From an uncultured Gammaproteobacteria bacterium (GTDB taxonomy: Bacteria; Pseudomonadota; Gammaproteobacteria; CAMYKB01), in NCBI GenBank assembly GCA_947258875.1, contig CAMYKB010000022.1, positions 92,061 through 131,721 of the forward strand: a stretch of DNA of 39,661 nucleotides, given 5' to 3'. A program made the translations under genes and the position numbers. The notes beneath the pieces are model-generated. The model ran no database searches, was not told the DNA's origin, and worked only from the letters and a program-made list of their open reading frames with translations. This document shows, one piece after another, positions 1 to 39,661 of the stretch; position 1 is the first letter of the stretch, and each line of letters opens with the position of its first letter.

Positions 1-229
1 TTTCAAGCACTGTGTCCACGTCATCGTCTTGTAGCAAAATATCGGTGCGTATACGCGGCATATAGCCCACTACCTTGTCCCGTGCCGACAGGTAAGGATC
101 GCGTTCGACTTCTATCCCGTGTCCTTCGACATGACTAAAGGTGTAGCCCGACACCTGCTCCATATTAAGTAATTGGTTGGCCAGGTCCTGTTGGGCGTCG
201 GTGTGAATAATAAGTGTCAGATGTTTCAT
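1..229 (-). CDS. DUF3240 family protein (3' end outside window)
   Basis: Partial gene reading leftward off the window edge; 76 codons are visible. The start ATG at 229 has a strong GGAGGAA ribosome-binding site just upstream. The protein begins MKHLTLIIHTDAQQDL and continues with a short alpha/beta pattern (VSGYTFSHVEGHG). This resembles DUF3240, small cytoplasmic P-II-like proteins usually encoded beside CzcA/CusA heavy-metal RND efflux pumps. The family role is not established, and linkage to metal efflux is inferred from what is known of the family. The small His-rich membrane protein upstream on the same strand fits a metal-resistance neighbourhood, but no pump gene is visible. Family assignment is moderately sure. 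Confidence 0.65.
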   Translation of the reverse strand, partial: MKHLTLIIHTDAQQDLANQLLNMEQVSGYTFSHVEGHGIEVERDPYLSARDKVVGYMPRIRTDILLQDDDVDTVLE

Positions 230-378
230 GCGATTTCCTCCGCAGAAAGTTGTTTTTGAGATTCCGATGGTTCTTCCAGGTATACGTGTAAGCTGGTTAA
301 TATAACCACGGGGTAATAACAGCCCGCAGAAGCAAGCCCATTGCTCATTACGGGAATAATTATTGATTACAGCCGTTG

Positions 379-834
379 CTAAACGGAAGAATTACCTGGG
401 GGAGCACGTAGAGGGGGATGGAGTAAGTAATTGAGAGAAGTCAGATTTGTTTTAAAAAGGTGCCACCCGGGAATACACCGTAATCGAGGAACGCAGCAAA
501 TTATGCCGGCGATAAGAAACAACAATACGAATAGCTTAAGTAATTCAACTTTCTTCACGAGCACGTCAGGACTGACGTCAATTTCGGAGATGTGGTGATC
601 GTTCTGGGTATCGTGGGTTGTGCCGTGAAGTGAAGCTGCTACATGTACATCGGCGACGTGTCCGACGTTAGCGGATAAGGGTCCCCCGTCATGCTCGATA
701 TGCATGTGTAAACTGAACGACTGCACAAGCAGCAGAGCGACACTCAGATACAAAATCAGCGCGTACTGAAAAGTCGAATTGTTAGTGCGTCTTCTCATTT
801 GTCGCAGTTTAGGGTAGGTCCTAATATGATTCAA
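379..834 (-). CDS. Small His-rich membrane protein, unknown function
   Basis: A 151-residue protein with an N-terminal hydrophobic segment (about 25-40), a His/Asp-rich middle (HMHIEHDGG, HVADVHV, HDTQNDHH) and a second membrane helix (about 98-115, LLKLFVLLFLIAGIICC). The tail is proline-rich (PPLRAPP). I do not recognise a named family. This layout, an exposed His-rich loop between two helices, is common in small proteins encoded beside RND metal-efflux genes, so metal binding in the periplasm is a reasonable inference. The frame opens with TTG at 834. An ATG at 797 is an alternative start that keeps the first helix; neither has a clear ribosome-binding site. It lies 149 bases upstream of the DUF3240 gene on the same strand. 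Confidence 0.55.
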   Translation of the reverse strand: MNHIRTYPKLRQMRRRTNNSTFQYALILYLSVALLLVQSFSLHMHIEHDGGPLSANVGHVADVHVAASLHGTTHDTQNDHHISEIDVSPDVLVKKVELLKLFVLLFLIAGIICCVPRLRCIPGWHLFKTNLTSLNYLLHPPLRAPPGNSSV

Positions 835-1056
835 GTCGATCTTTAACCGAATTCACGTTTGTTGGTGAGGTTGCCTGGAAAATAAAAAAGCGCGCTTAAA
901 GAATGTGTGGCTGCCCATATGCGTAAATAGTGAATTTATGGGGCTCTAAAGTTGACAAAGTATTATTTCGATCTTGACGTGAAACGGAGATACATATGGC
1001 TAGCTCTGACAGTGGGGCTGTTAGGCAAAGAACATAAATGAGCCGGTGGTTTGAGT

Positions 1057-1653
1057 TTACTGCCGGGCTTTCATCAGCAAGGTATCGATCTGGTTTTTGC
1101 GAAGTTTGTCGCGGACTTTATTGAGTTCCACCAGGTTGTTGTAGGGCCCAATGCGCACACGGTGCCAGGTGTCTTTGTCTACATTTACGGTCTGAATATC
1201 GGCTGCGACGCCCAGCAACGCAAGGTTGGCCTTGAGGCTATCGGCTTCGCTGTGTTGCTGAAAAGAGCCGGCCTGCAGCAGGTAACCCCCTTCTGCTCCA
1301 GTCGCTTCAGGTGTTGCCGTGGCTGGTGGTTTGCGATTGTTTGTTGGAGTTCGCTCGTCTTCAGGTATCACTACCTCGAGTTCAGGCAGTAGTGTGTAGA
1401 AATCAAAGCGACGTTTGGCTGGTACATTGTCTTCCTGTGCCAGCGCGGTGGAAGTGGGCGGTGCGGCTTGTTCGGTTTTGTTGCTGGCAGTGGTTGCAGC
1501 AGTCGGGTTGCCAAGATTGGCGCGTTGCGGGCTCAGGTATACCAGCACCGCGATACTAAGGCCGATGGCCAGCCCGCCGATAAACCCACCCCAGTTGGAT
1601 GAAGATTTTTTCTTGTGCGAGTTGCCCGCACGTTTTTTGTAATCTCGTGTCAT
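1057..1653 (-). CDS. FtsN-like SPOR-domain protein
   Basis: A 198-residue bitopic membrane protein. Residues 1-20 are basic and cytoplasmic (MTRDYKKRAGNSHKKKSSS), residues about 21-41 form one membrane helix (WGGFIGGLAIGLSIAVLVYL), a Pro/Thr/Ala-rich linker follows, and a C-terminal SPOR domain (about 120-196) starts GGYLLQAGSF and ends with RVRIGPYNNLVELNKVRDKL. SPOR domains bind denuded septal peptidoglycan, and FtsN activates septal synthesis. The position directly downstream of argS is the usual place for ftsN-like genes in many gammaproteobacteria. It is shorter than E. coli FtsN, so I call it FtsN-like. The 17-base gap to argS suggests co-transcription. Confidence 0.85.
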   Translation of the reverse strand: MTRDYKKRAGNSHKKKSSSNWGGFIGGLAIGLSIAVLVYLSPQRANLGNPTAATTASNKTEQAAPPTSTALAQEDNVPAKRRFDFYTLLPELEVVIPEDERTPTNNRKPPATATPEATGAEGGYLLQAGSFQQHSEADSLKANLALLGVAADIQTVNVDKDTWHRVRIGPYNNLVELNKVRDKLRKNQIDTLLMKARQ

Positions 1654-1670
1654 GAGTTGATGTTTCTAGG

Positions 1671-3420
1671 TTACATGCTTTCGGGTGCCGAGACGCCCAA
1701 CAAGTTTAACCCGTTTTTGATGACCTGGCGTACAGCGAGAATAAGATTGAGCCGTGCATCACGTAAATCTGCATCGTCCACGATAAATTTGTGTGCGTTG
1801 TAATAGGTGTGCAACTCATTGGCGAGTTCGCGCAGATAATGGACCAGTTGATGTGGTTCTTTATTGAGCGCCGCCGACTCCAGCAGCTCAGGATAGCGTG
1901 TCAAGGTGGTCAATAGCGCCTGTTCATGGGGTTCTGTGAGTTTGTCGAGGTGTGTGTCACCATTGCTGCGATTGTGTTGCAGGTTCTGTTCGGCAAGCTG
2001 GCGCAGCACACTGCACACCCGGGCATGCGCATACTGGATGTAATACACGGGATTATCGGCCGATTGCGATTTGGCAAGATCGAGATCGAAATCCAGGTGT
2101 TGCTCACACTTGCGCATCACATAGAAGAACCGTGCTGCATCCTTGCCGACATCCTTGCGCAACTGCCGCAGGGTGACAAACTCGCCCGAACGGGTCGACA
2201 TCTGCACCTTCTCGCCGCCGCTTCTGTGGATCATCGCCGAGGGCCTGTAGCGCCGCCTTGACGCGTGGCACATAGCCGTGATGGTCGGCGCCCCACACAT
2301 CGATGACCTGTTCAAAACCGCGCTCAAGCTTGTCGGCATGGTAGGCAATATCAGAGGCGAAGTAGGTCATCTGGCCGTTGTCGCGTTGCACTACACGGTC
2401 CTTCTCGTCGCCGAAATCAGTGGAACGGAACCACAGCGCGCCGTTCTTTTCGTAGACATGTTCGGTGTTGCGCAGTCGTTCAACCGCAACATTGACTGCG
2501 CCGCGGTCGACCAAGCTCATCTCCGAATACCACTCGTCATAAACCACACCGAATTTCTCGAGGTCGTCACGGATATCATCGAGGATGGTGTTCAGCGCCA
2601 GCTCAAACACATAACGGTAACGGTTGTCCCCGAGTACATGCTTGCTGCGTGCAATCAGTGCATCGATATGGGTCTCCTTGTCGCCGCCGGCGGGCTCGTC
2701 GGCGGGGATATTGGCGAACAGCTTTTCAGTCTTGTGGGCATAATCATCGCCATGCTCGCGATGCAGGGTGGCCGCGATGTCCCAGACATAATCACCCTTG
2801 TAGCCATTGACGGGGAATGGCAGTTCCCGACCGCTGAGTTCCAGGTAACGCAACCACACCGAGGTGGCAAGAATGTCCATCTGCCTGCCGGCATCGTTAA
2901 CGTAGTATTCGCGGTGTACATCAAAACCGATGGCTTCCAGCAGATCGGCCACCGTAGCGCCGTAGGCTGCGCCACGACCGTGACCGACATGCAGCGGGCC
3001 GGTTGGATTGGCGGAGACAAATTCTACCTGCAGCTTGCGGCCTGCACCGATATTACTGCGGCCGTACTGGTCACCGGTTTCCAGAATGGTACTGATCACC
3101 GACAGGTTGGCGCCGGCCTTGAGATAAAAATTGATAAAACCGGGCCCGGCGATTTCTACCTTGTGGATCTGTGGGTTGGCGGGCAGCGCGTCAATGATAG
3201 CCTGTGCCAGCTCGCGTGGCGCCTGCGCGGCGGGTTTTGCCAGCATCATCGCGATATTGCAGGCAAAGTCGCCATGCGCCTTGTCGCGCGCACGGGTTAT
3301 CTGGATCTGCGGGGTAATCGCGGCAGGTAATCTGTTTTCGTCCTGCAGGGTTTTGACCGCAGCGCTAATCGCGTTTTCGATGAGTGCTTTCACTGTCTGT
3401 GTTTCTGTGCGTGCTGGCAA
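1671..3420 (-). pseudogene. argS: Arginyl-tRNA synthetase, frameshifted by an internal deletion
   Basis: Class I aminoacyl-tRNA synthetase that charges tRNA-Arg. The N-terminal frame (3420 to about 2230) carries the Arg-S domain and the HIGH-type motif HVGH (residues about 144-147) within [13 protein letters not shown]. The C-terminal frame (to the TAA at 1671) carries the KMSKS-equivalent [12 protein letters not shown] and the DALR anticodon-binding domain. The two frames do not join. After ALGDDPQK the family has about 13 residues (usually LEVLLVQFAVLYR) before [12 protein letters not shown]. Here a single base lies between those codons, so about 38 bases are missing and the frame breaks near 2225-2232. 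argS is essential, so either the sequence is wrong, another copy exists, or recoding occurs. The start may be TTG 3420 or GTG 3393; neither has a clear ribosome-binding site. Confidence 0.9.
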
Positions 3421-3453
3421 AGGGTTGCAATTCTACTCGCAAGCTGCAGGCGG

Positions 3454-5661
3454 TCAATACAAGTCGACAGGATCGATGTCCAGCGACCAACGGGCTTTGC
3501 GTGCATCCGATAGCTCACCGAGTTGTGGTCTGACGATATCCAGCAGTTTTTTCAGTTGCGCACGCCGCGCGGACGCGAGCAGCAATTGTGCACGGTAACG
3601 ACCGGCGCGTTTTTCCATGGGTGCGGGAATCGGCCCCCACAGCTGGGTGCCTTGTTCAAGCTGCGGCCGCAGCAGCGTTGCTGCCTGCTGCAGGAAACGC
3701 ATCGGTGTATCTTTGCTGGGTGACTCCGCGCGTAGCAGTCCTAGATGTGAATAGGGTGGCAGGCCCGCGGCGCGCCGTTCTGCCAGCAAGGCCTTGCATA
3801 ATGCCGCGTAACCGCCCGTTAAAAGAAGATTGAGCCAGGGGTGCTCCGGTTGATGGGTTTGCAGCACCACACTGCCCGGCTTGTCGGCGCGCCCGGCGCG
3901 GCCGCTGACCTGAATTATCATCTGCGCCATGCGTTCCATGGCGCGAAAGTCTGTGCTGAATAAGCCCTGGTCGACATTGAGGATGCCCACCAGTGTGACA
4001 CCGGGAAAGTGATGCCCCTTGGAAAGCATTTGTGTGCCAATCAGGATACGGTGCTCGCCGCGCTGGATGGCATCGAGTTGCGCCTCTAACGAGCCTTTGC
4101 GGCGCGTGGTGTCGCGATCGATGCGCACAATCGGTACATCCTTGAAATTCTCGCGCAGCATGCTCTCGATACGCTCGGTGCCTTCTCCAACTGCCAGTAA
4201 TTGCTCACTGCTGCATTCCGGGCATTGCGCCGGCTTGGGTTGTTCGGCGCCGCAATGATGGCAACGCAGGCGATTGATAGCGGCGTGGTAGGTCAGGTGG
4301 CCATCGCAGCGCTTGCAACTGGCTGTCCAGCCGCACTCATGACACAGCAAGGTGGGTGCGTATCCGCGGCGGTTGAGAAACAGTAACACCTGTCCGTCGG
4401 CATCAAGGTGTTGCTTGATAATCTGTATCAAGCCTTCAGCGATGCCTTCGCACATGCGTTGATGGCGCATGTCGATAACCTGTAGGGACGGCGCCCGTGA
4501 GGTACCTGCGCGTTCGGGTAATTGCAGTGCCTGGTACCTGCGCTGTTCTATGTTATGCAAGGTCTCCAGGCAGGGGGTGGCTGATCCCAGCACGATCGGG
4601 ATATTATGCTGGTGCGCCCGGTAAACGGCGAGGTCGCGTGCATGATAGCGAAACCCGTCCTGCTGCTTGAACGACACATCATGCTCTTCGTCGACAACGA
4701 TAAGGCCGGGCCGGGCCATGGGGGTGAAAACCGCAGAACGGGTGCCGATAATGATGGGCGCGTCGCCACTGCGTGCCATGTTCCAGGCACAGTGCCTGTC
4801 GCTATCTGTCATTCCGGAGTGCAACACGGCGAGCGGTACCGCAAAGCGCTGCTGGAAGCGTTGCACCAGCTGTGGTGTCAGGCCTATCTCGGGTACCAGT
4901 ACCAGGGCTTGTCGGTTTTGCGTTAACACCTGCTCGATAACTTGTAGATAAACCTCAGTCTTGCCGCTGCCGGTCACGCCCTGCAGTACAAAACTGCTGT
5001 ACTGGCGCAGCCTGCTGCATATCGCATCGACCGCAATCTGTTGATGTTGATTTAGTGCCGGGCTAGTAGTAGGACTGGATGAATGAACTGGCAGGCAGGT
5101 AGTTTCATGTATGCTGACGAGGCCCTTACTAACAAGGGTGTCCATCGCCCGCCGCCAGTTATTAAATTCCATATTGAGTTGGGCTGCATCGCAGCCCTGC
5201 TGGTGTTGCTTGAGCCAGGCGAATATGGCCGACTGGCGTGGCGCACGCGACAGCTCATTGGGCAAAGTTGCATATCCCTCTGTCGTGAGCCGCCAGCGTT
5301 GTTGTCCACGCAACGATGCATCATGTCCGTCGCGTAAACGCTTCGGCAGCGCGCTGCTGATGACCTCGCCGATAGGGTGCTGGTAATAACCGCTCGCCCA
5401 CTGCAGTAACTCCAGTTGTGTGCCATCCATGACGGGCTCGCGATCAATGACCTTGAGTACACGGCGTAATCGCTGGCTGTCGATATGGCTGTGGGATTGC
5501 AGTCCCACAATCAATCCGCATTTACGTTGTCGGCCAAACATCACCATAACCCTTTGCCCTGGCTTCAGGTCTTCTACAGAGAAGGGTTTAGGGGGTAAAT
5601 AATCGAAGCTATGGGGCAGTGGCGCGGGTATAGCGACTTGCAGAATAATTTCTGACGCCAT
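3454..5661 (-). CDS. priA: Primosomal replication restart helicase PriA
   Basis: A 735-residue PriA (E. coli 732), the superfamily 2 3'-5' helicase that reloads the replisome at stalled forks. Visible parts are the N-terminal 3'-DNA-binding domain (LQVAIPAPLPHSFDYLPP), Walker A GVTGSGKT (228-235), the DEEH box (324-327), and a zinc module of eight cysteines in four CxxC-type pairs (about 440-480, starting CHECGWTASCKRC). Motif VI follows (QVSGRAGRADKPGSVVLQT). It is intact and full length. It lies 33 bases upstream of argS on the same strand. A head-to-head pair of perfect DnaA boxes sits about 95 bases before its start. Confidence 0.97.
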   Translation of the reverse strand: MASEIILQVAIPAPLPHSFDYLPPKPFSVEDLKPGQRVMVMFGRQRKCGLIVGLQSHSHIDSQRLRRVLKVIDREPVMDGTQLELLQWASGYYQHPIGEVISSALPKRLRDGHDASLRGQQRWRLTTEGYATLPNELSRAPRQSAIFAWLKQHQQGCDAAQLNMEFNNWRRAMDTLVSKGLVSIHETTCLPVHSSSPTTSPALNQHQQIAVDAICSRLRQYSSFVLQGVTGSGKTEVYLQVIEQVLTQNRQALVLVPEIGLTPQLVQRFQQRFAVPLAVLHSGMTDSDRHCAWNMARSGDAPIIIGTRSAVFTPMARPGLIVVDEEHDVSFKQQDGFRYHARDLAVYRAHQHNIPIVLGSATPCLETLHNIEQRRYQALQLPERAGTSRAPSLQVIDMRHQRMCEGIAEGLIQIIKQHLDADGQVLLFLNRRGYAPTLLCHECGWTASCKRCDGHLTYHAAINRLRCHHCGAEQPKPAQCPECSSEQLLAVGEGTERIESMLRENFKDVPIVRIDRDTTRRKGSLEAQLDAIQRGEHRILIGTQMLSKGHHFPGVTLVGILNVDQGLFSTDFRAMERMAQMIIQVSGRAGRADKPGSVVLQTHQPEHPWLNLLLTGGYAALCKALLAERRAAGLPPYSHLGLLRAESPSKDTPMRFLQQAATLLRPQLEQGTQLWGPIPAPMEKRAGRYRAQLLLASARRAQLKKLLDIVRPQLGELSDARKARWSLDIDPVDLY

Positions 5662-6162
5662 ATTTCACATGTTTGGCAATGAGTTAGGTAAAAACATTAA
5701 GTCGGTTTCTGATTAAAAAGCGGTAAGCCAATAGCATAAAAAGAGAAATTCCCTTATCCACAATTCCTGTGGATAACTATGTGGACAGTATGTCATCAAA
5801 ACGTCATTTAAGGCTTATTTATACAGCGCTTGTTAATTTGCTCGAAAATCATACAATTCATTTAAATGCATAAAAAACAGTACGTTACAAACTATTGCCG
5901 GGATGTGGGAGCTCGGAATCCGGGCTGTAAGTGGTTATGAAATACTCTGCACCTTGACTGTGCATAAATCCGATAAATATCTCCGTTCCCACTTGACAGC
6001 ATCGAGTCTGGGCGGTAGTGCCTGCCCTTGAGTTGCCTGTAACGGCTTCAAACCGGGATACTACCACGGCGCGTGTCAACCGCTTGCCCTGCTGTGCGTT
6101 TATTATATAGGTCCATACGTAAGATGGCCGGGCTGTCGTGCCCGGAATAGCGGGCGAAGTAA
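5662..6162. other. priA / sigma-factor divergent intergenic region
   Basis: Five hundred bases separate the divergent priA and sigma-factor genes, with no convincing coding frame. It contains the DnaA-box pair at 5754-5776 and AT-rich DNA up to about 5880. A TTGACA (5993-5998) with a weak TAGTGC 17 bases later is a possible rightward promoter. A small hairpin with CCGGGC/GCCCGG arms (about 6127-6144) lies just before the sigma-factor start and could affect its translation. Promoter and hairpin roles are guesses. Confidence 0.4.
5754..5776. promoter_or_regulatory. Head-to-head pair of perfect DnaA boxes upstream of priA
   Basis: TTATCCACA (5754-5762) and TGTGGATAA (5768-5776) are both perfect matches to the DnaA 9-mer, in opposite orientation and separated by five bases. 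A degenerate third motif (ATGTGGACA) follows. The arrangement is nearly identical to the one upstream of rpmE at 23053-23075. DnaA could bind and regulate priA, or the site could titrate DnaA; neither is shown by sequence alone. Confidence 0.65.
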
Positions 6163-6768
6163 ATGAATGCATCAACAGAATGGGTACACACAGAGGATGG
6201 TGGGCGGATAGCAGTGGAGGATATCGCGCTGGATAATCACGACCAACTCGAAGCATTCCTGATGCGTGTTGAAAAGCGTGCCTACAGAATGGCAATGCTC
6301 ACGACAGGTAATACAGACGATGCTCTTGATATCGTGCAGGATGCCATGATGGGTCTGGTGCAGAAATATGCACACAAGCCAGCTGTCGAATGGCAGCCGC
6401 TGTTCTACCGGGTACTCAATAGTCGCATCATGGACTGGTGCAGGCGCAGCAAGGTCAGGAACCGCTGGCGCTTGTGGTTGAGGGGCCAGGAAAATGACAC
6501 ACAGCCTGATCTGGTGGAATCCGCGATGGATACACATACGCCCGATCCGCTCACGCGCATGCAGTACGATGATATGACAGATATGTTGCTCGTGGCCTTG
6601 CAGGCATTACCACCACGGCAGCGGCAGGCATTTTTATTGCGTTGTTGGGAAGGTATGGATGTTGCCGAGACAGCAAGGGTCATGGGTTGCTCGCAGGGCA
6701 GCGTCAAGACGCATTATTCACGCGCGCGGGAATCTTTACGCGAGCGATTGGAGGATTATCGGCCATGA
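6163..6768 (+). CDS. Sigma-70 family (ECF-like) RNA polymerase sigma factor
   Basis: A 201-residue sigma factor with region 2 (about 35-97: TDDALDIVQDAMMGLVQ, then VLNSRIMDWCRRSK) and region 4 (about 145-197: LPPRQRQAFLLRCWEGMDVAETARVMGCSQGSVKTHYSRAR, shown here only as the span). It should direct RNA polymerase to a special promoter set. It leads a four-gene operon and its stop overlaps the next start as ATGA. The next gene encodes a one-helix membrane protein, the usual place for an anti-sigma factor. The sigma, DUF3619-like, DUF3106 order is known from other proteobacteria, but its stimulus is not. The start ATG 6163 is the only good candidate; the ribosome-binding site is weak. Confidence 0.9.
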   Translation: MNASTEWVHTEDGGRIAVEDIALDNHDQLEAFLMRVEKRAYRMAMLTTGNTDDALDIVQDAMMGLVQKYAHKPAVEWQPLFYRVLNSRIMDWCRRSKVRNRWRLWLRGQENDTQPDLVESAMDTHTPDPLTRMQYDDMTDMLLVALQALPPRQRQAFLLRCWEGMDVAETARVMGCSQGSVKTHYSRARESLRERLEDYRP

Positions 6769-7106
6769 GCAATGACGAACATGAGTTACTGAAAGGCATC
6801 AAGTCCAACCTGGATGCCTCAGTGGAGGACCTGGACGCAGAGACCCGTCATCGCTTACGGCAAGCGCGCGAGCATGCATTGCTGCAACCGCGACGCAGTG
6901 TGTGGTTTAGCCGACCCCGTATCATGGGTATCGCCATGGCCTGTTCGGCACTGTTAGCGGTCGGTCTGTGGTTGAAGACAATGCCAGGTAGCTTGCCGGG
7001 TATGGAGATCGAAGCGATTGAAATTATTGCGACAGAAGATAGTCTGGATATGTATGAGGAACTTGAATTTTATCGCTGGCTGGCTGAGCAGGACTCGACC
7101 AGCTAG
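6765..7106 (+). CDS. DUF3619-like single-helix membrane protein, candidate anti-sigma partner
   Basis: A 113-residue protein with an N-terminal soluble acidic part (MSNDEHELLKGIKSNLDAS), one membrane helix (about 50-67, IMGIAMACSALLAVGLWL) and an acidic periplasmic tail (ATEDSLDMYEELEFYRWLAEQ). The length and layout match DUF3619-type proteins found directly after this kind of sigma factor. The start overlaps the sigma stop (ATGA), so translation is probably coupled. Acting as an anti-sigma factor is an inference from position and topology; no zinc-binding HxxxCxxC anti-sigma motif is seen. Confidence 0.7.
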   Translation: MSNDEHELLKGIKSNLDASVEDLDAETRHRLRQAREHALLQPRRSVWFSRPRIMGIAMACSALLAVGLWLKTMPGSLPGMEIEAIEIIATEDSLDMYEELEFYRWLAEQDSTS

Positions 7107-7314
7107 CGTATGCCTACTGTTTGCAGTTGTGTTTGCGGGCTGGGCAACAGCAGCCGATGATCACGGCGCCGTAACGCCGGATGAGGATATGTTGGAATTT
7201 TTAGGTGGCTGGGAGGGTGAGGAACGCCAATGGATGGAACTGCTAGCCCTGCCGGATTGGCTGCCAGTTGAAAGAGCGCGGGATGAAAAAGATGGAATGC
7301 AACAAGATCATTAA
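7054..7314 (+). CDS. Small secreted protein of the sigma-factor operon
   Basis: The frame is open well upstream, but ATG 7054 gives a good Sec signal peptide: basic start, hydrophobic core (SVCLLFAVVFAGWATAA), likely cleavage before ADDHG. The mature part is about 53 residues and acidic, with the core DEDMLEFLGGWEGEERQW. This start overlaps the previous gene by 53 bases, and the 3' end overlaps the DUF3106 gene by 32 bases, as in tight operons. No family name is known to me; short proteins with an EDMLEFLG-type core are common at this position. Function unknown, probably periplasmic with its neighbours. The start is less certain than the frame. Confidence 0.6.
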   Translation: MRNLNFIAGWLSRTRPASVCLLFAVVFAGWATAADDHGAVTPDEDMLEFLGGWEGEERQWMELLALPDWLPVERARDEKDGMQQDH

Positions 7315-7756
7315 CCTGTTTCTGATGTGTGCGCTGTTGCTGTTTGCGTGGTCAACACAGCTGCGTGCGGATGAAAGCCTGGCCTGGGAAAGCCTCAGTC
7401 CGCAGCAGCAGCAACATCTAAAGCGCTTTGAAGAGCGTTGGTCGCAAATACCCGCGGAGCGACAGCAACGATTGTTGCGCGGTCAGCAGCGTTGGCAGCA
7501 GATGACAGCTGAGGAACGTAGCCTGTTCAAACAACGCTTTAGTCGCTGGCAAAAGCTGACACCCGAACAAAGAGAACGCATGCGCGAGCGTTTCGAGCGT
7601 TTTCGCACGCTTTCGCCACAGGAGCAAAAACGCATACGCGATCGCTATCGCTGGTTTAAGCAACTTTCCCCCGAGCAACGCCAAAATCTGCGCCAACGTT
7701 GGCAGCGGTTGACACCGGAACAACGCCAGCGGTTCAGGAAACACAAACGCGGCTGA
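7283..7756 (+). CDS. DUF3106 periplasmic Gln/Arg-rich repeat protein
   Basis: A 157-residue protein with a signal peptide (MKKMECNKIINLFLMCALLLF...LRA) followed by degenerate repeats of about 16-17 residues built on W/F, then L(T/S)PEQRQ (SLSPQQQQHLKRFEERW, LTPEQRERMRERF, LSPEQRQNLRQRW). This is DUF3106, thought to be helical and related in style to Spy/CpxP chaperone-like proteins; the function is not established. The chosen ATG at 7283 follows a GAGCGCGGG ribosome-binding site. A TTG at 7268 is less likely. It is the last gene of the sigma-factor operon and so may be that regulon's envelope effector. Confidence 0.8.
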   Translation: MKKMECNKIINLFLMCALLLFAWSTQLRADESLAWESLSPQQQQHLKRFEERWSQIPAERQQRLLRGQQRWQQMTAEERSLFKQRFSRWQKLTPEQRERMRERFERFRTLSPQEQKRIRDRYRWFKQLSPEQRQNLRQRWQRLTPEQRQRFRKHKRG

Positions 7757-7883
7757 CACTTCGTCGGTGTTTTTCAACACTTCGTCGCCAATGGTGGAAT
7801 GAGCCGATCTCACCGCCTGATGCGTGTTATTCCTATGCTTAAATGAGGTATTATCCTAACAGTAGTATGTGTGGGGAATACCA

Positions 7884-8855
7884 ATGGGATTAGAGACTGA
7901 GGCTGAACAACAGGCTACCGACCTGGTTGCCTTGTCTCGTATGAGTTTGTTTGGCCGGGTCGACCTCGAGCGATTCGGTAATCTCCTGGCAGCCTGTCCT
8001 GTTCGCGAGCTATTGCCGGGTGAGCTGTTGTTCGTCAAGGGGCAGATGAATGACCGCATGTATATCGTCCTGAAAGGGCGTCTCGCGATTCATCTTGATG
8101 AGGGTGATGAGGTTTACGCCTTGCTGGACCGAGGCGATACCGTGGGTGAGATGTCAATCGTAGGTGAGCAGGCGACCAGCGCCTATGTCAAGGCTGATAC
8201 CGCCACGGTATTGTTGGAGATCCCCGGACATATCCTGTGGCAGATCATCAGCAAGGACACGGAATTCACCAAGAACCTGTTTCAGATTTTCGCCAAGCGC
8301 CTGATGAGTATCAGCAGTGCCTATACCTTCGCACAGAAAGGCGATCACGATAGCCACTCATCGAAAAATGTCGATAATCTCACTGACCTCTACAGCCGCT
8401 ACTGGTTGGATGAAAACTTGCCCTATGAGATGGCGCGCTGTCAGTTGCGTAACCGTGCATTGTCGTTGCTAATGATCGAGGTTGATTACTTTGACGAATA
8501 CAAGCAGCAAAACGAGCAGGCAGCTGGTGATCAGGTCATCAGGACGCTGGCGAATACGCTACTAATCGGTTTGCGTGGCCTGGACATGGCGGTACGTTTT
8601 TCAGATAGCGTAATGATGGTGATACTGCCGGGTTCAGGCGTCAATGAGGCTGAGCGTGTCGCCAGCCGGATCCACCAGGCCGTGGAAAACATGGTTATCA
8701 AGGACCAGGAACGTCAGCCTCTGCCGTCCATCACCCTGTCGATAGGCGTGGCCGGGATGATCGATGACAACGACCAGGCCGAGATGCTAATTGCACGTAC
8801 TGAGGCTGCGTTACAACGCGCCCGTCAGAGTGGCGGCAACAACGCATCTTCCTGA
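7884..8855 (+). CDS. Cyclic-nucleotide-binding domain plus degenerate GGDEF protein
   Basis: A 323-residue cytoplasmic protein. Residues about 10-135 form a CRP/CNB-type beta-barrel (LLPGELLFVKGQMNDRMYIV, then GDTVGEMSIVGEQATSAYV). Residues about 160-318 form a GGDEF fold (NLTDLYSRYWLDENL, LLMIEVDYFDEYKQ, ITLSIGVAGM). The signature GGDEF is replaced by RFSDSVM within DMAVRFSDSVMMVILPGSG, so diguanylate cyclase activity is not expected. It may instead be a sensor or an allosteric domain. The start ATG 7884 follows GGGGA; ATG 7869 is less likely. It stands alone, before a bidirectional terminator shared with pntB. Confidence 0.85.
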   Translation: MGLETEAEQQATDLVALSRMSLFGRVDLERFGNLLAACPVRELLPGELLFVKGQMNDRMYIVLKGRLAIHLDEGDEVYALLDRGDTVGEMSIVGEQATSAYVKADTATVLLEIPGHILWQIISKDTEFTKNLFQIFAKRLMSISSAYTFAQKGDHDSHSSKNVDNLTDLYSRYWLDENLPYEMARCQLRNRALSLLMIEVDYFDEYKQQNEQAAGDQVIRTLANTLLIGLRGLDMAVRFSDSVMMVILPGSGVNEAERVASRIHQAVENMVIKDQERQPLPSITLSIGVAGMIDDNDQAEMLIARTEAALQRARQSGGNNASS

Positions 8856-8873
8856 TCTGCACGCATAACAAAC

Positions 8874-8900
8874 AACAAGCCCCGCGATGCGGGGCTTGTT
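8874..8900. terminator. Bidirectional hairpin terminator between CNB-GGDEF gene and pntB
   Basis: A perfect 12-bp inverted repeat, AACAAGCCCCGC and its complement, with a GAT loop, lies between convergent genes. The T tracts on both sides are weak, so it may serve both directions at moderate strength. Confidence 0.8.
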
Positions 8901-8909
8901 AGTTTAGAC

Positions 8910-10286
8910 TCACAACTCTTTGGTCTGTGAGATGAGTTCCGAGACCATCTTCTGGCCATCACCGTACAACATGCGCGTGTTATCGGCATAGAACAAGTGA
9001 TTCTCGACACCCGAGAAGCCGGCGCCCTGGCCGCGTTTGATTACGATGACATTCTTGGCTTCGTCTGCGTTCAGGATCGGCATACCGTAGATCGGGCTTT
9101 CGGGGTCCGTGCGTGCTATCGGGTTCACCACATCGTTGGCGCCGATGACCAGTGCGACATCCGCTGAAGCAAATTCATTATTGATCTCATCAAGGTCGTA
9201 AATGACGTCATAAGGCACGCCGGCTTCGGCGAGCAATACATTCATATGTCCCGGCATGCGGCCGGCGACCGGATGGATAGCAAACTTCACCTTCACGTCA
9301 CGTTCCTGCAACAACTGGGTGAGTTCCCAGATCTTGTGCTGTGCTTGCGCAACCGCCATACCGTAGCCGGGAATAATAAGCACTTTTTCAGCGAAGGCCA
9401 TCATAATGGCCGCGTCAGGGGCTTCGATGGGCTTGAGCGCGCCGGTGACTTCGCTCTGTGCGCCTTCTTCGGCGCTACCAAATTGGCTGAACAGCACGTT
9501 GGTGAGCGGCCGATTCATGGCCTTGGCCATCAACTGTGTCAGCAGGGTACCGGAGGAACCGACAACAATACCCGCGATCATCATGGCTGGATTACCGAGC
9601 ACAAAACCTTCAAAGCCCACGGCCAGTCCGGTGAGGGCATTGAACAGTGAGATAACCACTGGCATGTCAGCGCCACCGATTGGCAGGGTCATGAGTATGC
9701 CAAAGGCCAGTGCCAGCACGAAGAACAGGAATAGAGCGAAGCCGCCACTGCCTGCGCTGTAAATAATGCCGATACCCAGTAATACGGTCACAGCAAAGAC
9801 AGCCATGTTGGATAGCTGCTGGCCGTTGAAGCGGAAAGTCTTCCTGATCAGACCCTGTAATTTACCGAAGGCGACCATTGAGCCGGAAAACGCCACGGTG
9901 CCAATCAGCGCACCCAGCACCGCGATGGTTTTTGTGGAGGTGTTAAGCGGTGTGCCGCCGATCAACTCAACTGCAGCGATGGCTGCGGCGGAACCGCCAC
10001 CCATGCCGTTGTATAGCGCGATCATCTGCGGCATGTCGGTCATGGCCACGCGCTTGGCAGTCCACCAGGCGATTGCCGAGCCGATGCCTATCGCCAGGAT
10101 CATCAGCGCGTAATTGCCGGCGCCGTGTATATCAGGGTGAAGGAAGGTGATCAGGGTGGCAATCAGCATACCGACGCCGGCCCACAGAATACCGCCGCGT
10201 GCCGTTACCGGTGAACTCATGCGCTTGAGGCCGAGGATGAACAGTACCGCCGCAGCAAAATAGGAAGCTGACAAAATAAAACTCAT
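8910..10286 (-). CDS. pntB: NAD(P) transhydrogenase subunit beta
   Basis: A 458-residue integral membrane protein (E. coli PntB 462). It couples hydride transfer between NADH and NADP+ to proton movement across the inner membrane. The N-terminal two-thirds contain many membrane helices (for example ILSASYFAAAVLFILGL). The C-terminal domain III binds NADP(H), shown by IIPGYGMAVAQAQHK, HPVAGRMPGHMNVLLAEA, GANDVVNP and the end motif FYADNTRMLYGDGQK. It is full length, lies one base from pntAB, and is the last gene of pntAA-pntAB-pntB. Confidence 0.97.
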   Translation of the reverse strand: MSFILSASYFAAAVLFILGLKRMSSPVTARGGILWAGVGMLIATLITFLHPDIHGAGNYALMILAIGIGSAIAWWTAKRVAMTDMPQMIALYNGMGGGSAAAIAAVELIGGTPLNTSTKTIAVLGALIGTVAFSGSMVAFGKLQGLIRKTFRFNGQQLSNMAVFAVTVLLGIGIIYSAGSGGFALFLFFVLALAFGILMTLPIGGADMPVVISLFNALTGLAVGFEGFVLGNPAMMIAGIVVGSSGTLLTQLMAKAMNRPLTNVLFSQFGSAEEGAQSEVTGALKPIEAPDAAIMMAFAEKVLIIPGYGMAVAQAQHKIWELTQLLQERDVKVKFAIHPVAGRMPGHMNVLLAEAGVPYDVIYDLDEINNEFASADVALVIGANDVVNPIARTDPESPIYGMPILNADEAKNVIVIKRGQGAGFSGVENHLFYADNTRMLYGDGQKMVSELISQTKEL

Positions 10287-10577
10287 CTACTTGCCTCCCT
10301 TGCTGGACTTGAACATTTCAAGCATGCGTTCAGTGACGACATAACCGCCAACCGCGTTGCCGGCGCCCAGCAGTACGGCCAGGAAGCCGATGAGTTGTTC
10401 CAGGCCGGTATTGGCATGACCCAATGCCACCATGGCGCCGACTACCACGATGCCGTGCACGAAATTAGAGCCGGACATCAGCGGGGTGTGCAGAATCACG
10501 GGTACCTTGGAAATAATCTCGTAGCCGGTGATGGCCGCGAGCATGAAAATATAAAGTGCTACAAAGCCCTCGATCAT
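10287..10577 (-). CDS. pntAB: NAD(P) transhydrogenase alpha-2 (membrane) subunit
   Basis: A 96-residue membrane protein equal to the C-terminal membrane part of E. coli PntA. It has about three helices (FVALYIFMLAAITGYEII; FVHGIVVVGAMVALG; LIGFLAVLLGAGNAVGGYVV) and the conserved HTPLMSGSNFVHG motif. Splitting alpha into two polypeptides is known in alphaproteobacteria and some gammaproteobacteria. The start overlaps the pntAA stop by four bases, and pntB follows directly. Confidence 0.93.
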   Translation of the reverse strand: MIEGFVALYIFMLAAITGYEIISKVPVILHTPLMSGSNFVHGIVVVGAMVALGHANTGLEQLIGFLAVLLGAGNAVGGYVVTERMLEMFKSSKGGK

Positions 10578-11707
10578 TTGTCTTCCCCTTCTAAAAGCTT
10601 ACGGGTCGGCTCGTGCTTGATCTCGCCCTCATGCGTCAGCACGCTAGTGGCGATGATTTCATCTTCCCAATCGGGTTCATATTCGCCTTCCTTGAGCATG
10701 GGCTGGAGGAAGTTAAATAGATTCTTGGCGTACATTTCGCTGGCATGGAAGGGTGCCTGGCTGGGTACGTTTAATGGTGCGTGGATGGTGACGCTAGCAT
10801 GATGCACGGTTTTACCGGGCTCGCTCAGTTCGCAGTTGCCGCCACCCTCGGCGGCGAGGTCTATGATGACGGCGCCGGATTTCATGCCATCGACCACGTT
10901 CTTGCCGATGATCTTCGGTGATGGCCGCCCAGGGATTGCGGCAGTGGTGATCACCGCATCAGCCTGACAGATGTGTTTATTCAGTACTTCCTGCTGTTGC
11001 TGTTTTTCCTCGTCGGTCAGTTCACGCGCGTAACCGCCTTCACCCTCGGCCTTGACGCCGGTTTCCACGAATTTTGCGCCCAACGACTCGATCTGTTCCT
11101 TGGTGGCGGAGCGCACATCGTAGGCTTCTACTATTGCACCCAGGCGGCGTGCCGTGGCGATCGCCTGCAGGCCGGCGACGCCCGCGCCGATGACCAGCAC
11201 CTTCGACGGCCGTATGGTGCCGGCGGCAGTGGTCAGCATTGGGAAAAAACGGGGGCACAGATCTGCGGCCATAATCGCGGCCTTGTAGCCGCCAACAGCG
11301 GCTTGCGAAGACAACACATCCATAGATTGTGCGCGCGAGATTCGTGGGATCAGTTCCATGGCAAAACTGGTGATCTTCTTGTCGCGCATCTTCGCGACTT
11401 CGTCTGTGTGCAGGTGTGGCATCATCATGCCGATGATTACACAGCCATCGTCCATCTGCTCGATCTCTTTGAGAGTCGGCGGTTGTACCTTGAGAATCAC
11501 ATTGGCGCCCTTATAAAGGGTCTTGGCGCCGGCCACAATTTTTATATCCTGGAAGTCGGCGTCAGGAATGAGCGCGGCATCGCCGGCCCCTTTTTGCACC
11601 AGCATCTCGACACCGAGTTTGGTGAGCTTGCCGGCGACTAGCGGGTCTACGGCAATACGGCGTTCCCCGGCGCTGACCTCTTTCGGTACGGCCACTTTTA
11701 TCGACAT
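10574..11707 (-). CDS. pntAA: NAD(P) transhydrogenase alpha-1 (NAD-binding) subunit
   Basis: A 377-residue soluble domain I of the transhydrogenase, binding NAD(H). It begins IKVAVPKEVSAGERRIAVDP, has the Rossmann motif VLVIGAGVAGLQAIATARRLGA (about 170-190), and the PRISRAQSMDVLSSQA and CQADAVITTAAIPGRP motifs. The start ATG is preceded by CGGAGA. It is the first gene of the pntAA-AB-B operon. A small hairpin (TGCCCG/CGGGCA, 11725-11741) lies in its leader. All key family motifs appear intact. Confidence 0.95.
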   Translation of the reverse strand: MSIKVAVPKEVSAGERRIAVDPLVAGKLTKLGVEMLVQKGAGDAALIPDADFQDIKIVAGAKTLYKGANVILKVQPPTLKEIEQMDDGCVIIGMMMPHLHTDEVAKMRDKKITSFAMELIPRISRAQSMDVLSSQAAVGGYKAAIMAADLCPRFFPMLTTAAGTIRPSKVLVIGAGVAGLQAIATARRLGAIVEAYDVRSATKEQIESLGAKFVETGVKAEGEGGYARELTDEEKQQQQEVLNKHICQADAVITTAAIPGRPSPKIIGKNVVDGMKSGAVIIDLAAEGGGNCELSEPGKTVHHASVTIHAPLNVPSQAPFHASEMYAKNLFNFLQPMLKEGEYEPDWEDEIIATSVLTHEGEIKHEPTRKLLEGEDK

Positions 11708-12034
11708 CAGTTAATCTCCGTTCTGCCCGAACAGCGGGCACCTACTTGGAAAACAGGTTAGGCATTATGGATATGGCTACCGCGAAGCGCGGCAATCAGT
11801 CATGTTTAAGGATTGATACCAGCCCAATAAAGCCGTGTATCTTAGCCGATTCTTAGGGGTGTTGGTATATCGGGACTGTAATGTAAATGTCTTATATGGG
11901 CATTAATATGCAGATACTGGCCTGGGCCTGAGAAAAACCGCACAAAATGAGCACGTAAAGCGGTCTGATATTTGCAATTAGAGGTGGTTTGCATATAAAT
12001 TGATGCCCGGATCAAGCTGCCGGAGTTAAGGAGT
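11708..12034. other. pntAA / HNH divergent intergenic region with candidate promoter
   Basis: No coding frame is convincing here. A likely rightward promoter is TTGCAA (11972-11977), a 16-base spacer and TATAAA (11994-11999), about 35 bases before the HNH start. The hairpin with TGCCCG/CGGGCA arms at 11725-11741 sits in the pntAA leader. Nothing else is recognised. Confidence 0.4.
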
Positions 12035-12640
12035 GTGTACGACTTAAACCAGCAAGTACTGCGTACCGACGTGTCGGGAATGCCACTGGAGTGGATCAAC
12101 TACCAGGATGCGGTGCGCTTGTACCATACCGAACAGGTCGCCTACACCTGTGGCAGCCTGTTGTATATCGTCCACGGCGGCATCTGCGCCCTCACCGGTC
12201 GCCAGAGCATCGTCGAAGTCAATTCCATTATCGCTACACATGGCAGCAACAAGAGTCTGCACGATACCTATGTGCCGCCGCTCAATAATCGCACCCTGTT
12301 CAAACGCGACGCCAACCTATGTCTCTATTGTGGCGAACGTTTTTCGTTCAGTGATCTTTCCCGCGACCATGTCACGCCGATCAGCCAGGGCGGCAATGAC
12401 GTCTGGAATAATGTCGTCACCGCCTGCAAGCGCTGCAACAACCACAAGGCGGGCTTTACACCTGAACAGGCGGGCATGGAATTACTTGCCATTCCGTTTG
12501 TGCCTACCCATGCCGAGTACGTCTATCTACAGGGCCGCAAGGTGCTGGCTGATCAGATGGCCTTTCTGCTGGCGCACTTCCCCAGAACCAGTCCACTGCA
12601 TAAGCGATTAAACACGAAAAAACCGTATTCGTACGCCTGA
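12035..12640 (+). CDS. HNH endonuclease family protein
   Basis: A 201-residue protein with an N-terminal domain typical of a widespread bacterial HNH family (VLRTDVSGMPLEWINYQDAV, CALTGRQSIVEV). A zinc-stabilised HNH motif follows: CLYCG (96-100), RDHVTPISQGGNDVWNN (110-126) and CKRCNNHKAG (131-140). The DH pair and downstream Asn/His should form the metal-dependent nuclease centre. The biological target is unknown; these genes often stand alone on chromosomes and need not be mobile. The start GTG 12035 has GGAG nine bases upstream. No restriction or toxin partner is visible. Confidence 0.85.
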   Translation: MYDLNQQVLRTDVSGMPLEWINYQDAVRLYHTEQVAYTCGSLLYIVHGGICALTGRQSIVEVNSIIATHGSNKSLHDTYVPPLNNRTLFKRDANLCLYCGERFSFSDLSRDHVTPISQGGNDVWNNVVTACKRCNNHKAGFTPEQAGMELLAIPFVPTHAEYVYLQGRKVLADQMAFLLAHFPRTSPLHKRLNTKKPYSYA

Positions 12641-12711
12641 TAACGATTAGCGTTCTTTTCTGCGGGTCACAACTGCTATAGTTGTGGTCCTTCAATCTGT
12701 TGCAGATAGCC

Positions 12712-13824
12712 ATGGGTAAATATCAAGGCAAAAAAGACTACCGGCACGGCAGCGAGGAATGCACTGGCGTACTGCTGGTCAATCTCGGCACACCCGATGC
12801 GCCCACCAAAAGCGCGTTACGCCGTTACCTCAAGGAGTTCCTGTGGGACCCGCGCGTGGTCGAGTTTCCTCGGCCATTGTGGTGGCTGGTGCTGAACCTG
12901 GTGATCCTCAATATCCGACCGGCGCGCAGTGCCAAAATCTATCAAAAGGTATGGACTGACGAAGGCTCACCGTTACTCGTTATCTCAAAACAACAGACGG
13001 AAGCATTACAGTCGCTCCTGGCGGGCAAGTTCGCTGGTCCGGTAAAGACCGTGTTGGCGATGCGTTACGGTAACCCTTCGATTCGCGCCGGGCTGGAGGA
13101 ATTACGCCAGGCGGGCGCGCGCCGTGTGCTGGTGTTGCCGCTGTATCCGCAATACTCAGCAAGTACCGCGGCTTCCATCTTCGATGCAGTCAGCAATGAG
13201 CTTAAAACCTGGCGCTGGATACCCGAGACGCGATTCATCAATGAGTACGCGGGTGATAAGGCCTACATCCAGGCCTGTGCCACGCGCATCAAACAACATT
13301 GGGCGGAACACGGTCGTAACGATTATCTATTGTTCTCGTTTCACGGCATACCCAAACGTTACTTACTTAATGGCGATCCGTACCACTGCCAGTGCCATAA
13401 GTCTGCGCGCCTGATTGCCGACGTATTAGAGCTTAACGAAAATCAATGGCAACTCACTTTTCAATCTCGCTTTGGACGCGAGGAATGGTTACAGCCGTAT
13501 ACCGACCATACCCTCAAGGCATTGCCCGGCAAAGGCACAAAATCCGTCGATATCTTCTGCCCCGGCTTTGCCGCCGATTGTCTTGAGACGTTGGAAGAAA
13601 TCGCCATGGAGAATCGCGGTTATTTTATGGAGGCCGGTGGCGAGAAGTTCAGTTACATCCCGGCGCTGAATGATATGCCAGAACATATTGAAGCATTGAG
13701 TGCTCTTGTAATGCGACATGTGCAGGGATGGGATGAGGCCGAAAGAACCTGGGATGAAGCTGAAGTCAAACTGCAACGGTCGTTGTCGAGGGAGAGGGCG
13801 GTGAAGATGGGGGCGGAGAAATGA
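12712..13824 (+). CDS. hemH: Ferrochelatase
   Basis: A 370-residue enzyme that inserts Fe2+ into protoporphyrin IX, the last step of heme synthesis, at the cytoplasmic side of the membrane. Motifs seen are GVLLVNLGTPDAP, LPLYPQYSASTAAS, SFHGIPKRYL with the catalytic His, YHCQCHKSA, and the C-terminal PGFAADCLETLEEI with the conserved Glu. The frame is open to 12682, but ATG 12712 fits family starts better. A small inverted repeat CACAACT/AGTTGTG (12668-12686) lies upstream and may be regulatory. The C-terminal tail beyond residue 350 is charged and family-variable. Confidence 0.96.
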   Translation: MGKYQGKKDYRHGSEECTGVLLVNLGTPDAPTKSALRRYLKEFLWDPRVVEFPRPLWWLVLNLVILNIRPARSAKIYQKVWTDEGSPLLVISKQQTEALQSLLAGKFAGPVKTVLAMRYGNPSIRAGLEELRQAGARRVLVLPLYPQYSASTAASIFDAVSNELKTWRWIPETRFINEYAGDKAYIQACATRIKQHWAEHGRNDYLLFSFHGIPKRYLLNGDPYHCQCHKSARLIADVLELNENQWQLTFQSRFGREEWLQPYTDHTLKALPGKGTKSVDIFCPGFAADCLETLEEIAMENRGYFMEAGGEKFSYIPALNDMPEHIEALSALVMRHVQGWDEAERTWDEAEVKLQRSLSRERAVKMGAEK

Positions 13825-13903
13825 GGCTGCTGTGGCTAAGTGTTAATTATATTTTGGATGACGGCGTAGCCCAGATGACACGTTACAGGCTTCAAAATAT
13901 TAT

Positions 13904-13980
13904 TGTCATACCCACGGAAGTGGGAGAAGTGCCACCTGGATGTGGCGGTTACGGACCTAAGGATGGAATCCAGTGGTTTT
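13904..13980. repeat. Palindromic dispersed-repeat-like element downstream of hemH
   Basis: Starts TGTCATACCCACGG and ends GGAATCCAGTGG, with nested small inverted repeats (CCCAC/GTGGG, GCCAC/GTGGC). It resembles the widespread proteobacterial intergenic repeats of the 'GTCATTCCCGCGAA...GGGAATCCAG' type, interrupted by extra bases. No coding potential. Recognition is from memory of the motif, not a search. Confidence 0.45.
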
Positions 13981-14040
13981 AAATGTGTCGCTTCGCGACG
14001 ATTATGTTATGTGGGTATTCGCGCCAGCCTACGCAACTGA

Positions 14041-14265
14041 GGGTATGCTACTTTTCTTTGCTTGTCTAAAGAAAAGTACCCAAAAGAAAAGACACCCGGC
14101 GACTTGTATTACGCTCAGCCACTAAGGCTCCCTGCGCTTCTCACGAAAATCGGCGCTCACCTAACTCGCGATCTCGCGTGCGTTCGATTGCGCTCAAGCA
14201 GGGGACTCGCTTCTCCCGGTTTTTGCTGCGATGCTCGGCTGCGTCGAACGGGATAAAAGTCAAAA
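14041..14265. repeat. Dispersed intergenic repeat (TACTTTTCTTTGCTTG type)
   Basis: Contains CTACTTTTCTTTGCTTGTC and its near complement AAAGAAAAGTACCCAAAAG as a hairpin. Stretches rich in 'cgctcac/cgctcaag' then run to about 14265. This resembles a repeat seen between genes in many gammaproteobacteria. A 64-codon frame over it is low complexity and probably not a gene. It precedes the integron-like cassettes. Confidence 0.5.
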
Positions 14266-14390
14266 TCAAAAATCGCTTGCAAACTACTCAGCGTTTTCCA
14301 TGTTTGGCCTTGAATATGATAATACGTGGAAATATAGTCCGTATATATATGTAATAAATACATGGAAACCGGGTTCCGCGTATCAACAAG

Positions 14391-14778
14391 TTATGTTCTT
14401 GAGAGATGAGGCATGCTGCAAATCTTCATTCGCTCGTTGGTTATCGCGTTTGTGATCACGCTCTGCTCTTTTCTTCTGATGGATTGGTTTATTACGGCTG
14501 GAGAAGATGAGCTTAGGGAATATTGCATTACGGAAGGTAAAAGCGACCCAGAGTGCTAACACTATTTTTTAGTGCCTAGTGAAGATGTGAGGGAGGTGAG
14601 AACCGAAATACAATTGGTGTTGCACCTAGCGCAACTGTCGCCGGTCTTCTTCTTGTCATTTATTAGCAGTGCAATATCCGGTGTTTGGAATCGATATAAC
14701 CCAATAAAAAGTGAAAAAACACAACCAGGCGCTCAACCAGGACGGCTTGTTTCGCTACGCCGCCAGTTAGCGTCGCCG
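14391..14778 (+). mobile_element. Integron-like gene cassette 1
   Basis: Starts at TTATGTT after G14390 in the context CAACAAG|TTATGTT. Ends within the attC at 14718-14785, whose inner core site AACACAAC is complementary to the cassette's own start (GTTATGTT) at seven of eight positions. That self-match is the hallmark of a cassette that was once circular. It carries a 48-codon membrane-protein gene right after the start. The left boundary is less certain than the right one. No integrase gene is seen nearby. Confidence 0.55.
14413..14559 (+). CDS. 48-residue membrane protein (cassette gene)
   Basis: A short gene beginning MLQIFIRSLVIAFVITLC. The first 25 or so residues form one membrane helix or uncleaved signal (LVIAFVITLCSFLLMDWF), followed by a short acidic tail with two cysteines (YCITEGKSDPEC). 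ATG 14413 is preceded by a GATGAGG ribosome-binding site. It starts about 22 bases after the proposed cassette boundary, as cassette genes usually do. No family is recognised. Many cassette genes of this size encode unknown small membrane proteins. Confidence 0.55.
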   Translation: MLQIFIRSLVIAFVITLCSFLLMDWFITAGEDELREYCITEGKSDPEC

Positions 14779-14785
14779 TTATGAG
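14718..14785 (+). repeat. attC-like recombination site 1
   Basis: About 68 bases. Outer core sites are AACACAAC (14718-14725) and GTTATGAG (14778-14785). Inner parts follow the usual attC style: GGCGCTCAACCAGGAC near the left and CAGTTAGCGTCGCC near the right, around a stem with GACGGC/GCCGCC arms. The right core marks the insertion point G|TTATGAG of cassette 2. Confidence 0.6.
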
Positions 14786-15278
14786 CAAATAAGAATGTCA
14801 GCATGAATTATGAAGAATTCAATGAATTTTGTCGCTGCCTACCGGCTACTTCATATGTCATGCAATGGGGAAACTCTCATGTATGGAAGGTGGGGGGAAA
14901 GGTATTTGCTATTGGGGGTTGGGAGAAGGATGGTCAACCAGCATTCACATTTAAAACTTCCGAACTCAATTTCCATGTTTTGAGTGACGAGCCCGGATTT
15001 CGGCCAGCACCTTACATGGCCTCTCGTGGAATGAAGTGGATACAGCAATATGATGTGCCTGGTTCGGAAGATGATGAGCTAATGTACTACCTAAAAGAAT
15101 CTCACCGTATTGTTTCTTTAGGCTTAACTAAGCAGAAGCAAAAAGAACTTGGTCTCAATCAGGATTAACTGTGGTTGTTGAACGAAGTATACAAGAACTC
15201 ATAACAAATCATTCAAGTTCGCCCGCAAAAAGCGCGGACAGGGACGTTCCATAAAGTGGCGCGCCCTTAATTCAAATA
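14779..15278 (+). mobile_element. Integron-like gene cassette 2 (MmcQ/YjbR gene)
   Basis: The cassette begins TTATGAGC directly after G14778. Near its end the attC inner core is CTCATAAC (15198-15205), the exact eight-base complement of GTTATGAG. One gene fills the cassette (14803-15168), starting 24 bases in and reading toward the attC, the usual cassette layout. The right end is degenerate (ATTGAGA instead of GTTRRRY), so this cassette may no longer be excisable. No intI is visible. Confidence 0.65.
14803..15168 (+). CDS. MmcQ/YjbR family protein
   Basis: A 121-residue protein with the MmcQ/YjbR fold: start MNYEEFNEFCRCLPATSYVMQWG, then HVWKVGGKVFAIGGW, FTFKTSELNF and PYMASRGMKWIQQ. These proteins have a CyaY-like or double-wing DNA-binding fold. 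The function is poorly known, and DNA binding is proposed for some. Here the gene is the sole cargo of the integron-like cassette bounded by matching core sites, an unusual setting for a family normally found as a chromosomal single gene. The ribosome-binding site is weak. Confidence 0.85.
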   Translation: MNYEEFNEFCRCLPATSYVMQWGNSHVWKVGGKVFAIGGWEKDGQPAFTFKTSELNFHVLSDEPGFRPAPYMASRGMKWIQQYDVPGSEDDELMYYLKESHRIVSLGLTKQKQKELGLNQD

Positions 15279-15284
15279 TTGAGA
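15198..15284 (+). repeat. attC-like recombination site 2 (degenerate right end)
   Basis: Left part CTCATAACAAATCATTCAAG and right part CCCTTAATTCAAAT match the usual attC arms. The centre is long (GCGCG...CGCGC around a 30-base loop). The right core should read GTTRRRY but is ATTGAGA (15278-15284), suggesting decay. Confidence 0.5.
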
Positions 15285-15354
15285 CTGTAGAAAAACCCAA
15301 TCAAACCGCCAAAACATTGATAAAATGACTCCACATCATCGCGAGTCGATCACA

Positions 15355-15461
15355 ATGCCTAAATTTATCCCCCACGATCCGAACCAAAGCAAGATGGTGG
15401 TGATCAATTACGCGGATCAATTGCAACCTGGTACCTTTGAGTTTGCGATCAACCATGCATT
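15355..15461 (+). pseudogene. Transposase N-terminal stub
   Basis: About 36 codons beginning MPKFIPHDPNQSKMVVINYA and continuing DQLQPGTFEFAINH. This is the N terminus of an IS transposase of the IS1182/IS5-like kind, as I recall the family. The full enzyme should run several hundred residues. The frame leaves the family sequence at NHALI, where the inverted-repeat element at 15462 begins; the rest of the transposase is absent. It is a dead remnant. Confidence 0.65.
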
Positions 15462-15521
15462 AATCGGAGTCAGAGAACAATTTCCGCTAGTATTAGAAAC
15501 AATTGCTCTCTGACTCCGATT
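15462..15521. repeat. 21-bp inverted repeat element ending the transposase stub
   Basis: Arms AATCGGAGTCAGAGAACAAT (15462-15481, plus one T) and the near-perfect complement at 15501-15521 (AATTGCTCTCTGACTCCGAT plus T), with one mismatch and an 18-base loop. It resembles REP/RAYT-type or MITE-like palindromes with GGAGTCAGAG cores seen in many gammaproteobacteria. It could also act as a hairpin terminator. Confidence 0.7.
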
Positions 15522-15561
15522 TTGTCAATACCGTGCATGTGTTGAGCTAATCGGTTATAGC

Positions 15562-15587
15562 TGATGGGTTGCCACCCATCCTACAAA
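15562..15587. repeat. Half copy of the ATGGGT...ACCCATCCTAC repeat
   Basis: TGATGGGTTGCCACCCATCC and the following TACAAA match the right part of the 18021-18100 repeat at 24 of 26 positions. Only the right half is present here. Confidence 0.7.
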
Positions 15588-15602
15588 ATACGGGTTGCTG
15601 GC

Positions 15603-15668
15603 TTATCCAGTGATCTCGCTTAATACGCTTCCAATCATGCTCTCCGCCTGTGACGTATAGCTGCTAAC
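15603..15668 (-). pseudogene. 3' scrap of a fructosamine-kinase gene
   Basis: In the minus frame it reads SSYTSQAESMIGSVLSEITG then stop, matching the C terminus of the intact kinase at 17060 (GGYASQAENMIGSVLSESK). The rest of the gene is absent. It is either left from a duplicated kinase or from recombination between repeats, since the same type of repeat flanks both places. Confidence 0.7.
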
Positions 15669-15998
15669 GATATGTTGTTATGGTGTGGCATGTTGTTGGC
15701 GTTATCTGAGGTTCAGCAAAATAAACGGTTTAATAAACGCGATGAATGGGGCATGCTCAACTTTATTGGTTCTCCGCAAGTGACTGCGAGTTTAATTCGA
15801 GTCTGACTGGTTTCACGTGCCGATAGCAGGTTGCCAGTTAAATTGTCCCGTCTATCAGTTTATAGCTATATACTTATAGATCTGACATAACATTTCAGAC
15901 ACAATCAGAAGTGTTTCAGGGAATGCGAGTTTGTGCTCATGGATTTCCCTGAATATTTTTCAAATGGACTTAATATTTGTTGAAGGAGCAACATACAG
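15669..15998. other. Intergenic stretch before the rhodanese-like gene
   Basis: No sure gene. A 44-codon plus-strand frame (15672-15806, starting MLLWCGMLLALSEVQQNKRF) is possible but lacks a ribosome-binding site and is not recognised. From 15850 the DNA is AT-rich, with probable promoter sequence for the gene at 15999 and a GGAAT...ATTTCCC-type imperfect hairpin at about 15920-15950. Confidence 0.35.
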
Positions 15999-16385
15999 AT
16001 GATTGCTACATATAAGTATTTTTTAAGTATTCTATTGTTGTTTCTGCTTGTGCAGCCTGCATTTGGCTCAGACCTGGATCAGCGCCTGCTCACACACGAT
16101 CAATTTAAGGAAAAGATTACCGTAAGATATAGTGAAGTACTCGATCTTCGCGGGGAGATTGTGGACGAGCTTCTTTTCCCTCTACAACGAGTTGGTATTT
16201 CGCTGAGGGATACAGATAAACTTGATGAATATTTAAACAACAAGACAACTGTGCTGGCTTTTGATAAAGACGGTTCACAACTGGAAACGCTTCAAAAGCT
16301 ACTCAAGAAGAAAGGTATAAGAAGCTATTATTTCCTGAAGGGCGGTGTAGACGGGGTGTTCGGTCATCGTGTGTCGGGACTATGA
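15999..16385 (+). CDS. Secreted rhodanese-like protein lacking the catalytic cysteine
   Basis: A 128-residue protein with a signal peptide (about 1-23, LSILLLFLLVQPAFGSD) and a rhodanese-like fold: SEVLDLRGE near residue 45, NKTTVLAFDKDGSQLETLQKLL near 80-102, and KGGVDGVFG near the end. In active rhodaneses the loop after the central strand holds CxxGxR with the catalytic Cys. Here it is DKDGSQ, so sulfurtransferase activity is not expected. It may bind a ligand or be structural in the periplasm. GAAGGAG precedes ATG 15999. It stands alone between repeat-rich DNA and a pseudogene. Confidence 0.6.
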   Translation: MIATYKYFLSILLLFLLVQPAFGSDLDQRLLTHDQFKEKITVRYSEVLDLRGEIVDELLFPLQRVGISLRDTDKLDEYLNNKTTVLAFDKDGSQLETLQKLLKKKGIRSYYFLKGGVDGVFGHRVSGL

Positions 16386-16533
16386 ACTATAGTTCGTTCG
16401 GGGTAGGGCAGTAATACATAATCCACCGGATGTAACATCGCGACTTAATTAAGTCATGATAATCTGATTAACCACTTGTTCTGTGCGAGCAGCATAAATA
16501 TTCATACACATATTTATGCATCCAGGTGGGCGT

Positions 16534-16974
16534 TCATCTTTTAGTTCGCTTGGCGAAGCGTGCCTTGTCGTCCGCGTAGAAGTTTCGATAGGCTGTGACG
16601 GGTCACCGGGGGCTTTGTATTTGTCCGGCATGGCCTGTGCAAATTCCGTCAGGCCTTTTTTTGTATGTGTGTGAATCGATTTGTTTTAGTGCCAAAATCG
16701 ACTTGTGGTCTATCTCTTTTTTAAACCGATGGTGATATTCATTGTCCAGTTCCAGGGCGAGTTTTTGAAGCCAGATAAAGTTATCGTAGGATTGTTCGAC
16801 CAAGAGTACGCAGGGATGTTTGACATGAGTTGATTTGTAACGCGTTGTGATGCCATATTTATTCGGAACGGTACAAAGCATCTGTATGCTCTCAGGAATC
16901 ATTTTCACGACACGCTGATCACAGTGATAGCGTGTGCATTTTTTGATGTTTGCGTCGAGTACGAATATGCTCAT
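16534..16974 (-). pseudogene. Conserved protein of unknown function with two compensating frameshifts
   Basis: The first frame starts MSIFVLDANIKKCTRYHCDQ and runs well (VVKMIPESIQMLC, STHVKHPCVLLVEQSYDNF). After HTYKK the correct continuation GLTEFAQAMPDKYKAPGDP lies in a second frame, and the end VTAYRNFYADDKARFAKRTK returns to the first frame before TGA at 16534. A run of seven A's (minus strand, about 16656-16662) would read correctly with six, and one base is lost near 16602. Corrected, the gene is 146 residues and complete. The family is widespread and uncharacterised, often in phages and bacteria. Both lesions are single-base, so sequence error is possible. Confidence 0.65.
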
Positions 16975-17059
16975 GTAAAAACCAGGGTCACCAGATAATG
17001 TATTGTTGTTGACGATGGTATGGCACGGAGTAACTCTCTTCGATGTGTAGCTATAACCT

Positions 17060-17938
17060 TTATTTTGATTCGCTCAGAACACTCCCAATCATGTTTTCCG
17101 CCTGTGACGCATAACCGCCACCGAATAAATTGAAGTGGTTGAGAATGTGGTAGATGTTGTAGAAGGTTTTGCGGACTTTGTAGCCGGGGTCGATGGGCCA
17201 GCTGTCGTGGTAGGCGTCGTAGAAGCTGCTACCGAAGCCGCCGAAGAGTTCGGTCATGGCGAGGTCGGCTTCGCGGTCGCCGTAGTAGATGGCGGGGTCA
17301 AAGATGACGGGGCTGCCTTGTGCATCGCTGCTGTAGTTGCCGCTCCATAGGTCACCGTGTAATAGGGATGCTTCGGGTTGGTAGTTTGTAAACAACATAT
17401 CGAAGCTTTCCATCAGGCGTTCGCCCTTGCGTTGCAGGCTGCCGCTACAGCCGTTGCGTGCGGCGAGTTCCAGTTGATAACCGAGACGGTGCTCGCGCCA
17501 GAAGTTTATCCAATCGATATTTGGTGTATTGATTTGCGGTGTTGAGCCAATGGTGTTGTCAGTATGCCAACCGAAGCTGGGTGAGGTTTTGCGGTGCATT
17601 GCTGCGAGTTGTTGGCCGAATAAGGCCATGTTGCCGCGGCCACCGAGGCTGATGTATTCCATTACCACCCAGGCCTTGCTGCTGTTGCTGCCGGTGCAGA
17701 CCGGTAGCGGTACCTTGATGGCTTGTGCTGAAGCGAGTTCCTGCAGGCCGGCTGCTTCGGCCTCGAACATGTCGAGGTAGGCACTGCTATGCAGTTTGAC
17801 GAAATAGTCCTGTCCGTTGCCGCTGATGCGGAACGCCTCGTTGATGCAGCCGCCGCCGATACTTTGGCTGTTATCAACGCTGAAGCTCTTGCCTGTGGCT
17901 TGGCTGATGTTGTCGGCGATGGTAGACCAATGTTGCAT
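17060..17938 (-). CDS. Fructosamine-3-kinase family protein
   Basis: A 292-residue kinase (E. coli YniA 286) that phosphorylates ketosamines or ribulosamines on glycated proteins and small molecules, a protein-repair step. Motifs seen are SIGGGCINEAFRISG (ATP loop), DYFVKLH with the ATP-binding Lys, WVVMEYISLGGRG, LLHGDLWSGNYS with the catalytic Asp, and VIFDPAIYYGDREADLAMTE with the metal-binding Asp. It is full length. A 3' scrap of a related gene lies at 15603-15668, and a palindromic repeat sits 83 bases upstream of its start. Confidence 0.93.
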   Translation of the reverse strand: MQHWSTIADNISQATGKSFSVDNSQSIGGGCINEAFRISGNGQDYFVKLHSSAYLDMFEAEAAGLQELASAQAIKVPLPVCTGSNSSKAWVVMEYISLGGRGNMALFGQQLAAMHRKTSPSFGWHTDNTIGSTPQINTPNIDWINFWREHRLGYQLELAARNGCSGSLQRKGERLMESFDMLFTNYQPEASLLHGDLWSGNYSSDAQGSPVIFDPAIYYGDREADLAMTELFGGFGSSFYDAYHDSWPIDPGYKVRKTFYNIYHILNHFNLFGGGYASQAENMIGSVLSESK

Positions 17939-18020
17939 AATATCTTCAGGGTTATGTAGGATTTTCTATTTTATTAGCAGATTGACAGTTTATGTTAATC
18001 GGCGTCACAAACCAGCTTAA

Positions 18021-18100
18021 GTAGGATGGGTGAAGCGTAGCGTAACCCATCGACTCGGTTAATTAAGACGTCACGCGTGATGGGTTATCACCCATCCTAC
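18021..18100. repeat. Palindromic repeat GTAGGATGGGTGA...TCACCCATCCTAC
   Basis: An 80-base element with 13-bp perfect outer arms (18021-18033 and 18088-18100) and inner GGGT...ACCC hairpins. This motif type is widely dispersed between genes of many bacteria. A half copy is at 15562-15587. Confidence 0.75.
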
Positions 18101-18111
18101 AAATGTATACC

Positions 18112-18648
18112 TTATATTTCCAGCCAGTCACCCGGTTGCAGGTCGTTCAGTGTCCAGGAGCCGACACGGTAGCGTATCAGGCGCAGTGTAGGAAAGCCCG
18201 TTGCCGCAGTCATGCGGCGCAGCTGGCGGTTACGGCCTTCTTTTAATGTCAGTTCAATCCAACTGGTAGGAATGCTTTTACGGGTACGGATGGGTGGGTC
18301 GCGTGGCCATAGTTGTGCTGGTTCGTCTATGCGCTCGGCCTTTGCGGGCATGCTGATGCCATCCTTGAGTTCAACGCCGTCGTGTAATTGTGCTAATGCA
18401 AGGTCATCAATGTCACCTTCGACCTGTACCCAGTAGGTCTTGCTCGTTTTATGTCTGGGATCGCTAATACGGTGTTGCAGTTTGCCGTCATCGGTGAGTA
18501 CCACCAGGCCTTCGCTGTCCCGGTCAAGACGTCCCGCGGCATAGATGTGTTTTACCGGAATAAAATCAGCAAGGGTTTGCCGCCCATCCTGGTCCGTGAA
18601 CTGACACAGCACGTCGAAAGGTTTGTTGAAAAGAATAATGCGTGACAT
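18112..18648 (-). CDS. rluE: 23S rRNA pseudouridine(2457) synthase
   Basis: A 178-residue RsuA/RluB/E/F-family enzyme without the N-terminal S4 domain, as in RluE. It isomerises a uridine in the peptidyl-transferase region of 23S rRNA. The catalytic motif is [19 protein letters not shown] with Asp42. Other motifs are KTYWVQVEG and [24 protein letters not shown]. It starts [20 protein letters not shown], typical of RluE. Exact target U2457 follows from the family, not from the sequence itself. Confidence 0.9.
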
Positions 18649-18735
18649 GGTTGTATTTGCTGATCGGTGAAGCGCCCTACCAGAACTGAATAGAGATGCG
18701 TCAATAAATTAAGAACGATTCAAGTTGTTTCTTTG

Positions 18736-19142
18736 CTAGAGAGAGTGTCTCGCTGAAAAGGCATACGCTACAATAGTGAATGTTAGAGCTATTGCAATAT
18801 AAATTAAACCTATAAGGGCTCATGTACGCACCTGTGAAATTGCTTTTTCTGCACCACTTGCTTTGTAGGTTCCAGTGGAATCAAAATAGTTGTTCTGGCG
18901 AGAGGAGAATATAAAAGCTAGTAGATAACATGCTGCCACTATAAGAAGCATTAAAATAGTCGGGAAACGATAAATGCCTGGTAACGCTATTAATAATGGC
19001 CTATAGGATAAAGCAAGACATAAATGCCTGATATTTTTGATCGATTGAATTCGTCAAATATATTCGAGTGGCGATATACCGCTGTCGAAGCACGGATCGA
19101 TATCACTGTGAGCATAATGAAAAATGCAACATCTAGTAACAT
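18736..19142 (-). pseudogene. Decayed multi-helix membrane protein gene
   Basis: Starts ATG at 19142 (MLLDVAFFIMLTVISIRAST...), runs into a stop after LLYPIGHY, and continues in the next frame as RPLLIALPGIYRFPTILMLL then VAACYLLAFIFSSRQN. An in-frame TGA (18820-18822) follows EKAISQVRT, after which the same frame continues with another clear helix (ALIGLIYIAIALTFTIVAYAF) to TAG at 18736. Four hydrophobic segments survive. One frameshift near 18990-19020 and one nonsense codon show loss of function. I do not recognise the family. It fills what otherwise looks like an empty 540-base gap. Confidence 0.6.
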
Positions 19143-19188
19143 CCCTGCGCGTGCCGTTTAGGTGTTTGATTTTCTGAAAATGTTCGAG

Positions 19189-20913
19189 TTACTGTCCCCT
19201 GACAAACGGCAGATAACGCGGCCGCCAGAAGCGTGAGCGCAGATAGGCATCCAGGTCGCGGTCAGAGAGTTCGGTCTTGCCGGCTACACCCTCGCGCAAG
19301 GCGCATTCGATAACGCGTACCGCGACGCGTATCGAGACTTCCTGCAATTCGCTAACCGGCGGGTAGATGCGGCCATTTTCGAGATGATTAGCGGCAGTGT
19401 ACTCGGCGAGCGCATAGGCCGCCGTCGAGACCATATCGTCGGTGATTTTTTTGGCCTCACACAGGACGGCAGCGAAACCCAGGCCGGGGAAGATAAAGGC
19501 GTTGTTGCCCTGGCCGATGGGATAGGTGTTACCGTTATGTTCCACATCCGGGAAAGGACTGCCGGTCGCCACGATGGCGCGGCCGGAGGTCCACTCCAGT
19601 ATGTCGGCGGGTATGCCTTCGCTGGAGGCCGTTGGATTCGATAGCGGGAAAATAATCGGCCGCGTGGTCTTCTGGCTGATCGCCTTGACGATCGGTTGGG
19701 TGAAGGAATTGGGGTGTCCACTAAGCCCCAGCAGTGCGGTAACATTGCCGTTTTCAATCGTTTCCAGCAGTGTCGGGATGCTACCGGTGATGTTCCAGTC
19801 TTTGATGCTCGCCGCGGGTTGCGCAAACTTTTCCTTGTAGACATCCATGGCGCGGTCATCCACTAGCAGGCCCTTGGAGTCGAGCACGAAGACCTGTGAA
19901 TGTGCCGCTTCCCTTTGCACGCCTTCACGCACCAAGCCTTCGATAATGGCGCTGGCGACCCCGGCGCCACCTGCGCCTGCGCCGTAAACGATAATGCGTT
20001 GTTCACTGAGGCCTTCATTTTTCAAACGGCATGCAGACAGCATGCCCGCAAGTGCTACCGCGCCGGTGCCTTGTATGTCGTCATTAAATGACGCCACCTT
20101 GTCGCGGTAGCGATCCAGTACCGTGAAGGCCACCTCCTTGGAAAGGTCTTCCCATTGGATGATGGCCTTGGGCCAGCGTGTGGTAATGGCATCGACAAAT
20201 TTGTCGATGAATTCGAGATAACCTTTGCCGCGAATCCGCCGTTGGCGCACACCAAGATAGAATTCATCATTAATGAGGTCGAGCCGGTCGGTGCCAACAT
20301 CAAGTTTCACCGGCATGGTATGAAATGGACTGACGCCACCGCCGACGGTGTACAACGCGAGTTTGCCGATAGAAATCGCCAGGCCACCGTAACCCTGGTC
20401 GCCAATGCCAAGAATCGCGGAGGAATCGGTGGCCACGATCGTACGCACGTCGTTCCAGGGGTAGTTGTGCGCGACACTCTGCGCGCGGTCAATGTTAAGC
20501 GGCGAAAATGACAGGCCCCGGGCGTTTTGATATAGCGAACTGTATTCCTGCACCGCCTGGCCGACCGTCGGGGTATAGACGATGGGCATCATCTCTTCCA
20601 GATAACGTTCCAGCAATGCGTAGAAGAGGATTTCCGAACGTTCCTGCAAGGCACGCAAGTACTGATACTTGGCGATTGATGTCGGTTGACGCTGATAGCC
20701 GCGGTAAACACGCAGGATTTGCTGGCTGAGGGTGTTGACCTGCGGCGGTAGCAGGCCATCGAGACCGAGTGCGATGCGTTCTTCCTGGGTGAAGGCGGTG
20801 CCCTTGTTGGTAAGCACCAGACGCATCAATGCGATGCCCATAAGGTACACTTCCATGTACTCATTACCCTGGGCATCCTTTTTGATGTCGAAGTACGGAC
20901 TAAGAGGTGGCAT
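19189..20913 (-). CDS. maeA: NAD-dependent malic enzyme
   Basis: A 574-residue enzyme (E. coli MaeA 565) that oxidatively decarboxylates malate to pyruvate. Motifs are the conserved YTPTVGQAVQEYSSLYQNARG, the catalytic Lys/Asp region YGGLAISIGKLALYTVGGG, the metal site QWEDLSKEVAFTVLDRYRD with FNDDIQGTGAVALAG, and the NAD-binding VYGAGAGGAGVASAI. The N-terminal 25 residues are slightly longer than usual. NAD rather than NADP preference follows from the long single-domain family type. It appears monocistronic. Confidence 0.95.
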   Translation of the reverse strand: MPPLSPYFDIKKDAQGNEYMEVYLMGIALMRLVLTNKGTAFTQEERIALGLDGLLPPQVNTLSQQILRVYRGYQRQPTSIAKYQYLRALQERSEILFYALLERYLEEMMPIVYTPTVGQAVQEYSSLYQNARGLSFSPLNIDRAQSVAHNYPWNDVRTIVATDSSAILGIGDQGYGGLAISIGKLALYTVGGGVSPFHTMPVKLDVGTDRLDLINDEFYLGVRQRRIRGKGYLEFIDKFVDAITTRWPKAIIQWEDLSKEVAFTVLDRYRDKVASFNDDIQGTGAVALAGMLSACRLKNEGLSEQRIIVYGAGAGGAGVASAIIEGLVREGVQREAAHSQVFVLDSKGLLVDDRAMDVYKEKFAQPAASIKDWNITGSIPTLLETIENGNVTALLGLSGHPNSFTQPIVKAISQKTTRPIIFPLSNPTASSEGIPADILEWTSGRAIVATGSPFPDVEHNGNTYPIGQGNNAFIFPGLGFAAVLCEAKKITDDMVSTAAYALAEYTAANHLENGRIYPPVSELQEVSIRVAVRVIECALREGVAGKTELSDRDLDAYLRSRFWRPRYLPFVRGQ

Positions 20914-21081
20914 CTGTTGGCCTATTATTTGTTAACAACAGTATAAGACTATCTGGAATTTTTGCAGTAGCTAATTTTATTAATGCTAAGGAATGATGAA
21001 TTAAATCATTAGCGGCATGATCCGGGGTTCCTGGCAGTTAACAAAACATGAGATGACACGTTAGTAGGATAGCGGCGCCGT

Positions 21082-21972
21082 TCAGCCTAATAATTTTTGC
21101 CAGCGCTGTTGCCGCGCCTTGCTGAAGCCAAGCCCGTCGAACAGTTTTGTTAACTTATCTTCATCATAGCGTCTGCGGCCCAGGTCGAGCCTTCCAGGTA
21201 GGTCGACTTCGCAATAGATGGCGGTGAGACGCTTCGCCAGGCGCACGGCGTCCTGGTGTTCATCGAGCAGTCGCTGCAGGCGCGCCGCACCCCGGATTTT
21301 CATATCGCCTATGGTGTCGATGTTGTCCAGCAGGTTATCCAGGCTGTCGAATTTTTTGAGCAGTTTGGCGGCGGTAGCCGGACCGATACCCGGTACCCCG
21401 GGTATGTTGTCCACCTTGTCGCCGGCAATTGCCAGCATGTCCGCGATTTGGTCCGGGCGGACGCCAAAATGTTTTTGTACGCCACGCGAGTTGAGCTTGT
21501 GGCCTCTGGCGTAGTCCCACCACAGGTCTTCGTTTTCCACCAGCTGCGCGAGGTCCTTGTCTGCGGTGACGATAGTGTTGTGCAGGCCCTCACCACGCAT
21601 GGTTTTCGCCAGGGTGCCGATGATATCGTCGGCCTCGTAACGGTCGCTGCCCAGTTCAGTGATGCCGGCCGCGCGCAGGAACTCACGGCAGAGTTTGAAC
21701 TGGTGCTTGAGCTCGTCCGGGGCCGATTCACGGTTGGCCTTGTAGTCAGGATAGATCTCGTTGCGGTGCGAGGATGTCAGGCTTTCATCGAAGGCAAAGG
21801 CAATGGATTCCGCTTCGGTGTATTCAAGTAACTGCGCCACAAAGTCAGTGAAGCCATACACCGCGTTGACGGGTCGGCCCTGATCACACGTTATGGTGTC
21901 CGGCAGTGTGAACCAGGCGCGGAACACATAAATGCTGGAATCGACAAGATAGACGCGGTTTTCGGCGGGCAT
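21082..21972 (-). CDS. 5'-3' exonuclease (PolA N-terminal / FEN-like)
   Basis: A 296-residue stand-alone 5'-nuclease with the acidic metal-binding motifs of the PolA exonuclease domain: YLVDSSIYVFRAW, AFDESLTSSHRNEIYPDYKANRE, YEADDIIGTLA, VTADKDLAQLV, and the helix-hairpin-helix AGDKVDNIPGVPGIGPATAAKLL. No polymerase domain follows. It would trim 5' flaps or primers, similar in role to E. coli Xni but longer. ATG 21972 is preferred; a TTG at 21990 would add six residues. It lies 27 bases beyond the end of the broken nuclease gene. Confidence 0.9.
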   Translation of the reverse strand: MPAENRVYLVDSSIYVFRAWFTLPDTITCDQGRPVNAVYGFTDFVAQLLEYTEAESIAFAFDESLTSSHRNEIYPDYKANRESAPDELKHQFKLCREFLRAAGITELGSDRYEADDIIGTLAKTMRGEGLHNTIVTADKDLAQLVENEDLWWDYARGHKLNSRGVQKHFGVRPDQIADMLAIAGDKVDNIPGVPGIGPATAAKLLKKFDSLDNLLDNIDTIGDMKIRGAARLQRLLDEHQDAVRLAKRLTAIYCEVDLPGRLDLGRRRYDEDKLTKLFDGLGFSKARQQRWQKLLG

Positions 21973-21999
21973 GGACTCAATGTCTATCAAGTGAATGGA

Positions 22000-22711
22000 T
22001 TATTCAAGCTCCAAAGCTGCCGGGTGGCGAACCCGCATGCGTAGCGCCCCTTTATGGGCGTAGAGCCAGCCACGCGCAGTAACCAGTTTACCCTTGAGGC
22101 CTTGTAGGTTGATGCCCTGGAAATAGCTGGCATCCTTGTGATCGATACGTATACCAAGTCCGCCTTCCATGTTCAGCCAGGTTGATTTGCGACTATTGCC
22201 TATACGAACGATTTTGCCCTGTACGATACGCCAGCCACGTTCACTGCGGTTTAATTTCACGCTCGCTATGGTTTCGTATTGCGGCAAAGACCAGATCCCC
22301 AGCGTTTGCCGGCGCGCAGCCGATTCGCTCTGCTGATAACAATTCGCAGCCCATGTGTTGGGTGGTATGACCAGGGTTGTTGCCAGTCCAGAGCGTAACA
22401 AATCGCAATAGCACTTCGTGGTCGTGTTGTTGTAGCAACTTCGTCAGTTTGTTGCTGGCCTTGCGTGAATAGGGTTGCGCCGGCGTATCTTTGCGGCCCA
22501 GTTCGGGGGTGTCGATGCCGATCAGGCGCAGCTTGCGGCCATCAGCGAGGCGGATGGTATCGCCGTCATATACCCACTCGACGCGCGCAGTTTCGTCAAT
22601 ACGGTCCGGCAGACAGCTTGCGGCCTGACTGCGCACACCGGCTGACGACAGCAAACAGGCAATAAAAAGGGCGCTCCATGGGAGCGCCCTCGATCTGCAC
22701 GCGTAGTGCAT
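22000..22711 (-). pseudogene. Thermonuclease (SNc-domain) gene broken by an internal deletion
   Basis: The first frame (22711 to about 22405) has a signal-like N terminus and the SNc motifs RVEWVYDGDTIRLADGRKL and RLIGIDTPELGRKDTPAQP. The second frame (to 22000) holds the rest, from LLRSGLATTLVIPPNTWAAN to LEARGW-like C-terminal beta strands. Between EVLLR and LLRSGLA the family has about 25 residues with the catalytic RYDR/RDRYGR region, which are gone, and the frame is shifted. Activity is therefore unlikely. The start region also overlaps the rpmE terminator hairpin, so transcription would end inside the signal peptide coding region. Confidence 0.75.
22668..22690 (-). terminator. Rho-independent terminator of rpmE
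   Basis: On the minus strand AGGGCGCTCC, loop CAT, GGAGCGCCCT, followed by TTTTTATT. A perfect 10-bp stem with a T tract, 36 bases after the rpmE stop. It lies inside the 5' coding part of the broken nuclease gene. Confidence 0.88.
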
Positions 22712-22725
22712 AGTGTTGGTGTGGC

Positions 22726-22932
22726 TTACTTGCCGCCGTAGCGTTTACGGAATTTGTCGACTTGTCCTGCCGTATCAAGGATCTTTTGCTTACCCGTGAA
22801 GAATGGATGACAGCTGGAACAGACCTCGATATGGAGATCGCTGTTGCCATAGGTCGATTTCGTCTTGAATGTGTTACCACAGCTGCAGGTGACTGAAATC
22901 TCTTTGTAGTCCGGATGGATGTCGGCCTTCAT
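22726..22932 (-). CDS. rpmE: 50S ribosomal protein L31
   Basis: A 68-residue L31 of the zinc-binding type: [20 protein letters not shown], then [15 protein letters not shown] with the CxC and CxxC zinc ligands, ending KFRKRYGGK. It is part of the large subunit bridge to the small subunit. The start ATG 22932 matches the family; an ATG at 22941 would add MRT. A strong terminator follows, and a pair of DnaA boxes lies about 120 bases upstream. Confidence 0.95.
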
Positions 22933-22941
22933 TGTTCGCAT

Positions 22942-23363
22942 ACCCAGTTAAGCAAAAATAAGGTCGGGCATGATACTCAAATTGATTACCCGGAGCAAGT
23001 TTCCCTGGGGGCGGATTTCTCCTAAGTTATTGTCCACTTTGAGCTTTGTGGGTTATCCACATTTTTTGTGGATAACTTTGTGGAGTAAATGGGACTAGAA
23101 GGTAAAAAACACGCGTATATGAATCTTTTGTTGCAATGCGCAAAAAATAACCACTTTAGTAACTAATTGTTTTATATCGATTTATTTGTTGTTAATTGTT
23201 GAGAGTAACAAATGTGACGGTTTTTTGGCAAGTGATCACTGTAATTCCTTGATACTGTGTATAAAAACACCGGGTCATGCTGCTCCGCCGGTTCGGGGTT
23301 GATGTTTGCAGCGGTGCTAAGTCGCTGATTTACTGGCGGGTGATGCATGCTTAAACTGTCGAC
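22942..23363. other. rpmE / DUF4124 divergent intergenic region
   Basis: 422 bases without a convincing gene. It contains the DnaA-box pair at 23053-23075, a TTGTCCACT degenerate box at about 23031, a perfect palindrome AGTGATCACT (23231-23240), and AT-rich DNA that probably holds promoters for rpmE (left) and DUF4124 (right). No promoter could be assigned with confidence. Confidence 0.4.
23053..23075. promoter_or_regulatory. Head-to-head pair of perfect DnaA boxes upstream of rpmE
   Basis: TTATCCACA (23053-23061), five T's, TGTGGATAA (23067-23075). With flanking G and C it makes a 10-bp perfect inverted repeat. It is followed by CTTTGTGGAG, close to the CTATGTGGAC after the priA pair. Spacing and orientation equal those at 5754-5776. 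Confidence 0.65.
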
Positions 23364-23657
23364 ATGAGTCTTTTCATCAAAATCTCTCTGGGGGCCGCTA
23401 TCGTTGTGGCCGCCCTGGTATTCATCCCGCTGGGGCCAGACGATGAAGCCGTGTTGAGCCCTCTCAAGATACACCGTTTGCTACAGGGCGGCGAAGAGGC
23501 GGAAACGGCTAAACCTACCGCGTCGCGCGATCGCGTCTACAAGTGGCAGGATGCCGGCGGGCAGTGGCATTTCAGCAATCAAGCACCCGCCGAGGGTCAG
23601 GCATCACAGGTCATGGAGATCGACCCGAGCGAGATTACGACCCTGCCAGCAGATTAA
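23364..23657 (+). CDS. DUF4124 domain protein
   Basis: A 97-residue protein with one N-terminal membrane helix or signal anchor (about 5-23, IKISLGAAIVVAALVFIPLG) and a C-terminal DUF4124 core: RVYKWQDAGGQWHFSNQAP. DUF4124 is a small periplasmic beta domain of unknown function, usually attached to an N-terminal export signal. It lies alone between rpmE and hemW in opposite orientation. The ribosome-binding site is poor. Confidence 0.8.
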   Translation: MSLFIKISLGAAIVVAALVFIPLGPDDEAVLSPLKIHRLLQGGEEAETAKPTASRDRVYKWQDAGGQWHFSNQAPAEGQASQVMEIDPSEITTLPAD

Positions 23658-23732
23658 TCAAGGCAGCAGTCGAGTTAAGGAGCCACTGATTAATTCTTGA
23701 GCGGTTGATTTGTGTCCGTAATCACCAACTTC

Positions 23733-23779
23733 GGCGTGTAGATTTTCGTAATAGCGGGCTATTAGCTGCGATCTACGCC
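23733..23779. repeat. Imperfect hairpin, possible IS-end remnant
   Basis: Arms GGCGTGTAGAT/ATCTACGCC enclose a perfect inner palindrome TAATAGC-GG-GCTATTA (23749-23764). It stands in a 190-base gap that begins with GGAGCCACTGATTAATTC (about 23679), which resembles an IS5-type terminal repeat. No transposase frame is present. Confidence 0.4.
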
Positions 23780-23851
23780 TTGCCACGTCAATTTAGACAT
23801 GGGTCGATTTTGAACGACAACTCATTCCACACAGACTCAACCAGAGACCTC

Positions 23852-24049
23852 CTAGTCATCGTCACGGTGTGCGCGGATCCCGGCGAGGTCTCCCGCATCG
23901 TCTACCGTCACTTCAACAACTACGGGTACACAGCAGACCTGACAGTCTTCATAGTAGATCTGGTTGCCTACGGTGCAATCGACATCCAGTTCCAACCGCT
24001 CGCCGCAGTAGGGGCAGGTGACTTCGATATCTTCAATTAGAGCGCTCAT
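23852..24049 (-). CDS. CPXCG motif small zinc-ribbon protein
   Basis: A 65-residue protein with TCPYCGERLELDVDC near the start and EDCQVCCVPVVVEV later, giving CPxCG and CxxC metal-binding pairs. This is the CPXCG cysteine-rich family, predicted to bind zinc; function unknown. The start overlaps the hemW stop by 17 bases, so it is co-translated or at least co-transcribed with hemW. Confidence 0.85.
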   Translation of the reverse strand: MSALIEDIEVTCPYCGERLELDVDCTVGNQIYYEDCQVCCVPVVVEVTVDDAGDLAGIRAHRDDD

Positions 24050-25178
24050 TGTCTGGAAGAAATAATGCGATTAAATCGTTTAAAAACCGTTTGCCTAGTG
24101 TTGAAGGGCACATACGAGTGTCATCAACATCCAGCAAGCCCTTTTGCACGGCCTCAGCAAGTAACGGCTGTATCGCGGTAAGCGGTAATCCCGTGCGCTG
24201 ACTGAATAATGCTGTATCAACGCCTTCGCTAAGTCGAAGGGCGTTGAGCATGAATTCGAAACATGCATCGGCCGCAGTTAGTCTGGTTTCATTACCTTCG
24301 AGTGCGTCCTGCGCGGCGGTTTCCATGTACTGACGGGGTTGCCGGTACTTCTTGCGGCGCAGTATGGACTGCCGAGCCGCATCTGTAATTTTGCCGTGTG
24401 CACCTGCACCAATGCCGAGATAATCTCCGAATTCCCAGTAATTAATATTATGCCTGCAATGTTTGTGATTGCGAGCATATGCTGAGACTTCATATTGATT
24501 ATAGTCATGATTTGCTAATATGTTCTGGCCCATTTCCTGCATCGCCAATAGTGTGTGATCGGTGGGCAAAACCGGTGGTTGGGCGTGAAACAAAGTGTTG
24601 GGTTCCAGTGTGAGTTGATAAAACGAGATATGTGTCGGTTCGAGTGCGATGGCGGTATACAGGTCGTGTTGGCTTTGTTCAGGTGTTTGCTTTGGCAGGC
24701 CAAACATCAGGTCTAAATTGATATTTTCGAAGCCGGCTTTGTGCGCGGTTTCGACCGCCATTGTCGCTGTCCTGCCATCATGGATACGGCCGAGACGGGT
24801 TAGCATGTCATCATTAAAGCTTTGCACACCGATAGACAGGCGGTTGATACCGACTTCGCGGAATGCTGAAAATTTTTCCTGCTCGAAGGTGCCTGGATTG
24901 GCCTCCATGGTGATTTCCATGTCAGGGCGCAGTGCCAAACGAGCGCGCAATCCGGCAAGCAGACGTTCCATCGCTTCGGGAGAAAATAGGCTGGGTGTGC
25001 CACCACCGATAAACAGGCTGCTGATACTGCGGCCCCAGATCAGTGGTAATTCGTTTTCCAGGTCTGCCAGCAAGGCATCGACATAACGGTCTTCGGGTAC
25101 GCTATCAGGGCACTTACGCACACACCAGGGAATGTGGACATAGACTGATAGTGGCAGGGCTTCTGAGAATTGAAACAT
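24033..25178 (-). CDS. hemW: HemW-like radical SAM heme chaperone, third cluster cysteine deleted
   Basis: A 381-residue HemN-like protein: LSVYVHIPWCVRKCP, SLFIGGGTPSLFSPEAME, ITMEANPGTFEQEK, INRLSIGVQSFND and the C-terminal HemN domain. The family reads CVRKCPYCDFNSH with CxxxCxxC for the 4Fe-4S cluster. Here C19 and C23 are followed by PDSVPEDRYV, so about ten residues, including the third Cys, are missing in frame. Cluster binding and SAM chemistry should be lost. The rest is intact. It overlaps the CPXCG gene. It is the usual neighbour of rdgB, with ompW inserted here. Confidence 0.88.
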   Translation of the reverse strand: MFQFSEALPLSVYVHIPWCVRKCPDSVPEDRYVDALLADLENELPLIWGRSISSLFIGGGTPSLFSPEAMERLLAGLRARLALRPDMEITMEANPGTFEQEKFSAFREVGINRLSIGVQSFNDDMLTRLGRIHDGRTATMAVETAHKAGFENINLDLMFGLPKQTPEQSQHDLYTAIALEPTHISFYQLTLEPNTLFHAQPPVLPTDHTLLAMQEMGQNILANHDYNQYEVSAYARNHKHCRHNINYWEFGDYLGIGAGAHGKITDAARQSILRRKKYRQPRQYMETAAQDALEGNETRLTAADACFEFMLNALRLSEGVDTALFSQRTGLPLTAIQPLLAEAVQKGLLDVDDTRMCPSTLGKRFLNDLIALFLPDNERSN

Positions 25179-25238
25179 AGAGATTGAGGCGTGAGGGATC
25201 CAGACACATTGTAACTCGGATCAGGCCGTCTAAAGAAA

Positions 25239-25258
25239 GAGGGGGCTTATGCCCCCTC
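25239..25258 (-). terminator. Rho-independent terminator of ompW
   Basis: GAGGGGGC, four-base loop, GCCCCCTC, followed on the minus strand by TTTCTTTA. It lies 30 bases after the ompW stop. Confidence 0.85.
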
Positions 25259-25287
25259 GAATCATTATACGACAGTGATACGTCAGT

Positions 25288-25899
25288 CTAGAAGGACAGG
25301 CCGACACCCAGGCTGAATACCCAGGGATTGATGTCGACGTCAATTTCGCCCACTGCGGTATCAGCGGTTGTTTCGATATTGATATATCGAACATCGGCAT
25401 TCACGAACCACTTGTCATTGATGTCTACGTCTACACCCAGTTGTGCGGCCAGGCCGAATGAATTGTCAAGGCTGAGGTCAGTGCCTGCGAGTGCGCCGCT
25501 GGTGTCCTCACTGAAGAATAGGGTGTAGTTGAGTCCTGCGCCGACATAAGGCCTTATGTTGGAGTCGGGCGTGAAGTAGTACTGTAGCGACAATGTCGGT
25601 GGCAGGTGCTGTACTTCGCCGACCTGAGAGCCATCACTCTTGAGCTCGATGTCATGTTTGAAGGGCAGGGATGCCAGCAGTTCCACCCCGATGTTCTTGC
25701 GTAGCATATATACGCCATTAATAAAGGCCTGTGTTCCCGCTTCGACGCTGACGATATCCGGATCACTGTCGTCATTGGGTTGTACTGTCGCAACGCCAAA
25801 ACGTATCAGTTTGTCGCCTTGCTCGAGTGCTGAAGCCTGGCCTGCAAAAATAAGTAGCCCCGCTGCCAGTAGCAGGAATGTAGTTGCTCTGTAAAACAT
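25288..25899 (-). CDS. ompW: OmpW family outer-membrane beta-barrel protein
   Basis: A 203-residue protein with a signal peptide (about 1-24, FLLLAAGLLIFAGQASA) and an eight-strand barrel typical of OmpW: KLIRFGVATVQPNDDSD, LPPTLSLQYYFTPDSNIRPY, VGAGLNYTLFF, ending VFSLGVGLSF with the C-terminal aromatic. OmpW proteins form narrow hydrophobic channels. A candidate FNR-type site 66-78 bases upstream matches known oxygen control of ompW in other bacteria. A clear terminator follows. Confidence 0.93.
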   Translation of the reverse strand: MFYRATTFLLLAAGLLIFAGQASALEQGDKLIRFGVATVQPNDDSDPDIVSVEAGTQAFINGVYMLRKNIGVELLASLPFKHDIELKSDGSQVGEVQHLPPTLSLQYYFTPDSNIRPYVGAGLNYTLFFSEDTSGALAGTDLSLDNSFGLAAQLGVDVDINDKWFVNADVRYINIETTADTAVGEIDVDINPWVFSLGVGLSF

Positions 25900-25964
25900 G
25901 ATTGTCTCTCTCTACTTGCTAAAAAATTTGTTGCTAAATATATGAGAGCATGGAAGGGTTGTAC

Positions 25965-25977
25965 TTGACCTAAGTCA
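25965..25977. promoter_or_regulatory. Candidate FNR/ANR-type site upstream of ompW
   Basis: TTGACCTAAGTCA is a near-palindrome with the TTGAC-N4-GTCA spacing of CRP/FNR-family sites (FNR consensus TTGAT-N4-ATCAA). It lies 66 bases before the ompW start. E. coli ompW is FNR-controlled. The site is one match by eye. Confidence 0.45.
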
Positions 25978-26006
25978 TGGTGTCGGGTGACGTGTTGATT
26001 CCTGGG

Positions 26007-26597
26007 TCATTGACTAAGACTTTCAACCAGCTTGCGCAGCGCCTGCGCACGATGACTGATCTGGTTCTTGACTTCGGGTGGCAGTTCGGCCGACGCGCAA
26101 TCATGCGTTGGCACATAGAATAATGGATCGTAACCGAAGCCGTGTTCACCACGCGGCGCGTGTAGGATGCGGCCTTCCCAGCTGCCGGTACAAATCAATG
26201 GCATCGGGTCGGCGGCATGGCGCATGTAGACGATGACGCACTGATAGCGTGCGCTACGCTGTGTGTCCGGCACGTGTTTGAGTTCGGTGAGAAGTTTGTC
26301 GTTATTGTCCTGATCATTACAGTCCGGCCCTGCGTAGCGGGCAGAATAGATGCCGGGTGCACCATTCAATGCGTCAATCTCGATGCCCGAATCATCCGAC
26401 AGCGCTGGTAAGCCGGTCACTTCGGCGGCATGGCGCGCCTTAATGATGGCGTTTTCGACAAAGCTGAGGCCGGTTTCTTCCACCTCTGATACATCGAATT
26501 CCGATTGTGGCAGCACCTCATAATCCAAGCCGGTCAGTAGCTTACCGATTTCACGTAGTTTACCCGGGTTGCCGCTGGCAAGAACGATGCGTTTCAT
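26007..26597 (-). CDS. rdgB: XTP/dITP pyrophosphatase
   Basis: A 196-residue house-cleaning enzyme that hydrolyses dITP, XTP and ITP to keep non-canonical purines out of DNA. Motifs are VLASGNPGKLREI at the N terminus, ALSDDSGIEIDALNGAPGIY, SARYAG and GEHGFGYDPLFYVP. Length equals the family (E. coli 197). It follows rph by two bases on the same strand, so they are an operon. Confidence 0.96.
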   Translation of the reverse strand: MKRIVLASGNPGKLREIGKLLTGLDYEVLPQSEFDVSEVEETGLSFVENAIIKARHAAEVTGLPALSDDSGIEIDALNGAPGIYSARYAGPDCNDQDNNDKLLTELKHVPDTQRSARYQCVIVYMRHAADPMPLICTGSWEGRILHAPRGEHGFGYDPLFYVPTHDCASAELPPEVKNQISHRAQALRKLVESLSQ

Positions 26598-26599
26598 GT

Positions 26600-27316
26600 T
26601 TAGCCTGCCAGGACGTCATGTTGCTTGGCGATGATATTGGCAATGCCTTGCTGTGCGAGGTTGAGCATGGCATCCAGTTCCTCGCGGCGGAAGGCGTGGC
26701 CTTCTGCGGTACCCTGCACCTCAATAAACGCGCCTGCATCGTTCATCACCACGTTCATATCGGTTTCTGCCGACGAATCCTCAGGGTAATCCAGGTCCAG
26801 TACCGGTGTGCCTTCATAGATACCGACCGAAACCGAGGCGACGGTGCCATGCAACGGGCTTGCTTTGATCAGTTTTTTATCGAGCAAGTGGGAAATGGCG
26901 TCGTGAAGTGCGACATACCCTCCGCTGATAGAGGCGGTGCGCGTACCGCCGTCGGCCTGGATGACATCGCAATCAACGGCAATTGAGCGTTCTCCCAAAG
27001 CTTCCAGATCGATGGCGGCGCGCAGCGAACGGCCGATCAGGCGTTGTATTTCCATGGTACGACCACCCTGCTTGCCGCGTGCCGCCTCGCGGCCCATGCG
27101 ACTACCAGTCGAGCGTGGCAGCATGCCGTATTCCGCGGTTACCCAGCCTTGTCCGGCGCCGCGCAGGAATCCGGGTACGCGTTCTTCCACCGAGGCGGTG
27201 CAGATCACTTTGGTATCACCAAATTCAACCAATACAGACCCTTCAGCATGTTTGGTGTAATTGCGTGTAAAGCGGATGGGGCGAAGCTCGTCAGGGGCGC
27301 GGCCGCTGGGTCTCAT
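26600..27316 (-). CDS. rph: Ribonuclease PH
   Basis: A 238-residue 3'-5' phosphorolytic exoribonuclease that trims tRNA 3' ends. It has [15 protein letters not shown] at the start, [54 protein letters not shown]-type motif, and the C-terminal [18 protein letters not shown]. Length matches E. coli. GGAG precedes the ATG. It is divergent from yicC, as in many gammaproteobacteria. Confidence 0.97.
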
Positions 27317-27477
27317 GTGATTCTCCGGTCAATTTGAAGAGGGGATATGATCATGATCATAAAGCGGCGCATTATACCCATCTATGTTGATTGATGTGCG
27401 GCGGACGGAGGTTGATAATGCGGCAGGGTTATGCGCCAAACTGACATGAATTCGACATTCGAGGGGTTTTGATATTA

Positions 27478-28344
27478 ATGATTAGGAGTATGACGGCCTT
27501 TGCTCGCCGTGAGGCAACAGGTGAATGGGGCGCATTGGTTTGGGAGCTGCGTTCGGTGAATCACCGCTATCTCGAAGTCAGTTTGCGTTTGCCAGAAGAT
27601 TTTCGCGGTCTCGAGGCACAATTACGTGACAAGGCCAATGTCAGGCTGGGGCGCGGTAAAGTCGATGCGACGCTGAGGTATAAACTGAATGACCTGATGG
27701 CAACCGAGATTGTTGTGAATCATGATTTAGTCAACGCCCTGGTCAAGGCCACACATCAGGTTGAGGAATTGATGAATAACCCGGCCCGCATCAGCGCGAT
27801 GGCGGTGTTGAGCTGGCCCGGTGCGACCTTGCAACCGGAGCAGGATATGACACCGATGATATCTGCAGCACTCGCGTTGTTTGATGAGGCTATGGATGAG
27901 CTTGTCGAGAGTCGTCAGGGTGAAGGTGGGCGTATCAAGGAAATGATTGAATCGCGTTGCCGGCAAATGCAGGAGATCGTCGCCAGTGTGCGTACGCGTC
28001 GTCCGCAAGTGCTGGCCGCGTTGCGCGAAAAACTGCTGGGGCGTCTGGCTGATCTTGATATCGAATCAGACAATAATCGGTTGGAGCAGGAACTGGTGTT
28101 GTTAGCGCAAAAACTGGATGTTGATGAGGAGCTAGATAGGCTCGATAGTCATCTTAAAGAGGTTGGAAGTGTTCTTGAGCGCGAAGAACCCGTGGGCCGA
28201 CGCCTGGATTTCCTGATGCAGGAATTTAACCGCGAAGCGAATACCCTGGGCTCCAAGTCTTCTGATATCGAGACCACCCAGGCTGCCGTTGATATCAAGG
28301 TATTGATCGAGCAAATGCGCGAGCAGGTACAGAATATCGAGTAA
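27478..28344 (+). CDS. yicC: YicC family endoribonuclease-like protein
   Basis: A 288-residue protein with the N-terminal YicC domain (MIRSMTAFARREATGEWG, then ELRSVNHRYLEVSLRLPE) and the C-terminal DUF1732 (RLEQELVLLAQKLDVDEEL, VGRRLDFLMQEFNREANT). YicC is reported as an RNase affecting small-RNA turnover. ATG 27478 has GAGGGG upstream; a TTG at 27469 sits too close to it. A palindrome ATGATCATGATCAT (27347-27360) lies in the shared rph-yicC promoter region. Confidence 0.95.
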   Translation: MIRSMTAFARREATGEWGALVWELRSVNHRYLEVSLRLPEDFRGLEAQLRDKANVRLGRGKVDATLRYKLNDLMATEIVVNHDLVNALVKATHQVEELMNNPARISAMAVLSWPGATLQPEQDMTPMISAALALFDEAMDELVESRQGEGGRIKEMIESRCRQMQEIVASVRTRRPQVLAALREKLLGRLADLDIESDNNRLEQELVLLAQKLDVDEELDRLDSHLKEVGSVLEREEPVGRRLDFLMQEFNREANTLGSKSSDIETTQAAVDIKVLIEQMREQVQNIE

Positions 28345-28416
28345 CATCGAACCGTTTGTCGTTGGCGTTGTCTGTTTTTAACGGATACAGATCTCTTTTC
28401 CATTCGGGTTTGCAAG

Positions 28417-28689
28417 ATGACTTCGGCACTTCATTTAACCTACAAACTGGCGCGCCGCATTGTCATTGGCATCATAGGCAGTAGCGTGGTGTTGCTTGGC
28501 GTCATAATGTTGGTCACGCCGGGGCCGGCAGTTGTGGTGATTCCTGCAGGCTTGGCGATTCTTGGTCTGGAGTTTGCCTGGGCGCGGCGCTGGTTGCGTA
28601 GAATCAAGCAAGGCGCCAGTCGTGTCTGGGATGACCAAAAAAATAAAGCAGCAAAGCAAACCTACGGAAACACATATAAGGACCGGTAA
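28417..28689 (+). CDS. PGPGW-type small membrane protein
   Basis: A 90-residue protein with two membrane helices (about 12-33 and 38-53) around MLVTPGPAVVVIPAGLAILGLE, then a basic tail (WARRWLRRIKQGASRVWDD). This matches the PGPGW putative transmembrane family. Function unknown. It lies 73 bases after yicC on the same strand. The ribosome-binding site is weak. Confidence 0.8.
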   Translation: MTSALHLTYKLARRIVIGIIGSSVVLLGVIMLVTPGPAVVVIPAGLAILGLEFAWARRWLRRIKQGASRVWDDQKNKAAKQTYGNTYKDR

Positions 28690-28783
28690 GAACCCATTCA
28701 AAGCGGAGAGATTATTCACTGATCCCTGCTTGAAATCATATTCTTTAGCCATACATAGTGGTTATACGGGTGTGGTCTGCGGC

Positions 28784-28812
28784 CTTGAAATTCTGCAAGA
28801 TCACCCCATCTA
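28784..28812 (+). promoter_or_regulatory. Sigma-32 (RpoH) heat-shock promoter
   Basis: CTTGAAA (28784-28790), a 13-base spacer and CCCCATCTA (28804-28812) match the RpoH consensus CTTGAAA-N11-16-CCCCATNT almost perfectly. It lies 41 bases before the Hsp20 start. Confidence 0.88.
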
Positions 28813-28853
28813 TTTAACCAGTTAACAGTTTAGATTTTGTGTGGAGGTTTAGT

Positions 28854-29312
28854 ATGGCTACATTAATGCGTTATGAGCCCTTGTTTCATCAATCAAGGGG
28901 TTTGTTGAACCAGTGGCGTCGTGATATGGATCGCATGTTTGACCGCTCTTATGATGTCGAGGAAGCGGACGTTACGGCTGCTGCCTGGACACCCGCGGTT
29001 GATATTGAAGAGGCGCAGGACGCGTACATCCTACGCGCTGATCTGCCTGGTGTTGATCCGCAGGATATCGAAATCCATATGGAAGACGGTGTGCTATTGA
29101 TTAGTGGTGAACGTAAGTCGGAGGTCAAGGAGGAACGTGAAAATTACACGCGTGTAGAGCGTGCGCATGGTAGTTTTTTCCGTCGCTTTACATTACCGGA
29201 TACAACTGATGCCGACGCTATTTCTGCCAAGAGTGGTAATGGTGTGCTGGAGGTTCGTATTCCCAAACAGGAAAAGTTGCAACCGCGGCGTATCACGGTG
29301 CAATCCCAATAG
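28854..29312 (+). CDS. Hsp20/alpha-crystallin small heat-shock protein
   Basis: A 152-residue holdase chaperone that binds unfolding proteins under stress. The alpha-crystallin domain (about 45-140) has WTPAVDIEEAQDAYILRADL, PGVDPQDIEIHMEDGVLLIS, GERKSEVKEERENY, the FxRxFxLP motif (SFFRRFTLP) and GVLEVRIPK. The short C-terminal tail lacks a clear IxI motif. ATG 28854 follows GGAGG. The RpoH promoter directly upstream and the strong hairpin downstream make it a monocistronic heat-shock gene. Confidence 0.95.
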   Translation: MATLMRYEPLFHQSRGLLNQWRRDMDRMFDRSYDVEEADVTAAAWTPAVDIEEAQDAYILRADLPGVDPQDIEIHMEDGVLLISGERKSEVKEERENYTRVERAHGSFFRRFTLPDTTDADAISAKSGNGVLEVRIPKQEKLQPRRITVQSQ

Positions 29313-29333
29313 CAGACGCCAACCAATGGGTAT

Positions 29334-29364
29334 GGCAACAACGCCGTGATACGGCGTTGTTGCC
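29334..29364. terminator. Hairpin terminator after hsp20
   Basis: GGCAACAACGCCGT, loop GAT, and the perfect 14-bp complement, 22 bases after the hsp20 stop. Only a weak T tract follows, so termination may be partial. Confidence 0.75.
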
Positions 29365-29388
29365 TGTTAGGTGTCTTGTCCTAGACAC

Positions 29389-29416
29389 GGAACTTATCCC
29401 TCGCCACTGCGTCTCT
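29389..29416 (+). promoter_or_regulatory. Sigma-E-like promoter before the DegP/DegQ gene
   Basis: GGAACTT (29389-29395), 15 bases, GTCTCT (29411-29416) resembles the RpoE consensus GGAACTT-N15-19-GTCTAA. It lies 41 bases before the protease start. DegP-type genes are classical sigma-E targets. Confidence 0.6.
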
Positions 29417-29456
29417 TGAACAGTAAAAACACATACCGTTTTTTCCGAGGAGCACA

Positions 29457-30833
29457 ATGAAAGCTAATTCCTTTCTGGTCGCGCTGTTATTAAGTTCAAC
29501 TGTACTGCTATCTAGTCTGCCTCCGCTTGCGCAGGCGGCTTTGCCGCAGGCAATTGATGGTGAAGCACTGCCGACACTCGCACCTATGTTGGAACGTGTA
29601 ACGCCCGCGGTCGTGAATATCTCGACACAGGGTCGCGTGGTGGCGCAAAGCCCGCTGTTGTCCGACCCATTCTTCAGACGGTTTTTCAATATCCCCGAGC
29701 ATCGTCAGGAACGGCGCACACAGGGTCTCGGGTCGGGCGTAATTATTGATGCGCGCAAGGGCTACATCCTTACCAACCACCATGTTATTGACAAGGCTGA
29801 GGACATTACTATCAGACTCAATGACGGTCGCTCGTTTGAAGCTGAACTGATCGGTTCGGATCCGGACGCCGATGTGGCCGTGATTCGCATTGATGCCGAT
29901 GGCCTGACAGAAGTGAAAATGGCGGATTCCTCGCGCCTGCGGGTGGGGGATTTTGTAGTGGCGATTGGTAATCCCTTTGGTCTTGGACAAACAGTCACAT
30001 CCGGGATTGTCAGTGCCCTTGGACGCAGTGGTCTGGGTATCGAGGCCTATGAGGACTTTATTCAGACCGACGCCTCCATTAACCCCGGTAACTCGGGTGG
30101 CGCCCTGGTTAATTTGCGCGGTGAACTTGTGGGTATCAATACTGCGATCCTGGGGCCTAACGGCGGTAATATTGGCATCGGTTTTGCCATTCCCATTAAC
30201 ATGGCAGACCAGATTACAGAGCAACTGGTTGAATTCGGCGAAGTGCGCCGCGGGCGTCTGGGCGTAGCCGCCCAGGATCTTACGCCGGAGCTGGCGAAGG
30301 CTTTTGATACCCGCCAGAAACAGGGTGTCGTGGTTGCGCAGGTAGATTCCGGGTCACCGGCTGAAAAGGCGGGGCTCAAAGTTGGTGACGTGGTGGTTTC
30401 GGTGAATGGCCGCGAAGTACGCAGCTCGGCAGATATGCGTAATGTGATCGGTTTGCTGCGCATAGGCGCCGAGGTTGATATGGAGGTCGTGCGTGGCCGG
30501 CGTACACTGCGGCTGAAGGCTGTGGTTGCTGAACCGCAACTGCAAACCATCGAAGGCAAGCGTTTGAGCAGGCATCTGGACGGTGCGGTGCTGGGCGATA
30601 TCGAAGAAGGATCGCGATATTACGGCCAGATAGAGGGCGTGCTGGTGTTACAGGTCGAGCGTGGCAGCGCCGCCGCACGTGCCGGCTTACGCCCGGATGA
30701 CATTATTCTCTCCGTGAACAAACAGCACGTGGCTTCTGTCGACGAAGTCCAGCGGGCCATCAAACGGGGCGGGAGGGGTTTATTGCTGAATATTCAGCGT
30801 GGCAATAGCGCGTTGTTTATCCTGTTACAGTAA
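29457..30833 (+). CDS. DegP/DegQ-type periplasmic serine protease
   Basis: A 458-residue HtrA protease. A signal peptide ends near residue 27 (LPPLAQA). The trypsin-like domain has the triad His109 (LTNHHVID), Asp139 (DADVAVI) and Ser213 (NPGNSGGALV). Two PDZ domains follow (about 265-355 and 370-455; GVVVAQVDSGSPAEKAGLK and VLQVERGSAAARAGLRPDD). It degrades or refolds damaged envelope proteins. The Q-linker (residues 55-88) is short, as in DegQ/MucD. Whether it is DegP, DegQ or MucD cannot be decided here. Sigma-E-like promoter and GAGGAG site upstream. Confidence 0.93.
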   Translation: MKANSFLVALLLSSTVLLSSLPPLAQAALPQAIDGEALPTLAPMLERVTPAVVNISTQGRVVAQSPLLSDPFFRRFFNIPEHRQERRTQGLGSGVIIDARKGYILTNHHVIDKAEDITIRLNDGRSFEAELIGSDPDADVAVIRIDADGLTEVKMADSSRLRVGDFVVAIGNPFGLGQTVTSGIVSALGRSGLGIEAYEDFIQTDASINPGNSGGALVNLRGELVGINTAILGPNGGNIGIGFAIPINMADQITEQLVEFGEVRRGRLGVAAQDLTPELAKAFDTRQKQGVVVAQVDSGSPAEKAGLKVGDVVVSVNGREVRSSADMRNVIGLLRIGAEVDMEVVRGRRTLRLKAVVAEPQLQTIEGKRLSRHLDGAVLGDIEEGSRYYGQIEGVLVLQVERGSAAARAGLRPDDIILSVNKQHVASVDEVQRAIKRGGRGLLLNIQRGNSALFILLQ

Positions 30834-30845
30834 GCCGCTGCGGTA

Positions 30846-31079
30846 TCAGCCGCCGGTGACGGGCGGAAAGAATGCCACTTCGTCACCGTCCTTCACAGGA
30901 TGTTCGAGATTGACGTATTCCATATTGACGGCCATCAGTACATTAGCTGGTATTTCGGGCTGCGGTGCGACATGTGTCCACACCTCGCCAACAGTAGCGG
31001 CGGTGGAGGCGTCGAGGTCGTCGCCAGCACGGCCCATGGTCTCACGCAGGCTGGCAAAATATTTAACGGTGATGCTCAT
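30846..31079 (-). CDS. moaD: Molybdopterin synthase small subunit
   Basis: A 77-residue ubiquitin-like sulfur carrier. It starts ITVKYFASLRETMGRAGDDL, contains KDGDEVAFFPPVTGG, and ends with the required Gly-Gly, which is thiocarboxylated for molybdopterin synthesis. CGGAGA precedes the ATG. It is divergent from moaC with 48 bases between starts, so they share a control region. moaE is not in the window. Confidence 0.93.
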   Translation of the reverse strand: MSITVKYFASLRETMGRAGDDLDASTAATVGEVWTHVAPQPEIPANVLMAVNMEYVNLEHPVKDGDEVAFFPPVTGG

Positions 31080-31127
31080 GTCTGTTAATCTCCGGTAGTA
31101 GACAGTTTAACACTAGTGGACAAGCTG

Positions 31128-31625
31128 ATGAGTGAACTCACCCATTTCAATCGCAAAGGTGAAGCCCACATGGTTGATGTGGGTGACAAGGCCACAACGC
31201 AGCGCGTGGCGGTTGCTGAAGGCCGAATCAGCATGCAACAGGAGACACTCGAACTGATCAGCTCAGGGACACACCGAAAAGGCGACGTGCTGGGTGTTGC
31301 GCGCGTTGCCGGGATTATGGCGGCCAAAAAGACTTCTGACCTGGTCCCGCTATGTCACCCCCTAAGCTTGACCGCTGTAGAGGTTGAGTTGCAGCCTGAA
31401 ACGAAGCCGCCGGCCGTGTATTGTCGTGTGCAGGTGGAAACGCGCGGGCCGACGGGAGTGGAGATGGAGGCCTTGACTGCAGTGCAAATCACCCTGCTGA
31501 CCGTCTATGATATGTGCAAGGCTGTGGACCGTGGAATGGAAATGCAATCCATCCGCCTGTTGAGCAAGACAGGGGGCAAGTCCGGAGAGTGGGTGCGCGG
31601 CGCTGAAGATCGGGGGGTCTGCTAG
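31128..31625 (+). CDS. moaC: Cyclic pyranopterin monophosphate synthase
   Basis: A 165-residue enzyme that forms cPMP in molybdenum-cofactor synthesis with MoaA. It starts [21 protein letters not shown] and has [54 protein letters not shown] and a catalytic-region KTGGKSG near the end. Length matches E. coli (161). The frame extends to GTG 31116, but ATG 31128 fits the family. It ends 16 bases from the convergent phosphatase-like gene. Confidence 0.95.
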
Positions 31626-31641
31626 CGTTCCCCGGGCAGAA

Positions 31642-32139
31642 TTAATCAGCAGTCTTGCGAGAACCTATGTTCTTTTGGCTGTCTCTGCAAAACAATTGCA
31701 TAGCGCTGATTATGTTCCTGGTACGCAATTTAATTTTGTCACGGCAGTCGCGAAACACCTGCAGATTCGTTTCCTTGTCGCCATTGGTATCGGGTGGTGC
31801 CACTGGCCAATGCTTGTGGTGAGCGCTGCTGGGGATATCAATAGGAAACTTGGCGTTGTCTTCGCAAATGGTCACGACGAGGTCTGCCCATGCCAGGATG
31901 CTGTCGTCGATGACCACCGCCTGGTTGTAGCGGATGTCGATATTATCCTCTTGCATCACTAGTACGGTTGTTGCACTCAGAGTCCCGGGCTTAACGCCGG
32001 CGGATTCCACGTCGACCATATCGGTGGCTGTTTCTCGCATGTAGGCCTCGGCCATTTGCGTGTGTGTGGCATTATCAGCCCCAACAAACAGAATGCGCGG
32101 TTTGCGGCGGAAGATCGGTAAGTCGTTGCCTTTTTTCAT
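31642..32139 (-). CDS. LMW-phosphatase/ArsC-fold protein without catalytic Cys
   Basis: A 165-residue protein with the low-molecular-weight phosphatase fold: PRILFVGADNATHTQMAEAY, VESAGVKPG, DDSILAWADLVVTICEDNAK, HWPVAPPDT and FRDCRDKI. The active enzymes have CxGNxCRS after ILFV. Here it is GADNATHTQ, so both the nucleophilic Cys and the catalytic Arg are gone. Arsenate reductase or phosphatase activity is not expected. The rest is well kept, so a binding or regulatory role is possible. ATG 32139 preferred over GTG 32148. No arsenic genes nearby. Confidence 0.75.
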   Translation of the reverse strand: MKKGNDLPIFRRKPRILFVGADNATHTQMAEAYMRETATDMVDVESAGVKPGTLSATTVLVMQEDNIDIRYNQAVVIDDSILAWADLVVTICEDNAKFPIDIPSSAHHKHWPVAPPDTNGDKETNLQVFRDCRDKIKLRTRNIISAMQLFCRDSQKNIGSRKTAD

Positions 32140-32389
32140 GAATAGCACACGGCGTATTGGCTGTTACTCCGTCCAGATTATTAATAGACGCTTAGCATAC
32201 CATTAAATTTCCCAAGTGTGATATGCGACAGTTTTTGACAGTCGCTGGGCCAGTTAGGCTGTAACATAGTGTCTTCGGGCGATAATTGAACCCTGGATGG
32301 CTTCACGGCACTAAACAAGTGGGTATTAGCCTGCTGTCGGCACTATACTCACGGAACGCCTGCCCTACAAAACACTACGGAGACGCTTA

Positions 32390-34693
32390 ATGAAGTGGAT
32401 AAAACGCATCCTGTTGGTCGTTGGCATTCTGTTTGCTCTGATGCTGGCGGCGGTGATCACCCTTGCGGTGACATTTGATCCTAACGACTATAAAGACCGT
32501 ATCGTGGCAGAAGTCCATAAGGCCACCGGCCGTGACCTGGTCTTGCAGGGTGATATCAAGCTTTCCGTGTTTCCCTGGTTGGGTGTGCGTCTGGGTGAGG
32601 CGCGCCTTAATAACCCGCAAGGTTTTGCCGATACGCCTTTTGCTCAGATTGAAGACGTCAATGTGCGTGCCGCCTTGCGCCCCTTGCTGCGTGGTGAGGT
32701 CCGCGCCGATGTGATCAGCCTTCGTGGCCTGAAACTCGATCTAAAAACCGACGCCCGTGGTAAGAGTAACTGGGACGACTTGTTGGCGCTGGCGGATGCA
32801 GATAAAGAAGAGGTGGCCAAGGAACAGCAAGCGATTGCCTTGCTGGTGGGTGGTATCGAGGTGATCGATGCGCAATTGGGTTGGGCTGATGAACAGGCTG
32901 GGCAAAGTCTGGAACTCGCGCCATTTAACTTGCAGGCAGGTACGATCGAGGTTGGCGGGTCGGGCGGCAAGGGTATTCGTATTGAAGGCATCGAACTTAC
33001 TGATTCACAGTTGCATTGGGTGGATGCCGGCGCGGGAAATGATGTGAAAATATCTCCGGCCGTTATCCGCATCGGTACAGTTGAGCTGGGCCAGCCCTTC
33101 GATTTGGATGTCGAACTGGGCGTTGACAGTAAAGAACCGGCAATCAAGGGTACTCTTGGTCTTGCAGGGCGTGTGTCCTTCGATACGGAAGGGCAACGTT
33201 ACGCCATCGCGGACATGCTCCTCAAGGTCAAGGCGACGGGTGAGGAATTTCCGGGTGGTCAGATCGATACCGTGTTGCGCGGCAATCTTGATGCCGACCT
33301 GAAAGCCGATATCGCCAAACTCGCACCGTGGTCGTTGCAGGCCTATGGTTTGTCACTGGATGGTGAGCTGGAAGCCACCGAGATTTCCAAAGCCCGCAAG
33401 TTCAAAGGGGAGCTTAAGAGCAAGCCTTTCAACCCCAGGGAATTGTTGGCTGCGTTGGGTGAAGCAGCGCCGGTTACTGCCGACGACAAGGCGTTGACTC
33501 GTGCTAAGCTGGATCTGAGTTATACGGCCACCCCTGACAGCGCCAATATTTCGAGCTTAATGATCCAGCTTGATGACACACTTATTAAGGGCAATGCTGC
33601 GTTACGCTCTTTCCATAAACCGAACATTAGCTTCGCCCTGGACGTCGATGACATTGATGTTGATCGCTACCTTGCGCCACCGGTAGATGACACCTCGGAA
33701 GCGGCGCAATCCGGAGCAGGTGATGATGCTATAAATTTGCCTGTGGAGAGTCTGCGCGACCTCACGCTCGCGGGTGATCTGAAAATCGGTAAGCTGAAGC
33801 TGCTAAACCTCAAGTTGGCCAAGGTGGCAGCCCGCGCGGATGCAAAACAGGGATTGATCAATATCGCACCCTTCTCGACGGCTTTGTATCAGGGTAATGT
33901 CAATGGCCGGGCATCGTTGGACGTGCGTGGGAAAACGCCTGCATATGCCATCAAGTCTGATCTCAAGGGTGTGAAGATCGGTGAGTTGATGCAGGACTTT
34001 GACAAGGAATATGACTATGTATCGGGTACCGGCAACGTATCGTTCGACCTGAAAACCCGAGGTAATCGTATTTCGGGCCTGAAAAAACAACTCCGTGGCC
34101 CGTTGGATCTCAATCTCAGTGATGGTGCGCTCAAGGATCCCAAGCTGGCAGAAAAGGTTGAAAAGGTTGCCGCCTTCCTGCAAGGACGTGAAACTAAACC
34201 GGCAGGCGAGCAGATCTTGTTCAAGGGTCTTAAGGGTACCGCCAATATTGCCCAGGGAGTGCTTCGTAACGATGATATGGAGCTGGTTGCGTCAGTTGTG
34301 CTTGCCAAAGGTAAAGGCAAGGTCGATATCGGGAATGACAGTCTTGATTACCAACTTGATGTGGCACTGGTTCCCAGGGTGAAACAACCGGCGGCAGCCG
34401 ACGCCACGACAGGCGCAGCGCCTGCGCCCACGCAGCCGGTGGTCACAGAGCAGGCTTCAGCTGATATTTTCCCGCCGGGCACGCGTTATGTGCCTGTGTT
34501 TGTCAAGGGTCCGTTTTCTAATCTCAGCTACGGGCTGGATCTGAGCCGTGCTGCAAAGTCCGAGGTGAAACAAAAGATCGAAGCGCGCAAGGAAGAGCTC
34601 AAACAAGAACTTGAAGAGAAGAAGGAAGAGAAAAAACAAGAGCTCAAGGATAAACTGCAGAAGGAACTGAAAGACCGCTTCAAGCTTTTCTAG
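32390..34693 (+). CDS. asmA: AsmA family envelope protein
   Basis: A 767-residue protein with one N-terminal membrane anchor (about 7-27, ILLVVGILFALMLAAVITLAV) and a long periplasmic AsmA body: DPNDYKDRIVAEVHKATGRD, LSVFPWLGVRLGEARL, a DUF3971-like repeated beta groove and the C-terminal GTANIAQGVLRNDDMEL. AsmA-like proteins span the periplasm and are thought to carry phospholipids to the outer membrane. It ends with a strongly charged coiled-coil segment (about 725-765, KEELKQELEEKKEEKKQELK), unusual in length. It leads an operon with the SRPBCC gene, mutY and yggX. Confidence 0.92.
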   Translation: MKWIKRILLVVGILFALMLAAVITLAVTFDPNDYKDRIVAEVHKATGRDLVLQGDIKLSVFPWLGVRLGEARLNNPQGFADTPFAQIEDVNVRAALRPLLRGEVRADVISLRGLKLDLKTDARGKSNWDDLLALADADKEEVAKEQQAIALLVGGIEVIDAQLGWADEQAGQSLELAPFNLQAGTIEVGGSGGKGIRIEGIELTDSQLHWVDAGAGNDVKISPAVIRIGTVELGQPFDLDVELGVDSKEPAIKGTLGLAGRVSFDTEGQRYAIADMLLKVKATGEEFPGGQIDTVLRGNLDADLKADIAKLAPWSLQAYGLSLDGELEATEISKARKFKGELKSKPFNPRELLAALGEAAPVTADDKALTRAKLDLSYTATPDSANISSLMIQLDDTLIKGNAALRSFHKPNISFALDVDDIDVDRYLAPPVDDTSEAAQSGAGDDAINLPVESLRDLTLAGDLKIGKLKLLNLKLAKVAARADAKQGLINIAPFSTALYQGNVNGRASLDVRGKTPAYAIKSDLKGVKIGELMQDFDKEYDYVSGTGNVSFDLKTRGNRISGLKKQLRGPLDLNLSDGALKDPKLAEKVEKVAAFLQGRETKPAGEQILFKGLKGTANIAQGVLRNDDMELVASVVLAKGKGKVDIGNDSLDYQLDVALVPRVKQPAAADATTGAAPAPTQPVVTEQASADIFPPGTRYVPVFVKGPFSNLSYGLDLSRAAKSEVKQKIEARKEELKQELEEKKEEKKQELKDKLQKELKDRFKLF

Positions 34694-34696
34694 GCG

Positions 34697-35263
34697 ATGG
34701 CACTACGTTTGCAGTTGCTGCTCGTGTGTCTCTTGTCCGTCAGCAGCGATTATGTGGTAGCCACCGAACTACAGTACCTGTCAGTCAGCCATGAAGACAG
34801 TGTTTACCATGTGGATATGGTAATACGCGTCAACGCGCCACTGCATCAGGTGCGCGCGGTATTGACTGACTATGAGAATTTGTCAAAACTCAATCCGGCG
34901 ATTATCAGCAGTGAGGTGTTGCTGGCGCCACAGGCAGGTGTCGCGCGGGTGCGTACCCGCATTCACGAATGTGTAGTGCTGATTTGTTTTGAGATGGTGC
35001 GTGTCGAGGATGTGACCGAGGACGGTGAGCGTGGATTGCGGGCAGAAATTGTCGCAGAGCAGAGTGATGCCCGGTCTGGTCGAGTTGACTGGTCTTTCGA
35101 CATTGATGGTGGGCATACGCTAGTGAGCTATCAAGCGGCTATTGAACCCGAGATCTGGATTCCGCCTGTTATCGGCCCCCCACTATTCAAGCGTAAGTTA
35201 CGCCAACATGTATTACGCACCGGCCAAAACCTGGAGCAGTTGGCTACACAGCCTGCATTATGA
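34697..35263 (+). CDS. Secreted SRPBCC/START-like ligand-binding protein
   Basis: A 188-residue protein with a signal peptide (about 1-22, [18 protein letters not shown]) and an SRPBCC helix-grip domain: [53 protein letters not shown]. This fold binds lipids or other hydrophobic ligands. It starts three bases after asmA and overlaps mutY as ATGA. Lying next to AsmA, a lipid-linked envelope role is possible but is inference. Confidence 0.85.
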
Positions 35264-36333
35264 AATCAAGTTTTAGTGATCGCATGCTGGCCTGGTTCGA
35301 ACAGCACGGCCGCAAAGACCTGCCTTGGCAGCAAAACATCAACCCTTATCGCGTTTGGGTGTCCGAGATTATGCTGCAGCAAACCCAGGTCGCGACGGTT
35401 ATTCCTTATTATCAACGCTTCCTGCAACGCTTTCCCGTGGTCTTAGAGCTGGCAAATGCTCCAGCCGATGAAGTGTTGCACCTCTGGTCGGGGTTGGGTT
35501 ACTACGCGCGTGCCCGTAACCTGCATAAGGCCGCAGGTGTGATTCGTGATGTGCACCAAGGTGTCTTTCCGCAGGACTTCGATACAGTGTTGGCATTGCC
35601 CGGTGTTGGGCGTTCCACGGCAGGCGCCATACTCTCGCTGGCGGGCGGGCAACGCTATCCGATCCTGGATGGTAATGTTAAACGTGTATTGGCGCGGCAT
35701 CGCAACATAGAGGGTTGGGCAGGCCAGCGTAAAGTTGCCGACCAACTGTGGACGGCCGCTGAGGCGCTGACGCCGCAACAATCTGTCCCTGAATACACTC
35801 AGGCGATGATGGATCTGGGCGCCACGGTGTGCACACGCCGTAATCCATCATGTCGTGCCTGTCCTGTGTGGACGGATTGCACAGCGCAACGTCTTGGCAG
35901 GCAACACGAATTGCCGACGCCCAAGGCACGCAAGATATTACCGGCACGTGAAACCATGATGGTGATGGCGTCTTCGCGAGATGGCGAGGTCTTAATGGAA
36001 CGGCGGCCACCGCAGGGCGTATGGGGTGGCCTGTTAAGTTTTCCGGAGGTCCAAAATGAGGCCGAGTGTGAGCAGTGGTGTCAACAGATGTTCGGTGACA
36101 TCCCGCTAGCGATTGAGCAATGGGCGCCGTTAAAACATACCTTCAGCCATTTTCATCTGCATATCACACCACTGCGTGTTGAACTACAGAACAGCGGACA
36201 CCGCTCTAGTGATAACCTTAGTCATCGTGTGATGGAAGATGACCGTTGGGTCTGGTATAACATGACATCTTCGCGCGGTGGTCTGGCCGCGCCGGTGAAT
36301 AAACTGATCAAGCTTTTGCAGCAAGAGCGTTAA
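35260..36333 (+). CDS. mutY: Adenine DNA glycosylase
   Basis: A 357-residue base-excision enzyme that removes A opposite 8-oxoguanine. Motifs are [20 protein letters not shown] with the catalytic Glu, the helix-hairpin-helix [17 protein letters not shown] and catalytic-Asp region [12 protein letters not shown], the 4Fe-4S cluster [17 protein letters not shown] (C-x6-C-x2-C-x5-C), and a C-terminal MutT-like domain ([26 protein letters not shown]). It overlaps the SRPBCC stop (ATGA) and is followed by yggX, as in E. coli. Confidence 0.97.
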
Positions 36334-36343
36334 GGAGTTGATA

Positions 36344-36619
36344 ATGACCCGCATGGTAGAGTGCGTCAAACTGGGTAAAGAGGCCGAAGGCCTGGATTAC
36401 CTGCCGTATCCTGGGGAGCTTGGCCAGAAGATCTATGAGGCCGTCTCGAAAGAGGGCTGGCAGATGTGGGTCAAGCACCAGACCATGCTCATTAATGAGT
36501 ACCGCCTGTCACCGATTGAACCCAAGGCGCGCAAGTTTCTGGAAGAGGAAATGGATAAATTTTTCTTCGGCGAGGGCGCCACTGTACCGGAGGGTTATGT
36601 GCCGCCAGGTGCGAAATAA
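36344..36619 (+). CDS. yggX: Fe(2+)-trafficking protein YggX
   Basis: A 91-residue protein (E. coli 91) linked to Fe-S cluster protection. It starts [20 protein letters not shown], has [28 protein letters not shown] and FFFGEG near the end. TAAGGAG precedes ATG 36344. It lies 10 bases after mutY; the pairing suits repair of the MutY cluster. A strong terminator follows. Confidence 0.96.
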
Positions 36620-36638
36620 TTGCTCTATTATAGTAAGC

Positions 36639-36669
36639 AAAAAACGCCGCGCTAATCGCGGCGTTTTTT
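36639..36669 (+). terminator. Rho-independent terminator of asmA-SRPBCC-mutY-yggX operon
   Basis: AAAAAACGCCGCG, loop CTAAT, CGCGGCGTTTTTT. A perfect 13-bp stem ending in T6, 19 bases after the yggX stop. The A tract on the left lets it also stop leftward transcription. Confidence 0.92.
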
Positions 36670-36753
36670 ATCGGCTTCGTACTGCCCGCCATTATACGTG
36701 CCGCTACCTATCCAGTGTCAGTGGAAAGGTAAAAAAAGATAAATCCGAGCTGA

Positions 36754-37830
36754 TTATTCCTGTAGTCGTTTTTCATATTTCTTGATCAGCACGCCTTCGT
36801 CGCCACAGCAACTGGCCGCACATTTCTTAACGCTGTTCAGGCTGACAGGATCGGTGCTCAAGTAGGTCTCCAGCGGTAGGTTCTCCTGCGCACAGTCACA
36901 ACCTTTGTCGTCATAGACATAGACGTGATTGAGTCCGGCCTCGCGAGCAGCGTCATGCGCCGCCCACATGATTTCGCTAGGTGTCGCCGGTAAATGGTTC
37001 AGTTGGTACGCAGGGAAAAATCGTGTGATATGCCAGGGACTGTCGACGCCCAGGTGTTGCTTGATCCATTGCGCGATACCGCGCAATTCTTCCAGTGAAT
37101 CATTTTTGCCGGGGATGATGTTGGTGCGGGTTTCGACATGAATGCCAAGTTCATGGGCCTTGTGAATAGATGCCAGTACCTCACTGACCTTGGCCTTCTT
37201 GCAAATGTTGTAATAAAAATCATCCCGCAGGCTTTTGATGTCGGAGCACAGAACATCGACATGTGGTGCCATCAGCTCCAGCGCTTCGTCGCTGACAAAG
37301 CTGTTGGAAACGTACACCGTATAGAGACCGTGTTCATGCGCCAGCTCGGAAACATCCAGCACATACTCCAGCCATACGGCGGGTTCTGAATAGGTAAAGG
37401 CAATACCGTCCACAGCATGACGTTTGGCCGCTTCGATGAGTTCCAGTGGTGTGACGTAGGCAGCTGTTGACTCGCCGCGCGCCAGCTCATCCAGTGAGGA
37501 TACTCCCCAGGAGATCTCCAGGTTATGGCAGCCCTGGCAACGGAAGCTGCAGCCATAGCTGCCCACCGACATGACACGTGTGCCGGGTTGGAAATGCTTG
37601 ACCGGTTTATCCTCGATGGCGCCGATATCAATGGCCGACAGAATGCCGTATGACAGGTTATACAAGGTGCCGTTACGGTTCACATGAGCCTGACAAAAAC
37701 CGCGTTGACCATGGCGCAGGTTGCAGCGCCATAAGCATAGATTGCAGCGCGTATCGCCGTTCGGGAGTTGTTCCTGCAGGCGGGTCTTCATGAGTTGATA
37801 TGTAGCAGGTGCCTGCGCTGCTTTTGTCAT
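36754..37830 (-). CDS. amrS: AmrS-type radical SAM enzyme (AmmeMemoRadiSam system)
   Basis: A 358-residue radical SAM protein. The N-terminal cysteine cluster CNLCLWRCNLRHGQRGFC (29-46) resembles the AmrS/PflA-like zinc region. The SAM cluster is GCSFRCQGCHN (C94, C98, C101; CxxxCxxC intact). Later motifs are GIAFTYSEPAVWLEY, DVLCSDIKS and TRTNIIPGKNDS. A C-terminal CAASCCGDEG extra cysteine cluster is present. The substrate is unknown. The usual partners AmrA and AmrB are not in the window. It is divergent from an ATP-grasp gene 86 bases away. Confidence 0.9.
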   Translation of the reverse strand: MTKAAQAPATYQLMKTRLQEQLPNGDTRCNLCLWRCNLRHGQRGFCQAHVNRNGTLYNLSYGILSAIDIGAIEDKPVKHFQPGTRVMSVGSYGCSFRCQGCHNLEISWGVSSLDELARGESTAAYVTPLELIEAAKRHAVDGIAFTYSEPAVWLEYVLDVSELAHEHGLYTVYVSNSFVSDEALELMAPHVDVLCSDIKSLRDDFYYNICKKAKVSEVLASIHKAHELGIHVETRTNIIPGKNDSLEELRGIAQWIKQHLGVDSPWHITRFFPAYQLNHLPATPSEIMWAAHDAAREAGLNHVYVYDDKGCDCAQENLPLETYLSTDPVSLNSVKKCAASCCGDEGVLIKKYEKRLQE

Positions 37831-37916
37831 TACGTCTAAGCCCTGGGTTAGTGAGTTGCTGCATGAATCGGTGGGTGGCCTGTTATTATAGGCGACTTCG
37901 CAAGCTGCCGTCGTTT

Positions 37917-39176
37917 ATGTCAGAAGACCCACGCATTTTACTGATCGCACCGGACACCAGTTACCGGATCGGGCCCTATCTGCGCGCGGCACATAAACTG
38001 GGAATAGAGGTTGTGCTGGCCGCGCATGGTCCTTATGTGCCGGTGAATCCCTGTACTTCACAGGGTATTAACATTGATATGGCGGATATCAAGGCGGCAC
38101 AGCATAAGATCGTGGCTGCACTTGCCCAGGCGCCTGTCAGGGCTGTCATTGCCACTGACGACAGCACTGTCGAACTTGCAACTCGTGTCGCAACAGTATT
38201 CGGTTTAGCGCATAACCCGGTTACAGCCGTGCAGTACTCTCGGCGTAAGGACCTGGCGCGTGCCTGCCTGCATCGGGCAAAACTACCCGCTCCCAGTTAT
38301 CGTAAGCTTGATCTTGGCTCCGCCCTGATGCCGCAGCTGTCTCTTGTGGATTATCCCTGCGTGATTAAACCACTGGCATTATCGGGAAGTCGTGGCGTGA
38401 TCCGGGCGAACGACGTGGGCGAACTGCTGACGGCCTGTGCACGTCTGCAGACGTTGTTACGCAATGAATCCAGTAATGCAGAGCGGCAACATGTCTTGGT
38501 CGAGCGGTTTATTCCAGGGCGGGAATTTGCCGTGGAAGGGTTATTGCATCGAGGCCGATTGCAGGTATTGGCGGTATTCGATAAACCTGATCCCCTGCAA
38601 GGCCCGTTCTTCGAAGAAACCTATTACATCACGCCCTCGCGCCTGCCAGCCGCGGCTCAACTACTGCTTGCAGATGAAACCCGGCGCGCCTGTGCGGCCT
38701 ATGGTTTGCGTGAAGGGCCGGTACACGCGGAACTCAGGCTTGATGAAAGCAAGGCATGGATTATTGAGGTGGCGGCACGCACTATTGGTGGGCAATGCGC
38801 GAGGTTGCTTGAATTCGGTAGTGGCCATAAGTTAGAAGAACTGGTTCTGGCACAAGCGGTTGGACAGCCACTAAGTGTTGAGCCGGGCAAGGATGCTAGT
38901 GGGGTACTTATGATACCGATACCCAGGGCTGGGGTTTTACGGCGCGTAGAAGGTGTGCTCGCTGCAAGCCGGGTCGAATTCGTTACGGATATTGAAATCA
39001 GCATGCGCGAGGGGCAGCAAGTGGTGCCGCTCCCCGAAGGCAGTAGCTACCTCGGCTTCATGTTTGCGCATGCACCTACCCCTGAACAGGCTGAGGCTGC
39101 ACTTCGAAAAGCGCATTCCCTGCTCAAGATCGTGATAGCACCGCTGATACCCCTGGAGCGTGTAGGGGAGCCATGA
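37917..39176 (+). CDS. ATP-grasp enzyme
   Basis: A 419-residue ATP-grasp ligase-like protein. It has an N-terminal pre-ATP-grasp part (ILLIAPDTSYRIGPYLRAAH), the ATP lid YPCVIKPLALSGSRGVIRAN, the VERFIPGREFAVEGL block, PVHAELRLDESKAWIIEVAA with metal-binding acids, and a C-terminal LAL-type domain. Such enzymes join a carboxylate to an amine or thiol; the substrate is unknown. ATG 37917 matches the family, although the frame is open to 37809. It is divergent from amrS, and this pairing may be functional. Confidence 0.88.
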   Translation: MSEDPRILLIAPDTSYRIGPYLRAAHKLGIEVVLAAHGPYVPVNPCTSQGINIDMADIKAAQHKIVAALAQAPVRAVIATDDSTVELATRVATVFGLAHNPVTAVQYSRRKDLARACLHRAKLPAPSYRKLDLGSALMPQLSLVDYPCVIKPLALSGSRGVIRANDVGELLTACARLQTLLRNESSNAERQHVLVERFIPGREFAVEGLLHRGRLQVLAVFDKPDPLQGPFFEETYYITPSRLPAAAQLLLADETRRACAAYGLREGPVHAELRLDESKAWIIEVAARTIGGQCARLLEFGSGHKLEELVLAQAVGQPLSVEPGKDASGVLMIPIPRAGVLRRVEGVLAASRVEFVTDIEISMREGQQVVPLPEGSSYLGFMFAHAPTPEQAEAALRKAHSLLKIVIAPLIPLERVGEP

Positions 39177-39506
39177 TAATTCACTGAATAACGAATGAGC
39201 GCATCCTTTTCGTTGATGTCACCAGCCTAGGGCTAGATTTGAAATTTAGCTCTGCTCGGTAAATATGCGCAGCAGTGGGCCGTGTACACTAGTGGTCGCG
39301 GAAATGTAGGGTCCCACGCCTCTCTTGACGGGAATGAGGTGGCGGGGTTTAATACGCCTCCCTAAAAAGTGCCGACTACGCTTACGTGGGCGTTTTAGTT
39401 GGGTGAGCTGCGGGCAAGCAGCGAACGACCGGGCAAGGATGACCGGGCCGGTGTTCAACAAGACACGATTGTATCGCCATGGATGGCAAGAAAAGTTTCA
39501 AAAAAT
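39177..39506. other. Intergenic stretch before tRNA-Phe
   Basis: 330 bases with only short overlapping frames of unlikely composition. I see no promoter worth naming, no repeat and no hairpin beyond a weak one around CTAAAA...TTTTAG at 39361-39396. It must hold the tRNA promoter. Confidence 0.4.
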
Positions 39507-39582
39507 GGCCAGGTAGCTCAGTTGGTAGAGCAGGGGACTGAAAATCCCCGTGTCGGCAGTTCGATTCTGTCCCTGGCCACCA
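39507..39582 (+). tRNA. tRNA-Phe (anticodon GAA)
   Basis: 76 bases with encoded CCA. Acceptor GGCCAGG pairs with CCTGGCC, D arm TAGCTCAGTTGGTAGAGC, anticodon stem GGGGA/TCCCC around loop CTGAAAA (anticodon GAA), T arm GTTCGATTC. All four stems pair as expected. A TTTTTC tract follows and may end transcription. Confidence 0.97.
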
Positions 39583-39661
39583 TTTTTCTTTATTGATTCT
39601 TAACTTTCTCCCGCCTGATCCGCTGTTTGTTAGTTCGGCTGAATCGAACTGCCTGGCAGTT

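Follow-up and report, generated by a model that had tools for sequence, protein, structure and literature searches.

How does a short run of gene cassettes come to stand where no integrase gene adjoins it? In the standard picture, an integron has one attI site beside its integrase, which limits expression to the first few cassettes, and arrays lacking an integrase are wrecks. The locus considered here lies in a 39.7-kb stretch of DNA, positions 92061-131721 of contig C22 of the genome G000 (the whole stretch analysed, hereafter the window). A preliminary description had read two integron-like cassettes here and suggested a stranded cluster. Our analysis points instead to a short cassette array that was started by a solo attI site, one copy of an intI-less unit of about 100 bp that spreads and seeds arrays; we give this reading a probability of roughly 0.8. 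The array and its interrupted end consist of the following features:

14391..14778 (+): gene cassette 1, from the T of G↓TT to the G of the next core; cores GTTATGTT / AACACAAC, 7/8
14413..14559 (+): 48-residue ORF of cassette 1 (from the ORF list), likely a single-pass membrane peptide
14719..14784 (+): attC1, with R'' ACACAAC, L'' GCTCAAC, L' GTTAGC and R' GTTATGA
14779..15280, end approximate (+): gene cassette 2, 3' end interrupted; cores GTTATGAG / CTCATAAC, exact
14803..15168 (+): MmcQ/YjbR-family gene of cassette 2 (Pfam PF04237, YjbR, 3.7e-11)
15199..15280, end approximate (+): attC2, truncated or decayed, with R' core ATT instead of GTT
15281..15465 (+): IS1182-family remnant at the attC2 core, aligning with the 5' end of a complete insertion sequence (IS) on contig C38

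The core coordinates reported earlier are all correct (GTTATGTT, 14390-14397; AACACAAC, 14718-14725; GTTATGAG, 14778-14785; CTCATAAC, 15198-15205). As had been described, the MmcQ/YjbR unit is bracketed by complementary cores matching at 8/8 positions, and the unit before it closes at 7/8. The proposed attC scan, run as a structural scan of all 39.7 kb, returned 14719-14784 (score 12) as the sole attC-like match, where about 0.017 matches per 10 kb are expected from first-order Markov shuffles. The L''/L' arms of attC1, GCTCAAC/GTTAGC, pair with one extra-helical base, GCT(C)AAC. The second site has R'' TCATAAC, L''/L' arms ATT(C)AAG / CTTAAT with an extra-helical base as in attC1, and a 6-nt spacer. 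We judge it truncated or decayed because its R' core reads ATT and an IS1182-type terminal repeat begins at 15281. The array holds one clear attC, with canonical parts, and one without a GTT core. Folded as DNA, the attC strands gave energies that do not stand out from those of shuffles, and Rfam matches in the window were limited to one tRNA. Cassette 1 had been predicted to encode a new 48-residue membrane protein; no match to its ORF was found in Pfam or NCBIfam, and the product is likely a membrane peptide.

The YjbR gene appears as a cassette elsewhere as well. Relatives of its protein, 55-80% identical, were found at 80 loci, mostly outside recognisable cassettes. At five of these, in five other bacteria (L053, L060, L061, L089 and L090), cores in exact complement flank the gene on both sides, the pair being either GTTATGA / TCATAAC or GTTATAA / TTATAAC; at L055 and L064 a like cassette start lies upstream, with no closing core recognised downstream. 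Judged by these brackets, the gene is a cassette in at least five bacteria besides the window's own. Together with attC1 and the paired cores, these loci support the reading of integron-like cassettes without a neighbouring intI.

The last attC core was probably the landing site of an IS1182-type element, which would have cut the array at a later stage. The window holds a 5' remnant of this element; the complete copy on C38 (32740-34501) encodes a transposase scoring 265.7 bits to NF033551 (cut-off 270), its best family by far, and interrupts an attC core as ...GCGTT↓IS↓GTTAGCC. A related MITE at C22:451-666 sits at CACCTAAC↓...↓AACAG, and a 42%-identical IS relative in Pseudoalteromonas piscicida (L249, NZ_CP074588.1) at CAACGGCGTT↓IS↓GTTATAT. 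GTT (or AAC) is duplicated wherever both element ends are intact. With insertion points exactly at the GTT/AAC of attC cores, these elements apparently make up a group that targets attC and is distinct from the known IS1111-attC elements: both insert in attC, but the element here is of IS1182 type (DDE) and duplicates the GTT core. We found no paper linking IS1182 to attC in the open-access literature. Directly after the remnant, at 15462-15521, lies a short near-perfect palindrome, AATCGGAGTCAGAGAACAATT...AATTGCTCTCTGACTCCGATT, which looks like a small mobile repeat.

We next turn to the DNA before cassette 1, where CAACAAG↓TTATG had been noted to resemble an attI end. That guess was correct: the 100 bp upstream belong to an attI family whose models R1 and R2 match them at 90.5 and 79.2 bits, respectively. 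The features of this region are:

14294..14393 (+): solo attI element (attI plus promoter region), crossover G↓TT at 14390/14391
14296..14303 (+): box 1, TTCCATGT, an inverted repeat pairing with box 2
14310..14338 (+): possible cassette promoter Pc, predicted from the sequence (TTGAAT, 17 nt, TATAGT) and pointing into the cassettes
14324..14331 (+): box 2, ACGTGGAA, pairing with box 1
14358..14367 (+): box 3, ATACATGGAA, pairing with box 4
14374..14383 (+): box 4, TTCCGCGTAT, pairing with box 3

The element's simple core ends AACAAG↓TTRRRY, and the window copy ends at this G↓TTRRRY insertion point with a cassette in place there. Its four boxes form two inverted pairs, and their letters differ between genomes (for example TTCTGCAT/AGGCAGAA in G200). 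Across 19 copies, box pairing is 79.4%, compared with 72.2% in shuffles (0/500 as high), and pairing drops to 38-52% when the boxes are slid, a control made somewhat favourable by box positions picked from the window's own sequence.

Positions 14294-14393 recur at three unlinked places in G000, giving four copies in total. The copy at C24:696-793 is 93% identical to that of the window; the copy at C1:74803-74903 is 82-86% identical (86% to the C24 copy); and the copy at C7:51534-51599 carries an internal deletion. The C1 copy finishes with ATTA and the other three with GTTR, and all diverge completely beyond the core. The C22 and C24 copies are alike, with 100-bp flanks at background identity. 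We found no intI remnants beside any of the four, and their flanks are unrelated. Two of them, the window copy and the one on C1, are preceded by a REP-like non-coding repeat (TTTCTTTGCTTGTC...AAAGAAAAGTACCC), which in the window lies at about 13990-14200; the two repeats are 78% identical over 114 bp.

The earlier statement that no intI is present holds for the window and for contig C22, searched for integrase_gron matches, but not for the genome: G000 has a complete intI on C41 (508.7 bits to NCBIfam TIGR02249), next to an attC-bearing array, as well as broken copies of intI on C38, C17, C11 and C53. With an adjacent functional intI absent from C22, the window array is no complete integron. 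Since the C41 integrase has an attI different from the four-copy element, no cognate integrase could be assigned to that element in G000; it may have been lost, there being no intI with a matching attI in this genome.

Model R1, built from the G000 copies and two from elsewhere, was searched over 369 genomes of the class. The family occurs in nine of them at E<1e-4, spanning eight taxonomic families, with strong copies besides those of G000 in G143, G326, G344 (7 match rows), G267 (4), G156, G217, G200 (3) and G130. Eight of the nine encode a complete IntI above the NCBIfam cut-off, G130 having fragments only. We attributed weak matches in G117, G281 and G282 (E about 0.004) to chance, about 3.7 such matches being expected at E<=0.01 over 369 genomes. 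The element was absent from IMG/VR, searched with an exact 20-mer pattern, and from plasmids and phages, searched with blastn.

In several of these bacteria and their relatives, the element adjoins a complete intI. Copies in G344 (contig C6) and G376 (at 2,462 kb) fill the space from a complete intI to cassette 1, with box 1 about 6-8 bp from the intI ATG; those in G372 (C8) and G382 (at 144 kb) occupy the same position, 10-15 bp from the intI start; and G217 has copies on C62 adjoining a complete intI. The element corresponds to the whole intI-to-cassette intergenic region, and in related bacteria with intact integrons it is, by its position, the attI. These observations bear on the idea that no true attI is involved and that the cassettes simply entered an ordinary secondary site of the genome (attG). 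Integration at attG is described (Loot et al. 2024, cited in PMC12444791 and PMC12901181), and attG sites are said to diverge from the classical att sites. In the window, the 100 bp ahead of the core instead belong to a conserved multi-box family that also serves as attI of intact integrons, which contradicts an attG origin and leaves it highly improbable.

The dispersal of the element is most evident in the genus of G344, where all 18 sampled genomes carry 1-9 copies, compared with 1/63 among other relatives. Two of the 18, G376 and G382, are single-contig chromosomes with copies scattered around them, so the absence of intI there is not due to contig breaks. Four of the five genomes examined (G344, G372, G376 and G382) have one intI-adjacent copy each; of the other copies examined in the five, none has an intI within about 4 kb by tblastn. 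Solo copies in G344, G372 and G376 share 90-91% identity with the intI-adjacent attI of their own genome, with 100-bp flanks at background. Their sites are mostly not common to different species of the genus: the copies on G372:C10 and at G376:1131k lie at one common locus, and those of G344:C1b and G382:1021k follow the same gene at differing distances. Overall, the element recurs as a discrete unit at unlinked loci, in G000 and in the genomes of other gammaproteobacteria. A possible hot spot lies at about 340-359 kb of G382:C1, where this region and its orthologues in G376, G372 and G377 hold solo copies, some at differing positions.

Cassettes are found behind many of the solo copies. Among 24 with a GTT core, 17 have an exact complement of the 7-nt core within 2.5 kb, compared with 21.8% of control GTTR positions (P about 4e-7). 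At G344:C6b, G344:C1b, G376:2062k, G376:2522k, G382:1179k and G382:347k, among others, this complement forms the R'' of an attC with a high score. Cassettes are found at the element's G↓TT point, closed by attC sites of their own. The G344 copies on C5 and C19 have no cassette behind them. The cassettes after the solo attI of G344:C6b include a RelB/RelE-like toxin-antitoxin pair (L243, +1776 to +2233). An ORF-less cassette, made up of a GTTAGAnCGGAA...TTCCnnTCTAAC palindrome and a long attC-like hairpin, stands behind attI elements in two genera (G000 C24:794-980, L015/L033; G344:C1 319359-319530; G344:C6 after 88238); at G344:C1a it lies reversed inside the attI element itself.

A second alternative derives the element from an intergenic repeat of unrelated, MITE-like or terminator-like nature that by chance ends in a core usable by IntI and was at one time recruited as an attI by some integrons. 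The element is indeed quasi-palindromic and often lies 20-100 bp past a gene's stop codon. This origin does not fit well with its standing beside complete intI genes in five genomes, in the position and orientation of an attI, or with the closing cassettes at 17/24 solo copies, and we consider it unlikely.

The remaining alternative is decay: the locus would once have been a complete integron, which lost its intI by deletion and kept the attI and two cassettes. Broken intI genes do occur in G000, and CALINs are held to be degraded integrons by the authors of IntegronFinder (PMC9024848). Such decay also fits G200, where three copies have 234-285 bp of left flank in common and one adjoins a broken intI, so that some members of the family are probably decayed integrons. 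In contrast, the four copies of G000 and most of those in G344, G372, G376 and G382 stop at one left edge, with unrelated flanks and no trace of intI, and a common left end point makes independent deletions unlikely. A few other pairs of copies have 48-150 bp of left flank in common, suggesting that the spreading unit may sometimes be longer. One site is moreover empty in a relative: metG and rsxA, named from their protein sequences, are close neighbours in G382, whereas in G344 a solo attI and about 2.8 kb of cassettes, among them a RelBE-like pair, lie between the two genes. For the window, decay thus seems a rather improbable origin, and the stranded cluster proposed earlier is not the best account of an array whose upstream 100 bp are one of four dispersed attI copies.

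We therefore prefer seeding of the array at a solo attI, against which we count the missing cognate integrase in G000, the G200 members and the pairs with common left flank, the two G344 copies with no cassette, and the closure of the window's cassette 1 at only 7/8. Given established IntI biology, an integrase encoded elsewhere in the genome would act in trans to insert cassettes at the solo attI, and the built-in promoter would drive expression of the first cassette. The ~100-bp unit itself would have spread by some form of copying, and a target duplication was not established for it. Taken further, the solo attI with its promoter may be a non-autonomous mobile unit standing to the integron much as a MITE does to a transposon, offering a resident IntI many platforms at once in trans and accounting for a share of CALINs, a proposal to which we give even odds. 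If the attI family is dispersed and multi-copy in this way, one IntI could load cassettes behind many chromosomal promoters, and the origin of CALINs would become directly testable.

We found no paper on solo, orphan, additional, dispersed or multiple attI sites in the open-access literature. Little has been described of attI sites outside class 1, and IntegronFinder does not detect them (PMC9024848), which could explain why solo copies have been missed so far. The nearest described phenomena are delta-attI cassettes and attG sites. The delta-attI-type cassettes likewise place attI sequence away from intI, but they are mostly 14-18-nt attI fragments replacing the cassette attC in class 1/2 arrays (PMC12901181), whereas the solo copies are full ~100-bp elements upstream of arrays. 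Insertion at attG likewise puts cassettes off the integron platform; in the account of Loot et al. 2024 cited in PMC12444791, attG sites are diverse genomic sequences, whereas the solo attI is a repeated element. The window array resembles a CALIN in having attC sites and no neighbouring intI, but CALINs are called on attC only and are described as degraded (PMC9024848), whereas this array begins at a conserved, dispersed attI copy. Finally, the same element stands as attI in chromosomal integrons, between intI and cassette 1 in G344, G376, G382 and G372 and beside intI in G217; the window-type element differs in standing alone, in several unlinked copies per genome.
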